From: Saccharothrix espanaensis DSM 44229
Lineage (GTDB): Bacteria; Actinomycetota; Actinomycetes; Mycobacteriales; Pseudonocardiaceae
Assembly: GCF_000328705.1 (NCBI RefSeq)
Contig: NC_019673.1
Coordinates: 3,472,001 to 3,536,000 of the forward strand
Length of the DNA stretch: 64,000 nt
Direction: 5' to 3'
The notes beneath the pieces were generated by a model that made no database searches, was not told the DNA's origin, and saw only the letters and a program-made list of their open reading frames with translations. Positions 1 through 64,000 of this stretch are shown one piece after another. A program made the translations under genes and the position numbers. Each line of letters begins with the position of its first letter. The stretch's first letter is position 1.

Positions 1-53
1 GGTGCCGGAGGCGCGCTGAGCATCACCGATCCGTCAGCGTGCGGTCAGCGCGC
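1..53 (+). other. Window edge: possible end of an upstream gene and a hairpin
   Basis: One frame closes with TGA at 17-19, so an upstream + strand gene may end here, but only five codons are visible. An inverted repeat with 9-bp arms (11-19 and 45-53) and a long loop could terminate that gene. Both calls rest on very little sequence. Confidence 0.2.
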
Positions 54-109
54 GCCGAAAGCATTGACCGACTGGGGCCCACCCCACCGCGAGGGTACGG
101 AGAACCGAA

Positions 110-337
110 GTGACGAACCCCTTTGACGACCAGGACGGCCGGTTTCTCGTGCTGGTGAACGACGAAGGCCAGCACTGCCTGTGGCCGGCGTTCGCCCGCG
201 TGCCCGCCGGCTGGACCGTGGCACTGGAGGAGACCACGCGGGACGCGGCGCTGTCCTTCGTGGAGGACAACTGGACCGACATGCGTCCGCGCAGCCTCCG
301 CGAGGCCCACGAGGCCACCGAGAGCAAGGCGAGCTGA
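110..337 (+). CDS. MbtH-like protein (first of two)
   Basis: MbtH-like proteins are about 70 residues long and bind NRPS adenylation domains, helping them fold and activate amino acids. This 75-aa protein shows the family hallmarks: NDEGQ followed by LWP near residues 18-25, PAGW near residues 32-35, and the C-terminal WTDMRPRSL block. The GTG start at 110 has a GGAGAA ribosome site about six bases upstream. Its stop overlaps the start of the ABC gene by one base, so the two are translationally coupled. It lies on the opposite strand from the large NRPS genes here and 3.7 kb from their own MbtH, so it may serve an NRPS system left of the window. Confidence 0.95.
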
Positions 338-1281
338 TGGACCTCGCGATCGAAGTCTCCGGCCTGCGCAAGACCTACGACAAGACCGAGGCGCTGCGCG
401 GCATCGACCTGTCCGTGCGGACCGGCTCGGTGCTCGGCGTGCTCGGCCCCAACGGCGCGGGCAAGACGACCGCCGTCCGGGTGCTGGCGACCCTGCTCGT
501 CCCGGACGGCGGCACGGCCCGGGTGGCGGGCTTCGACGTGGTGAAGCAGCCGCGCGAGGTGCGCCGCCGGATCGGCCTGGCCGGTCAGAACGCCGCCGTG
601 GACGAGCTGCTCACCGGCCGGGAGAACCTGGTCCTGCTCGGCCGGCTGCTGCACCTGGGCGGCGCGGGCGCCCGCAAGCGCGCGGGGGAGCTGCTGGAGC
701 GGTTCGACCTGGTCGCGGCGGGCGACCGCCCGGTGGGCACCTACTCCGGCGGGATGCGCCGCCGGCTGGACCTGGCCAGCTGCCTGGTCGGCAACCCCCA
801 GGTGCTGTTCCTGGACGAGCCCACCACGGGCCTGGACCCGGCCAGCCGCCAGTCGCTGTGGAACACCGTGCGCGTACTCGTGGACGAGGGCGTCACCGTG
901 CTGCTGACCACCCAGTACCTGGAGGAGGCCGACTACCTGGCCGACCAGATCGTGGTCATCGCGGCCGGCCAGGTCATCGCCGACGGCACCCCCGACGAGC
1001 TCAAGCGCAAGGTGGGCCAGGAGTGGCTGGAGGTCGCCGTCGCGCTGCCCGACCGGGTGCCCGACGCGCTGGCCGCGCTCGGCCCGCTGGCCATCGACGA
1101 ACCGACCGCGGACGCCACCAGGGGTCTGGTCAAGCTGCAATTGAAAGACGGTATGGACGGCATCGCCACAGCGGCGGTCGCGCTTCGGGATGCCGGAGTG
1201 GACGTGGCGGACTTCTCGCTGCGCCGACCCACCCTGGACGACGTGTTCTTCAACCTCGTCGGACACCCGACGGAGAAGTAG
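337..1281 (+). CDS. DrrA-type ABC transporter ATPase
   Basis: This 314-aa protein is the nucleotide-binding subunit of a drug or peptide exporter of the daunorubicin-resistance (DrrA) type. Walker A GPNGAGKT is at residues 37-44, the signature TYSGGM at 135-140 and Walker B VLFLDEP at 156-162. The switch position is TTQYLEEAD, with Gln in place of the usual His, as is typical of DrrA proteins. The C-terminal part after about residue 220 resembles the extension found in this subfamily. The ATG at 337 overlaps the mbtH stop. DrrA ATPases normally sit next to a DrrB permease. None is found here, so the ATPase must pair with a permease elsewhere or the permease has been lost. Confidence 0.93.
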   Translation: MDLAIEVSGLRKTYDKTEALRGIDLSVRTGSVLGVLGPNGAGKTTAVRVLATLLVPDGGTARVAGFDVVKQPREVRRRIGLAGQNAAVDELLTGRENLVLLGRLLHLGGAGARKRAGELLERFDLVAAGDRPVGTYSGGMRRRLDLASCLVGNPQVLFLDEPTTGLDPASRQSLWNTVRVLVDEGVTVLLTTQYLEEADYLADQIVVIAAGQVIADGTPDELKRKVGQEWLEVAVALPDRVPDALAALGPLAIDEPTADATRGLVKLQLKDGMDGIATAAVALRDAGVDVADFSLRRPTLDDVFFNLVGHPTEK

Positions 1282-1307
1282 GGACCACCTAGCAGGAAGG
1301 AACCGCC

Positions 1308-1400
1308 GTGCCCCAGCGCACCCAGAACTTCGCGGGCAGCCGCGCGCTGTCCATGAGCAGGCACCAGACCCGCGCGGGACGGCGGGGGGCGCGGGCATGA
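1308..1400 (+). CDS. Possible 30-aa peptide coupled to the antiporter gene
   Basis: A short frame begins with GTG at 1308, eight bases after an AGGAAGG ribosome site, and ends with TGA at 1398-1400. It overlaps the antiporter ATG at 1397 in an ATGA arrangement. The predicted peptide is strongly basic in its C-terminal half (about eight Arg) with no recognisable domain. The antiporter start itself has no good ribosome site, so translation of this peptide could deliver ribosomes to it. It could be a coupling leader, a small protein, or the relic of a lost permease gene. No homology is claimed. Confidence 0.4.
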   Translation: MPQRTQNFAGSRALSMSRHQTRAGRRGARA

Positions 1401-2659
1401 GCGACCTCCTGGTGCGCGTGGGGCACGTCGCCGCGGTCCTCGCGGTGGTCCTCGTCGCCGCCTACCTGGGCCGCCGCGCGGCCCGCGCGGCGCGGCAGCC
1501 CGAAGTGATCGGCGAGATCCTGGCGGGCATCCTGGTGGTCCCCGCGGTGCTCGCGATCGGCGGACCGGACGGGCTCGCGCGGGTGCTGCCCGGCGACGTC
1601 GTCGGCCCGCTCAAGACGCTCGGCCAGGTCGGCCTGGTGCTGTTCCTGGTCGGCGTGGCGCACGAGCTGCGGCACGGCAAGTCCGGGCTCGGCGCGAAGG
1701 CCGTGGGCTGGGTGACCGCGGGCTCGTTCGTGCCGGCGCTGCTGGCGGGCCTGGGGATGGCCGCCTGGGTGCTGCTGGCCGCCGACCCCGACCTGCGCGG
1801 CACCGCGCCCGCGCCCGCCCTGGTGCTGATGGTCGCCGTGGCGCTGAGCGTGACCGCCGTGCCGGTGCTGGCCCGGATCCTGGAAGACCGTCGGATGGTG
1901 GACAGCCCGTCGGGCAAGCTCTCGATGGCCGCCGCGGTCGTCACCGACTCCGTGGCGTGGGTGCTGCTGGTCGTCGCGGTCGGCATCTCCGGCGGCGTGC
2001 TCGTCTCGCTGGCGCTGCTCGCGGTCGGTGTCGCGGTCACCGTCGTCGGCCGGATCCTGCTGCGCGGCAAGACCCCGATGGCCGCCGCCGAGCGGTTCCC
2101 GAAGTCCACCGGCCTCGCCGTCTCCGCGCTGGCGCTGCTGCTGGCCTTCCAGTTCGAGCACTGGGGCCTGACCGCCGTGTTCGGCGCGTTCGTGGTGGGG
2201 CTGGCGCTGCCCGCCGGGCCCTGGACGACGGTGGTCCGGCCGGTGACCAACCTCGGCCGGCTGCTCGTGCCGGTGTTCTTCGTGGTGGCGGGCATGGGGG
2301 TGGCCAACGCGCCGCGCGCCGCCGTGCCGTGGGCCGCCATCCTGATCGCCCTGGCGCTCGCCGTCGTGGGCAAGATCGGCGGTGGCTACCTGGGGACGCG
2401 GCTCGCCGGGCAGGACCGGCGCACCGCGCTGACGGTGGGCGTGCTGATGAACACCCGCGGCCTGACCGAGATCGTCGTGCTCCAGGCCGGGTACAGCGCC
2501 GGACTGCTGTCCGTGCAGCTCTTCCTGGCCCTGGTCGTGATGGCCCTGGTGACCACCGCGATGACCGGCCCCCTGCTGTCCCTGATCGAACGCCGCGCGC
2601 GCGTCAGCGCCGCCGCGACCCGAGAGCTCGTTCCCGACTTGCCAGGCGGTAGGCCATGA
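1397..2659 (+). CDS. Cation/proton antiporter, CPA2 family
   Basis: This 420-aa protein has about twelve hydrophobic segments across nearly its whole length and matches the Na+/H+ or K+/H+ exchanger fold (KefB/NapA-like). Family marks include the QPEVIGEILAGILVVP block near residues 34-50, alternating Gly/Ala-rich helices, and the MNTRGLTEIVVL block near residue 355. Similar antiporters accompany mbtH genes in glycopeptide-type NRPS clusters, so a role in self-protection or pH and ion balance during peptide production is plausible but inferred. The start at 1397 overlaps the upstream short frame. The stop overlaps the flavin reductase start by four bases. Confidence 0.9.
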   Translation: MSDLLVRVGHVAAVLAVVLVAAYLGRRAARAARQPEVIGEILAGILVVPAVLAIGGPDGLARVLPGDVVGPLKTLGQVGLVLFLVGVAHELRHGKSGLGAKAVGWVTAGSFVPALLAGLGMAAWVLLAADPDLRGTAPAPALVLMVAVALSVTAVPVLARILEDRRMVDSPSGKLSMAAAVVTDSVAWVLLVVAVGISGGVLVSLALLAVGVAVTVVGRILLRGKTPMAAAERFPKSTGLAVSALALLLAFQFEHWGLTAVFGAFVVGLALPAGPWTTVVRPVTNLGRLLVPVFFVVAGMGVANAPRAAVPWAAILIALALAVVGKIGGGYLGTRLAGQDRRTALTVGVLMNTRGLTEIVVLQAGYSAGLLSVQLFLALVVMALVTTAMTGPLLSLIERRARVSAAATRELVPDLPGGRP

Positions 2660-3177
2660 CCCAGTCGCTCCCCGTCATCCCGGTTGCCGAGTTCCGCACC
2701 CTGATGTCCCACTTCCCGACCGGCGTCGCGATCATCACCACGACGGCCCCGGACGGCGAGCCGCGCGGCATGACGGTGTCCTCGGTGTGCAGCGTCACGC
2801 TGTCGCCGCCGACCCTGCTGGTGTGCCTGCGCAACGGCAGCCCCACGCTGGAGGCGGTGCTGGGCAGCGGCACCTTCGCGGTGAACTTCCTGCACGGCGA
2901 CGCCCGCCCGGTGGCCGAGCTGTTCGCCTCCGGCGCGCCGGACCGGTTCGACCTGGTCCCGTGGCGGCAGCCCGCCGGCGCGGCCGGCCCGCACCTGGTG
3001 CAGGACGCCCACGCGGTGGCCGACTGCCGGGTCAGCCGCACCGAGCCGGTCGGCGACCACACCGTGGTGTTCGGCGAGACGTTCCAGGTGGTGCGGGAAC
3101 CCGGGCACCTCCCGCTGCTCTACGGCCTGCGCGAGTACCAGGTCTGGCAGGCGGACAAGTCCGCCGAGAGCCGGTAG
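2656..3177 (+). CDS. Flavin reductase-like FMN-binding protein
   Basis: This 173-aa protein belongs to the short-chain flavin reductase family (HpaC/DIM6/NTAB), which uses NAD(P)H to make FMNH2 or FADH2 for two-component monooxygenases and halogenases. The N-terminal FPTGVAIITT segment, the GMTVSSVCSVTLSPPTLL flavin-binding segment (about residues 38-55), the FAVNFLHGD segment and a C-terminal LLYGLREYQ are typical, and the length fits. No flavin-dependent oxygenase or halogenase lies in the window. Its partner should be encoded to the left, which again hints that this gene run is the tail of another cluster. ATGA overlap with the antiporter. Confidence 0.92.
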   Translation: MTQSLPVIPVAEFRTLMSHFPTGVAIITTTAPDGEPRGMTVSSVCSVTLSPPTLLVCLRNGSPTLEAVLGSGTFAVNFLHGDARPVAELFASGAPDRFDLVPWRQPAGAAGPHLVQDAHAVADCRVSRTEPVGDHTVVFGETFQVVREPGHLPLLYGLREYQVWQADKSAESR

Positions 3178-3199
3178 CGCCGGAGGTCGGCCACCCGCC

Positions 3200-3246
3200 G
3201 CGCCACGATCGCCCCGGCGGAGCCCCCGCCGGGGCGATCGTGGCGC
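3200..3246 (+). terminator. Strong hairpin after the flavin reductase gene
   Basis: A perfect inverted repeat has 21-bp arms (3200-3220 and 3226-3246) and a five-base loop. It starts 22 bases after the flavin reductase stop. There is no T-run, as is usual for actinobacterial terminators. It ends 13 bases before the next gene start. Confidence 0.85.
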
Positions 3247-3259
3247 TAGCCTCGGTACA

Positions 3260-3925
3260 GTGCCGAATTTCTCGCCAGTGATGTGCAGGATCGGTCCGCC
3301 GGGCGGGGAGTTCACCCTCTGGCCGGTCGCCGCGGTCGACGGGACCTGGCTGCACCTCGACGGGACCGCCGACCAGCACGACGTGGGCAGCGCGTTGTGC
3401 GCCCTGTACTTCGCCGGCGGCGGGTCGACCGCGGGCAGCACCGACGAGGCCGTGCACGAGCTGATCGGCTTCGACACCCTGTACGCGCCCGGCGGTTTGT
3501 TGCTGCGCGACAACGGCACCAGTGTCGAACCGGGCCCGCGTTCGGAGCTGTTCGCTTGGCGCACCTGGCTGGCGGCGCTGTACCGGGCCGAGATCGATCT
3601 GGGGCCGGGGCCGTGGGTCGAGTACGTGGGCCCGGGAATGGGCGCGGAAGTGGGCGCGGAAGTGGGTCCGGAAGTGGGTCCGGAAGTGGGTCCGGACGTG
3701 GGTCCGGACGTGGTGCGCGTCTGGCCGGGGGAGGGGCGCGCCGGGCCGTACGTGGACGTGGCGCGGCAGGCCCTGCCGGGGATGCTGAGACAGGTGCAAC
3801 GCGACCTGACGGGGTTCCTGGGTGCGTTGCGGACGTGGGCGGCCACCCACTCGCCGGACCAGACCGAACTGCTCGTCGCCGCGGTCGACGCGGGCCTGGA
3901 GATCACCGAACCCCTCCCGCTGTGA
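3260..3925 (+). CDS. Hypothetical protein with a tetrapeptide repeat
   Basis: I do not recognise this 221-aa protein. The N-terminal 125 residues look like a compact soluble domain rich in Trp, Gly and acidic residues. They are followed by six tetrapeptides of the form G-A/P-E/D-V (about residues 127-151), then a helical C-terminal part. No signal peptide or membrane segment is visible. The GTG at 3260 has no ribosome site and lies about seven bases after a TAGCCT box, so the mRNA may be leaderless. An in-frame ATG at 3281 is the alternative start. It stands alone between two hairpins and has the codon use of its neighbours, so it is probably a real gene. Confidence 0.75.
   Translation: MPNFSPVMCRIGPPGGEFTLWPVAAVDGTWLHLDGTADQHDVGSALCALYFAGGGSTAGSTDEAVHELIGFDTLYAPGGLLLRDNGTSVEPGPRSELFAWRTWLAALYRAEIDLGPGPWVEYVGPGMGAEVGAEVGPEVGPEVGPDVGPDVVRVWPGEGRAGPYVDVARQALPGMLRQVQRDLTGFLGALRTWAATHSPDQTELLVAAVDAGLEITEPLPL
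3640..3711 (+). repeat. Six in-frame copies of a 12-bp repeat
   Basis: The unit is GGGCGCGGAAGT or GGGTCCGGAAGT/GGACGT, repeated six times without gaps at 3640-3711. Copies pair off (1-2, 3-4, 5-6 identical), suggesting stepwise duplication. It encodes alternating Gly/Ala/Pro-acidic-Val tetrapeptides inside the hypothetical gene and keeps the frame. Confidence 0.95.
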
Positions 3926-3997
3926 GCCGACCTCACCCGGCCGTGCGGCGATCGGAATTCCTTGTCGCAGAGCCACGTTCGGCCGGCTTGAATGACC

Positions 3998-4035
3998 GCG
4001 GCCTGGTGCCGGGACCGATCCCGGCACCGGGCCGC
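3998..4035. terminator. Bidirectional terminator between convergent genes
   Basis: The inverted repeat has 17-bp arms (3998-4014 and 4019-4035), one G-U type mismatch and a four-base loop. It lies between the stop of the + strand hypothetical gene (3925) and the stop of the - strand mbtH (4040), so it can end transcription from both sides. Confidence 0.85.
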
Positions 4036-4039
4036 CACC

Positions 4040-4231
4040 TCACGCCATCGCGTCGCGCAGGGACTTCGGCCGCATGTCGGTCCACACCTCGTCGACGTGG
4101 GCGGAGCACTCGTCCAGCGTGCCGGTCTTGCCGTCCGCGACCCACCCCGCCGGGACCGGCTGGTGGGCCGGCCACAGCGAGTACTGGCCCTCGTCGTTGA
4201 CCAGCACCTGGTAGGCGATGTCAGACCTCAT
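4040..4231 (-). CDS. MbtH-like protein of the NRPS operon
   Basis: This 63-aa MbtH-like chaperone is the last gene of the NRPS transcription unit and should assist the eight-carrier assembly line. It shows NDEGQYSLWP near residues 11-20, PAGW, and the C-terminal WTDMRPKSL block. The ATG at 4231 has an AGGAGG site nine bases upstream. A GTG nine bases earlier would sit directly on that site and was rejected. Its start overlaps the end of the MFS gene by 11 bases, so the two are coupled. It differs clearly from the other MbtH at the left edge in its N-terminus and central region. Confidence 0.96.
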   Translation of the reverse strand: MRSDIAYQVLVNDEGQYSLWPAHQPVPAGWVADGKTGTLDECSAHVDEVWTDMRPKSLRDAMA

Positions 4232-5449
4232 CGGGAACACCCTCCTGATCGACTTTCCTGGCTGAATAGCGCCGCAAGGTCGGACTGACCGTCACGAACG
4301 CGGTAATCACGGCGATCCCCACGGCGCAGACCAGGACGGCCCGGTCCGCGGAGAAGGCTTCGGTGAGCGTCCCGCCCACCAGGGGCCCCAGCGCGCCCGC
4401 CGCGCCGACCACGACCGACAGCACCCCGCTCATCCGCCCGCGCAACTCGTCGGGCGTCAGCAGCAGCTGGTGCGTCGAGATCGTGGTGTTCGCGGTGGGC
4501 GCCAACAACGTCATGAGCGCGAACAACCCGCCCATCACGATACCGTCGGACACGAAGTAGGCGATGGGCGTCAGCAGCGTCAACGCCCAGAACACCGACG
4601 CGATCGAGATGAATGGCCCCAGCGCGCGGTGTAGCCACGGCGCGATCAACGCGCCCACCACACCACCGACACCGAGCATCGCGGCCATCACGCCGATCAT
4701 CGCGGACGACACGCCGCGTGCCTCCGCCAGCACGATGACCACCAGGTAGAACGCGGTGAAGAACAGGTTCAGCACGACCGCGCACAACGCCGTGACCCGA
4801 ACCTCCCGCCGCTGCCACACCCACCTCAGCCCGTCGCCCATCTCCCGGACGAAGTGCTGCCGGTTGACGACGGGTTCCCTGGGCGGCACCCGGAGAAACG
4901 CCAGCGCCACGAACGCCAGGCAGTGCGTGATCAGGTCCAGCAGGAACGGCAGCCAGCGGGTGAAGGCGAACAGCACGCCGCCCAGCGTGGTGCCGACCGT
5001 CTGGCCCAACGACGACCGCGCGGCGTTCATCGCCACCGCCGTCGCCAACTGCTCCTCCGGCACCAACCGGGGCAGGCAGGCGTCCTCGGCGGGTTCGAAC
5101 AGGGCACGGGCCACGCCGAGCACCGCCGCCACCGCCGCCATGTGCAGGAAGGACGGCTCGCCCACGATCAACGCGATCACCAGCGACGCCAGCGCGACTG
5201 CCTGCGCCGCCTCGCACGCCAGCATGATCCGGCGCCGGTCCATCCGGTCGACCAGCACCCCGGCCGGCACGCCGGCGAGCAGCTGGGCGGTGGCGTCCAC
5301 GGTGAGCACCAGGCCGGACGCGACCGGCGAGCCGGTGATCGCGAGCACCAGCAACGGGAAGGCGATCATCGTGGCCGAGAAGCCGACCTCGGCGACCGCC
5401 TGCCCGCCCCAGAGCAGCGTGTAGTTCCGGTTGCGCGCCAACGAGACGG

Positions 5450-5453
<4 letters not shown>
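4221..5453 (-). CDS. MFS exporter, EntS-like
   Basis: This 410-aa major facilitator protein has about twelve membrane segments and resembles the EntS/MFS_3 group that exports siderophores and peptides. The N-terminal [18 protein letters not shown] segment and the loop motif [11 protein letters not shown] (about residues 61-71) are characteristic. Its GTG start overlaps the NRPS-2 stop by four bases (GTGA), and its end overlaps the second mbtH. This tight coupling argues that it exports the peptide made by the two synthetases. Confidence 0.93.
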
Positions 5454-24034
<18,581 letters not shown>

Positions 24035-24037
24035 GGT

Positions 24038-27000
24038 TCACGCTTCCCGGTCGATGAGGGCTTCGAGGTCGGCCAGCACCAGGTCCTCGACCAGGTCGGC
24101 GAGACAGGACACGGTGCGGGCGGTCAGCACGTCCCGCGGGGACAGCTCGACGGCGAACGCCGCCTTGGTCCGGGACGTGATGCGCAGGCTGCGGATCGAG
24201 TCGCCGCCCAGCGCGAAGAAGCTGTCCTCGACACCGACCCGGTCGACGTCGAGTTCGTCGGCCCAGATGGCCGCGATGGCCTCTTCGGTCTCCGTGCGGG
24301 GGGCGACGTACTCGGTGGAGGTGACCGCGTCGCGCTCGGGCGCGGGGAGCGCGACGCGGTCCAACTTGCCGTTGGCGTTGAGCGGCAGACGATCCAGTGC
24401 CACGAACGCCGTAGGAACCATGTGTTCGGGCAGCGCACTCGAAGCGTGACCGCGCAGTTCCGATACCTGCACGTCCCCGTTCGGCACGTAGTACGCCACC
24501 AAACGCTGTTCCTGCTCCAGCACAACGACCTGGGCGACGGCAGGATGCGCACCCAGGACGGTTTCGATTTCGCCGAGTTCGATCCGGAAGCCGCGGATCT
24601 TCACCTGCTGGTCCGCCCGGCCCAGGTAGTGCAGCTTCCCGTTGAGCCATTTGCCGAGGTCGCCGGTCCGGTACATGCGAGTACCCGCTGTGCCGTAAGG
24701 GTTTGCGAGGAACCGCGAGGCGGTGAGCCCCGGCCGGTCGAGGTAGCCCCGGGCCAGGCCCGGCCCGGCCACGTACAGCTCACCGGTCACACCCGGCGGT
24801 ACCGGTTCGAGGTCGTCGTCGAGCACGTAGACGCGGAGGTCGGGGATGGGTTCGCCGATACTTCCGTCGGCCTCGGTGTAGGTGACGTGGACGGTGGTCT
24901 CGGTGATGCCGTACATGTTGATGAGGGCGCCGCTGCCCTGCCAGTCCTTGACCTTGTGCAGGTCAAGGGCCTCGCCGCCGAAGATCACGTACCGCGGGTC
25001 GGGCTGCTCGGGCACCAGTTGGTAGAACGCGGAGGGGGTCTGGTTGAGCACGGTGACGCCTTCGTCGCGCAGCAACCGGGCGAACTCGGCGGGCGATCGG
25101 GAGATCTCGTACGGCACGACGACGAGTCGTCCGCCGTGCAGCAGCGGGCCCCACAGCTCCCAGACGGAGAAGTCGAAGGCGTAGCTGTGGAACAGCGTCC
25201 AGACGTCGTTCTCGCCGAACCCGAACCAGTGACTGGTCGCCGAGAACAGCCGAATGACGTTGCCGTGCGGGATGACGACGCCCTTGGGCCTGCCGGTCGA
25301 CCCTGAGGTGTAGATCACATAGGCCGCGTTGTCCGGCGTCAGCCGCACGTCCGGCGCCACCACCGGACATCCGGACACATCGGGCATCGCGTCGAGCACG
25401 GCCACGGGCTTCGCGTCCGCGATGGTGCCCGCGATCCGGTCGGCCGGGTATGCCGGGTCGATCGGCAGGTACGCCGCCCCCGCCTTCAGCACGGCCAGCA
25501 CCGCCACGACCAGGTCGGCGCTGCGCGGCAGCACCAGCGCCACGAACCGCTCCGGCCCCGCGCCCAGCCCGACCAAGTGGTGCGCCAGCTGGTTCGCGCG
25601 CTCGTCCACCTGGCGGTACGTCAGGGAAACGCCCTCGAACGTGACCGCGGCGGCGTCCGGCGTCCGGGCCGCCTGGGCGGCGAACAGCTCGGGGATGGTC
25701 GAGGACGGCTCGCCGGCCGCCTGCCCGTTCCACTCGACCAGCACCTGCCGGCGCTCGGCCTCGGACAGCCACGGCACCCGCGCCACCGGCCGGTCCGGGT
25801 CGGCGACCAGGCCGACCAGCAGCGTCGTGAGCCGCTCGCCCAACCGGGCCACGGTGTCCGCGTCGAACATCGCCGGCTCGTAGCCGAGCAGCACGCCCAG
25901 CCGGTCCGCCGGGTAGACGGTGGCGCTGAGCGGGAAGCTGGTCATCTCGACCGCCTCCAGCTCCCGCAGGCCCATCCCGTCGGCGAGGTCGGCCGGGTAG
26001 TTCTCGAAGATCACCGCGCTGTCGAACAGCCCGGTGCCCGCCTCGACCCCGCTCCACGCCTGGAGGCTGGTCAGCGGGACGTGCTCGAACCGGCGCGATT
26101 CCGCCTGCGCCGCCTGGAGGTCGCGCAACCAGTCGGCGACCGGCCGCGCGCCGTCGACCTGGACCCGCACCGGCAGCGTGTTGATGAAGATGCCGGTGAT
26201 GGCGTCCACGCCGGGCAGGTCCGGCGGCCGGCCGGAGACCGTCGCGCCGAAGCACACGTCACGCTGCCCGGACGACCTGGCCAGCAACAACGCCCACGCA
26301 CCCTGCACGATCGCGCTGGGCGTGACCCGGTGCGCGCGGGCGAACTCGTAGAGCCGCGCCGAGTCCGCCTCGGTCAGCTCCACCGAGAGGCGGGCCGACG
26401 ACGTCGCGGAGCCGGTGCCCGGCCGGTCGGCGGGCAGCGGCGTGGGGGAGTCGAACGAGCCGAGCACCTGCCGCCAGTGCCGTTCCGCCGCCTGGTCGTC
26501 CTGCGCCGCCAGCCACGCCACGTAGTCCCGGAACGGCCGCCGCTCGGCGGGCTCGCCCAGCACGTCGGACAGCACCTGGAACACGCTCCAGCCGTCCAGC
26601 AGCACGTGGTGGAAGGTCCACAGCACCCGCACCGACTCCGCCGACAGCCGCACGATCGCGACCCGCATCAGCGGCGCGACCCCGAGGTCGATCCCGGCCG
26701 CCTTGTCCTGCGCCAGCAACGCGGTCAGCCGCGCGGCCCGCTCGGTCTCGTCCAGCCCGCTCCAGTCGAGGAACGTGAACGGCACCTCGGCGCGCTCGTG
26801 CACGACCTGCAACGGCTCGCGAACGTCCTCCCACAGCACGGAACTGCGCAACACCGGCGTCCGGTCCACGACCCGTTGCCACGCCGCCGCGAACGCCCCG
26901 GAGTCCGGCACGCCGTCCACCACGAAGGTGGTCTGCTGGAAGTACACGCCCTGCTCGCCCAGGCCGTGGAACACCATGCCGGCCTGCATCGGCGTCAACG

Positions 27001-30000
27001 GGTAGGCGTCCTCGCCGGTGATCCGGTCGACCTGCTCCTGGGTGAGCCGCGCCAGCGGGAAGTCCGAGGGCGTCCGCCCGCCCGCGCCCGGCTCCGCGCA
27101 GTGCGCCAGGATCGCCCGCAACGCCACCGCGAACGCCTCGGCGAGCCGCTCGACCGTGGCGTCGTCGTGCACGGCGGAGCTGTAGTACCAGGAGAACTCC
27201 AACCGGTCGTCCTGCACCTTGCCGACGACGTCGAGCAGGTGCGGGCGCGGCATGTCCGGGTCCGCCAGCAGGTCGAGGTCCCGCTGACCGGTGAACCGCC
27301 CCAGGTAGTTGAAGCTCACCGCCGGGTCGCACCCCGGGCCGTCCGCCAGGTAGCGCAGCGCCCCGTACCCGACGCCGCGCCCCGGAACGGCCCGCAACTG
27401 CTCCTTGATCGACTTCAACGCCGAACCCCAGTCGCGCGGAACCTCCAGCGCCACCGGGAAGACCGTGGTGAACCAGCCGACCGTGCGGGACAGGTCGACG
27501 TCGTCGAACAGCTCCTCGCGCCCGTGCCCCTCCAGGTCGACCAGCACCCGGTCCCGACCGGTCCAGTCCGCCAGCACGCGCCCCAGCGCGGTCAGCAGGA
27601 CGTCGTTGACCTGCGTGTGGTAGACCTCCGGCACGTCACGCAGCAGCGCCGAGGTCTCCGCCTCGGTCAACCGCACGCCCACCTCACGCGTCGTGGCGAA
27701 CGTGTTCGCCCCGTCCCGGTCGACCGGGACCCCGTCACCGGACACCGCCGACCAGTAGGGCAGCTCGTCAGCGAACCCCCCAGCCACCGCGTGACCGTGC
27801 AACCTCCGAGCCCAGTCCCGGAAAGAGGTGGTCTTGGGTCCGATGTGGACCGGCGATCCCTCCACCACCTGCCGATAAGCCGTCATCAGATCCTCGGACA
27901 GGATCCGCCACGACACCCCGTCCACCACCAAGTGGTGCGCCACCAGCAGAACCGACCGCGCACCGAGCACCTCGGCCCGCAGCAACGGCTTCCCGTACCC
28001 GACCGCCTCGTTGAACTGCCGATCACCGTCGAACCGCATCCGCAACGCGTCGTGGTGGGCGATCAACGCCTCGACCGCCACCTTCACCGCGCCGACGTCC
28101 AAGTCACTGTCGAAGTCCACGACCAACGTCTGGTCGAACAACGTGGATCCGGTGCCCACGAACCACTTCTGGATCGGCGTGAGCGGGGCGTCGCCGGTGA
28201 CCGCTCCCTGGTCCGTGACCGGCGGCAGGTCCCGCCGCACGTGCGGAGCCAGCGCCGCGATCGTCTGGTGGGCGAAGATGTCCCGCGAGGTCAGCACCAA
28301 CCCGGCCTGCCGGGCCCGCGTGACGACCTGGATACCCAGGATCGAGTCCCCGCCCAGCGCGAAGAAGTTGTCCCGCACCCCGACCCGCGCCGCACCCAGG
28401 ACCTCGGCGAAGATGCCGGCCAGCGTGGCCTCCACCGGCGTGCGCGGCGCGACGTAGACCCGAGGCTCCTCCGGCGGGGCGGGCAGATTGTCCCGGTCGA
28501 GCCGGGCCAGCCCCACGAACGTCGTGGGCACGCTGTGGGCCGGCAGCACCTGAGCCAGGAAGCCCTGCAACGCGGCGGGGTTCACCTCCGGCGTCACGTA
28601 CGCCACCAGCCGCCGGTCGGTCGCCACGACCGCCGCGTCGGTCACCTCGTGGTGCCGCCGCAGTGCCTCCTCGACGGCCTTCGGGTCGACCCGCACGCCG
28701 CGCACCCGGACCGTGTCGTCCGGCGGGAAGTCCAACGCCACCAGCCGCCGCAACTCGCGATCGGGGTCCTCGACGACGTCGTGCAGCAACGTCTCCAGGT
28801 CGTCCGCCAGCACCTCGACCGTCGAGAGGTCGAACAGGTCGGTGTTGTACTCGATCGTCAGGGCCAGCGAGTCATCACGCGGCCAGAACTCCACCACCAG
28901 GTCGAACCGCGCGTTCGGGCGCGGCAGGTCGTGCTCGGCCACCACGAGATCGCCGAACCGGCCGTCGCGCACCAACGGCGGCTGCAACGCCACGACAGCC
29001 TGCACCAACGGCGTGCGGCTGGGGTCCGGGTCCACGCCGACCTCCGCCACCACCCGGTCGAACGGCACGTCGTCGTGCGCGAACGCCTCCAGCACGGTGT
29101 CCCGGACGTGGTCCAGGAACCCGGTGAACGGCAACTCGGGGTCGACCCACGACCGCAGCACCAGCGTGCGCACGAAGAAACCGACCGCGCGCTCCAGATC
29201 CGCGTGGTCCCGCCCGGACGTCACCGTGCCCAGCACGATGTCCCGCTGCCGGCTGCGTGCCGACAACAACACCTGCACCGCGGCCGTCAAGGTCATGAAC
29301 AGGGTGGCGTCGTGCGCCCGCCCGACTCCGGCCAACCGCGCGACCAGGTCGGCCCGCAGCGGCCGCCGCAACACCGCTCCCGCCGAACTCCGCAACGCCG
29401 GCCGAGGCCGATCGGTCCGCAGGTCCAGCGCCTCCAGGCCGGCCAGCTTCGTCCGCCAGTACGCCACGTCCCCGACCGGTCGAGCCGCGTCCCACACCGC
29501 GAAGTCGGGGTACTGCGCCGTGACCGAGGGAGGCTCCTCCCCGGCGTACAGCGCGGCCAGCTCCTCCACCAGCACCCCGACAGACCAACCATCGGTCACG
29601 ATGTGGTGCTGCACCAGCACCAGGACATGCTCATCGGACCCCGAAGCCGTCAGCACGGCCCGCGTCAACGGCCCTTGCCGAAGGTCGAACGGCACCGCCA
29701 GGTCCTGCGCGTCCCCGACAACCAACGGTATGGATCCCTGTGCCGCGACAACCTGCACCGGCACACCGTCCACGACGTCGAACGTCGTCCGCAGCGCGTC
29801 GTGCCGCTGTGCCAACGCATCCAACGCCCCGGCCAACCGAGGCACGTCCAGCGCCCCGGTCAACCGCAACCCGACAGCCGTGTTCTGCTCCGCCGTGCCG
29901 TCCAACGAGAACAACCGACGTTGCGCCGGCGACAACGGCAACGCCTGCCCGCGCGGCACCCGAGGTATCGGCGAGTGCACGGGCAGCGCCAGCGCCAACG

Positions 30001-31597
30001 CCTCCACCGTCCGGTGCTGGAACATCGCCCGCACCGGCAACCCGCCGAGGCGTCCCAACGCCCGCACGGCCAGGATGGAATCCCCGCCCAGCGCGAAGAA
30101 GTCGTCCTGCGCGCCGACGTGCTCGACACCGAGCACGTCCGCCCACACCTCGGCGACCCGCCGCTCCTCCTCGGTGCGAGGCGCGACGAAGTCCTCCGGA
30201 ACCTCGCCCACGACCGGAGCCGGCAACGCCGCCCGGTCCAGCTTCCCGTTGGGTGTCAACGGGAACGCGTCGAGCTCGACGAACGCCGACGGCACCAGGT
30301 AGTCGGGCAGCGTGGCCGCCAGGCCCTCCCGCAACCCGTCCGTCGACCCCACCACGTACGCGACCAGCCGCTTCGGCTCGTCCCGGGGCACCACCACGAC
30401 CTGGCGCACACCGGGGAACCCCGCCAGCACCGCCTCGATCTCGCCCGGCTCCACCCGGAACCCGCGGATCTTGACCTGGTGGTCGGCCCGCCCGACGAAG
30501 TCCATCGTGCCGTCCGCCGACCGCCGCACCACGTCGCCGGTCCGGTACATCCGCGACCCGGGCGGCCCGTACGGGTCCGCCACGAACCGCGACGCCGTCA
30601 ACCCCGGCCGCCCCAGGTACCCGCGGGCCAACCCGAGCCCGGTGACGTACAACTCGCCCTCGTCGCACGCCGTGAGGTCCGCGTCCAACACGCGGACCAC
30701 CGTGCCCGGGATCGCCTTCCCGATCGGCGGCGACGCCCCGCCGGGAACCAGCGCCTCGCTCCACGACGTGACCACGGTCGACTCGGTCGGCCCGTAGGCG
30801 TTGATCATCCGTCGCCCCGGCGCCCACTGCTCCACCAGGTCCGCCGAGCACGCGTCGCCGCCGACGATCAACGTCCGGAAGCGGGGCAGGGCCCGCCGCG
30901 GCACCGTGGCCAGCGCGACCGGCGGGATCAGCGCGTGGGTCACGCCGAACTCCTCGATCACGTCCGCGAGCTGGTCGCCCAGCAGCGGCCCCTCCGGCGG
31001 GACGACCAACGCGGCCCCGGCGGGCAGCGCCATGCACAGCTCCAGCACCGACGCGTCGAAGCTGGGGGAGGAGAACTGGAGCACCCGGTCACCGGGCCGC
31101 ACGTCGAAGTGCAGCACCTCCGCCGCCGAGAACGCCGGCAGCCCCCGGTGCGTGACCACGACCCCCTTCGGCCGCCCCGTCGAGCCGGACGTGTAGATCA
31201 CGTACGCCGGCTGGTCGGCGGAGATCTCCACCCCCGGGTCGACGTCCGGCCACCCGCCCACGTCGACCGGCCCGTCGATCACCAGCAGCGGCTGGGCGTC
31301 GTCGACCATGAACGAGATCCGCTCCGCCGGGTAGGCGGGATCGACCGGCAGGTAGGCCGCGCCGGTCTTGAGCACCGCGAGCCGCGCCACGACGTTGTCC
31401 ACCGAGCGCGGCAGGGCGACCGCGACCACCTGTTCCGCGCGGGCGCCCTTCGCGATGAGCAGGTGGGCGAGCCGGTTGGCCCGCGCCTCCAGTTCGCTGT
31501 AGGTGACCGTCTCCGTCGCGGAGACGATCGCCGGCGCGTCAGGTGAGCACGCGACCCGCGCGCTCACCAGTCTCGGCAGGTTTTGGGCAGACGTCAT
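24038..31597 (-). CDS. NRPS-1: starter A-T, A-truncated module, Thr module
   Basis: This 2519-aa synthetase begins directly with an A domain (TSGST 136-140, Lys452), with no starter C domain, so the peptide keeps a free amino end. T1 follows (Ser507). Module 2 has an L-type C domain (HHIVTDG 664-670), only the last part of an A domain (about 957-1045), T2 (Ser1085) and E (HHLVVDG 1221-1227). Module 3 has a D-accepting C domain (HHVLLDG 1663-1669), an A domain (TSGST 2097-2101, Lys2411) and T3 (Ser2467). The module 3 pocket reads DFWNIGMVHK, the classical Thr code. The A1 pocket reads DALLIGAVVK, close to one of the Tyr codes but not assigned with confidence. The ATG at 31597 lies 74 bases after the thioesterase stop, with an AGGAAAGG site about 11 bases upstream. 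Confidence 0.97.
28457..28729 (-). other. Remnant of an adenylation domain in NRPS-1 module 2
   Basis: Between the C domain and T2 of module 2 there are only about 90 residues of A-domain sequence. They match the C-terminal lid: [17 protein letters not shown] parallels the usual [17 protein letters not shown], and the DRDNLPAP tail parallels [10 protein letters not shown]. The roughly 400-residue core with the ATP and substrate sites (motifs A1-A7) is absent. The catalytic A10 lysine is missing too, since the stretch before LDR reads LAR instead of NGK. The reading frame is intact, so this looks like a clean in-frame deletion. Confidence 0.93.
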
Positions 31598-31671
31598 CGC
31601 GAGCAGAGCCTTTCCTGGGTTGGTGCCGGGCCGCCGCTTACCCGCGACGAAGGACGTTCAAACGTGATTCT

Positions 31672-32937
31672 TCAGACCATTTCCGGGACCCGTCGGCGGG
31701 CCAGCCGGCCACCGATCTGGATCCACTGGATGCCGCCCCCGCGGGGGTCCCGCAGGAAACGGCCGGTCTGACTGGTGTCGCCGGTGTCGGAATCCCGCAT
31801 CGCGAACACCAGCCCGTCGAACATCGACAGGTCCGCGAACGGCTCGCCGTCCACCGTGAGCTTGAGCACTTCCCGCTCCGTGGGCTGCACCGAATACTCG
31901 ACATCACCGTTGACGAAGCTCCCGGTGCAGTCCTCCGGCGGCGTGATCGGGTCCCGCAGGGTGCCCAGCCCGTCGTAATCGCCGACCGGCAGACCGGCCT
32001 CCGCGAATTCCGGCACCAGGTCCCGCCACAAGGCGAACCCGCTGCTCCCGTTGGTGGTGAGCGCCACCACGGTGCCGTCCTCGGGATTGATCCGGAGGTG
32101 GCAGGAGGTGCCGTCGGCGGTGCCGTCGTGGCCGACCCAGGCCACCCCGTCGCGTTCGTAGAGCGCGAGCCCCAGCCCCCAGCCGTCGGCCATCCCGAAG
32201 GGTTCGGCGTGCCGTACGGGGGTCCGCATCAGCGCCAGGTCCGCCTCGTCCACGAGGTGCGGTGGCGTGCCCGCCAGCATGCGGCCGAACGTCACCAGGT
32301 CGGTGGCGCTGGCGGCGAGCGCGCCGGCCGGCGCGTCGACGAGTTCGAGCGACTGGCGCACCGGGACGACCCGGCGCTGCGGCAGGTTGACCGCGTGCCC
32401 GCTGACCACGCCGCGGTCCGCCTCGGGCCCCACGGTGAAGTGCGGGCGCAACCCCAACGGGCGCAGCAGGACCGCGTCCACGGCTTCCCACCAGGACATT
32501 CCCGTCGCCACCTCGATCAGGTGGCCGACCAGGACGTAGCCGATGTTGGAGTAGGAGAAGCCCGCGCCGGGGCTGTGCAGCGGGACCAGCGTGCGGCCCG
32601 CCTCCAGCGCGTGACGGCGCAGCGAGGTGGTGCGGACGTCGTCCGGGTCGGACGGGAGCCCGCCCGTGTGGCTGAGCAGGTGGCGCAGCGTCAGCGGGTG
32701 TTCGACGTCGGGCAGGGGGGTGTCGAGGTCGAGGTCTCCGTCCGAGACGAGGGTCATGGCGACGGTCGCGGTGAACGTCTTGGTGATCGAGCCGATCGGC
32801 ACGGCCGCGTCCGCGGGCAGGCCGACCGAGGTCGTCCAGAGGCCGGCACCGGGTCGGTGGACGGCCAGCTGCGCGCCGGGCACGAGGTGGTCGCGCACGA
32901 GTCCGGCTAATCGTCGCGCGAGGTGATCGGTATCCAT
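31672..32937 (-). CDS. PBP-type thioesterase / serine hydrolase (SurE-like)
   Basis: This 421-aa protein has the penicillin-binding protein/class C beta-lactamase fold. The nucleophile motif SITK is at residues 50-53, YSN at 129-131 and the third motif HDG at 270-272. Stand-alone enzymes of this type (SurE of surugamide synthesis is the model) release and cyclise peptides from synthetases that lack a thioesterase and end in an epimerase, as NRPS-2 does. It is the first gene of the operon, 74 bases ahead of NRPS-1. The ATG at 32937 has an AAGGA site six bases upstream. A longer frame to 33024 lacks a ribosome site and adds no recognisable sequence. A self-resistance beta-lactamase or D-aminopeptidase is possible, but the context favours the cyclase. 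No signal peptide is seen, consistent with action in the cytoplasm. Confidence 0.9.
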   Translation of the reverse strand: MDTDHLARRLAGLVRDHLVPGAQLAVHRPGAGLWTTSVGLPADAAVPIGSITKTFTATVAMTLVSDGDLDLDTPLPDVEHPLTLRHLLSHTGGLPSDPDDVRTTSLRRHALEAGRTLVPLHSPGAGFSYSNIGYVLVGHLIEVATGMSWWEAVDAVLLRPLGLRPHFTVGPEADRGVVSGHAVNLPQRRVVPVRQSLELVDAPAGALAASATDLVTFGRMLAGTPPHLVDEADLALMRTPVRHAEPFGMADGWGLGLALYERDGVAWVGHDGTADGTSCHLRINPEDGTVVALTTNGSSGFALWRDLVPEFAEAGLPVGDYDGLGTLRDPITPPEDCTGSFVNGDVEYSVQPTEREVLKLTVDGEPFADLSMFDGLVFAMRDSDTGDTSQTGRFLRDPRGGGIQWIQIGGRLARRRVPEMV

Positions 32938-33299
32938 CGAAGGTCCTTTACAGGAATGAGCCCATTCGGCTTCGATCCAAGTTGACGGCCGTTCCAGGAT
33001 CATCGCGACCGCCAAACGGAGCATCTGCGGAATATAGATTCCCCGGTTTGTCGAGACGTAACCACGCGTTCTTGGATTGATCTCCGCGGTTCACTCGAAC
33101 GGCCTGGTTTGGACCAGTCAGTTCCGTAATGAGGGGACGTTTGCGAGGATTATTCGCACTCGCCTGGCATGGAGTTCTGTCAACGGGTAATCTGACCACA
33201 GGGTAACCCGCCGAAGGCTATTCAACCCAGCCCGGGGGTATTTCCGAAGATATCTCCAAGATCCCGTAACCAAAGCTCCACGGCCTCGTTTGCCGGATG
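32938..33299 (-). promoter_or_regulatory. Likely promoter and operator region of the NRPS operon
   Basis: This 362-base gap precedes the thioesterase gene and is less GC-rich than its surroundings. It holds two short palindromes that look like operators: GGAATATAGATTCC at 33029-33042 and CTGGTTTGGACCAG at 33104-33117. On the - strand the first contains a TATATT box, and a TTGACA box occurs at 33178-33183, but no pair with normal -35/-10 spacing is clear. The start site is not assigned. No gene is seen in it. Confidence 0.45.
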
Positions 33300-34073
33300 T
33301 CAGCCGTGCTCCCGCGAAGTGACCCGCCGGTAGTGCCGAGCGGCCCGCACCCGGTTCCCGCAACCGGGCGAGCACCATTCACGTCGAGGGTGGTCCTTCA
33401 CGAAGTAGAGGACGCACCCCGGCGCGTAGCAGGCCCGCAGCAGCGACCGCCGCTCCCCGCCGAACAGCTCGACGCCCTCCGCGGCGATCGCCGCCAACAC
33501 CCGGACGACCCCCGGCGCGGCACTGGCGGTGCGTCGAACAAGCTCCCCGCCCACCACCTCAAGCTGCGGCCAAGCCGCCGTCTGCCGCACGGCCGCGTTC
33601 ACCTCGGCGACCGCCCGCGCAAGATCACGGTCGCCCGAAACGTCCCGAGTGTCTTCCGTCACGACTCCGGCAAGATCCCGCAACGCCCGCCGCAACCCCC
33701 GAAACGCCTCAAGATCACACTCACCCACGTGGCCAACATCACCGCCAGCCACACCGGTCTCCCCGGCAACACCGGTTTCCTCGGCCGTGTCCCTCGCCAG
33801 GCCGACCCGAGAAGCTTCACCACCACGGCCACCTTCGCCCACCCGGCGGGCCTCACCACCACCGTCAACCCCATCGCCCCTGCCGACCCCGCCGCCACCT
33901 TCAGCCCCGCCGCCGGCGAGGTCGGCGGTGGCGACGCCGTCACCTTCAGCCCCGCCCGCACCTCGAAGCCACGCGACAAGACCGTCCACAGACGACAGGT
34001 CATCGTGCACACCTGACCGGTCCGCCCAGATGGTGTTCATGAGTCGGACGGGACGAGGCTCGTTGGGCGACAC
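33300..34073 (-). CDS. CGNR zinc-finger regulator with a low-complexity insert
   Basis: This 257-aa protein ends in a CGNR zinc finger: CYAPGC, about 16 residues, then WCSPGCGNRVRAARHYRR. It starts with the conserved PVRLMNTIWADR segment of the ABATE domain, so it is a probable DNA-binding stress regulator. The GTG at 34073 was chosen because known members start just before this segment. An upstream GTG at 34130 would give 19 extra non-family residues. Between the two family blocks (about residues 40-120) there is a Gly/Ala/Glu/Val-rich stretch that is not part of the family and looks like an expanded loop. The gene is divergent from a DUF1348 gene, a common pairing. Confidence 0.85.
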   Translation of the reverse strand: MSPNEPRPVRLMNTIWADRSGVHDDLSSVDGLVAWLRGAGGAEGDGVATADLAGGGAEGGGGVGRGDGVDGGGEARRVGEGGRGGEASRVGLARDTAEETGVAGETGVAGGDVGHVGECDLEAFRGLRRALRDLAGVVTEDTRDVSGDRDLARAVAEVNAAVRQTAAWPQLEVVGGELVRRTASAAPGVVRVLAAIAAEGVELFGGERRSLLRACYAPGCVLYFVKDHPRREWCSPGCGNRVRAARHYRRVTSREHG

Positions 34074-34074
34074 A

Positions 34075-34120
34075 TCTAACGCTAACACGCACTTGCATCC
34101 GTTAGCATGTGGTTCTAACG
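34075..34120. promoter_or_regulatory. Repeat-rich operator between divergent genes
   Basis: The gap between the CGNR and DUF1348 starts contains an inverted repeat GCTAAC (34081-34086) and GTTAGC (34101-34106), flanked by direct repeats TCTAAC at 34075-34080 and TCTAACG at 34114-34120. The spacing and symmetry suggest binding sites for the neighbouring CGNR regulator acting on both promoters. That link is inferred. Confidence 0.5.
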
Positions 34121-34156
34121 TCAAAACCACTACTCAACCGTGAGAAGGATGCCGAC

Positions 34157-34591
34157 GTGACCCCGGTCCCACCGTTCGACGAAGACTCCGCCCGCCGCAA
34201 GGTCCGGGCGGCGCAGGACGCCTGGAACACCCGAGACCCGCACCGCGTGGCGGCGGCGTACACAGAGGACTCCTTGTGGCGCAACAGATCCGAGTTCGTG
34301 ACCGGCCGTCAGGAGATCATCGCCTTCCTCGCCCGCAAGTGGGAGCGCGAACACGAGTACGTTCTCCGCAAGTCACTCTGGGCTTGGACGCCCAACAGGA
34401 TCGCCGTCCGCTTCCAGTACGAGTGGCACGACGACGAAAGCCAGTGGTGGCGCAGTTACGGCAATGAGAACTGGGAGTTCGCCGAGAACGGCCTCATGCG
34501 CCGTCGGGAAGCCAGCATCAACGACGTCAAGATCGCCGAAGCCGATCGCCGAATCGATCCGAACTCAACCCACGACCTACCGCTCGAATAG
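34157..34591 (+). CDS. DUF1348 / NTF2-like protein
   Basis: This 144-aa protein matches the DUF1348 family, small alpha+beta barrel proteins of the SnoaL/NTF2 superfamily with no agreed activity. Family features are [17 protein letters not shown] near the N-terminus, [13 protein letters not shown], the [19 protein letters not shown] block and a C-terminal RREASINDV. The GTG at 34157 has a GAGAAGGA site seven bases upstream. A GTG at 34109 in the same frame lies inside the repeat-rich operator and was rejected. It is divergent from the CGNR regulator, which probably controls it. Confidence 0.85.
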
Positions 34592-34621
34592 CACCGACTC
34601 GTCCCACTCAATACCCCTGCC

Positions 34622-34755
34622 GCGTCGTGTCATCCCCGTATGGCCCGCGCGCAGCGAACCGCGCTTGAGCAGTGAGTGCAAGCACGCCTTTCGCTTGCAC
34701 TCACTGCTCAAGGGTGGTTGTCTTCAGACCGGGCCGTACGGGGATGACACGACGC
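34622..34755. repeat. Nested pair of long inverted repeats
   Basis: Two inverted repeats sit one inside the other. The outer pair has 26-base arms (34622-34647 and 34730-34755) with one mismatch. The inner pair has perfect 20-base arms (34664-34683 and 34693-34712) with a nine-base loop. The whole element can fold into a two-part stem or cruciform. It starts 30 bases after the DUF1348 stop. It may end transcription, but it is far larger than a normal terminator, and no transposase or target duplication is visible. Confidence 0.9.
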
Positions 34756-34892
34756 CCACCGCACCAGTCATCCTTGGCGGCTCGCCCGTCCGGCGAGGAC
34801 TCTTTTAGCTTGTTTCCGCAGGTCACCCCGCCCGCTGCCTTGCCCAGCCCGGCCGCCGGCCCCCGATCACCATTATCCCACGCACCACCGAC

Positions 34893-34960
34893 AATTCGGC
34901 CGCCCACTCACACCCACACCACACCACACCGCACCACACCATACCCACACAACTATCACG
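34893..34960 (+). repeat. CA/CCA-rich low-complexity stretch
   Basis: The end of the 34592-34976 gap is a run of CACAC and ACCAC units with almost no G on the + strand. The rest of that gap, apart from the nested inverted repeat at 34622-34755, shows no gene. It lies just past the stop of the alarmone synthetase gene. Confidence 0.75.
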
Positions 34961-34976
34961 CGTGAACGCGCATCCG

Positions 34977-35591
34977 TCAGTCGCGCTGAACCTTCAAGTG
35001 CAGCGATTCCATTCGCGCATCCAATTCCGCCGCGATAGCCGCCGTGTTGGTGAGTTCGTCCACAAATCCGGCTGGCACCTGATCGTCGTACTTGTAGTAC
35101 AGCTTGTGCTCCAGCGTGGCCCAGAAGTCCATGGCTATGGTTCTCAACTGGACTTCCACCTTCACCTGCTCCACCCGGTCCGACAGGAACACCGGGATTC
35201 GCACGATCAGGTGCAGGCTCCGGTACCCGTTCGGTTTGGGTGTGGCGATGTAGTCCTTCGTCTTCAGGATCTCCACGTCGCTCTGCCGCGCCAGCATGTC
35301 CCGCACCCGGTACACGTCGGTCACGAACGGGCAGACCACTCGGACGCCGGCGACGTCGTCCAGGTGCTCCGCCGCCAACGCCAGGTCGGCCGGCAAACCC
35401 TTGCGGCGCAACTTGTCCAGGATCGCGTCGGGTCGCTTGACCCGTTGCGTGACGTGCTCGATCGGGTCGTGCCGGTGGACGAGGTCGAACTCCTCGCTGA
35501 GGATCCGGAGCTTCGTCATCAGCTCTTCGACCGCGAACTTGTAGACCAGGAGGGACCGCCGCAGCAGGTCATCCGCGACGCCGATGTCCAT
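34977..35591 (-). CDS. Small alarmone synthetase (RelA/SpoT domain)
   Basis: This 204-aa protein consists only of the (p)ppGpp synthetase domain, as in YjbM/YwaC-type small alarmone synthetases. It would transfer pyrophosphate from ATP to GTP or GDP as a stress signal. Visible motifs are RVKRPDAILDK near residue 50, DDVAGVRVVC near 78, the NGYRSLH substrate loop near 121-127 and VEVQLRT near 145. No HD hydrolase, TGS or ACT domain is present. The ATG at 35591 follows a weak GGGG site. The frame stays open upstream but has no family sequence there. It is divergent from the EamA gene. Confidence 0.92.
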   Translation of the reverse strand: MDIGVADDLLRRSLLVYKFAVEELMTKLRILSEEFDLVHRHDPIEHVTQRVKRPDAILDKLRRKGLPADLALAAEHLDDVAGVRVVCPFVTDVYRVRDMLARQSDVEILKTKDYIATPKPNGYRSLHLIVRIPVFLSDRVEQVKVEVQLRTIAMDFWATLEHKLYYKYDDQVPAGFVDELTNTAAIAAELDARMESLHLKVQRD

Positions 35592-35950
35592 GATCCCCAG
35601 AATACCGGCCCCGGGCTCCGCTACGATGCAGGTCGTGAACACCCACTGGCACGTCGTTCTCCCGCCGCCCGCGGCCTGACGGGCGCACCTGCGGCCTCGT
35701 CGGCGGCACCTCGCACAACCAGCTCCTTGAACAGCTACCGAGAGGCATCCCGGGCACAGCTCCCGAACAGCCTCACGTAGCAGCTCTCCGAGCGACCTTG
35801 CGTAGCAGCTGCCCGAGCATGCCCTGCGGAGCGGCTCCGCCGAGCGGTACTCAAGGTTGTTCACCCGACCTGTTCCGTCGAGCTGCCCACCTCACCGCCC
35901 CGTGCGCCCGTTCGCGACCTCGTCACTTCCGCGAACGGAGAACCGTACCC
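35592..35950. other. 359-base divergent intergenic region with degenerate repeats
   Basis: No convincing gene is seen. The region holds promoters for the alarmone synthetase and EamA genes. It contains an imperfect direct repeat of 18 bases, CGTAGCAGCT followed by CCGAGC, at 35776-35793 and 35801-35818 (16 of 18 identical), and further CAGCT-containing fragments just before it. Confidence 0.5.
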
Positions 35951-36790
35951 GTGTCATCCGCTGTCGTACGAACACGTCTCGCCCAAGGCCCGCTCCCGAT
36001 CCTCGCCGCCTGCTTCCTGTGGGGCACCACCGGCACGGTCAGTTCGCTCGCCCCGTCGTCCGCTCCCGCTTCAGCGGTCGGCGCGGCAGGTCTGGTGATC
36101 GGCGGCCTTCTGCTCTTCCTCACCGCCCGTGGCACTCGCGACGTGCTGCGCACCGCCGACCGTCGGCTACTTCTCCTGGGTGCCGTCACCGTGGCGGGTT
36201 ACGCGCTCGCGTTCTACCCGGCCGTGGCACGTACCGGGGTCGCGGTCGCGACCACGGTGGCGCTGGCCACCGCGCCGATCGTGCTCGGCATCAAGACCCG
36301 CCCGCTGGTCACGCTCACCGCCGTCACCGGGTGCGCGGTCCTCGTGCTCGGCGGGGGCGATGCGCACGTCGATCTCGTCGGGGTGGCGTTGGCGCTGGTG
36401 GCGGGATTGTCCTATGCCGCCTACTCGGTGATTTGCGCGCACCTGATCGCCTTGGGACACCCGTCACGGGCCGTCGTGGGCACCGTCTTCGGCGGGGCTT
36501 CCGTGATCACCCTGCCGGTACTTCTCCTGCTCGGCGTTTCCTGGCTCGGCACCTACGGCGGTTGGGCCGTCGTCCTGCACCTGTCGGTGTTCACGACGTT
36601 CGTCGCCTACCTGCTGTTCGGCCACGGCCTGCGCCACACGACCGCCGCTTCGGCAACCACGCTCACCCTCGCCGAACCCGCCGTCGCCGCAGTGCTCGGC
36701 GTGCTCGTCCTGCACGAACGGCTACCGCTCGTCTCCTGGTGCGGCATGGCCTTGCTCGGCGTCGCGCTCCTCACCCTCGCCCGACGCTGA
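35951..36790 (+). CDS. EamA/DMT family transporter
   Basis: This 279-aa membrane protein has about ten hydrophobic helices in two similar halves, the layout of EamA (drug/metabolite transporter) permeases. ILAACFLWGTTGT near the N-terminus and the second-half GLSYAAYSV and [19 protein letters not shown] segments are family marks. Substrates of such proteins are amino acids, nucleosides or small toxic compounds; none can be named here. The GTG at 35951 has a GGAGAA site eight bases upstream. Longer in-frame starts add a non-hydrophobic, Arg-rich N-terminus and were rejected. Confidence 0.9.
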   Translation: MSSAVVRTRLAQGPLPILAACFLWGTTGTVSSLAPSSAPASAVGAAGLVIGGLLLFLTARGTRDVLRTADRRLLLLGAVTVAGYALAFYPAVARTGVAVATTVALATAPIVLGIKTRPLVTLTAVTGCAVLVLGGGDAHVDLVGVALALVAGLSYAAYSVICAHLIALGHPSRAVVGTVFGGASVITLPVLLLLGVSWLGTYGGWAVVLHLSVFTTFVAYLLFGHGLRHTTAASATTLTLAEPAVAAVLGVLVLHERLPLVSWCGMALLGVALLTLARR

Positions 36791-36821
36791 GCCCCGCCCC
36801 CAACCCGACGCCTCACACCCC

Positions 36822-36849
36822 ACGTCTCACGCCCCACGTCTCACGCCCC
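36822..36849 (+). repeat. 14-bp tandem duplication in a C-rich gap
   Basis: Two exact copies of ACGTCTCACGCCCC lie end to end, inside a C-rich, G-poor stretch (about 36791-36880) between two convergent genes. Confidence 0.85.
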
Positions 36850-36890
36850 GCCCCACCTCGCGACACCGCGGTCGAGCGGCGTCCCGGCAC

Positions 36891-37394
36891 CTAGTCGGGC
36901 CGCCGCTCCTTCGCCCCGCCCAACCCGTACAAGATGCGCTGGATGATCTCCGGATCCACGTCCGGCTCGTCGCCGAGCTTCTCCGCCGCCGGCGAGCGGC
37001 GCGGCTCGCGTCGGGGGAGGGGCACCGCCGCGGCGCTCATGCCGGACGGCAACGTCAGCTCGCACCACACCAGCCGCCCACCGGCGGTCAGGTCGACCAG
37101 CCCGGCCCGGCCTCCGGCCAGTTCCGGCGGCAGCGCCACGCGGTAGCCCTCGACCTCGACCACCAGGTGGCTGCCGCTCAACCGCAGCCGCACCAGCAGG
37201 AGTCCGGGCGCACGCGGGTCCGCCACGTCGACCGCCGCGCCGACGAGCCGCCGCACGGTCTGCGCGGCCTCGTCCTGCATCCCGCGCAGCCGCCACTCGG
37301 TCAGGGAGAAGCGCACGAACATGTCCGCGACGTTGACCGCTGTGGGCAACGCGACGAGTCGAAGGTCGTCGACCTGCTCGGTCTGGGCGTTCAC
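36891..37394 (-). CDS. Unrecognised actinobacterial regulator-like protein
   Basis: I do not recognise the family with certainty. The 167-aa protein has an N-terminal helix region (FVRFSLTEWRLRGMQDEAAQTVRRLV) followed by strands LLLVRLRLSGSHLVVEVE. That pattern resembles the first half of histidine-kinase-like ATP-binding anti-sigma proteins, but no clear N-box or G-box for ATP is present. The C-terminus is charged and ends near a DPEIIQRILYGLGG helix. The GTG at 37394 has a GGAGGG site six bases upstream. An ATG at 37442 has none. No membrane segment is seen. Confidence 0.6.
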   Translation of the reverse strand: MNAQTEQVDDLRLVALPTAVNVADMFVRFSLTEWRLRGMQDEAAQTVRRLVGAAVDVADPRAPGLLLVRLRLSGSHLVVEVEGYRVALPPELAGGRAGLVDLTAGGRLVWCELTLPSGMSAAAVPLPRREPRRSPAAEKLGDEPDVDPEIIQRILYGLGGAKERRPD

Positions 37395-37912
37395 ACCGGT
37401 CCCTCCTCGCCTGCGTCCGGCGCGTGTCGCGTCGGATAGTGCCATGAGTACAGCCCTTGTCACCCACGTGGTCTAGACCCCGTAAGCGGACCGTGTCCGG
37501 ATCGAGTCACCTTGCTCCGGTCTCGACCTGCGACTCACGTCCTAGTACGGGGCTCGTGGGTCAACGGTTCACAGCTAGTCACGGCGGTGACCGGAAAAGT
37601 ACCGAAATGCTAGGCCGAAGGGAATCTCAAGTTCCACCCGATCCAGGTACCACCCCACCCCGCACCACCCACCATCCCGCACCACCCACCACCGCACCGC
37701 GAGAGGCGTCCTCGCCCAACGCCGCACAGCACTCGTCCCCCAACACCGCGCAGCACTCAACCCTCAACGCCGCGCAGCGCGCGCCACCCCACCAGCCCAC
37801 GCCCCACCAGCCCACCCCGCAGCTCACGAACCCGCCGCCCGCCGCCCCCAACCCCACGAACCGCCTGCCACACAACCGAGGAAGCGCCCGCAGCCCGACG
37901 ACAGGAACGCGA
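37395..37912. repeat. Gene-free stretch with C-rich low-complexity repeats
   Basis: The left third (37395-37640) is ordinary promoter-like sequence upstream of the - strand gene. From about 37640 to 37870 the + strand is almost free of G and made of CCACC, CGCACCACC and CAACxCCGCxCAGC units. The core CGCAGCACTCAACC is varied three times and ACCAGCCCACCCC twice. No gene with normal codon use is present. Confidence 0.65.
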
Positions 37913-37944
37913 AGAGGGCCCGCCGGTCAGTCGGCGGGCCCTCT
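37913..37944 (-). terminator. Terminator of yceI
   Basis: A perfect hairpin with 13-bp GC-rich arms (37913-37925 and 37932-37944) and a six-base loop lies 13 bases beyond the yceI stop on the - strand. Confidence 0.85.
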
Positions 37945-37956
37945 CGTCGGTGCTCC

Positions 37957-38502
37957 TCAGGCCTGGAGCGCGGCCTCGATCTCCAGCAGGATCGTGATCT
38001 TGTCGCCGACCGCGGCACCCGCCGCGCCGCCGGTCACGCCGAACTCCTTGCGGCTGATCTCGGTGCTGGCGGAGAAGCCCGCGACCTTGGCGCCCTCGAA
38101 GCCGTCGCCGAAGCCGTTGAGCTCCAGCTCCAGCGTCACGGCCTTGGTGACGCCGCGCAGGGACAGCTCACCGTCGACGAGGAAGCCCTCGCCGTTGGCG
38201 CGCACCGCGGACGAGGTGAAGGTCAGCTCGGGGAACTTCTCGACGTCGAGGAAGTCCTCGCCCTTGACGTGGGCGTCGCGCGACTCGTTCTTGGTGTTGA
38301 TGGACGCGGTGGAGATCTTCGCGTTCACCGTCGACTCCAGCGGGTTCTCCGCGGTCACGATGGTGCCCTCGAACGTGTCGAAGTGGCCGCGGACCTTGGA
38401 GACGCCCAGGTGGCGGACGACGAAGGAGACGTCGGAGTGCACCGGGTCGATGGCCCAGGTGCCCACGAGGTAGCCGGGGATCTGCGCAGTCTGCGAGGTC
38501 AT
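37957..38502 (-). CDS. YceI family protein
   Basis: This 181-aa protein has the YceI lipocalin-like beta-barrel signature, a fold that binds long polyisoprenoid or similar hydrophobic molecules. Family marks are GTWAIDPVHSDVSFVVRHLGVSKVRG near residues 14-39 and the later LRGVTKAVTLELELNG block. It has no signal peptide, as is usual for actinobacterial members. The ATG at 38502 has an AAGGA site. It is divergent from a MarR gene across a duplicated palindrome, so it is probably repressed by that regulator. Confidence 0.94.
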   Translation of the reverse strand: MTSQTAQIPGYLVGTWAIDPVHSDVSFVVRHLGVSKVRGHFDTFEGTIVTAENPLESTVNAKISTASINTKNESRDAHVKGEDFLDVEKFPELTFTSSAVRANGEGFLVDGELSLRGVTKAVTLELELNGFGDGFEGAKVAGFSASTEISRKEFGVTGGAAGAAVGDKITILLEIEAALQA

Positions 38503-38522
38503 GGTGTCCTTCTCGATCGGTC

Positions 38523-38570
38523 TGGTTGAACTCTCAACCGAACATAGCGCATCCTGGTTGAACTCTCAAC
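38523..38570. promoter_or_regulatory. Duplicated MarR-type operator
   Basis: The 16-base sequence TGGTTGAACTCTCAAC occurs twice (38523-38538 and 38554-38569). Each copy has the palindrome GTTGA-N4-TCAAC. Centres are 31 bases apart, about three helix turns, so two dimers would bind the same face. It lies between the yceI and marR starts and probably controls both. Confidence 0.85.
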
Positions 38571-38590
38571 AACGCCCGTATGATGGGAGC

Positions 38591-39082
38591 ATGAGCGACG
38601 TGCGGTGGCTGAGCGCCGATGAGCAGCAGGTATGGCGTGGGTTCAGGACCGCCGTGACCAAGTTCACCGAGCACCTGGACCGGCAGTTGCAGCGGGACTC
38701 GGGGATGCCCATGGCGTACTACGAGATCCTCGTCGCACTGTCCGAAGCGCCCGAGCGCTCGCTCCGGATGAGCGAGCTGGCCCTGAACTGCCACTCGTCA
38801 CGGAGCAGACTCTCCCACGCGGTGGCCAAGCTGGAGAAGGAGGGCTGGGTGGAACGCCGGGCGTGCGCGTCCGACCGGCGCGGCTCCGTCGCCCGGCTGA
38901 CCGACCGCGGCTTCGCCGTGCTGGAGGCCGCCGCCCCGGGGCACGTCACCGCCGTGCGGGAGCAGCTGTTCGACGTGCTGACCCCCGCGCAACTGGCCTC
39001 CCTCGACGAGATCAGCCGCGCCATGGAGAACGGTTTGCAGACCGAGTGCGCCCAGGTGCGTGCCGAACTCGATGAATTCTGA
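38591..39082 (+). CDS. MarR family transcriptional regulator
   Basis: This 163-aa protein has the MarR winged-helix fold. A helical dimer region is followed by LRMSELALNCHSSRSRLSHAVAKLEKEGWVERR (recognition helix near residues 65-85), then the wing CASDRRGSVARLTDRG. The ATG at 38591 has a GGGAG site six bases upstream. It faces the yceI gene across two copies of a palindrome and probably represses both genes until a phenolic or oxidising signal binds; the ligand is unknown. Confidence 0.93.
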   Translation: MSDVRWLSADEQQVWRGFRTAVTKFTEHLDRQLQRDSGMPMAYYEILVALSEAPERSLRMSELALNCHSSRSRLSHAVAKLEKEGWVERRACASDRRGSVARLTDRGFAVLEAAAPGHVTAVREQLFDVLTPAQLASLDEISRAMENGLQTECAQVRAELDEF

Positions 39083-39344
39083 ACGGCCCGCGAAAACCGA
39101 ATCGCGTTCCGCCTGCACAATCACACTCCTGCCCGACGCGACCTCCTCACGTCCCTCGCGCACCACCTGACACCCCGGCTGAACCCCTCCGGACCGCCCG
39201 ACCCCCGGGATCCGAACGTCCCACGTCCGGGCCTGGTCACAGGCTCGGAGGTAACCCGACCGGGGAGGTGTGCGGTCCGATGTGGACGCATCCGGCCGAG
39301 GGGCCGTTGGGCCGAGCGGAGCATGTTGCCGGCTCTCGCCGGAA

Positions 39345-41531
39345 ATGTCGTACCACCGCGTTAACATCCGCGCCGTGGGGTTGAAGCTGGGTGGAATTGC
39401 GCGCCGGGTGATCGGCACGGGTCGACGTGAGTCGGCCAGTTTCGGCGCGGCCGTGCTGGGTGTGCTGCTGTTGGCCGGAGCCGCTTTCGGTCAGGGCATC
39501 GCGCGCACCGCCGTCGACGTGACCGACGGCCTGACGTGGCTCAACGACGACCAGCGCGGCGAGGTCGTCCAGGTCAACCCGAGCTCCGGCACACCTCAGA
39601 CCAGGCTCCAGGTCAGCGGCGGCGACGCCCAGCTGGAGATCGCGCAGTCCGACGACAAGCTGATCGTGCTGGACCGGCGCACCGGCCAGATCACCGTGGT
39701 CGACCTGGCGACGCTGCTGGCAAGCGGCCGCCGGCAGGCCCCGCCCGGGTCGACCGCCAAGGTCCTCATCGTCGGCGACCGCGTGTTCGTGATCGACCGC
39801 GCCGCCGGCACCGTGCACAACGCCGACCCGGTGACGCTGGCCGACATCGGTGACGCGTGGCGGGTCGGCCAACCGCTGGCCGACGTCGTCGCCGACGACA
39901 ACGGCGTGGTGTGGGCCGTCGACCACGGCGGCAACCTGCACGCCCTGGAGTGGAGCGACGAGGACAACAGGTTCCGCGAGCGCTCGAACCGGCCCGTGCC
40001 CGGCGCGGGCCCGCGCACCGCGCTGGTTCCGCACGAGCGCGGCGTGACGCTGCTCGGCCTGGAGGGCGGCGTCGTCGTCCGCGACGGCACGAACCGCGAC
40101 CTCACCGCCAACACCTCCTCCCTCTCCGGCGAGGTCCTCGCCGCGCAGACCAGCCCGACCGGCCTCACCCCGGCCGCCGTGCCGGACGCCGGGACCGTCG
40201 TGCTGGTGTCCGACAACGAGGTGATCCGCGTCGACATGGGCCGGTTCTCCTGCTCGCGGCCGGGCCGGCCCGCCGTGTTCCGCGACCGCGTCTACGTGCC
40301 GTGCCGCGGCGGCGGCAAGGTCGTCGTGCTCGACCGCTCCGGCGGGCGCGGCGCGGAGGACGTGCGAACCTCCAACACCGGCGACCCGGAACTGGTCTTC
40401 GACGACGGCAAGCTGTTCATCAACACCCCCGGCGCGGACTCCGGCGTGATCGTCGACTCCGACGGCCGCACCCGCAGCGTGCAGGTCCGCAGCCCCGACC
40501 TGCCGGTCACCGACCCGGACCGCACGCCGATCCCGACCGTGCCCAGCCCGCCGCCGCCGCGCCCGGACCCGACCACCCGGGACACCCCGCGCGGCGGCCC
40601 GAACGGCGCCGGCCCGACCACCACCACCACCGACGCGCCGGTCACCACGCCCAGCGCCGGGCAGACCGGGGTCGCGCCGGGCCGTCCGCCCGGTGTCACG
40701 GTCAGCCAGGCCGCCAACAGCGGCAGCGAGGTCGCCGTCCGGGTGACGTGGGGCGCGGCCGCCGACAACGGCGAGCGGATCGACGGCTACTCGGTCACCG
40801 CGACCGGGGCGTTCAGCGGCGGCACCAAGACCTCGCAGGTCGCGGGCACGTCGACGGACCTCACGCTGCCCTGCGCCGGCACGTCGTTCTGCACCAGCGG
40901 CCGGGTGGACGTCTCCGTCACCGCCTACAACAAGCTGGGTGCGGGCGAGGCGGGCACCGGCACGTTGACCGTGCGGCCACCGGTCGTCGCCCCGACCACC
41001 ACCACGACGACGGTCCCGCCGGTCGTGCCGCCGACGACCACGACCACCACCGTCCCGCCGGTGATCCCACCGACGACGACCACCACCACGACGACCACAC
41101 CGCCCCCGCCGAGCCTGCCGACGGCCGGCGCGGTGGTGATCACCGGCCTCACGCAGAACGGCGACATGTTCTCCCGCCAGGTCACCATGGCCCCGCCGCC
41201 GGACTGGGCGAACCACAACGGGTCGTGCGAGGTCGTCAACCTGACGTTCGGCGGCTCGGAGGCCATCGCCTGCAACGCCACCTCGGCGACGATCTACGTG
41301 GACGTGGGCATGAACCAGATCGTGGTGCGCGCGCACGCGGCCGGCGGCGGTGCCTCGGTCGACTCGAACGTCCGCTCCACCCGGGTCATCGACCGCGAGC
41401 CGTGCCCCGGTGGCACGATCTGCCAACCGCGCCGCCTGCCGTCCCAGGAAGCACCCCTCGTGGGCGGCGGCATCGGCCTGCTCGCCACCGCGTGGCTGCT
41501 CCGCATCCGCAACCGGCGCAGGCGCGCATGA
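39345..41531 (+). CDS. Surface-anchored FN3 domain protein
   Basis: This 728-aa protein starts with a membrane segment (FGAAVLGVLLLAGAAFGQ, about residues 27-44). A long extracytoplasmic part follows that reads like a beta-propeller (repeated VxVxDRxxGxVxxVD-type strands). Next come Pro-rich linkers, an FN3 domain, Thr/Pro stalks with runs of six to nine Thr, a second small domain and a C-terminal helix followed by RNRRRR. It is the first gene of the FN3-MoxR-DUF58-transglutaminase operon conserved in actinobacteria and is probably exposed outside the membrane. The start is uncertain. ATG at 39345 and GTG at 39375 are both in frame, and neither has a good ribosome site. Confidence 0.82.
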   Translation: MSYHRVNIRAVGLKLGGIARRVIGTGRRESASFGAAVLGVLLLAGAAFGQGIARTAVDVTDGLTWLNDDQRGEVVQVNPSSGTPQTRLQVSGGDAQLEIAQSDDKLIVLDRRTGQITVVDLATLLASGRRQAPPGSTAKVLIVGDRVFVIDRAAGTVHNADPVTLADIGDAWRVGQPLADVVADDNGVVWAVDHGGNLHALEWSDEDNRFRERSNRPVPGAGPRTALVPHERGVTLLGLEGGVVVRDGTNRDLTANTSSLSGEVLAAQTSPTGLTPAAVPDAGTVVLVSDNEVIRVDMGRFSCSRPGRPAVFRDRVYVPCRGGGKVVVLDRSGGRGAEDVRTSNTGDPELVFDDGKLFINTPGADSGVIVDSDGRTRSVQVRSPDLPVTDPDRTPIPTVPSPPPPRPDPTTRDTPRGGPNGAGPTTTTTDAPVTTPSAGQTGVAPGRPPGVTVSQAANSGSEVAVRVTWGAAADNGERIDGYSVTATGAFSGGTKTSQVAGTSTDLTLPCAGTSFCTSGRVDVSVTAYNKLGAGEAGTGTLTVRPPVVAPTTTTTTVPPVVPPTTTTTTVPPVIPPTTTTTTTTTPPPPSLPTAGAVVITGLTQNGDMFSRQVTMAPPPDWANHNGSCEVVNLTFGGSEAIACNATSATIYVDVGMNQIVVRAHAAGGGASVDSNVRSTRVIDREPCPGGTICQPRRLPSQEAPLVGGGIGLLATAWLLRIRNRRRRA

Positions 41532-41579
41532 CCTCCGCGCAGCGCAACCAACCCGCGCCGCAGACGGCCCCACCCGGCC

Positions 41580-41697
41580 GGATCCTCGACGCACCGGGTC
41601 CGCGACACAACCAGATCTGCGACCCAACCGGATCCGCGATGCAATCGGATCTGCGACGCAACCGGATCCGCGACGCGAACGGATCTGCGGGCGAAGA
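41580..41697 (+). repeat. Tandem array of a 17-bp repeat
   Basis: About seven head-to-tail copies of GGATCTGCGACGCAACC lie between the FN3 and moxR genes. Full 17-base copies start at 41596, 41613, 41630, 41647 and 41664, with weaker copies at both ends. Copies alternate between GGATCC and GGATCT/AGATCT at the front. The period is not a multiple of three and no real gene reads through it. Confidence 0.92.
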
Positions 41698-41791
41698 GGC
41701 GAATCTCCGGTGGAACGGCCGACAAGGCGTTTCGGCGGCCGTACGTCGGCGGCGTGCGGTCGGATCGGGTGACTGAGGGGTACGGCGAACA

Positions 41792-42778
41792 GTGACGACA
41801 ACGGCAGTTCCGGCCATCGGCGAGGATGAGATCGCCGCCTTCCGCGCCCTGCACGGCAAGCTCGGCGACGCGGTCGAGGCCGCCGTGCGCGGCAAGCGCG
41901 GTGTGGTCGACCTCGTTCTCGTGTCCATGTTCGCCGGGGGTCACGTGCTGCTCGAAGACGTGCCCGGCACCGGGAAGACGACCTTGGCGCGTGCCGTCGC
42001 CGGGGCGCTGGGCGGGGTGTCCCGGCGGGTCCAGTTCACCCCCGACCTGCTGCCCTCGGACGTCACCGGCACGTCCGTCTACGACCCGCAGACCGGCGAG
42101 GTCCGGTTCCGGCCGGGTCCGGTCTTCGCCAACATCGTGCTCGCCGACGAGATCAACCGCGCCGCCGCCAAGACCCAGTCCGCGCTGCTCGAGGTGATGG
42201 AGGAGCGCACCGTCACCGTGGACGGCGTCGCGCACGCCGTGCCCGCGCCGTTCCTCGTCGTCGCCACCCAGAACCCGATCGACCTGGACGGCACCTACCG
42301 GCTGCCCGAGGCGCAGCTGGACCGGTTCATGCTGCGCACGTCCATCGGCTACCCGACCGCCGAGCACGAGCTGGACGTGTTGCGGCCGGGCAGCGGCGCG
42401 GGGTTCGTCGGCGCGGTGCCGACCGTGTCCAACCCGCACGTGGTCGCCGAGTACGGCCGCCGGCTCCAGTCGCTGCACGTGGCCGAGCCGATCCTGCGCT
42501 ACATCGGCGAGCTGGGCACGGCGTCGCGCTCGGACGACCGGCTGCGGCTCGGTGCGAGCACGCGCGGGCTCAAGGCGCTGGTGCGCTGCGTGCAGGTGTA
42601 CGCGGCGGCGCAGGGCCGGCACTTCGTCGTCCCCGGTGACGTGCAGGCGCTGGTCGTGCCGGTGCTGGCGCACCGCCTGGTGCTGACCCGCGAGGCCCAG
42701 CTGGCCGGCACCACCACCGAAGAGGTGCTGGCGGACGTCCTGTCGGGCGTCGCGGTGCCCCGACCGTCCGCGCGATGA
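41792..42778 (+). CDS. MoxR-type AAA+ ATPase
   Basis: This 328-aa AAA+ protein has Walker A EDVPGTGKTTL near residues 50-60, Walker B LADEINRA near 117-124 and the sensor region VATQNPIDLDGTYRLPEAQLDRF typical of MoxR ATPases. Family members act as chaperones for partner proteins with von Willebrand or DUF58 domains. The DUF58 partner overlaps its stop by four bases. The GTG at 41792 has a GAGGGG site about 11 bases upstream, just after the 17-bp repeat array. Confidence 0.95.
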   Translation: MTTTAVPAIGEDEIAAFRALHGKLGDAVEAAVRGKRGVVDLVLVSMFAGGHVLLEDVPGTGKTTLARAVAGALGGVSRRVQFTPDLLPSDVTGTSVYDPQTGEVRFRPGPVFANIVLADEINRAAAKTQSALLEVMEERTVTVDGVAHAVPAPFLVVATQNPIDLDGTYRLPEAQLDRFMLRTSIGYPTAEHELDVLRPGSGAGFVGAVPTVSNPHVVAEYGRRLQSLHVAEPILRYIGELGTASRSDDRLRLGASTRGLKALVRCVQVYAAAQGRHFVVPGDVQALVVPVLAHRLVLTREAQLAGTTTEEVLADVLSGVAVPRPSAR

Positions 42779-44046
42779 CCAGCGCCGGGCCTGCTCGCCC
42801 CGCGACGACCAGCGCCGGGCCGGCCGTTCCCGCGACGACCAGCGCCGCGTCTGCTGTCCCCGGGACGACCAGCGCCCGGCTCACCGCCCGCGCGACGACC
42901 AGGGTCCGGCTCACCGCTCGCGGTCTGGGTGCGGTCCTGGTCGGGGTGCCGTTGGTGGCGTTCGGGCTGTGGTGGAGCTACCCCGGTCTCGCGGCCCTGG
43001 GGCTGGCGCTGGTCGCGCTCGCCCTGGCCGGCGTGCTGTCCGTGCTCTCCCGCGCGCAGGTCAGTCCGAAGCGGACGGTCCGGCCCCGGACCGTGCAGCG
43101 GCTCGGCACGTGCACCGGGACGATCGAGCTCACCGGCACCAGCCGGCGGTTCCCGGTGCTGTTCGACGCGACCGACGAGGTGGCCGGGAACGTCGTGGCG
43201 GTCGACATCCCGCCGCTGCACCCCGGCCAGAGCACGAAGGTCGAGTATCCCATCCCCACCCACACCCGAGGTCTGCTCCGGGTCGGCCCGCTCACGCTGA
43301 GCAGGCGTGGCCTGGCCGGTCTCGCGCACGCCCGCACGGTCGTCGGCGACGTCGTGGACGTGCGGGTCGTGCCGCGCGTGCTGCCGGTGCGCGGCCTGCC
43401 CGGCGGGGTTCGGCGCGGTCACGTCGGCGCGGACGAGCGGGTCGAGCGCGGCGGCACGGACCTGGTGGGGCTGCGCGAGTACGTGCCCGGCGACGACCTG
43501 CGCCGGCTGCACTGGGCGACCTCCGCCCGCACCGGCACGCTGATGATCCGCGAGGACGCCGACCCGGCCCGCCCGCACCTGGCCGTGGTGCTGGACGACC
43601 ACGCCGACGGCTACCCCGACCCGAAGGACTTCGAGGACGCCGTCGAGGTGGCGGCGTCCCTGGTGACGGTGGCGATCGCCGAGGGGCACCCGGTGCGGCT
43701 GCTGTCCGCGTCCGGCTCGGTGGACGTCGAGCTGCCGCCGGGCGCGGTCGACGCCGACGCGTCCGCCGTGCTCGCCGCCCTCGCCGACCTGACAGCCGCG
43801 CCCCAACGTCCCGCCGTGCCGCGCCCGGTGCCGATCCGCGACCTCGACGTGGTCGCGGTGGTGGGCGGGGCCGGTTCGGACCTGTCGGCGTTGACGTTGG
43901 AGGCCGGGCGCGCGTCGGTCGGCGTGGTGCTGGCCGTCGACCCGTTGCCGGACGTGCCGATCTCCGCCATCGGCACCGTGCTCGTGCTGCGCGCGCCGAA
44001 GGCCGAGGCGCTGCTGTCGGCGTGGAACACGGCGGTGTCCCGGTGA
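42775..44046 (+). CDS. DUF58 protein with a repetitive N-terminus
   Basis: This 423-aa DUF58 protein is the usual partner of MoxR. Two membrane helices lie near residues 50-90. The diagnostic block LREYVPGDDLRRLHW is at about 233-247, followed by a von Willebrand-like region with VVLDDH. The first 45 residues are unusual: four tandem decapeptides of the type TTSAGPAVPA, encoded by a 30-base DNA repeat (about 42779-42900). They carry no family sequence and probably arose by recent duplication. An in-frame start after the repeats is possible, but the ATG overlap with moxR supports 42775. Confidence 0.92.
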   Translation: MTSAGPARPATTSAGPAVPATTSAASAVPGTTSARLTARATTRVRLTARGLGAVLVGVPLVAFGLWWSYPGLAALGLALVALALAGVLSVLSRAQVSPKRTVRPRTVQRLGTCTGTIELTGTSRRFPVLFDATDEVAGNVVAVDIPPLHPGQSTKVEYPIPTHTRGLLRVGPLTLSRRGLAGLAHARTVVGDVVDVRVVPRVLPVRGLPGGVRRGHVGADERVERGGTDLVGLREYVPGDDLRRLHWATSARTGTLMIREDADPARPHLAVVLDDHADGYPDPKDFEDAVEVAASLVTVAIAEGHPVRLLSASGSVDVELPPGAVDADASAVLAALADLTAAPQRPAVPRPVPIRDLDVVAVVGGAGSDLSALTLEAGRASVGVVLAVDPLPDVPISAIGTVLVLRAPKAEALLSAWNTAVSR

Positions 44047-46157
44047 CGGCGCGGCTGAGCTGGTCGGCTCGGCTGAGTTGGACGGCGCGGCTGTCCTGGT
44101 CGGCACTGCTGATCGTGGTGGCCGCGATCCACCTCGGGGCGGGCTGGCAGGGGTGGTTGCCGTCGGTGGTGTTCGCGCTGTCGGCGCTGGTGGCGTTCGC
44201 GTGCGCGCCGCTGCTGCGGTGGTCGAAGGTGCCGACCGGGCTGGCGTTGTTCGGCGTGCTCGTGCTCGCGCTGACCGCCGGGTACTGGGTGGCCCGCGAC
44301 ACCGCCGAGTCCGCCGACCCGACCGCCGTGCTGCTCGACCTGGTGCCGCGCGTGCTGACCGCCGCACGGCCCGCGCCCGCCACCCCCGAACTGCTCGTGC
44401 CGGGTGCGCTGCTGACCTTCGCGGTCGCGTTCGCGGTGGCCGTTTCCGTTGCCGGCAGAGGACGTTCGCTGCTGGCCCCGGTGATCGGCACGGCCCTGCT
44501 CTACACCGGCACCGCGCTGCTCACGGCCGGCGGCGCGGACCGGAACGGCCTGGTCGCCGTCGGCCTGGTCGCGCTGATCGCGCTGGGCTGGCTGCTGGTC
44601 GACCGGCTCGAAGCCGGCGGCCGGGTGCTGCTCGGCCTGCCCGCCGTGCCGGTCGCGGTGGTGGCGCTGCTGGCGGCGCTGCTGCCCGCGACCGACGCGT
44701 TCGAGCCGCGCGAACTGGTCGAGCCGCCGGTGACCGACCTCGGTGTGGCCAGTCCGCTGCCGCAGCTCGCGTCGTGGGCGAACCTCGGCGACGTGGAGCT
44801 GTTCCGGCTCAAGGGGCCGGAGCGGGCGGTGCGGCTGGTCGCGCTGTCGGACTACTCGGGCGCGGCGTGGCGCGCGGCATCGCTGTACGGGCCACTGGGC
44901 GCGGTCGCCGCACCGGACCTGCCGCCGGGCAAGCGGGTCGAGGAGGCCGAGATCGAGGTGACGATCGGCGAGCTGGGCGGGAGCTGGGTGCCCACGGTCG
45001 GCCGACCCACGTCGGTCACGCTGGACCGGGCCGTGGTCGACCCGAACTCCGGTTCGCTGGTGCTGCCCGACGCGCTGACCCCGGGCCTGACCTACCGGTC
45101 GCGCGGCGTGGTCGACGTGCCCGACGACAACGACCTGCTCGCCGCCACCGTGCCCACCGACGGCCGGTCGCGCCGCTATCTCGCGCTGCCCGGCCTGCCG
45201 TACTCGCTGGCCGAGTACGCGCGGCAGATCGCGCGGAACGCCCGCACGCCCTACGAACGCGCGGTCGCCATCGAGCAGGTCGTGAAGACCGGCCGCACGC
45301 CCGACGCGCAGGCCCCGGTGGGCTCGTCCTACGCTCGGCTGGAGCGGTTCCTGTTCGGCAACCCCGGCGAGCCGGGGGCCAACGCCGGCACCGCCGAGCA
45401 GTTCGCGTCGGCGTTCGCCGTGCTGGGCCGGGCCGTGGGCCTGCCGACCCGGGTCGTGGTCGGCTTCCAGCCCGCGTCGGGCGAGGAACGGGTGGTGCGC
45501 GCCGCCGACGCCACCGCGTGGCCCGAGGTGTACTTCGACGGCTGGGGCTGGGTGCCCTTCGACCCGGTGACCGGCACGTCGTCGGGCGGGTCGAGCGCCG
45601 CCGCGAAGCGCGAGGTGCTCGACCGGCTGGCGTCCATCACGGCCACCCCGACCACCGCCCTGTCCGCACCGCCGCCGTTCGTGCCGCCGACCGACGTCCC
45701 GCAGGCGCAGGCCACGGCGCAGTCGTCGCGGCAGTGGGTGGGGCTGCTGGCGTTGGCCGCGATCCCGTTGCTGGTGGTGCTCCTGCTGGGCGCGCTGCGC
45801 GCGGGCCGCCGAGTGCGGCTGCGCCGGGCGGGCGCCGCCGGGGCGTGGGACCACGTCCTGGACCTGCTCCTGCTCTCCGGCCGCGCCCCGCGCCGGGACC
45901 GGACCGCCCCCGACATCGCCCGCGACCTGGCCCTGGCACCCGCGATCCGGCTGGCGGACCTCGCCGACCGCTCCGCGTTCGCCCCCGAGCGCGGCGGCGT
46001 CTTCCGCCGCCCACCACCGGGCAGCACCGCGACGCTCGACCAAGCCGACGAAGCCTGGCACCTGGCCCGAGAGGTACGCGCCGGCCTCCGCAAGGTCGTC
46101 CCATGGCACCGCCGCCTGTTCTGGCCCATCGACCCCCGCCCCCTGTGGCGCCGCTGA
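44043..46157 (+). CDS. Transglutaminase-like membrane protein, catalytic residues replaced
   Basis: This 704-aa protein has the TgpA layout: several N-terminal membrane helices, a transglutaminase-like domain outside the membrane (about residues 390-520), another helix near 565-585 and a DUF4129-like tail. It completes the MoxR-DUF58 operon and starts with GTG overlapping the DUF58 stop. In active members the core reads G-x-C-EQF and HAWPEV. Here the positions are GTAEQF (Ala451 for Cys) and ATAWPEV (Thr491 for His), while Asp507 remains. It is therefore unlikely to be a normal transglutaminase. The first residues contain ARLSW three times, from a 15-base repeat. Confidence 0.88.
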   Translation: MTARLSWSARLSWTARLSWSALLIVVAAIHLGAGWQGWLPSVVFALSALVAFACAPLLRWSKVPTGLALFGVLVLALTAGYWVARDTAESADPTAVLLDLVPRVLTAARPAPATPELLVPGALLTFAVAFAVAVSVAGRGRSLLAPVIGTALLYTGTALLTAGGADRNGLVAVGLVALIALGWLLVDRLEAGGRVLLGLPAVPVAVVALLAALLPATDAFEPRELVEPPVTDLGVASPLPQLASWANLGDVELFRLKGPERAVRLVALSDYSGAAWRAASLYGPLGAVAAPDLPPGKRVEEAEIEVTIGELGGSWVPTVGRPTSVTLDRAVVDPNSGSLVLPDALTPGLTYRSRGVVDVPDDNDLLAATVPTDGRSRRYLALPGLPYSLAEYARQIARNARTPYERAVAIEQVVKTGRTPDAQAPVGSSYARLERFLFGNPGEPGANAGTAEQFASAFAVLGRAVGLPTRVVVGFQPASGEERVVRAADATAWPEVYFDGWGWVPFDPVTGTSSGGSSAAAKREVLDRLASITATPTTALSAPPPFVPPTDVPQAQATAQSSRQWVGLLALAAIPLLVVLLLGALRAGRRVRLRRAGAAGAWDHVLDLLLLSGRAPRRDRTAPDIARDLALAPAIRLADLADRSAFAPERGGVFRRPPPGSTATLDQADEAWHLAREVRAGLRKVVPWHRRLFWPIDPRPLWRR

Positions 46158-46361
46158 CCTCCCCGCCCCGCTCGCTCCCCGCCCCGCTCCTCCCGACGCA
46201 CACGCTCCACCGCTCACTGATTGCCGCACGCACGCACGCGCTGCGCCCGCTCGGCGATGCCCGCCGGCTCCGCCGTCGTGCTGGACCGGGCACTCGCATC
46301 ACGTCAGGGCTGGATCAGCCAGGGTCACGGCGTGCCGCTCAGGTGAGCGGTGGAGGGTGGG

Positions 46362-47972
46362 TCAGCGGTTGCGGACGGCGCAGGCCGGGGTGGAGGCACC
46401 GCGTTTGCCGTCGCCGTTCACGCTGAACGCGAGGACCTGGTAGCAGTACTCGCGGGCTTGCGGGTCCAGTCCGGTGACCGTGTGCCGGGTGACCCCGGCG
46501 ACCACCGTCACCACCGGGTCGTGCTTGCCGCCCGTCACGTCCATCAGCACGAACTGGGCCTGCCCGTCGGTCGGGTCGGTCCAGAGCACGTCGATGCTGG
46601 AACCGTTGTCCTCCAACCGGTTCAGCGTCGGGGCGAAGGTCGGGTCGATGCCCGGGTCCTCGGCCGCCGTCACGCCGGTGGTCACGCCGGTCGTCACGAT
46701 CGGGGCGGTGGTCGTCGTGGTGGGGAGTGTCGCGGTCGTGCCGCCGCGGTCCTGGGTAGCCCACAGGGCGCCCGCCGCCACCGCCGACACCACGGCGATC
46801 GCCGAGAAGACCAGCGCACGGGGGTTGCGGCGGTGCTTCGGCGGTGGTTCGGGCAGGGTGACCAGCGGCGGCGCGGGTGGCGGCAGCACCGGGCGGGGCC
46901 GGGCGTCGTGCCGGACGGTCAGGTCCGCCAGGTCCTCGGTCCAGCTGCGCACCGGCTCCGGCGCGACCTCCGCGGGCTCGGCCGGCGCGGGCTCGGCCGG
47001 CGGGCGCGGGCCGAAGTCCGGGATCGCTGTCGGGCCCTCCGGGATCTGCTCCCGCACCTCCCGGCGCACCGCCGCGGTGTGGTCCGGGTCGACGCCCGCC
47101 TGCGGTGTCCACGTCGGCACCGCCGCCAGCGCGGCCCGCAGCGCGGCGGCGTCCGGGAACCGGTCCTCACGTGCCTTGGCCAGGCACTTCACGATGATCG
47201 CGATCAGCTCCGGCGGCACGTCCCGGCGCAGCAGCGACCTCGGCGCGGCCGACCGCACGCGTCCCAGGTAGCCGAGCATGGTGTCCTGCTCGGGCGTCGA
47301 GGACGCGAACGGCGGCTGCCCGTCGAGCAGGGTGAACAGCGTCGAGCCCAGCGACCACAGGTCGTCCGACGCCGCCGGCGGGTGCCCCTCGACCATCTGC
47401 GGCGCGGCGTGCCGGTAGCTGACCAGTTGCAGCGACGCCGAGTGCCCGGCGTCCGCGCCGCGCGCGATGCCGAAGTCGGCCAGCACGTAGGACGTCGGCA
47501 GCACCAGGATGTTCTGCGGCTTCACGTCCCGGTGCAGGATGCCCTGGCCGTGCGCGAACGCCAGCGCGTCGGCCACCGCGATGCCCGCGGCGATCACGTC
47601 GGCGACCGGCAGCGGGCCGCGCTCCCGGAGCCGGTCGTGCAGCGAGCCCAGGTCGTAGTACTCCATCACGATGCACGGCCGGCCGGCGACCGAGCCGGTG
47701 TCCAGCACGGTCACGACGTGCGGGTGCTGGCGGCCCAGCCGGACGGTGATCTCCAGCTCCCGGCGGAACCGGGCGAGGGTGTCCGGGTCGGTCACGTCGA
47801 GGACCTTCACCGCGACGTCGCGCCCGAGGCCGTCCTGGCTCGCCCGGTACACGGTGCCCTCCCCGCCGTGCGCGACCAGCCGGAAGTCGCTGTAGCCGGG
47901 CAGCGAGATCGTCGGAGCCGTGGCGGCGGAGGGCTTCGGTGCCCAGGCCTGGAGGTCGTCGGACGGGTCCAC
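46362..47972 (-). CDS. Membrane Ser/Thr protein kinase with an FN3 sensor
   Basis: This 536-aa protein is a Hanks-type kinase. The glycine loop GGEGTVY is at residues 36-42, catalytic Lys56, HRDVKPQN at 147-154 and DFG at 166-168. After a Pro-rich linker comes one membrane helix (385-406), a Thr-rich stalk and an FN3-like domain (about 447-535) outside the cell. The layout fits envelope sensing, as in PknB-type kinases, and the adjacent FN3/MoxR operon is a plausible partner. The GTG at 47972 is 87 bases from the divergent acyl-CoA synthetase start. It is convergent with the transglutaminase gene across a C-rich 204-base gap with no other gene. Confidence 0.94.
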   Translation of the reverse strand: MDPSDDLQAWAPKPSAATAPTISLPGYSDFRLVAHGGEGTVYRASQDGLGRDVAVKVLDVTDPDTLARFRRELEITVRLGRQHPHVVTVLDTGSVAGRPCIVMEYYDLGSLHDRLRERGPLPVADVIAAGIAVADALAFAHGQGILHRDVKPQNILVLPTSYVLADFGIARGADAGHSASLQLVSYRHAAPQMVEGHPPAASDDLWSLGSTLFTLLDGQPPFASSTPEQDTMLGYLGRVRSAAPRSLLRRDVPPELIAIIVKCLAKAREDRFPDAAALRAALAAVPTWTPQAGVDPDHTAAVRREVREQIPEGPTAIPDFGPRPPAEPAPAEPAEVAPEPVRSWTEDLADLTVRHDARPRPVLPPPAPPLVTLPEPPPKHRRNPRALVFSAIAVVSAVAAGALWATQDRGGTTATLPTTTTTAPIVTTGVTTGVTAAEDPGIDPTFAPTLNRLEDNGSSIDVLWTDPTDGQAQFVLMDVTGGKHDPVVTVVAGVTRHTVTGLDPQAREYCYQVLAFSVNGDGKRGASTPACAVRNR

Positions 47973-48059
47973 CCGCGGATCCTATCCGGCGGGCCGGCGC
48001 GGGATCGACACCTCCGAATGGGGGTGGTGCGGCGCGGCTCACCGCCCCAGGCTCGGGTG

Positions 48060-49730
48060 ATGAGCTTCCGCGACGCCCGTGACCTGCTCCTGCGCCACGC
48101 GACGGACTACGCCGCCGCGCGCGAGGCGTTCACCTGGCCCGAACTCGACGAGTTCAACTGGGCGCTGGACTGGTTCGACGTGATCGCGCGGGACAACGAC
48201 CGGATCGCGCTGTGGATCGTGGAGGAGGACGGGTCCGAGGGGCGCTGGACGTTCGCGGACCTGGCCCGCCGCTCGGACCAGGTGGCGAACTGGTTGCGGG
48301 ACAACGGGGTGCGCCGGGGCGACCGGGTCGTGCTGATGCTGGGCAACCAGGTCGAGCTGTGGGAGGTGCTGCTGGCCGCGATGAAGCTCGGCGCGGTGGT
48401 CATCCCGGCCACCACGCTGCTGGGGCCGGTCGACCTGCGCGACCGGGTCGGGCGCGGGGGAGCGCGGCACGTGGTGACGGGGTCGGCGGACGCGCCGAAG
48501 TTCGTCGACGTGCCCGGCTCGTACACCCGGATCGCGGTCGGCGGCCGGGTCTCCGGCTGGCTCGACCACGCGGACTCCGCTGCCGCGTCGGCGCAGTTCA
48601 CGCCCGACGGTGTCACGCGCGGTTCGGACACGTTGTTGCTGTACTTCACCTCTGGCACGACCGCGCGACCGAAGCTGGTCGAGCACACGCACGTGTCGTA
48701 CCCGGTCGGGCACCTGTCCACGATGTACTGGATCGGCTTGGAACCGGGCGACGTGCACCTCAACATCTCGTCGCCGGGGTGGGCGAAGCACGCGTGGAGC
48801 AACGTGTTCGCGCCGTGGAACGCCGAGGCGACGGTGTTCGTGCACAACTACACCCGGTTCGACCCGGCGCGGCTGATGTCCGAGATGGACCGTTGCGGTG
48901 TCACCAGCTTCTGCGCGCCGCCGACCGTGTGGCGGATGCTGATCCAGGCCGACCTGACCGCGTTGCGCACGCCGCCGCGCAAGGTGGTCGGCGCGGGCGA
49001 GCCGCTCAACCCCGAGGTGATCGAGCGGGTCCGCGCGGCGTGGGGGGTGACGATCCGGGACGGGTTCGGCCAGACCGAGACCACCGTGCAGATCGCCAAC
49101 ACCCCGGGCCAGCCGGTGAAACCGGGCTCGATGGGCCGCCCCGCGCCGGGCTACCCGGTGGTGCTGGTCGACCCGGTGACCGGGGAGCCGGGCGCGGAGG
49201 GCGAGATCTGCCTGGACCTCGCGCACCGGCCGCTGGGCCTGATGGTCGGCTACCACGGCGACGCCGAGCGGACCGCCGAGGTGATGCGCGACGGCTACTA
49301 CCACACCGGTGACGTCGGGTCGGTGGACGAGGACGGGTACCTGACCTACGTGGGACGCACCGACGACGTGTTCAAGGCATCGGACTACCGGATCTCGCCG
49401 TTCGAGCTGGAGAGCGTGCTGCTGGAGCACGAGGCGGTGGCCGAGGCGGCGGTGGTGCCCGCCCCGGACCCGCTCCGGCTGGCCGTGCCGAAGGCGTACG
49501 TGGTGCTCGCGGCCGGGTTCGAGCCGGGGGAGGAGACGGCGCTGGCGATCCTGCGGCACGCGCGCGAGAACCTGGCCCCGTACAAGCGGATCCGCCGGCT
49601 GGAGTTCGCGGAGCTGCCGAAGACGATCTCCGGCAAGATCCGCCGGGTCGAGCTGCGCGGCCGGGAGACCGGCGAACGCCCGGCCGGCGAGTACCGCGAC
49701 GAGGACTTCCCGGCCTTGCGCCACCCCTGA
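48060..49730 (+). CDS. Acyl-CoA synthetase (AMP-forming)
   Basis: This 556-aa enzyme belongs to the acetyl/medium-chain acyl-CoA synthetase group, which activates a carboxylic acid as the AMP ester and loads it onto CoA. The phosphate loop YFTSGTTARPKLVEHTH lies near residue 195-211, the GFGQTETT motif follows, YHTGDVG and the hinge GRTDDVFKASDYRISPFE come later, and the catalytic lysine is near residue 526 in ISGKIRR. It has no carrier domain and its sequence is unlike the NRPS A domains. The ATG at 48060 lacks a strong ribosome site, and a GTG directly before it is an alternative. Its substrate is not known. Confidence 0.92.
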   Translation: MSFRDARDLLLRHATDYAAAREAFTWPELDEFNWALDWFDVIARDNDRIALWIVEEDGSEGRWTFADLARRSDQVANWLRDNGVRRGDRVVLMLGNQVELWEVLLAAMKLGAVVIPATTLLGPVDLRDRVGRGGARHVVTGSADAPKFVDVPGSYTRIAVGGRVSGWLDHADSAAASAQFTPDGVTRGSDTLLLYFTSGTTARPKLVEHTHVSYPVGHLSTMYWIGLEPGDVHLNISSPGWAKHAWSNVFAPWNAEATVFVHNYTRFDPARLMSEMDRCGVTSFCAPPTVWRMLIQADLTALRTPPRKVVGAGEPLNPEVIERVRAAWGVTIRDGFGQTETTVQIANTPGQPVKPGSMGRPAPGYPVVLVDPVTGEPGAEGEICLDLAHRPLGLMVGYHGDAERTAEVMRDGYYHTGDVGSVDEDGYLTYVGRTDDVFKASDYRISPFELESVLLEHEAVAEAAVVPAPDPLRLAVPKAYVVLAAGFEPGEETALAILRHARENLAPYKRIRRLEFAELPKTISGKIRRVELRGRETGERPAGEYRDEDFPALRHP

Positions 49731-49773
49731 CCCCCACCCCCTCACCGCTCCACCGCCCCCGCTCCGCCTCGCC

Positions 49774-49816
49774 GCTCCACTGCCCGGCGCTCCACTGCCC
49801 GGCGCTCCACCTCGGC
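49774..49816 (+). repeat. 15-bp tandem repeat in a C-rich gap
   Basis: Two exact copies of GCTCCACTGCCCGGC (49774-49788 and 49789-49803) are followed by decayed copies. They lie in the C-rich 194-base gap between two convergent genes, which holds no gene. Confidence 0.85.
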
Positions 49817-49924
49817 GCTCCACCGCTCGGCGGCGGCCTCGCCGGTTCCGCTCGGCGGTTCCGGCGGCGGCCTCACCGGTCCCCACGTTCGCTGTTCGAC
49901 GCCGCCGGCGGGACTAGCGGCGGA

Positions 49925-51154
49925 CTAGCGGTCCTCGCCGGTGGTCTGGTCGCCGCGCCACGCGGCGAGACCGGGTTCGGTGGGGCGGGTGCCGGGGAAG
50001 GCGTCGGCGAGCACGCGGGCGTAGCGGCGGCCGTCGGGGGTGGTCAGGTCCGGTGGGCGCAGCCACGGGGCGAGGTGCACCCGGGTGCCGGTCGCCTCGC
50101 CGCCGACGACCAGGACGTCCGGCGCGTCCGGCACGATCGCCCGGCCGCCGCGCGCGGCCTCGTCGCGGACCGCCGCCGCCGCTTCCGCCGACCGCGTCGA
50201 CGTGTCGGCGACCAACGAGAACTCCCGGGGCAGCGCGGAAACCTGTGCCCGCAGCGCGCGGGCGTCGGTGTCGGTCAACCGGGGCCACGGCGGTTCTGCT
50301 TTGCCTGCCAGCAGGGCGGCCAGGGCGGCGTCGGCGTACTCGGTGCCGTCCGGGCCCCGGACGTCCGGCCCGGTCCACGGGTCGCTGCCGGGGTTCACCG
50401 GCACGGTCGCGCGGGCGCCGTCACGGCCCAGCCACAGCGAGCCCCGGCCCGGGTCGAGCCACACCAGCGCCCACCGGCCGGACGCGCCGGGCCGCTCTTC
50501 GGCGCTCACCAGGGCGTTCTCGGCGTTGCCGACGCGCAGCGGGGCGTCCGGCACGCGCACCACGTTCCAGCCCGGCCGGTGCGGGGCGACCAGGACGTCC
50601 ACCGGTTCGCCGGCCACGGCGACCCTGGTCAGCATCGGGCCGGACGGCGGCGTGGCCAGGTGGCCGGCCAGCGTCACCTGGGCCAGGCCGGCGAGCAGCG
50701 CCACGGCCAGTCCCGCGCCCACCACCCGCACGACGACGGTGGGCGGGCACAGCGCGGCCCACCCGACCCCCGCGAATCCGGCCATCAGCACGAGGTGCGC
50801 CCCGGACAGCGGCGGTCCGGCGAACCACAGCGCGGTGGCCACCGCGGCGAGCACGACGGCGGCCAGCACGGCGTGGGCGAGCACCGGGATCTTCTCGCGC
50901 AGCAACGGGGGTGCCAGCAGGGCCGCGATCAGCGCGACCGCCGCCGGGCCGGGCAGCCACGTCGCGTCGGCGACCAGCAGCGCGACCACGCCACCGGCCG
51001 CCGCGACGGCGGTGACGACGCGCCGGGTCAGCGCGCCGCCGGAGGTGAACGGGCGGGCCAGGGCCCAGCCCGCCACGATCGTCACCGTGATCAGCAGCAG
51101 CAGCCGCAGGATCGTGAACCCGAGCGGCAGGGCTACCGTTCCGTGCTCGTGCAC
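49925..51154 (-). CDS. Unrecognised membrane protein
   Basis: I do not recognise this 409-aa protein. It begins MHEHG, has about six membrane helices in the first 165 residues, and then a soluble part of about 240 residues rich in Ala, Asp and Arg, with a Trp-rich segment (WALVWLDPGRGSLWLGRDG). The GTG at 51154 starts four bases after the stop of another His-rich membrane protein, so the two form an operon and probably one complex. The His residues at the very N-terminus may bind a metal. No enzymatic motif is visible. Confidence 0.75.
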   Translation of the reverse strand: MHEHGTVALPLGFTILRLLLLITVTIVAGWALARPFTSGGALTRRVVTAVAAAGGVVALLVADATWLPGPAAVALIAALLAPPLLREKIPVLAHAVLAAVVLAAVATALWFAGPPLSGAHLVLMAGFAGVGWAALCPPTVVVRVVGAGLAVALLAGLAQVTLAGHLATPPSGPMLTRVAVAGEPVDVLVAPHRPGWNVVRVPDAPLRVGNAENALVSAEERPGASGRWALVWLDPGRGSLWLGRDGARATVPVNPGSDPWTGPDVRGPDGTEYADAALAALLAGKAEPPWPRLTDTDARALRAQVSALPREFSLVADTSTRSAEAAAAVRDEAARGGRAIVPDAPDVLVVGGEATGTRVHLAPWLRPPDLTTPDGRRYARVLADAFPGTRPTEPGLAAWRGDQTTGEDR

Positions 51155-51158
51155 GGCG

Positions 51159-51734
51159 TCACGCCGCGGTCGGGACCGCGCACGTGCACCGCATCTGCTC
51201 GCGTTCGGCCGGCGTGGGGCGCAGGTGCATCACCATCGCGACCACCATCGGCACGAACACCACGAAGTTGTAGAACAGGTGCAGTTCCACGCGTGGCACG
51301 ATGAGCTGGATGACGCTGGTCGGCACCGGGCGGCCGAGCAGGTTGGCGCCGGTGGACGACTGGACGATCAGCAGCAGGTGCTCGATGTGGTGCCAGAACT
51401 GCAATCCCAGCGCGACGCCCCACCACGTGCGGGACCGACCGGTGAAGCCCTTGCGGAGGGCGAACAGCCCCACCAGCATCACCAGCGCGAAGCCGTAGTG
51501 CAGGACCTCGGAGCTGATCAGCCAGGGGAACGGGATGCCGAGCACGCCCCGGGACTGGGGCGCCGGCCACCCCAGCACGTAGATCTGCACGGCTTGGGCG
51601 ATGTGCTCGGCCCAGTGCGCGATGACGACGAACATGAACGAGTACAGCGCCGCTTTGTGCCAACGGGTGTTGAGCCCGTCCAGCAGGCCGGTCGTGCCGC
51701 CCACGGCGTGCGATCGGACTCCGGTGTGTGCCAC
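51159..51734 (-). CDS. Unrecognised His-rich membrane protein
   Basis: This 191-aa protein has about four membrane helices bearing regularly placed histidines: AHWAEH, LHYG, WHHIEH and VELHLFYN. Such an array could bind a metal or heme, as in membrane hydroxylases or b-type cytochromes, but I know no family with this exact pattern. The GTG at 51734 follows a GGGAGGA site with short spacing. Longer frames run into the 22-bp repeat array upstream and were rejected. It is coupled to the next membrane protein, and the tandem repeats lie about 100 bases ahead of the start. Confidence 0.72.
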   Translation of the reverse strand: MAHTGVRSHAVGGTTGLLDGLNTRWHKAALYSFMFVVIAHWAEHIAQAVQIYVLGWPAPQSRGVLGIPFPWLISSEVLHYGFALVMLVGLFALRKGFTGRSRTWWGVALGLQFWHHIEHLLLIVQSSTGANLLGRPVPTSVIQLIVPRVELHLFYNFVVFVPMVVAMVMHLRPTPAEREQMRCTCAVPTAA

Positions 51735-51831
51735 AGATCCTCCCGTGTGTCCGGCGGGTGGGTTTCCGGGTCCGAGCATAACGGTGTTACGGCTGGATTT
51801 GGCCCTGGCCGGGGCACAACTGCGGCACTGC

Positions 51832-51919
51832 GCACGAACCAAGAAACCGTCACGCACGAACCGAGAAAATTTCACGCAGGAACCGAGAAGCCGTCACGCA
51901 CGAACCGAGGAAACCTCAC
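51832..51919. repeat. Four tandem copies of a 22-bp repeat
   Basis: Exact 22-base spacing is kept over four copies: 51832-51853, 51854-51875, 51876-51897 and 51898-51919. The consensus is GCACGAACCGAGAAACCGTCAC. Each copy differs from consensus at up to about four positions. The period is two helix turns, and the array lies between the HxlR stop (51956) and the membrane gene start (51734), both on the - strand. It fits a cooperative binding array for a regulator. Confidence 0.93.
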
Positions 51920-51955
51920 GCGTGAGCCGGGATGCCGGCCCGCGACCGCTCCGCG

Positions 51956-52609
51956 TCAGACGGGTTCGGGGAGCGGGAACAGCCGGAGGAACCGCTCCAC
52001 CCGCGTCCGGTCGCCGGTGACCGAGACCTCGGCCGCCGCCTCGGCGTCGGTCAGCACGCCGTCGTTCCACAGCAGTTCGGCCAGCGTCCGCGGGGTGGTG
52101 GCCAGCACGGCGTCCGGGGCCTCGGGCTCGGCGCGCCGGACGTGCAGGCCGTCGGCGAACCGCACGTGGAACCGGTCGTCGCCCAAGCGCACGGCCAGGT
52201 CCGCGGTGAACCCGGCGGCGATGTCCGGCCGGTACAGGGTCTTCACCGCCAGCATCACCGAATCGGGGCCCAGGTCCCCGTCGCGCGGCAGGCCGGGGGA
52301 CCGCGCGCCCCACCGGCCCAGCGCGATGACCATGGGTTCCAGCCCGTAGCCCCACGGCGTCAACTCGTAGACCCGCGCGGAGGACGGCGGCGCGAGCTTG
52401 CGGCGGCACAGGACGCCCGACTCCTCCAGTTCGCGCAGTCGCAGGGACAGCACGTTCGGGCTCGCCCCGGGCAGCCCGGCGCGCAGGTCGGTGAACCGCT
52501 TGGGGCCGAACAGCAGCTCGCGCACGACCAGCAGTGCCCACCGCTCGCCCACGACGTCCAGGGCGTGTGCCATCGCGCAACGGTCGTGGTACTTGCGCTT
52601 GGTCACCAT
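51956..52609 (-). CDS. HxlR-type transcriptional regulator
   Basis: This 217-aa protein starts with the HxlR winged-helix domain: YHDRCAMAHALDVVGERWALLVVRELLFGPKRF, then LPGASPNVLSLRLRELEESGVL. The last 110 residues form an extra domain that resembles sterol-carrier-like folds (AAGFTADLAVRLGDDRFHVRFADG). Such fusions occur in actinobacterial HxlR proteins and may sense a small hydrophobic ligand. The ATG at 52609 is directly followed by an in-frame GTG. It lies just upstream of the repeat array and membrane genes on the same strand and may control them. Confidence 0.9.
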   Translation of the reverse strand: MVTKRKYHDRCAMAHALDVVGERWALLVVRELLFGPKRFTDLRAGLPGASPNVLSLRLRELEESGVLCRRKLAPPSSARVYELTPWGYGLEPMVIALGRWGARSPGLPRDGDLGPDSVMLAVKTLYRPDIAAGFTADLAVRLGDDRFHVRFADGLHVRRAEPEAPDAVLATTPRTLAELLWNDGVLTDAEAAAEVSVTGDRTRVERFLRLFPLPEPV

Positions 52610-52774
52610 CGACTCACCCTACCCGCGGAAGTACGGAATTCTTATCTTCAGGTTGCCGGTGAGGACTTGTCCCCCGACCCCTGCGGCGATGACGTGTTCG
52701 GGGCCATCCCACGTCGCCCTTGACCCAGCGGACCCCGGCCCCGCCGCCGAAGCTTGCGGACGGGACTGCCCGGC

Positions 52775-54238
52775 TCATCCGCGCGGTGTGCCCACCCGGA
52801 CGGGCGCGCGCAGCCGGGTGGCCAGCAGCGCGCCCAGGAACACCGATCCGGCCACGACGAGCAGCGCGGGCCGGGCCGCGCCGAGGAACGCCGCCTCGAA
52901 CGCCTCGTCACGTGCGCCGAAGCCTGTCACGAGCGCCGACCGCACGTCCCGCGCGGGGTCGCCGTCGCGCAGCGCGTCGGCCAGCCGGTTCTGCAGCACC
53001 GCGCCGACGACCGCCGCGCCCAGCGCCGCCCCGATCTGCCGGGCGGTGGTGAGCACCCCCGACGCCGCCCCGGTGTGCTCCGGCGCCACCCCGCGCATCG
53101 CCTCGGTCGTGGTCGGCGCGATCGCCAGGCCCATGCCGACGCCGACCGCCGCCATCGGCGCCAGGAACGCGCCGGAGGACGCGTCGGCGCCCGGCAGGAA
53201 CGCCACCCCGAGCACGCCGAGCCCGTAGACCGACAGGCCGACGACCAGCGGGACCCGCCCGCCGAGCCGGTCGGCCAGCCGCCCGCCGAGCGGGGCCACC
53301 GCGCTGAGCGCCACCGTCCACGGCAGCGCCGTCACCCCGGACACCAGCGGGCTCATGCCGAGCAGGACCTGGGTCTCCAGCACGAACACGAGCAGCAGCC
53401 CGTACAGCGAGAACGACGTGAGCAGCGTGATCAGCACCGGGACGCGGTAGCCGGGGTCGCGCACCAGCGCCGGCGGCACGAGCGGCTCCGGCCGGCCCCG
53501 CTCCCACCGCACGAACGCGACCGCGAGCACGACGCCCAGCGCGAGCACCCCGGGCACGGTCACCGGCCCGGCGATCGTGCCCCACTCGTGCCGTTGCCCC
53601 TCGACCAGCCCGAACACCAGGGCCACCAGCGCGGCGGTGGCGAGCACGACGCCCACCACGTCGAACCGGTGCGGCCGAGCGGTCCGCCGCTCCGGCACGA
53701 ACCGCACCGCCAGGTACGCGCCGAGCAGCCCGAGCGGCACGTTGAGGTAGAACACCGACGGCCAGCCGAACTCGGTGACCAGCAGCCCGCCCAGGGTCGG
53801 CCCGCACACCGCCGCGACCCCGGCCACCGCCGTGAACACGCCGAACGCCGCCCCGCGCCGGTCGGCCGGGAACACCGCCGAGATCAGCACCAGCGCCTGC
53901 GGTGTCAGCGCCGCCGCGCCGACGCCCTGCACGACCCGGGCCGCCACCAGCACGCCGGGCGTCCCGGACAGTCCGCACAGGACGGACGCGGCGGTGAAGA
54001 CGAGCAGCCCCGCGACGAACACCGCGCGCGGCCCGACCACATCGCCGACCCGGCCGAAGACGACCAGCAGCGCCGCGAACGCCAGCAGGTAGCCGTTGAG
54101 CACCCAGACCACGTCGTCCAGGCCCGCGCCGAGGTCGGCCATGATGTCCGGCGCGGCGGTGTTGACGATCGTGGTGTCCAGCAGGATCAGGAAGTTCGCC
54201 AGGCACAGCACCGCCAGCGCCCGCCACGCGGCGCGCAC
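52775..54238 (-). CDS. MFS drug transporter, 14-helix DHA2 type
   Basis: This 487-aa transporter has about fourteen membrane helices. LDTTIVNTAAPDI in helix 1, the GRVGDVVGPR loop motif and a helix 5 with GPTLGGLL are marks of the DHA2 (EmrB/QacA) drug:H+ antiporters. The GTG at 54238 lies one base after the stop of the AhpD-like gene, so the two are translated together. The link suggests oxidative or electrophile stress, but no substrate can be named. No clear terminator follows. Confidence 0.92.
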   Translation of the reverse strand: MRAAWRALAVLCLANFLILLDTTIVNTAAPDIMADLGAGLDDVVWVLNGYLLAFAALLVVFGRVGDVVGPRAVFVAGLLVFTAASVLCGLSGTPGVLVAARVVQGVGAAALTPQALVLISAVFPADRRGAAFGVFTAVAGVAAVCGPTLGGLLVTEFGWPSVFYLNVPLGLLGAYLAVRFVPERRTARPHRFDVVGVVLATAALVALVFGLVEGQRHEWGTIAGPVTVPGVLALGVVLAVAFVRWERGRPEPLVPPALVRDPGYRVPVLITLLTSFSLYGLLLVFVLETQVLLGMSPLVSGVTALPWTVALSAVAPLGGRLADRLGGRVPLVVGLSVYGLGVLGVAFLPGADASSGAFLAPMAAVGVGMGLAIAPTTTEAMRGVAPEHTGAASGVLTTARQIGAALGAAVVGAVLQNRLADALRDGDPARDVRSALVTGFGARDEAFEAAFLGAARPALLVVAGSVFLGALLATRLRAPVRVGTPRG

Positions 54239-54239
54239 C

Positions 54240-55238
54240 TCAGACCGCCGCGGTCCGCGCGGTCAGGGCGGTCACCCGGCGCGCGGCGGTGAACGCCGCC
54301 CAGCCGGCCAGGTCCACCAGCGCCGCGTCGTCGCCGCCGAACGCCGCCACGGCCGCGTCGTCCACCTGGTACGAGGCGAACGCGACGAGCAGCGCCAGCA
54401 CCGTGCCCGGCCGCTCGTCGGCGGGCAGCCCGGACACCGCCTCCCGCGCCCAGTCCCGGCCCAGGCCGGGCGGCGCCCCGTCCCACCCGGCGATCCGCGC
54501 GGCCACGAGGTCCCGCGCCTCCTCGGACAGCACCCGCGCGCCGGCCGCGTCGAACGCCGCCGCGGTCCGGCCGAGCGCGTCCCCCACCGCGGGGTCGTTG
54601 CCGGCCCAGTCGAGGTCGGGCGGCAGCGGGGCGGCCGGCAGCAGGTCCAGTGCCGCGCCGCGCGGGTACTCGCGGCGCGCTCCGGCGGCCATGAAGCGCC
54701 CGAGCAGCTGTTCGGCGAACGCGGGCGCGCCGGCGGGCAGCGGCGAGTCGTCCAAGAACACGTTCACCACCCGGTTGAGGTAGTGGAACGCGAGCACGAC
54801 GCCGAGCAGCTCGGGGGTCTGCTCCTCCGGGATCGGCCGGTCGTCACCCGAGCGCCCGGCGGCCGGGTGCGCCGCCAACCGGTCCGCCCACGCCTCGACG
54901 GCGGCGAACGACCCGCCGAGCCGGTCCAGGGTGGCCTGGTGGACGGTCACGCAGTACGGGCAGGTGTTCTGCCGTGAGACGGCGGCGGCCACGGCCTCCT
55001 TGGTGGCCCGCGACGCCGATCCGGACGCGATCAGCGTCTCGCGCAACAGGACCCAGCACGCGGTGAGCGCGGTCGGCGAGGGGGAGTGCAGCGCGACGGG
55101 CGCGGCGAGCATCCCGAAGTCGGCTTCCGCCTGCCGGTAGACGGCGGCGACCGGTCCTCGCGCGGCGTGCGGCGGGACGGGGGTGACGTACCGGATCGAC
55201 TTGAGGGATCGGCGGAGCGCGGTGCGGACGATGCCCAT
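54240..55238 (-). CDS. AhpD-like carboxymuconolactone decarboxylase family protein
   Basis: This 332-aa protein holds one AhpD-like domain in its first half, with the redox motif CPYCVTVH (Cys93, Cys96, His100) expected of alkylhydroperoxidase-type proteins. The C-terminal half is helical, may be a second degenerate copy without Cys, and makes the protein nearly twice the usual AhpD length. The ATG at 55238 has a GGGAG site. It is followed at once by an MFS exporter. It probably deals with peroxides or electrophiles, but the substrate is unknown. Confidence 0.87.
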   Translation of the reverse strand: MGIVRTALRRSLKSIRYVTPVPPHAARGPVAAVYRQAEADFGMLAAPVALHSPSPTALTACWVLLRETLIASGSASRATKEAVAAAVSRQNTCPYCVTVHQATLDRLGGSFAAVEAWADRLAAHPAAGRSGDDRPIPEEQTPELLGVVLAFHYLNRVVNVFLDDSPLPAGAPAFAEQLLGRFMAAGARREYPRGAALDLLPAAPLPPDLDWAGNDPAVGDALGRTAAAFDAAGARVLSEEARDLVAARIAGWDGAPPGLGRDWAREAVSGLPADERPGTVLALLVAFASYQVDDAAVAAFGGDDAALVDLAGWAAFTAARRVTALTARTAAV

Positions 55239-55444
55239 GGGGACTCCCGGGTTGCGTGCGCCGGTGAACGGCGTGACGGGTGGGTTTCTTCACGCAACTC
55301 GTGGCTACCACGGGCCGGCGCCCGGTCGCACGCACGACGGCCGGAGCTGCTCCATACCCCGCACGCTTGAAGTGGTCGGGGGAGCGGTGGGCGCGGTCGA
55401 TCGTGAACTACGCGCACGACCGAGGCAGGCCGCAGAGGGCTGTC

Positions 55445-55471
55445 GACCGGGCGGGGCGTCCCCGCCCGGTC
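55445..55471 (-). terminator. Terminator of the MetE-like gene
   Basis: A perfect hairpin with 12-bp arms (55445-55456 and 55460-55471) and a three-base loop lies 13 bases past the stop of the MetE-like gene on the - strand. Confidence 0.87.
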
Positions 55472-55483
55472 CGGCGCGCCGGG

Positions 55484-56548
55484 TCAGACGCCGAGCGCCT
55501 TCTCGGCCAGCCTGGTGCCCTCGACCCGGGCGGCGATCTTGGCGAACGCGACGTCCCGGGAGGTCGACGTGTCGTCGGCGAACGGCGAGAACCCGCAGTC
55601 GTCGCAGGTGCCCAGCGACTCGACCGGGACGAACTCGACGGCCTCCAGCACCCGGTCGCGCACCTCCTCCGGGGTCTCCACGCGCGGGTCGATCGGGTCG
55701 GTCACGCCGATGAACAGCCGTCGCTCCTCGGGCAGCGAGTCCTTGATGACGCCCAGCACCCGGCGGCGGTCCGGCTCGCCGGCCAGCTGCACGTAGAACG
55801 AGCCGGCGCGCAGCGTGAACAGGTCGGGCAGCAGGTCGGCGTAGTCCACGTCGGCGCTGTGCGTGGCGTCCCAGTCGCCGCCGGGGCAGGTGTGCACGCC
55901 GATCCGGGCGCGCTCCTGCTCCGAGAACCGGTCCAGGACCTGGTTGTTCACCGCGATCAGGTCGTGCAGCACGCCCTTGGAGGGGTCGAGCTTGAGCGAC
56001 AGCCGGGCTTCGGTGAAGTCGAGCTGCACGCTGTGCGCGCCGCCGTCCAGGCAGGTCCGGATGTCGGCCTCGGCCTCGTCGAGCAGGTCGGCCAGGAACC
56101 GCTCGCGGGGGTAGCCGTCGATGCCGTCCTGCGGGTAGAGCAGGCTCAGCGCGGACGGCGCGATCACCGCCTGCTTGACCGCCGCCGACGTGTGCCCTCG
56201 CGCCGCTCGCAGGTGGTCCGCGGCGTGCGCGGCGTACCGGAACGGGCCGCTGGTCAGTCGCGGCAACTGCCGGGTGTGGCCGTCGGAGAACGGCACCACC
56301 AGGCCGTCCGGGGCGAGGTCGGCGATGCCGGAGACCGGGTAGGTGAGGAAGCTCGGCTTGGCCTGCTCGCCGTCGGTGACCACCGGCGAGCCGGTGGCCT
56401 CGAACCGGCGGACGGTGTCCGCCACGGCCCGGTCGGTCAGCGCTCCCAGCGCGTCGGCGTCGATGGTCCCGGCGGCGAAGTCGTGCTGGGCCTGGATCAA
56501 TTCCGCAGGACGGGGAATGCTGCCGATGGGCTCGGTCGGAATGGTCAT
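55484..56548 (-). CDS. MetE-like cobalamin-independent methyltransferase
   Basis: This 354-aa protein matches the C-terminal catalytic barrel of cobalamin-independent methionine synthase but lacks the N-terminal half. Stand-alone forms of this length methylate homocysteine or other thiols using various donors. Zinc ligands are visible: His219 and Cys221 in VHTCPGGDWD, and the cysteines of CDDCGFSPF at 315-318. The N-terminal IGSIPRP segment is also typical. The ATG at 56548 has a GGGGAGA site. It stands alone with its own terminator. Confidence 0.9.
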   Translation of the reverse strand: MTIPTEPIGSIPRPAELIQAQHDFAAGTIDADALGALTDRAVADTVRRFEATGSPVVTDGEQAKPSFLTYPVSGIADLAPDGLVVPFSDGHTRQLPRLTSGPFRYAAHAADHLRAARGHTSAAVKQAVIAPSALSLLYPQDGIDGYPRERFLADLLDEAEADIRTCLDGGAHSVQLDFTEARLSLKLDPSKGVLHDLIAVNNQVLDRFSEQERARIGVHTCPGGDWDATHSADVDYADLLPDLFTLRAGSFYVQLAGEPDRRRVLGVIKDSLPEERRLFIGVTDPIDPRVETPEEVRDRVLEAVEFVPVESLGTCDDCGFSPFADDTSTSRDVAFAKIAARVEGTRLAEKALGV

Positions 56549-56741
56549 GGTTCTCCCCTGGAACGAGTGTCGGGCAGGGTCGGCTGCTAGGCGACGCGGG
56601 GTGGAACAGTAGGGCGATGATCAGCGCGGGGCGTACCGGCTGAATGGTGAAGCGGGTCCGCCGAAAAGGGGACACCCGTTTCAACACAGCGTTACCCGAC
56701 GTCGTTGGCGCACGCCGTCGGGCCACTGCCCGGCGACGCGG

Positions 56742-57359
56742 TCAGCGCACTCCGCGAGGGCGGAACTGGATGCTGATCCGGGGGCCCGCCGGCCGGGCGG
56801 TCTTGGGCACGGCGTGCTCCCACGTGCGCTGGCAGGACCCGCCCATGACGACCAGGTCGCCGTGGCCCAGCGCGTACCGGACGGTCGCGCCGCCGCCGCG
56901 CGGCCGCAGCGCGAGAGCGCGCGGCGCGCCCACCGACAGGATCGCCACCATCGTGTCCTCGGCGGAGCCGCGACCGATCGTGTCGCCGTGCCAGGCGACG
57001 CTGTCCCGGCCGTCGCGGTAGTGGCACAGGCCCGCCGTGCGGAACGGCTCGCCCAGCTCGTCCGCGTACCACCGGCTCAGCGCGTCGCGGGCGTCGGTGA
57101 GCACCGGGTGGGGCAGGGGTGTGCCCTCGCCGTAGAAGCACAGCAGGCGCGGCACGTCGACCACGCGCTCGTACATCTGCCGGCGCTCGCCCCGCCAGGG
57201 GACGCCGGTCGCCAGGTGCCGGAACAGCTCGTCCGCGCCGGTGAGCCAGCCGGGCAGCACGTCGATCCACGCGCTGCCGTCCAGCGCGGTGCGGCGGACA
57301 CCGGTCAGCGGGCGCAGGCCGAGGGGCTCCGCGCCGCCGTCGAACAGCGACACCTGCAT
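56742..57359 (-). CDS. alkB: AlkB-type DNA repair dioxygenase
   Basis: This 205-aa Fe(II)/2-oxoglutarate dioxygenase is AlkB-like. It oxidises methyl groups off damaged bases. Iron ligands are His124, Asp126 and His182 (WHGD, then WEHAV), and the 2-oxoglutarate arginines are Arg194 and Arg200 in RISIQFR. The substrate loop LCHYRDGRDSVAWHGD fits bacterial AlkB. The ATG at 57359 gives the usual length. A perfect LexA box ends 20 bases upstream, so it is probably induced by DNA damage. Confidence 0.93.
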   Translation of the reverse strand: MQVSLFDGGAEPLGLRPLTGVRRTALDGSAWIDVLPGWLTGADELFRHLATGVPWRGERRQMYERVVDVPRLLCFYGEGTPLPHPVLTDARDALSRWYADELGEPFRTAGLCHYRDGRDSVAWHGDTIGRGSAEDTMVAILSVGAPRALALRPRGGGATVRYALGHGDLVVMGGSCQRTWEHAVPKTARPAGPRISIQFRPRGVR

Positions 57360-57379
57360 GACGCGAAGCCTAGCCGAGG

Positions 57380-57395
57380 TCGAACACATGTTCGA
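57380..57395. promoter_or_regulatory. LexA (SOS) box
   Basis: TCGAACACATGTTCGA is a perfect match to the actinobacterial SOS box TCGAAC-N4-GTTCGA, and the symmetry extends one more base on each side. It lies 20 bases ahead of the alkB start on the - strand, where LexA would block the promoter. Confidence 0.93.
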
Positions 57396-57460
57396 CCGCA
57401 GCGAGCACTATTCCTTCAGTGCATACTGAAGATCAGCCCGGCCGGTGGTCCGGCCGACGA

Positions 57461-57619
57461 TCACGCGTCCGGTTCGGGCTTACGCCGACGGCCGCCCGTG
57501 CGGACCGGCTTGGCCGGGTCCTCCACGGGTTCCGCGGCGGCGGTCTTCGCCTCGGGTTTCACCGGTTGGTCGGCGAGCAGGATGGCAGCCAGCTCGTCGT
57601 AGATCGGTGTGCTGCTCAT
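57461..57619 (-). CDS. Small 52-aa protein
   Basis: A complete small frame runs from ATG (57617-57619) to TGA (57461-57463). The product begins MSSTPIYDELAAILLADQP, continues with a Lys/Glu/Ala/Pro-rich middle and ends in a basic tail with GGRRRKP. Third codon positions are almost all G or C, as in neighbouring genes. An AAGGGG site is about 13 bases upstream, a little far. I do not know its function. It reads toward alkB and ends 66 bases before the LexA box. Confidence 0.6.
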   Translation of the reverse strand: MSSTPIYDELAAILLADQPVKPEAKTAAAEPVEDPAKPVRTGGRRRKPEPDA

Positions 57620-58015
57620 GGGCGGTCACGTACCCCTTTCAAGCGAAAGCTACACGCGCCTGCGAACAGGGGAACGGCCAGGGTTGGCAAACGGATCAAC
57701 GCCTGCCGGAATTCGCCGGCCCCGGATCGACCAGCGCGGAGGGTAATGGTTCCACAACGGACGGAGCACGCGCGGCAGTGCACCCCATTTCGGGGTCGGC
57801 GTGTCGCGCACCGACCCGGGCCGTCCCAGGTGGGCGGGGTCGGACGGGCTGTTCCGATGAGCCCGCACCGGCCGCGCCGCACCCGCCGCCGGCCGTCCCG
57901 GGCATGCCGATCCGTTCGTAGTGGAACGATCCCTGACAAGGCGACCGCGGAGGGGTGCGGCGGTGTTAAGTTGGGGAAAGGTCCCGAGGTGGGCCGGAGT
58001 GCGAAGGAGCCTGGG
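57620..58015. other. 396-base intergenic region before the TetR gene
   Basis: No gene with good codon use is seen here. It holds promoters for the divergent 52-aa and TetR genes. An imperfect palindrome with arms CGTTC (57913-57917) and GAACG (57924-57928), flanked by ATC/GAT-like bases, lies about 90 bases ahead of the TetR start and may be its operator. Confidence 0.4.
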
Positions 58016-58600
58016 ATGCCGACCGTGCGCCGACCTGCCGCGCAGACCCGTGAGCACGTGCTCGCGATCGCGCACGACCTCTTCTACTGGAACGGCATCC
58101 GGGCGGTCGGGGTGGACCGGATCGCGGCCGAGGCGGCGATCGCGCCGACCACCCTCTACCGGCTGTTCGCCTCCAAGGACGACCTGGTCGCCGCCTACCT
58201 GGAGCGGGCCGACGAGCGCCACCGGTCGTGGTTCCTGCGGGCGTCGGCCGACGACGGGCGGGGCGTGCGGGAGCGGATCCTGGCGGTGTTCGACGAGCTG
58301 GTGGTGCAGGTGCAGCCGGAGCGGTCGCGCGGGTGCCCGTTCCTGATGGCGCTGGCCGAGTTCCCCGACCCGGCGCTGCCCGCGCACCGCAACGCGATCG
58401 CCACCAAGGCGTGGGTGCACGGCCAGTTCACCCGATTGGCGCAGGAGTTGGCCGAGACCGGCGGGGTGGCGGACGCGGAGGCGCTGGGCGCGGAACTCGC
58501 GCTGGTCATGGAGGGTGTGTACGCCACCGTCCAGTCGATGGGGGTCGGTGGTCCGGCGCGCCGGTCGCGCGCGTTGGTGGAGTTGCTGCTCGCCGGCTGA
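58016..58600 (+). CDS. TetR family regulator
   Basis: This 194-aa regulator has a TetR helix-turn-helix in its first 50 residues (REHVLAIAHDLFYWNGIRAVGVDRIAAEAAIAPTTLYRLF, helix 3 near TTLYRLF) and a helical ligand-binding part with the RGCPFLMALAEFPDP segment of one TetR subgroup. The ATG at 58016 has a GAAGGAG site seven bases upstream. It is 116 bases ahead of icmF on the same strand, and an inverted repeat lies between them, so it may control icmF or itself. Confidence 0.92.
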   Translation: MPTVRRPAAQTREHVLAIAHDLFYWNGIRAVGVDRIAAEAAIAPTTLYRLFASKDDLVAAYLERADERHRSWFLRASADDGRGVRERILAVFDELVVQVQPERSRGCPFLMALAEFPDPALPAHRNAIATKAWVHGQFTRLAQELAETGGVADAEALGAELALVMEGVYATVQSMGVGGPARRSRALVELLLAG

Positions 58601-58670
58601 CCCGGCTTACCGGTACCGTCCGGCGGCGGGTGAGCCGACACACACGACACTTGCACTTCCGATAGATGGA

Positions 58671-58691
58671 TGTCCTAGTAATCTGAGGACA
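58671..58691. promoter_or_regulatory. Inverted repeat ahead of icmF
   Basis: TGTCCT (58671-58676) and AGGACA (58686-58691) form an inverted repeat with a nine-base centre, ending 25 bases before the icmF start. Its place suggests an operator, perhaps for the adjacent TetR regulator or a global acyl-CoA regulator. Confidence 0.6.
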
Positions 58692-58716
58692 GTTCCGCGA
58701 TGCCGAAGGAGCCGTC

Positions 58717-61700
58717 GTGTCCGCTGCTGCACCGTTGCACGTTCCCGCGCACCCGGTCCGCTTCGTCACGGCCGCCAGCCTGTTCGACGGCCACGACGCG
58801 GCGATCAACATCATGCGCCGCATCCTCCAGTCGCAGGGCGCGGAGGTCGTCCACCTGGGTCACAACCGCTCGGTGCGCGAGGTCGTCGCCGCCGCCGTGC
58901 AGGAGGACGTCCAGGGCATCGCCATCAGCGCCTACCAGGGCGGGCACGTCGAGTACTTCAGCTACCTGGTGGAGCTGCTCGCCGAGCGCGGCGCGGAGCA
59001 CATCAAGGTCTTCGGCGGCGGTGGCGGCGTCATCGTGCCGGAGGAGATCGAGCTGCTGCACTCGCGCGGCGTGGCGCGGATCTTCTCCCCGGCCGACGGC
59101 CAGCAGCTCGGCCTGGCCCGGATGATCAACTCGATGATCGAGACGTGCGACCACGACCTGGCCGCCGACACCCCGTCGTCCTGGGACGGCCTGTTCGCGG
59201 GCTCCGAGGACGTGCTGGCGCGGGCGATCACGCTGATCGAGGCCGGCCGGCTGCCCGCCGACCTCAAGACCCGGCTGGAGCAGGCCGCCCGGCCGGTGCC
59301 CGTGCTGGGCATCACCGGCACCGGCGGCTCCGGCAAGTCCTCGCTGACCGACGAGCTGGTCCGCCGGTTCCGGCTGGACCAGGAGGACAAGCTCCGGATC
59401 GCGGTGCTGGCCATCGACCCGACCCGGCGGCGCGGCGGTGGCGCGCTGCTCGGCGACCGGATCCGGATGAACTGCCTGGAGGGCGACCGGGTGTTCTTCC
59501 GCTCGCTGGCCACCCGGCGCGCGGGCAGCGAGGTGCCCGACGGCCTGTCCGACGCGATCCTGGCGTGCAAGGCGGCCGGCTTCGACCTCGTCGTGGTGGA
59601 GACGCCCGGCATCGGCCAGGGCGACGCGGCCATCGTGCCGTTCGTCGACCACTCGCTGTACGTGATGACGCCGGAGTTCGGCGCCGCGTCGCAGCTGGAG
59701 AAGATCGACATGCTCGACTTCGCCGACGCGGTGGCGATCAACAAGTTCGAGCGCCGGGGCGCGGAGGACGCGCGCCGCGACGTGGCCCGCCAGCTGGTGC
59801 GCAACCGCGAGGCGTTCGGCGTCTCGTGGGAGCAGATGCCGGTCTTCGGCACGTCCGCGGCGACGTTCAACGACGACGGCGTGACGGCCCTGTACCAGCA
59901 CCTGCGCGACGAGTTGGTGCGGCGCGGGCTGGAGGTGTCGCCGGGGGCGCTGCTGCCGGTGTCCGGCAAGGTGTCCACCGCCGCGTCGACCGTGGTGCCG
60001 GCGTCCAAGGCCCGGTACCTGGCGGAGATCGCGGAGACCGTGCGCGGCTACCACCGGGCCACCGAGACCCACGTGGACGCCGTGCGCCGGGCCGCGCACC
60101 TGCGGGCCGCGCGCGACGAGCTGGCCGCGGCCGGGCACGACACGGAGCCGATCTCGGACCTGCTGGCCAAGGCCGAGAAGCACGTGGACGGGGTGTCCGC
60201 GGAGCTGCTGGAGGCGTGGCCGAAGGTGGTCGAGGACTACAGCGGCGACGAGCTGGTGGTCCGGGTGCGGGACAAGGAGATCCACACCCGGCTGACCCGG
60301 GAGACGTTGTCGGGCAACAAGGTCCGTCGGGTGGCGCTGCCGCGCTACGACGACGAGGGCACGCTGCTGCGGTTCCTGCGCAAGGAGAACCTGCCGGGCT
60401 ACTTCCCGTACACGGCGGGCGTGTTCCCGTTCAAGCGGGACGGCGAGGACCCGGCCCGGATGTTCGCCGGCGAGGGCGACGCGTTCCGCACCAACCGCCG
60501 GTTCAAGTACCTGTCCAAGGGCTCGGAGGCGACCCGGCTGTCCACGGCGTTCGACTCGGTGACGCTCTACGGCCGTGACCCCGACACCCCGCCGGACGTC
60601 TACGGCAAGATCGGCACGTCCGGCGTGTCCATCGCGACCCTGGACGACATGAAGGCGCTCTACGACGGCTTCGAGCTGACCGCGCCCACCACGTCGGTGT
60701 CGATGACCATCAACGGTCCCGCGCCGACCATCCTGGCGTTCTTCCTCAACACGGTGGTCGACCAGCGGATCGACGCGTTCCGCGCGGCCGAGGGCCGGGA
60801 GCCGACCGCGGAGGAGGAGGCGCGGCTCAAGGCGTGGGCGCTGGCGAACGTGCGCGGCACGGTGCAGGCCGACATCCTCAAGGAGGACCAGGGCCAGAAC
60901 ACCTGCATCTTCTCCACCGAGTTCTCGCTGCGGATGATGGCCGACATCCAGGAGTGGTTCATCCAGCAGAAGGTCCGCAACTTCTACTCGGTGTCGATCT
61001 CCGGCTACCACATCGCCGAGGCCGGCGCGAACCCCATCAGCCAGCTCGCGTTCACCCTGGCCAACGGGTTCACCTACGTCGAGTCGTACCTGGCGCGCGG
61101 CATGTCGGTCGACGACTTCGCGCCGAACCTGTCGTTCTTCTTCTCCAACGGGATGGACGCCGAGTACAGCGTGATCGGCCGGGTGGCGCGGCGGATCTGG
61201 GCGGTGGCGATGCGCGAGCGCTACGGCGCGAACGACCGCTCGCAGAAGTTCAAGTACCACGTGCAGACCTCGGGCCGTTCGCTGCACGCGCAGGAGATGG
61301 ACTTCAACGACATCCGCACCACGCTCCAGGCGTTGTGCGCGCTGTACGACAACTGCAACTCCCTGCACACCAACGCCTACGACGAGGCGATCACCACGCC
61401 GACCGAGTCGTCGGTGCGCCGGGCGATGGCCATCCAGCTCATCATCAACAAGGAGTGGGGCCTGTCGTCGAACGAGAACCCGTTGCAGGGCTCGTTCGTC
61501 ATCGACGAGTTGACCGACCTGGTCGAGGAGGCCGTGCTGCTGGAGTTCGACCGGCTCTCCGAGCGCGGCGGTGTGCTGGGCGCGATGGAGACCGGCTACC
61601 AGCGCGGCCGGATCCAGGACGAGTCGATGCTCTACGAGCAGCGCAAGCACGACGGCTCGCTGCCGCTGATCGGCGTGAACACGTTCCTGCCGGACAGCGG

Positions 61701-61953
61701 CGAGCGCGAGCACGTGACGATCGAGCTGGCGCGCGCGACCGAGGACGAGAAGCGCTCGCAGGTCGACCGGACCCGCGCGTTCGCCGCCGCGCACGCCGAG
61801 CAGGCCGAGCCCGCGCTGCGCCGGCTCAAGGAGGCCGCGCAGACCGGTGAGAACGTGTTCGCGGTGCTCATGGACGCGGCCCGGGTGTGCACGCTGGGCC
61901 AGGTCACCGAGGCGTTCTTCGAGGTGGGCGGGCAGTACCGGCGCAACGTGTGA
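58717..61953 (+). CDS. icmF: Fused isobutyryl-CoA mutase IcmF
   Basis: This 1078-aa fusion isomerises isobutyryl-CoA and n-butyryl-CoA (or related acyl-CoAs) with coenzyme B12. The N-terminal B12-binding domain has DGHDAA (Asp24, His26), ISAYQGG and GGGGG motifs. A MeaB/ArgK-type GTPase chaperone follows, with the phosphate loop GTGGSGKSS near residues 201-209. The mutase barrel fills the rest, with SISGYHIAEAGANPI, RERYGANDRSQKFKYHVQTSG and SLHTNAYDEAITTP. This order and length are those of IcmF rather than separate IcmA/IcmB. The GTG at 58717 has a GAAGGAG site five bases upstream. It links valine breakdown to acyl-CoA building blocks. Confidence 0.97.
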   Translation: MSAAAPLHVPAHPVRFVTAASLFDGHDAAINIMRRILQSQGAEVVHLGHNRSVREVVAAAVQEDVQGIAISAYQGGHVEYFSYLVELLAERGAEHIKVFGGGGGVIVPEEIELLHSRGVARIFSPADGQQLGLARMINSMIETCDHDLAADTPSSWDGLFAGSEDVLARAITLIEAGRLPADLKTRLEQAARPVPVLGITGTGGSGKSSLTDELVRRFRLDQEDKLRIAVLAIDPTRRRGGGALLGDRIRMNCLEGDRVFFRSLATRRAGSEVPDGLSDAILACKAAGFDLVVVETPGIGQGDAAIVPFVDHSLYVMTPEFGAASQLEKIDMLDFADAVAINKFERRGAEDARRDVARQLVRNREAFGVSWEQMPVFGTSAATFNDDGVTALYQHLRDELVRRGLEVSPGALLPVSGKVSTAASTVVPASKARYLAEIAETVRGYHRATETHVDAVRRAAHLRAARDELAAAGHDTEPISDLLAKAEKHVDGVSAELLEAWPKVVEDYSGDELVVRVRDKEIHTRLTRETLSGNKVRRVALPRYDDEGTLLRFLRKENLPGYFPYTAGVFPFKRDGEDPARMFAGEGDAFRTNRRFKYLSKGSEATRLSTAFDSVTLYGRDPDTPPDVYGKIGTSGVSIATLDDMKALYDGFELTAPTTSVSMTINGPAPTILAFFLNTVVDQRIDAFRAAEGREPTAEEEARLKAWALANVRGTVQADILKEDQGQNTCIFSTEFSLRMMADIQEWFIQQKVRNFYSVSISGYHIAEAGANPISQLAFTLANGFTYVESYLARGMSVDDFAPNLSFFFSNGMDAEYSVIGRVARRIWAVAMRERYGANDRSQKFKYHVQTSGRSLHAQEMDFNDIRTTLQALCALYDNCNSLHTNAYDEAITTPTESSVRRAMAIQLIINKEWGLSSNENPLQGSFVIDELTDLVEEAVLLEFDRLSERGGVLGAMETGYQRGRIQDESMLYEQRKHDGSLPLIGVNTFLPDSGEREHVTIELARATEDEKRSQVDRTRAFAAAHAEQAEPALRRLKEAAQTGENVFAVLMDAARVCTLGQVTEAFFEVGGQYRRNV

Positions 61954-62066
61954 GCCCGCGGTGTGAGCCCGCTTCGCGTTGCCGGCCGGCGTCGATCCGG
62001 TATTCGCGCCGTCCGGCAACGGAACCGGCGGGGCGGGCCCGCGTCGAGGTCCAGGGGGAGCGCGGC

Positions 62067-62372
62067 GTGGCGAGACCGGTCATGGTGTTCCGGCGGATCG
62101 CCGTGGGCGTCCTCCTGCTGGTGATCCCGGTCGGCGCGATCTTCTTCGTGGCCAAGGGGCGCATGAGCTACCTGGCGTCGGAGGGCACGACCGTGCGGGA
62201 GTACCTCCGGGCGATCGGGTCGGGCAAGCCGGCGCAGGCGTGCGCGATGCCGGCGGAACAGGCGCGGATCAAGCTGATGGCCGAGCGCAAGCCGACACCT
62301 GCGGCGCCGACCGTGGAGGGCGACCGGGAGCGGATCGTGGACTGGGGTCTGGACTCGGTGATGTTCGAGTGA
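62067..62372 (+). CDS. Small membrane-anchored hypothetical protein
   Basis: I do not recognise this 101-aa protein. A short basic start (MARPVMVFRR) precedes one membrane helix (about residues 11-29). A short extracytoplasmic part follows, containing two spaced residues in QACAMP and AEQARIKLM and an acidic end. The GTG at 62067 follows a GGGGGAG site. It may be a truncated or minimal lipoprotein-like factor. It is convergent with the next gene, four bases away. Confidence 0.65.
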   Translation: MARPVMVFRRIAVGVLLLVIPVGAIFFVAKGRMSYLASEGTTVREYLRAIGSGKPAQACAMPAEQARIKLMAERKPTPAAPTVEGDRERIVDWGLDSVMFE

Positions 62373-62376
62373 GGCG

Positions 62377-62898
62377 TCACAGGTAGACGGCGACCGGCAC
62401 GACGGCCAACTCCCGTCGTTCCGCGTTCCACCCGTTGACCCTGCCGAGGCACCGCGCCTTGAAGACCCCGGACGGCAGGTCGATGCCGCGCAGCGACTCC
62501 ACCGCGCACGACACCCGGACCTTCGCGGCGTCGTCGGGGTCGTCCGGGTCGCCGAACGGCGCGAGCAGCACCACCGTGTCCCGACCGCGCACGTCGACCC
62601 GGAACCGGCCCCGGATCGAGACGTAGGAGTCCAGTTCGCTCAGCGCGACGGGCTCGTCAGCCTTCCGACCCCCGGTGACCTCCTGCCGGACCAGGTCGAC
62701 CTCCGTCACCCGGCCGACCACATCCGCGTGGAGCTTGTCGTCCAGGTAGACGACCAGGCCGTCGGCCCGGTCGCGGCGTCGCCGCCACAGGCGTACCGCC
62801 GGCAGCGCCAACGAGACGAGCAGGAGCGCGGCGGTCGCCGTCCACAGGACCATCCACGGCCACCAAACGCTCCACCACAGAGCCGGGTCAACCCCCAC
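62377..62898 (-). CDS. Hypothetical membrane protein
   Basis: I do not recognise this 173-aa protein. A Trp-rich N-terminus (PALWWSVWWPWMVLW) leads into one membrane helix ending in RLWRRRRDR. A soluble beta-rich domain of about 120 residues follows on the cytoplasmic side (VVYLDDKLHADVVGRVTEVDL, later RGRDTVVLLAPFG). The GTG at 62898 overlaps the end of the broken upstream gene by 11 bases, so the two form an operon and probably work together at the membrane. Confidence 0.7.
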   Translation of the reverse strand: MGVDPALWWSVWWPWMVLWTATAALLLVSLALPAVRLWRRRRDRADGLVVYLDDKLHADVVGRVTEVDLVRQEVTGGRKADEPVALSELDSYVSIRGRFRVDVRGRDTVVLLAPFGDPDDPDDAAKVRVSCAVESLRGIDLPSGVFKARCLGRVNGWNAERRELAVVPVAVYL

Positions 62899-64000
62899 CG
62901 GAACCCCCGCAGTCGCCCACGACCCTGACCATCTCCCGAAACACGTCCGGCTCCGGCAGCACGGCGAACCGGTCGTCGCGAACGGCGTCCGGTCGGGCGA
63001 CGCCCTGCTCGTCCCGCGCCTGGTCGAACAGGCCGTCCGCCGGCGGGTAGGCGCGGTAGCCGGACCTGGCGGCGGCGCGCAGCAGTTCCGGGTCGGAGAC
63101 CAGCAGGTCGCCCAGCCTCTCCGCCTCGGGGGTGAGGGCCGTGTAGGTCTGCCGCAGGCGCAGCGGGGTCCTCGGGTAGACGAGGGCGACGCTGCCGAAG
63201 GGGTTGGCGAAGTACCGGTGCTCCGAGGTCACCACCAGGGGCGACTCGTCGCTCAGCGGGACGGCCGGTGCGGGCGTGCCCTGCTGCTGGACCAGCGGTT
63301 TCAGCCGGGTCGCGATGGACCGGGCATCCTCGAGGGTGGCCGGCACCGAGCCGACCGCGAACGCGGCCAGGCCCAGGTAGCCGGCGGCTGTGCCCGACCG
63401 GCACACGTCAGCGGTTCCCACCGCCACGGAACGGGCGTCGTCGGGCGTCACGCCGAGGTCGTTCCACGTCGGCTTCCGGGCGAGGAGGTCGAGGAACCGC
63501 TGCACGTCGAGGCTGTAGAACTGGGGGTTCTCCTGGGGGTGTCGCGACACCCGCGCTCGCGAGCGCCGCCACGTGCTCATGGCGTCCGGCGACCACGAGG
63601 AGGCTGTAGAACGGTTCGTAGCTCTTGCTGCTGCGGCCCGCGGATTCGAGCTGACTGCGGAGGGCGTCGGTGGAGAGGGCGCCGGTGGTCATCACGAACG
63701 CCGCCGAGTCGAGGTCGACCGGGGACTCGGTGCGGTCGCCGGCCTGGGTGATGCGGACGCTGAACCCGCGCCGGAGCAGGATGCGCTGGACCTCCGGGTT
63801 GTCGAAGTAGCCGGTCTGGGCCGCTCCGGCGAGCACGATCGTCTGCCGGAACGGCAGTGCCACGTTCTGCGACACGAGCAGGGTGATCGTCCCGACCAAC
63901 GCGATCGCCGACGTGATCAGGTGGGCCACGGGCAGGAGTCGGCGTCGTCGGCGCAGGACGGTCAGGCGGGGTTCGTCGGTGCGGACCCGTTGCGCCGGGG
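62888..64000 (-). pseudogene. Frameshifted substrate-binding-like membrane protein, runs off the edge
   Basis: Two frames form one protein. The upstream part has a basic RRRRR patch and a membrane helix (AHLITSAIALVGTITLLV), then an alpha/beta domain ending in LASAGVATP. The downstream part continues with PQENPQFYSLDVQRFLDLLARKP and ends at 62888. The break lies at a run of five G on the + strand (63535-63539). With four, the frame would pass from ATP straight into QENPQF. The fold resembles extracellular solute-binding proteins, but I cannot name a ligand. The frame is still open at base 64000, so the true start is outside the window. A sequencing error, a recent mutation or programmed slippage are all possible. 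Confidence 0.75.

Follow-up and report, generated by a model that had tools for sequence, protein, structure and literature searches.

Introduction

NRPS modules that lack a working A domain have been described in several systems. The mannopeptimycin NRPS has the organization [C-A-T-E-C-A-T-C-T-E], in which one A domain feeds two T domains and is reported to supply both of them with the same monomer (PMC8949500). For capreomycin, the A-less CmnI, a separate protein, is reported to be loaded by CmnA-A1, the loading being shown by protein mass (PMC12400406). Modules that retain only the Asub part of the A domain (A*) are described as rare in PMC10587159, which names kutzneride and glidonin. The former has a non-functional A*, mentioned there as similar to the Asub-only type, together with the stand-alone loader KtzN, while module 13 of glidonin GdnB, C-A*-T-TE, keeps Asub only, and its C and T domains are needed in vivo.

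The locus considered here lies in Saccharothrix espanaensis DSM 44229. The window, the whole stretch of 64,000 nucleotides that was analysed, covers positions 3472001–3536000 of a single contig of 9,360,653 bp. As in mannopeptimycin, an A-less C-T-E module directly follows A-T; unlike mannopeptimycin, this module is the second of its line, more modules follow, its loading is putative, and a lid has been retained in it in three of the genus groups. The likeness to capreomycin is that an A-less module would be served by the A domain of another module, whereas CmnI loading is experimental, and the part of that paper at hand mentions no lid remnant. The module resembles kutzneride in its non-functional A*, but no stand-alone A gene in the manner of KtzN was common to all 29 regions fetched. 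As in glidonin, the core has been lost and Asub kept; the glidonin module, however, is terminal and uses putrescine, whereas the present one is internal, carries an E domain, and is followed by C3, A3, T3 and NRPS-2. A PBP-fold cyclase gene and an NRPS that ends in E, with no TE found, are shared with the SurE/Ulm16 lines.

Domain organization of NRPS-1 and its neighbours

The window was scanned with a domain HMM built from its two NRPSs (Table 1). The stretch at 28457–28729 (minus strand) corresponds to residues 957–1047 of the 2519-aa NRPS-1. Between C2 and T2 the only match was a lid, at residues 963–1052, which scored 50.5 bits, the seven complete lids giving 135.5–148.7 bits. The HMM detected no A core in this interval, and the alignment showed that the catalytic-lysine loop was absent too. 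What is left of the A domain in module 2 is about 80 residues of its lid, which bears out the initial annotation, in which the A domain of module 2 was nearly gone with a lid remnant kept. Likewise as first noted, the reading frame across module 2 is open and the C, T and E motifs are intact; the third-position GC of the frame is high. With Pfam, NRPS-1 gave two matches to AMP-binding, three to AMP-binding_C and three to PP-binding. The DFWN-type code of A3 is presumably that for Thr.

Table 1. Features of the NRPS-1/NRPS-2 locus (window coordinates)
Feature	Position	Strand	Basis and remarks
NRPS-1	24038–31597	−	2519 aa; A1-T1-C2-[lid only]-T2-E2-C3-A3-T3 (domain HMM)
A1 core + lid	30176–31561	−	HMM; code DALLIGAVV; candidate loader of T1 and T2
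T1 carrier	29990–30196	−	HMM
C2	28712–29947	−	HMM; HHIVTDG at residue 664
Lid-only remnant (Asub)	28472–28711	−	Residues 963–1042; HMM and predicted Asub fold
T2 carrier	28244–28459	−	HMM; Ser1085 at 28343–28345, GGDSI
E2 epimerase	27008–28198	−	HMM; HHLVVDG at residue 1221
C3	25688–27013	−	HMM; HHVLLDG at residue 1663; C5/C7 subtype (both follow E domains)
A3-lid3-T3	24095–25681	−	HMM; code DFWN-type here, differs between species
NRPS-2	5450–24034	−	6194 aa; C-A-T-E C-A-T C-A-T-E C-A-T C-A-T-E (HMM)
PBP/beta-lactamase-fold protein, SurE/Ulm16-like cyclase	31672–33024	−	PF00144
MFS transporter	4221–5453	−	PF07690
AMP-binding frame	46350–49730	+	PF00501 and PF13193, both in second half

In NRPS-2 the last match, E8, extends to residue 6192 of 6194, and no TE was seen with the models used, which did not include a TE-specific one. 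The PF00144 protein encoded beside NRPS-1 is, by homology, a cyclase of the PBP type, and its best solved relatives were 6ksu (5.1e-74), which we take to be SurE, and 8fek (the PBP cyclase Ulm16; 5.7e-57). Two traits of lines with such cyclases, the PBP-fold cyclase gene beside the NRPS and the terminal E, are both found at this locus. PBP-type cyclases take a D-residue at the C terminus, and the terminal E of NRPS-2 fits this property.

Regions of 47–60 kb were fetched around each of 28 other clusters, reaching at most about 15–18 kb on each side of the NRPS pair and less at contig ends. Of the flank frames that were compared, those of the cyclase and the MFS transporter were the only ones present beside NRPS-1/NRPS-2 in all 28 (median identity 74% for each). 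The domain order of NRPS-2 was the same in the 29 clusters, except that in some of them matches to A, lid or C were split or weak; for two of them (G022 and G015) this comparison includes a short unfetched gap. In two close genomes (G007 and G008), the HHxxxDG motif of one NRPS-2 E domain (E6) was not found.

No A-like frame outside the NRPS pair was common to all 29 fetched regions. Such frames, counted outside both the pair and the neighbouring NRPS, occurred in 8 of the 29, scoring 186 bits in G247 and 53–71 bits in the other seven (our own window, G021, G011, G003, G018, G023 and G024), so that a shared A gene acting in trans from the neighbourhood was rejected. The AMP-binding frame of the window (Table 1) had a close match in 6 of the 28 other regions (median identity 88%) and none in the Lentzea or Allokutzneria-group regions. 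In the genome as a whole, 98 PF00501 matches were counted; the one that was inspected (488 aa) resembles, on a reading of its sequence, a malonyl-CoA ligase. A second NRPS frame, 4904 codons long and directed toward the pair, lies immediately to the left of the window, at 3264–17975 (plus strand) of the fetched stretch L118. A similar neighbouring NRPS was found in the region fetched for G021, and the regions fetched for the others showed none. To the right of the pair, at 41792–44046 (plus strand), the window encodes a MoxR-type AAA ATPase followed by a DUF58 protein.

Lid-only and lid-less module 2 among relatives

The C2-lid-T2 stretch was used as a query against 25 Saccharothrix genomes and 390 genomes of the family. 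It was present in 22 of the 25 Saccharothrix genomes, our own included; 20 of these matches covered the whole query or ran from residue 2–5 to 591, and the remaining two started at residue 83 or 94. In the family, 29 of the 390 genomes, belonging to 3 of 46 genera, matched at E <= 1e-140. Module 2 was lid-only in all 29 clusters, which come from Saccharothrix, Lentzea (four) and the Allokutzneria group (three). The A8-like sequence Rx(R/K)GxRxD was retained in all 29 lid-bearing sequences. The A10 NGK loop was absent from every one of the 29 aligned remnants, in agreement with the early report that the catalytic lysine was gone, and indicating that the lid has suffered a second small deletion besides the core loss. 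The remnant ends in an LPAPP linker, which varied in relatives.

A wider search with T2-E2-C3 gave matches in 139 of the 390 family genomes. Among the matches listed, frames of 2508–2680 aa were taken as 17 further NRPS-1 orthologs, ten from the Actinokineospora group, two from the Actinophytocola group and five from the Kibdelosporangium group. In all 17, C2 runs directly into T2 with no lid. The ortholog comparison proposed at the outset, a search for a full-length A domain at module 2, thus found none in the 46 NRPS-1 examined, the A core being absent from all of them across six genus groups. Since selecting frames by length would pass over any NRPS-1 that had a complete A2, three long frames and twelve other regions were fetched as well; they contained NRPSs with full A domains but a different layout, in some cases truncated at contig ends, and no three-module NRPS-1 with A2 was among them. 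A full A2 after A1-T1-C2 was observed in lines that are more distant, those of Streptomyces and Amycolatopsis included, and in most such lines, among the best 80 of 321 relatives. In the three Allokutzneria-group genomes, module 3 of NRPS-1 is C-T with neither A nor lid, and two consecutive modules are therefore A-less. As a separate observation, in a Streptomyces tateyamensis NRPS that starts with a DALLIGSIV A domain, the fourth module is A-less, with C joined to T (frame at 7408 on the plus strand of the fetched stretch, residues 4133–4175); this is apparently an independent case.

The layout had at first been called unusual. It is not a local peculiarity, the core being absent from all 46 orthologs, and there are precedents in kutzneride, glidonin and mannopeptimycin.

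Predicted fold of the lid remnant

A lid2-T2 model obtained with AlphaFold2 from 19 aligned rows had a mean pLDDT of 84.4 and a pTM of 0.52; the longer C2-lid-T2 model was weaker (pLDDT 70.9). The top Foldseek matches of lid2-T2 were the A-PCP structures LgrA, DhbF, SrfA-C and EntF, with E-values down to 9.5e-14. For both domains together, the TM-scores of these matches by query length were only 0.38–0.48, with an rmsd of 6–14, because the position of the lid with respect to the carrier is different or uncertain. Chains of the A domain only matched the model over 76–99 columns with an rmsd of 1.4–3.8. The remnant is predicted on these models still to fold as a lid (Asub).

Conservation and selection in module 2

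The catalytic motifs of C2 (HH(I/L)(V/I)TDG), T2 (GGDSI), E2 (HHLVVDG) and C3 (HHVLLDG) were each intact in all 46 NRPS-1. Compared with the 21 other Saccharothrix, T2 was the best conserved of the eight carriers (0.91, the others 0.78–0.88), and it also ranked first against the four Lentzea (0.76, the others 0.63–0.74); against the three Allokutzneria-group genomes it was second to T6 (0.80 versus 0.82). By the NG86 method, dN/dS was 0.07–0.22 for T2 and 0.16–0.27 for lid2 in five comparisons, the seven working lids giving 0.06–0.59. On these ratios, the lid remnant is under purifying selection, much as working lids are. The suggestion that selection has kept the module is supported by the motifs, the lid2 ratios and the conservation of T2.

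C3 was 52% identical to C5 and C7 but 27–29% to C2, C4, C6 and C8 (27 genomes, G007 and G008 with their one missing E motif being left out). By this comparison C3 is of the D-accepting subtype, as are C5 and C7, which follow E domains, and the subtype originally assigned to it holds. The A1 code DALL(V/I)GAVV was constant in the 29 lid-bearing clusters and the 17 lid-less orthologs. In contrast to T2, the A3 code varied among the 29 clusters (12 DFWN-type, 8 DVFS, 4 DVWH and 2 DALL), and A3 was missing in three. Among the carriers, T2 was closest to T4 (mean identity 0.69), a likeness common to the four carriers that precede E (0.62–0.69); with T1 its value was 0.49.

History of the A-domain loss

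In a quick T2-E2-C3 tree of 52 rows (46 core-less and 6 with a full A), the 46 core-less sequences fell on one side of a branch with an SH-aLRT value of 99, and the fewest changes on this tree were three, one core loss and two lid losses. A second tree, of T-E-C units (53 rows), moved the Kibdelosporangium group and again gave two lid-less groups. Judged from these trees, one core loss followed by two lid losses is the simplest account.

In a tree of C domains (39 rows, with a long-branch warning), C2 grouped with the Streptomyces C2 (SH-aLRT 84), with the fork partly open. In the 53-row tree, T2-E2-C3 stood away from the Streptomyces module-2 unit (89–92) and nearest to a Kibdelosporangium-group unit (94). 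An origin by one large deletion that fused C2 with the lid from a module further down the line was considered on these quick C and T-E-C trees, which are suggestive only, and was not adopted.

Putative loading of T2

That E2 is intact and C3 of the D-accepting kind is readily understood if T2 receives a residue. Since module 2 has no A domain of its own and no A-like neighbour is common to the fetched regions, T2 must be loaded by an A domain belonging either to the line or to another place in the genome; as read from the sequences, loading by another A domain appears to be the likeliest mechanism. We consider it probable, as one joint judgement, that the adenylation core of module 2 disappeared before the divergence of these genera and that the module nevertheless works, T2 being loaded by some A domain of the same line, whichever that is. 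In the proposed scheme, A1, located immediately before the module in the same protein, would load T1 as well as T2. C2 would join residues 1 and 2, E2 would epimerize the second to give an L-X/D-X start, and C3 would pass the chain on toward NRPS-2; after E8 of NRPS-2, the SurE-like cyclase would close a head-to-tail ring, presumably of eight residues. The lid remnant may act as a non-catalytic spacer or docking piece between C2 and T2, which is in keeping with the finding of PMC8097286 that recombination tends to leave Asub-T interfaces intact. An essential role of the lid in loading is argued against by the two lineages that lost it. A literature search on the A-domain code strings returned no paper, and among the papers listed in searches on this cluster none was recognised as dealing with its product.

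As for the loader itself, A1 is favoured by its adjacency on the chain (A-T lies directly upstream of the A-less module on the same polypeptide in the 46 NRPS-1 examined), by the constancy of its code in all 46, and by the mannopeptimycin A-T-C-T-E precedent; we tentatively give it close to an even chance. Against A1, T2 resembles T4 and the other E-preceding carriers more than T1. That something other than A1 loads T2 is a real possibility, which overlaps with our preferred explanation because the latter leaves the loader open within the line. Here the closeness of T2 to T4, the kutzneride arrangement as described in PMC10587159 and the A-like frames near 8 of the 29 clusters all point away from A1, but no such frame is common to all clusters, that of the window being matched in 6 of the 28 others, and the likeness to T4 is shared by all four E-preceding carriers, so it may reflect the E domain rather than the loader. 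Taken separately, another A domain of the line (e.g. the DTWD-code A4, A5 or A6) is a rather unlikely loader, and one elsewhere in the genome a quite improbable one; A3 is unlikely to be the sole loader, because its code varies or it is missing while T2 stays constant. The proposal that a line A domain loads T2 has its own difficulties: in the Allokutzneria group, with module 3 also devoid of A, the feeding domain would have to serve more carriers, and the scattered A-like frames could include a loader in trans near some clusters.

It appears clearly unlikely that T2 is not loaded at all. A bypass of module 2, with T1 handing over directly to C3 or the chain being shuttled across an unloaded T2 to yield a seven-residue ring, would fit the missing A core, and chain passage onto an A-less carrier is proposed for bonsecamin BonC in PMC8400726. 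However, under a bypass the C2 and E2 motifs would feel little selection, yet they are intact in all orthologs, and C3 retains its D-accepting subtype; we regard this course as improbable. The conservation of the A8-type stretch together with the uniform loss of the A10 lysine loop gives rise to another reading, in which the remnant is a half-lid for thiolation only that may pair with the A1 core for transfer to T2, one A being shared between two lids; the 17 orthologs that manage without a lid make this very doubtful. Direct acceptance by C2 of a free amine or amino acid has its model in glidonin, whose Asub-only termination module does so with putrescine (PMC10587159). That module is terminal, whereas in the present line E2, C3 and another six modules (modules 3 to 8) lie downstream, and the chain must sit on T2 for E2 and C3 to act, which renders such a route highly improbable. 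Finally, repeated module DNA can collapse in assemblies, and a collapse at 28400–28800 had been raised by the initial annotation. The lid-only junction is the same in all 29 clusters, several of them on single-contig genomes, and dN/dS is low; a collapse was rejected on these grounds, and the chance of either that or a recent pseudogene in one strain is virtually nil.

Significance

The family-wide series, and its depth, are new as far as our searches went. Within a single NRPS family, the A domain at one and the same position can be seen at different stages of loss: it is complete in more distant lines, reduced to the lid in three genus groups and wholly absent in three others, and the Allokutzneria group has a further module without A. 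These natural variants, of which there are many, could serve to study the function of the lid and the way in which two carriers may share one A domain, and the finding bears on how A-less modules are read when product size is predicted from sequence.
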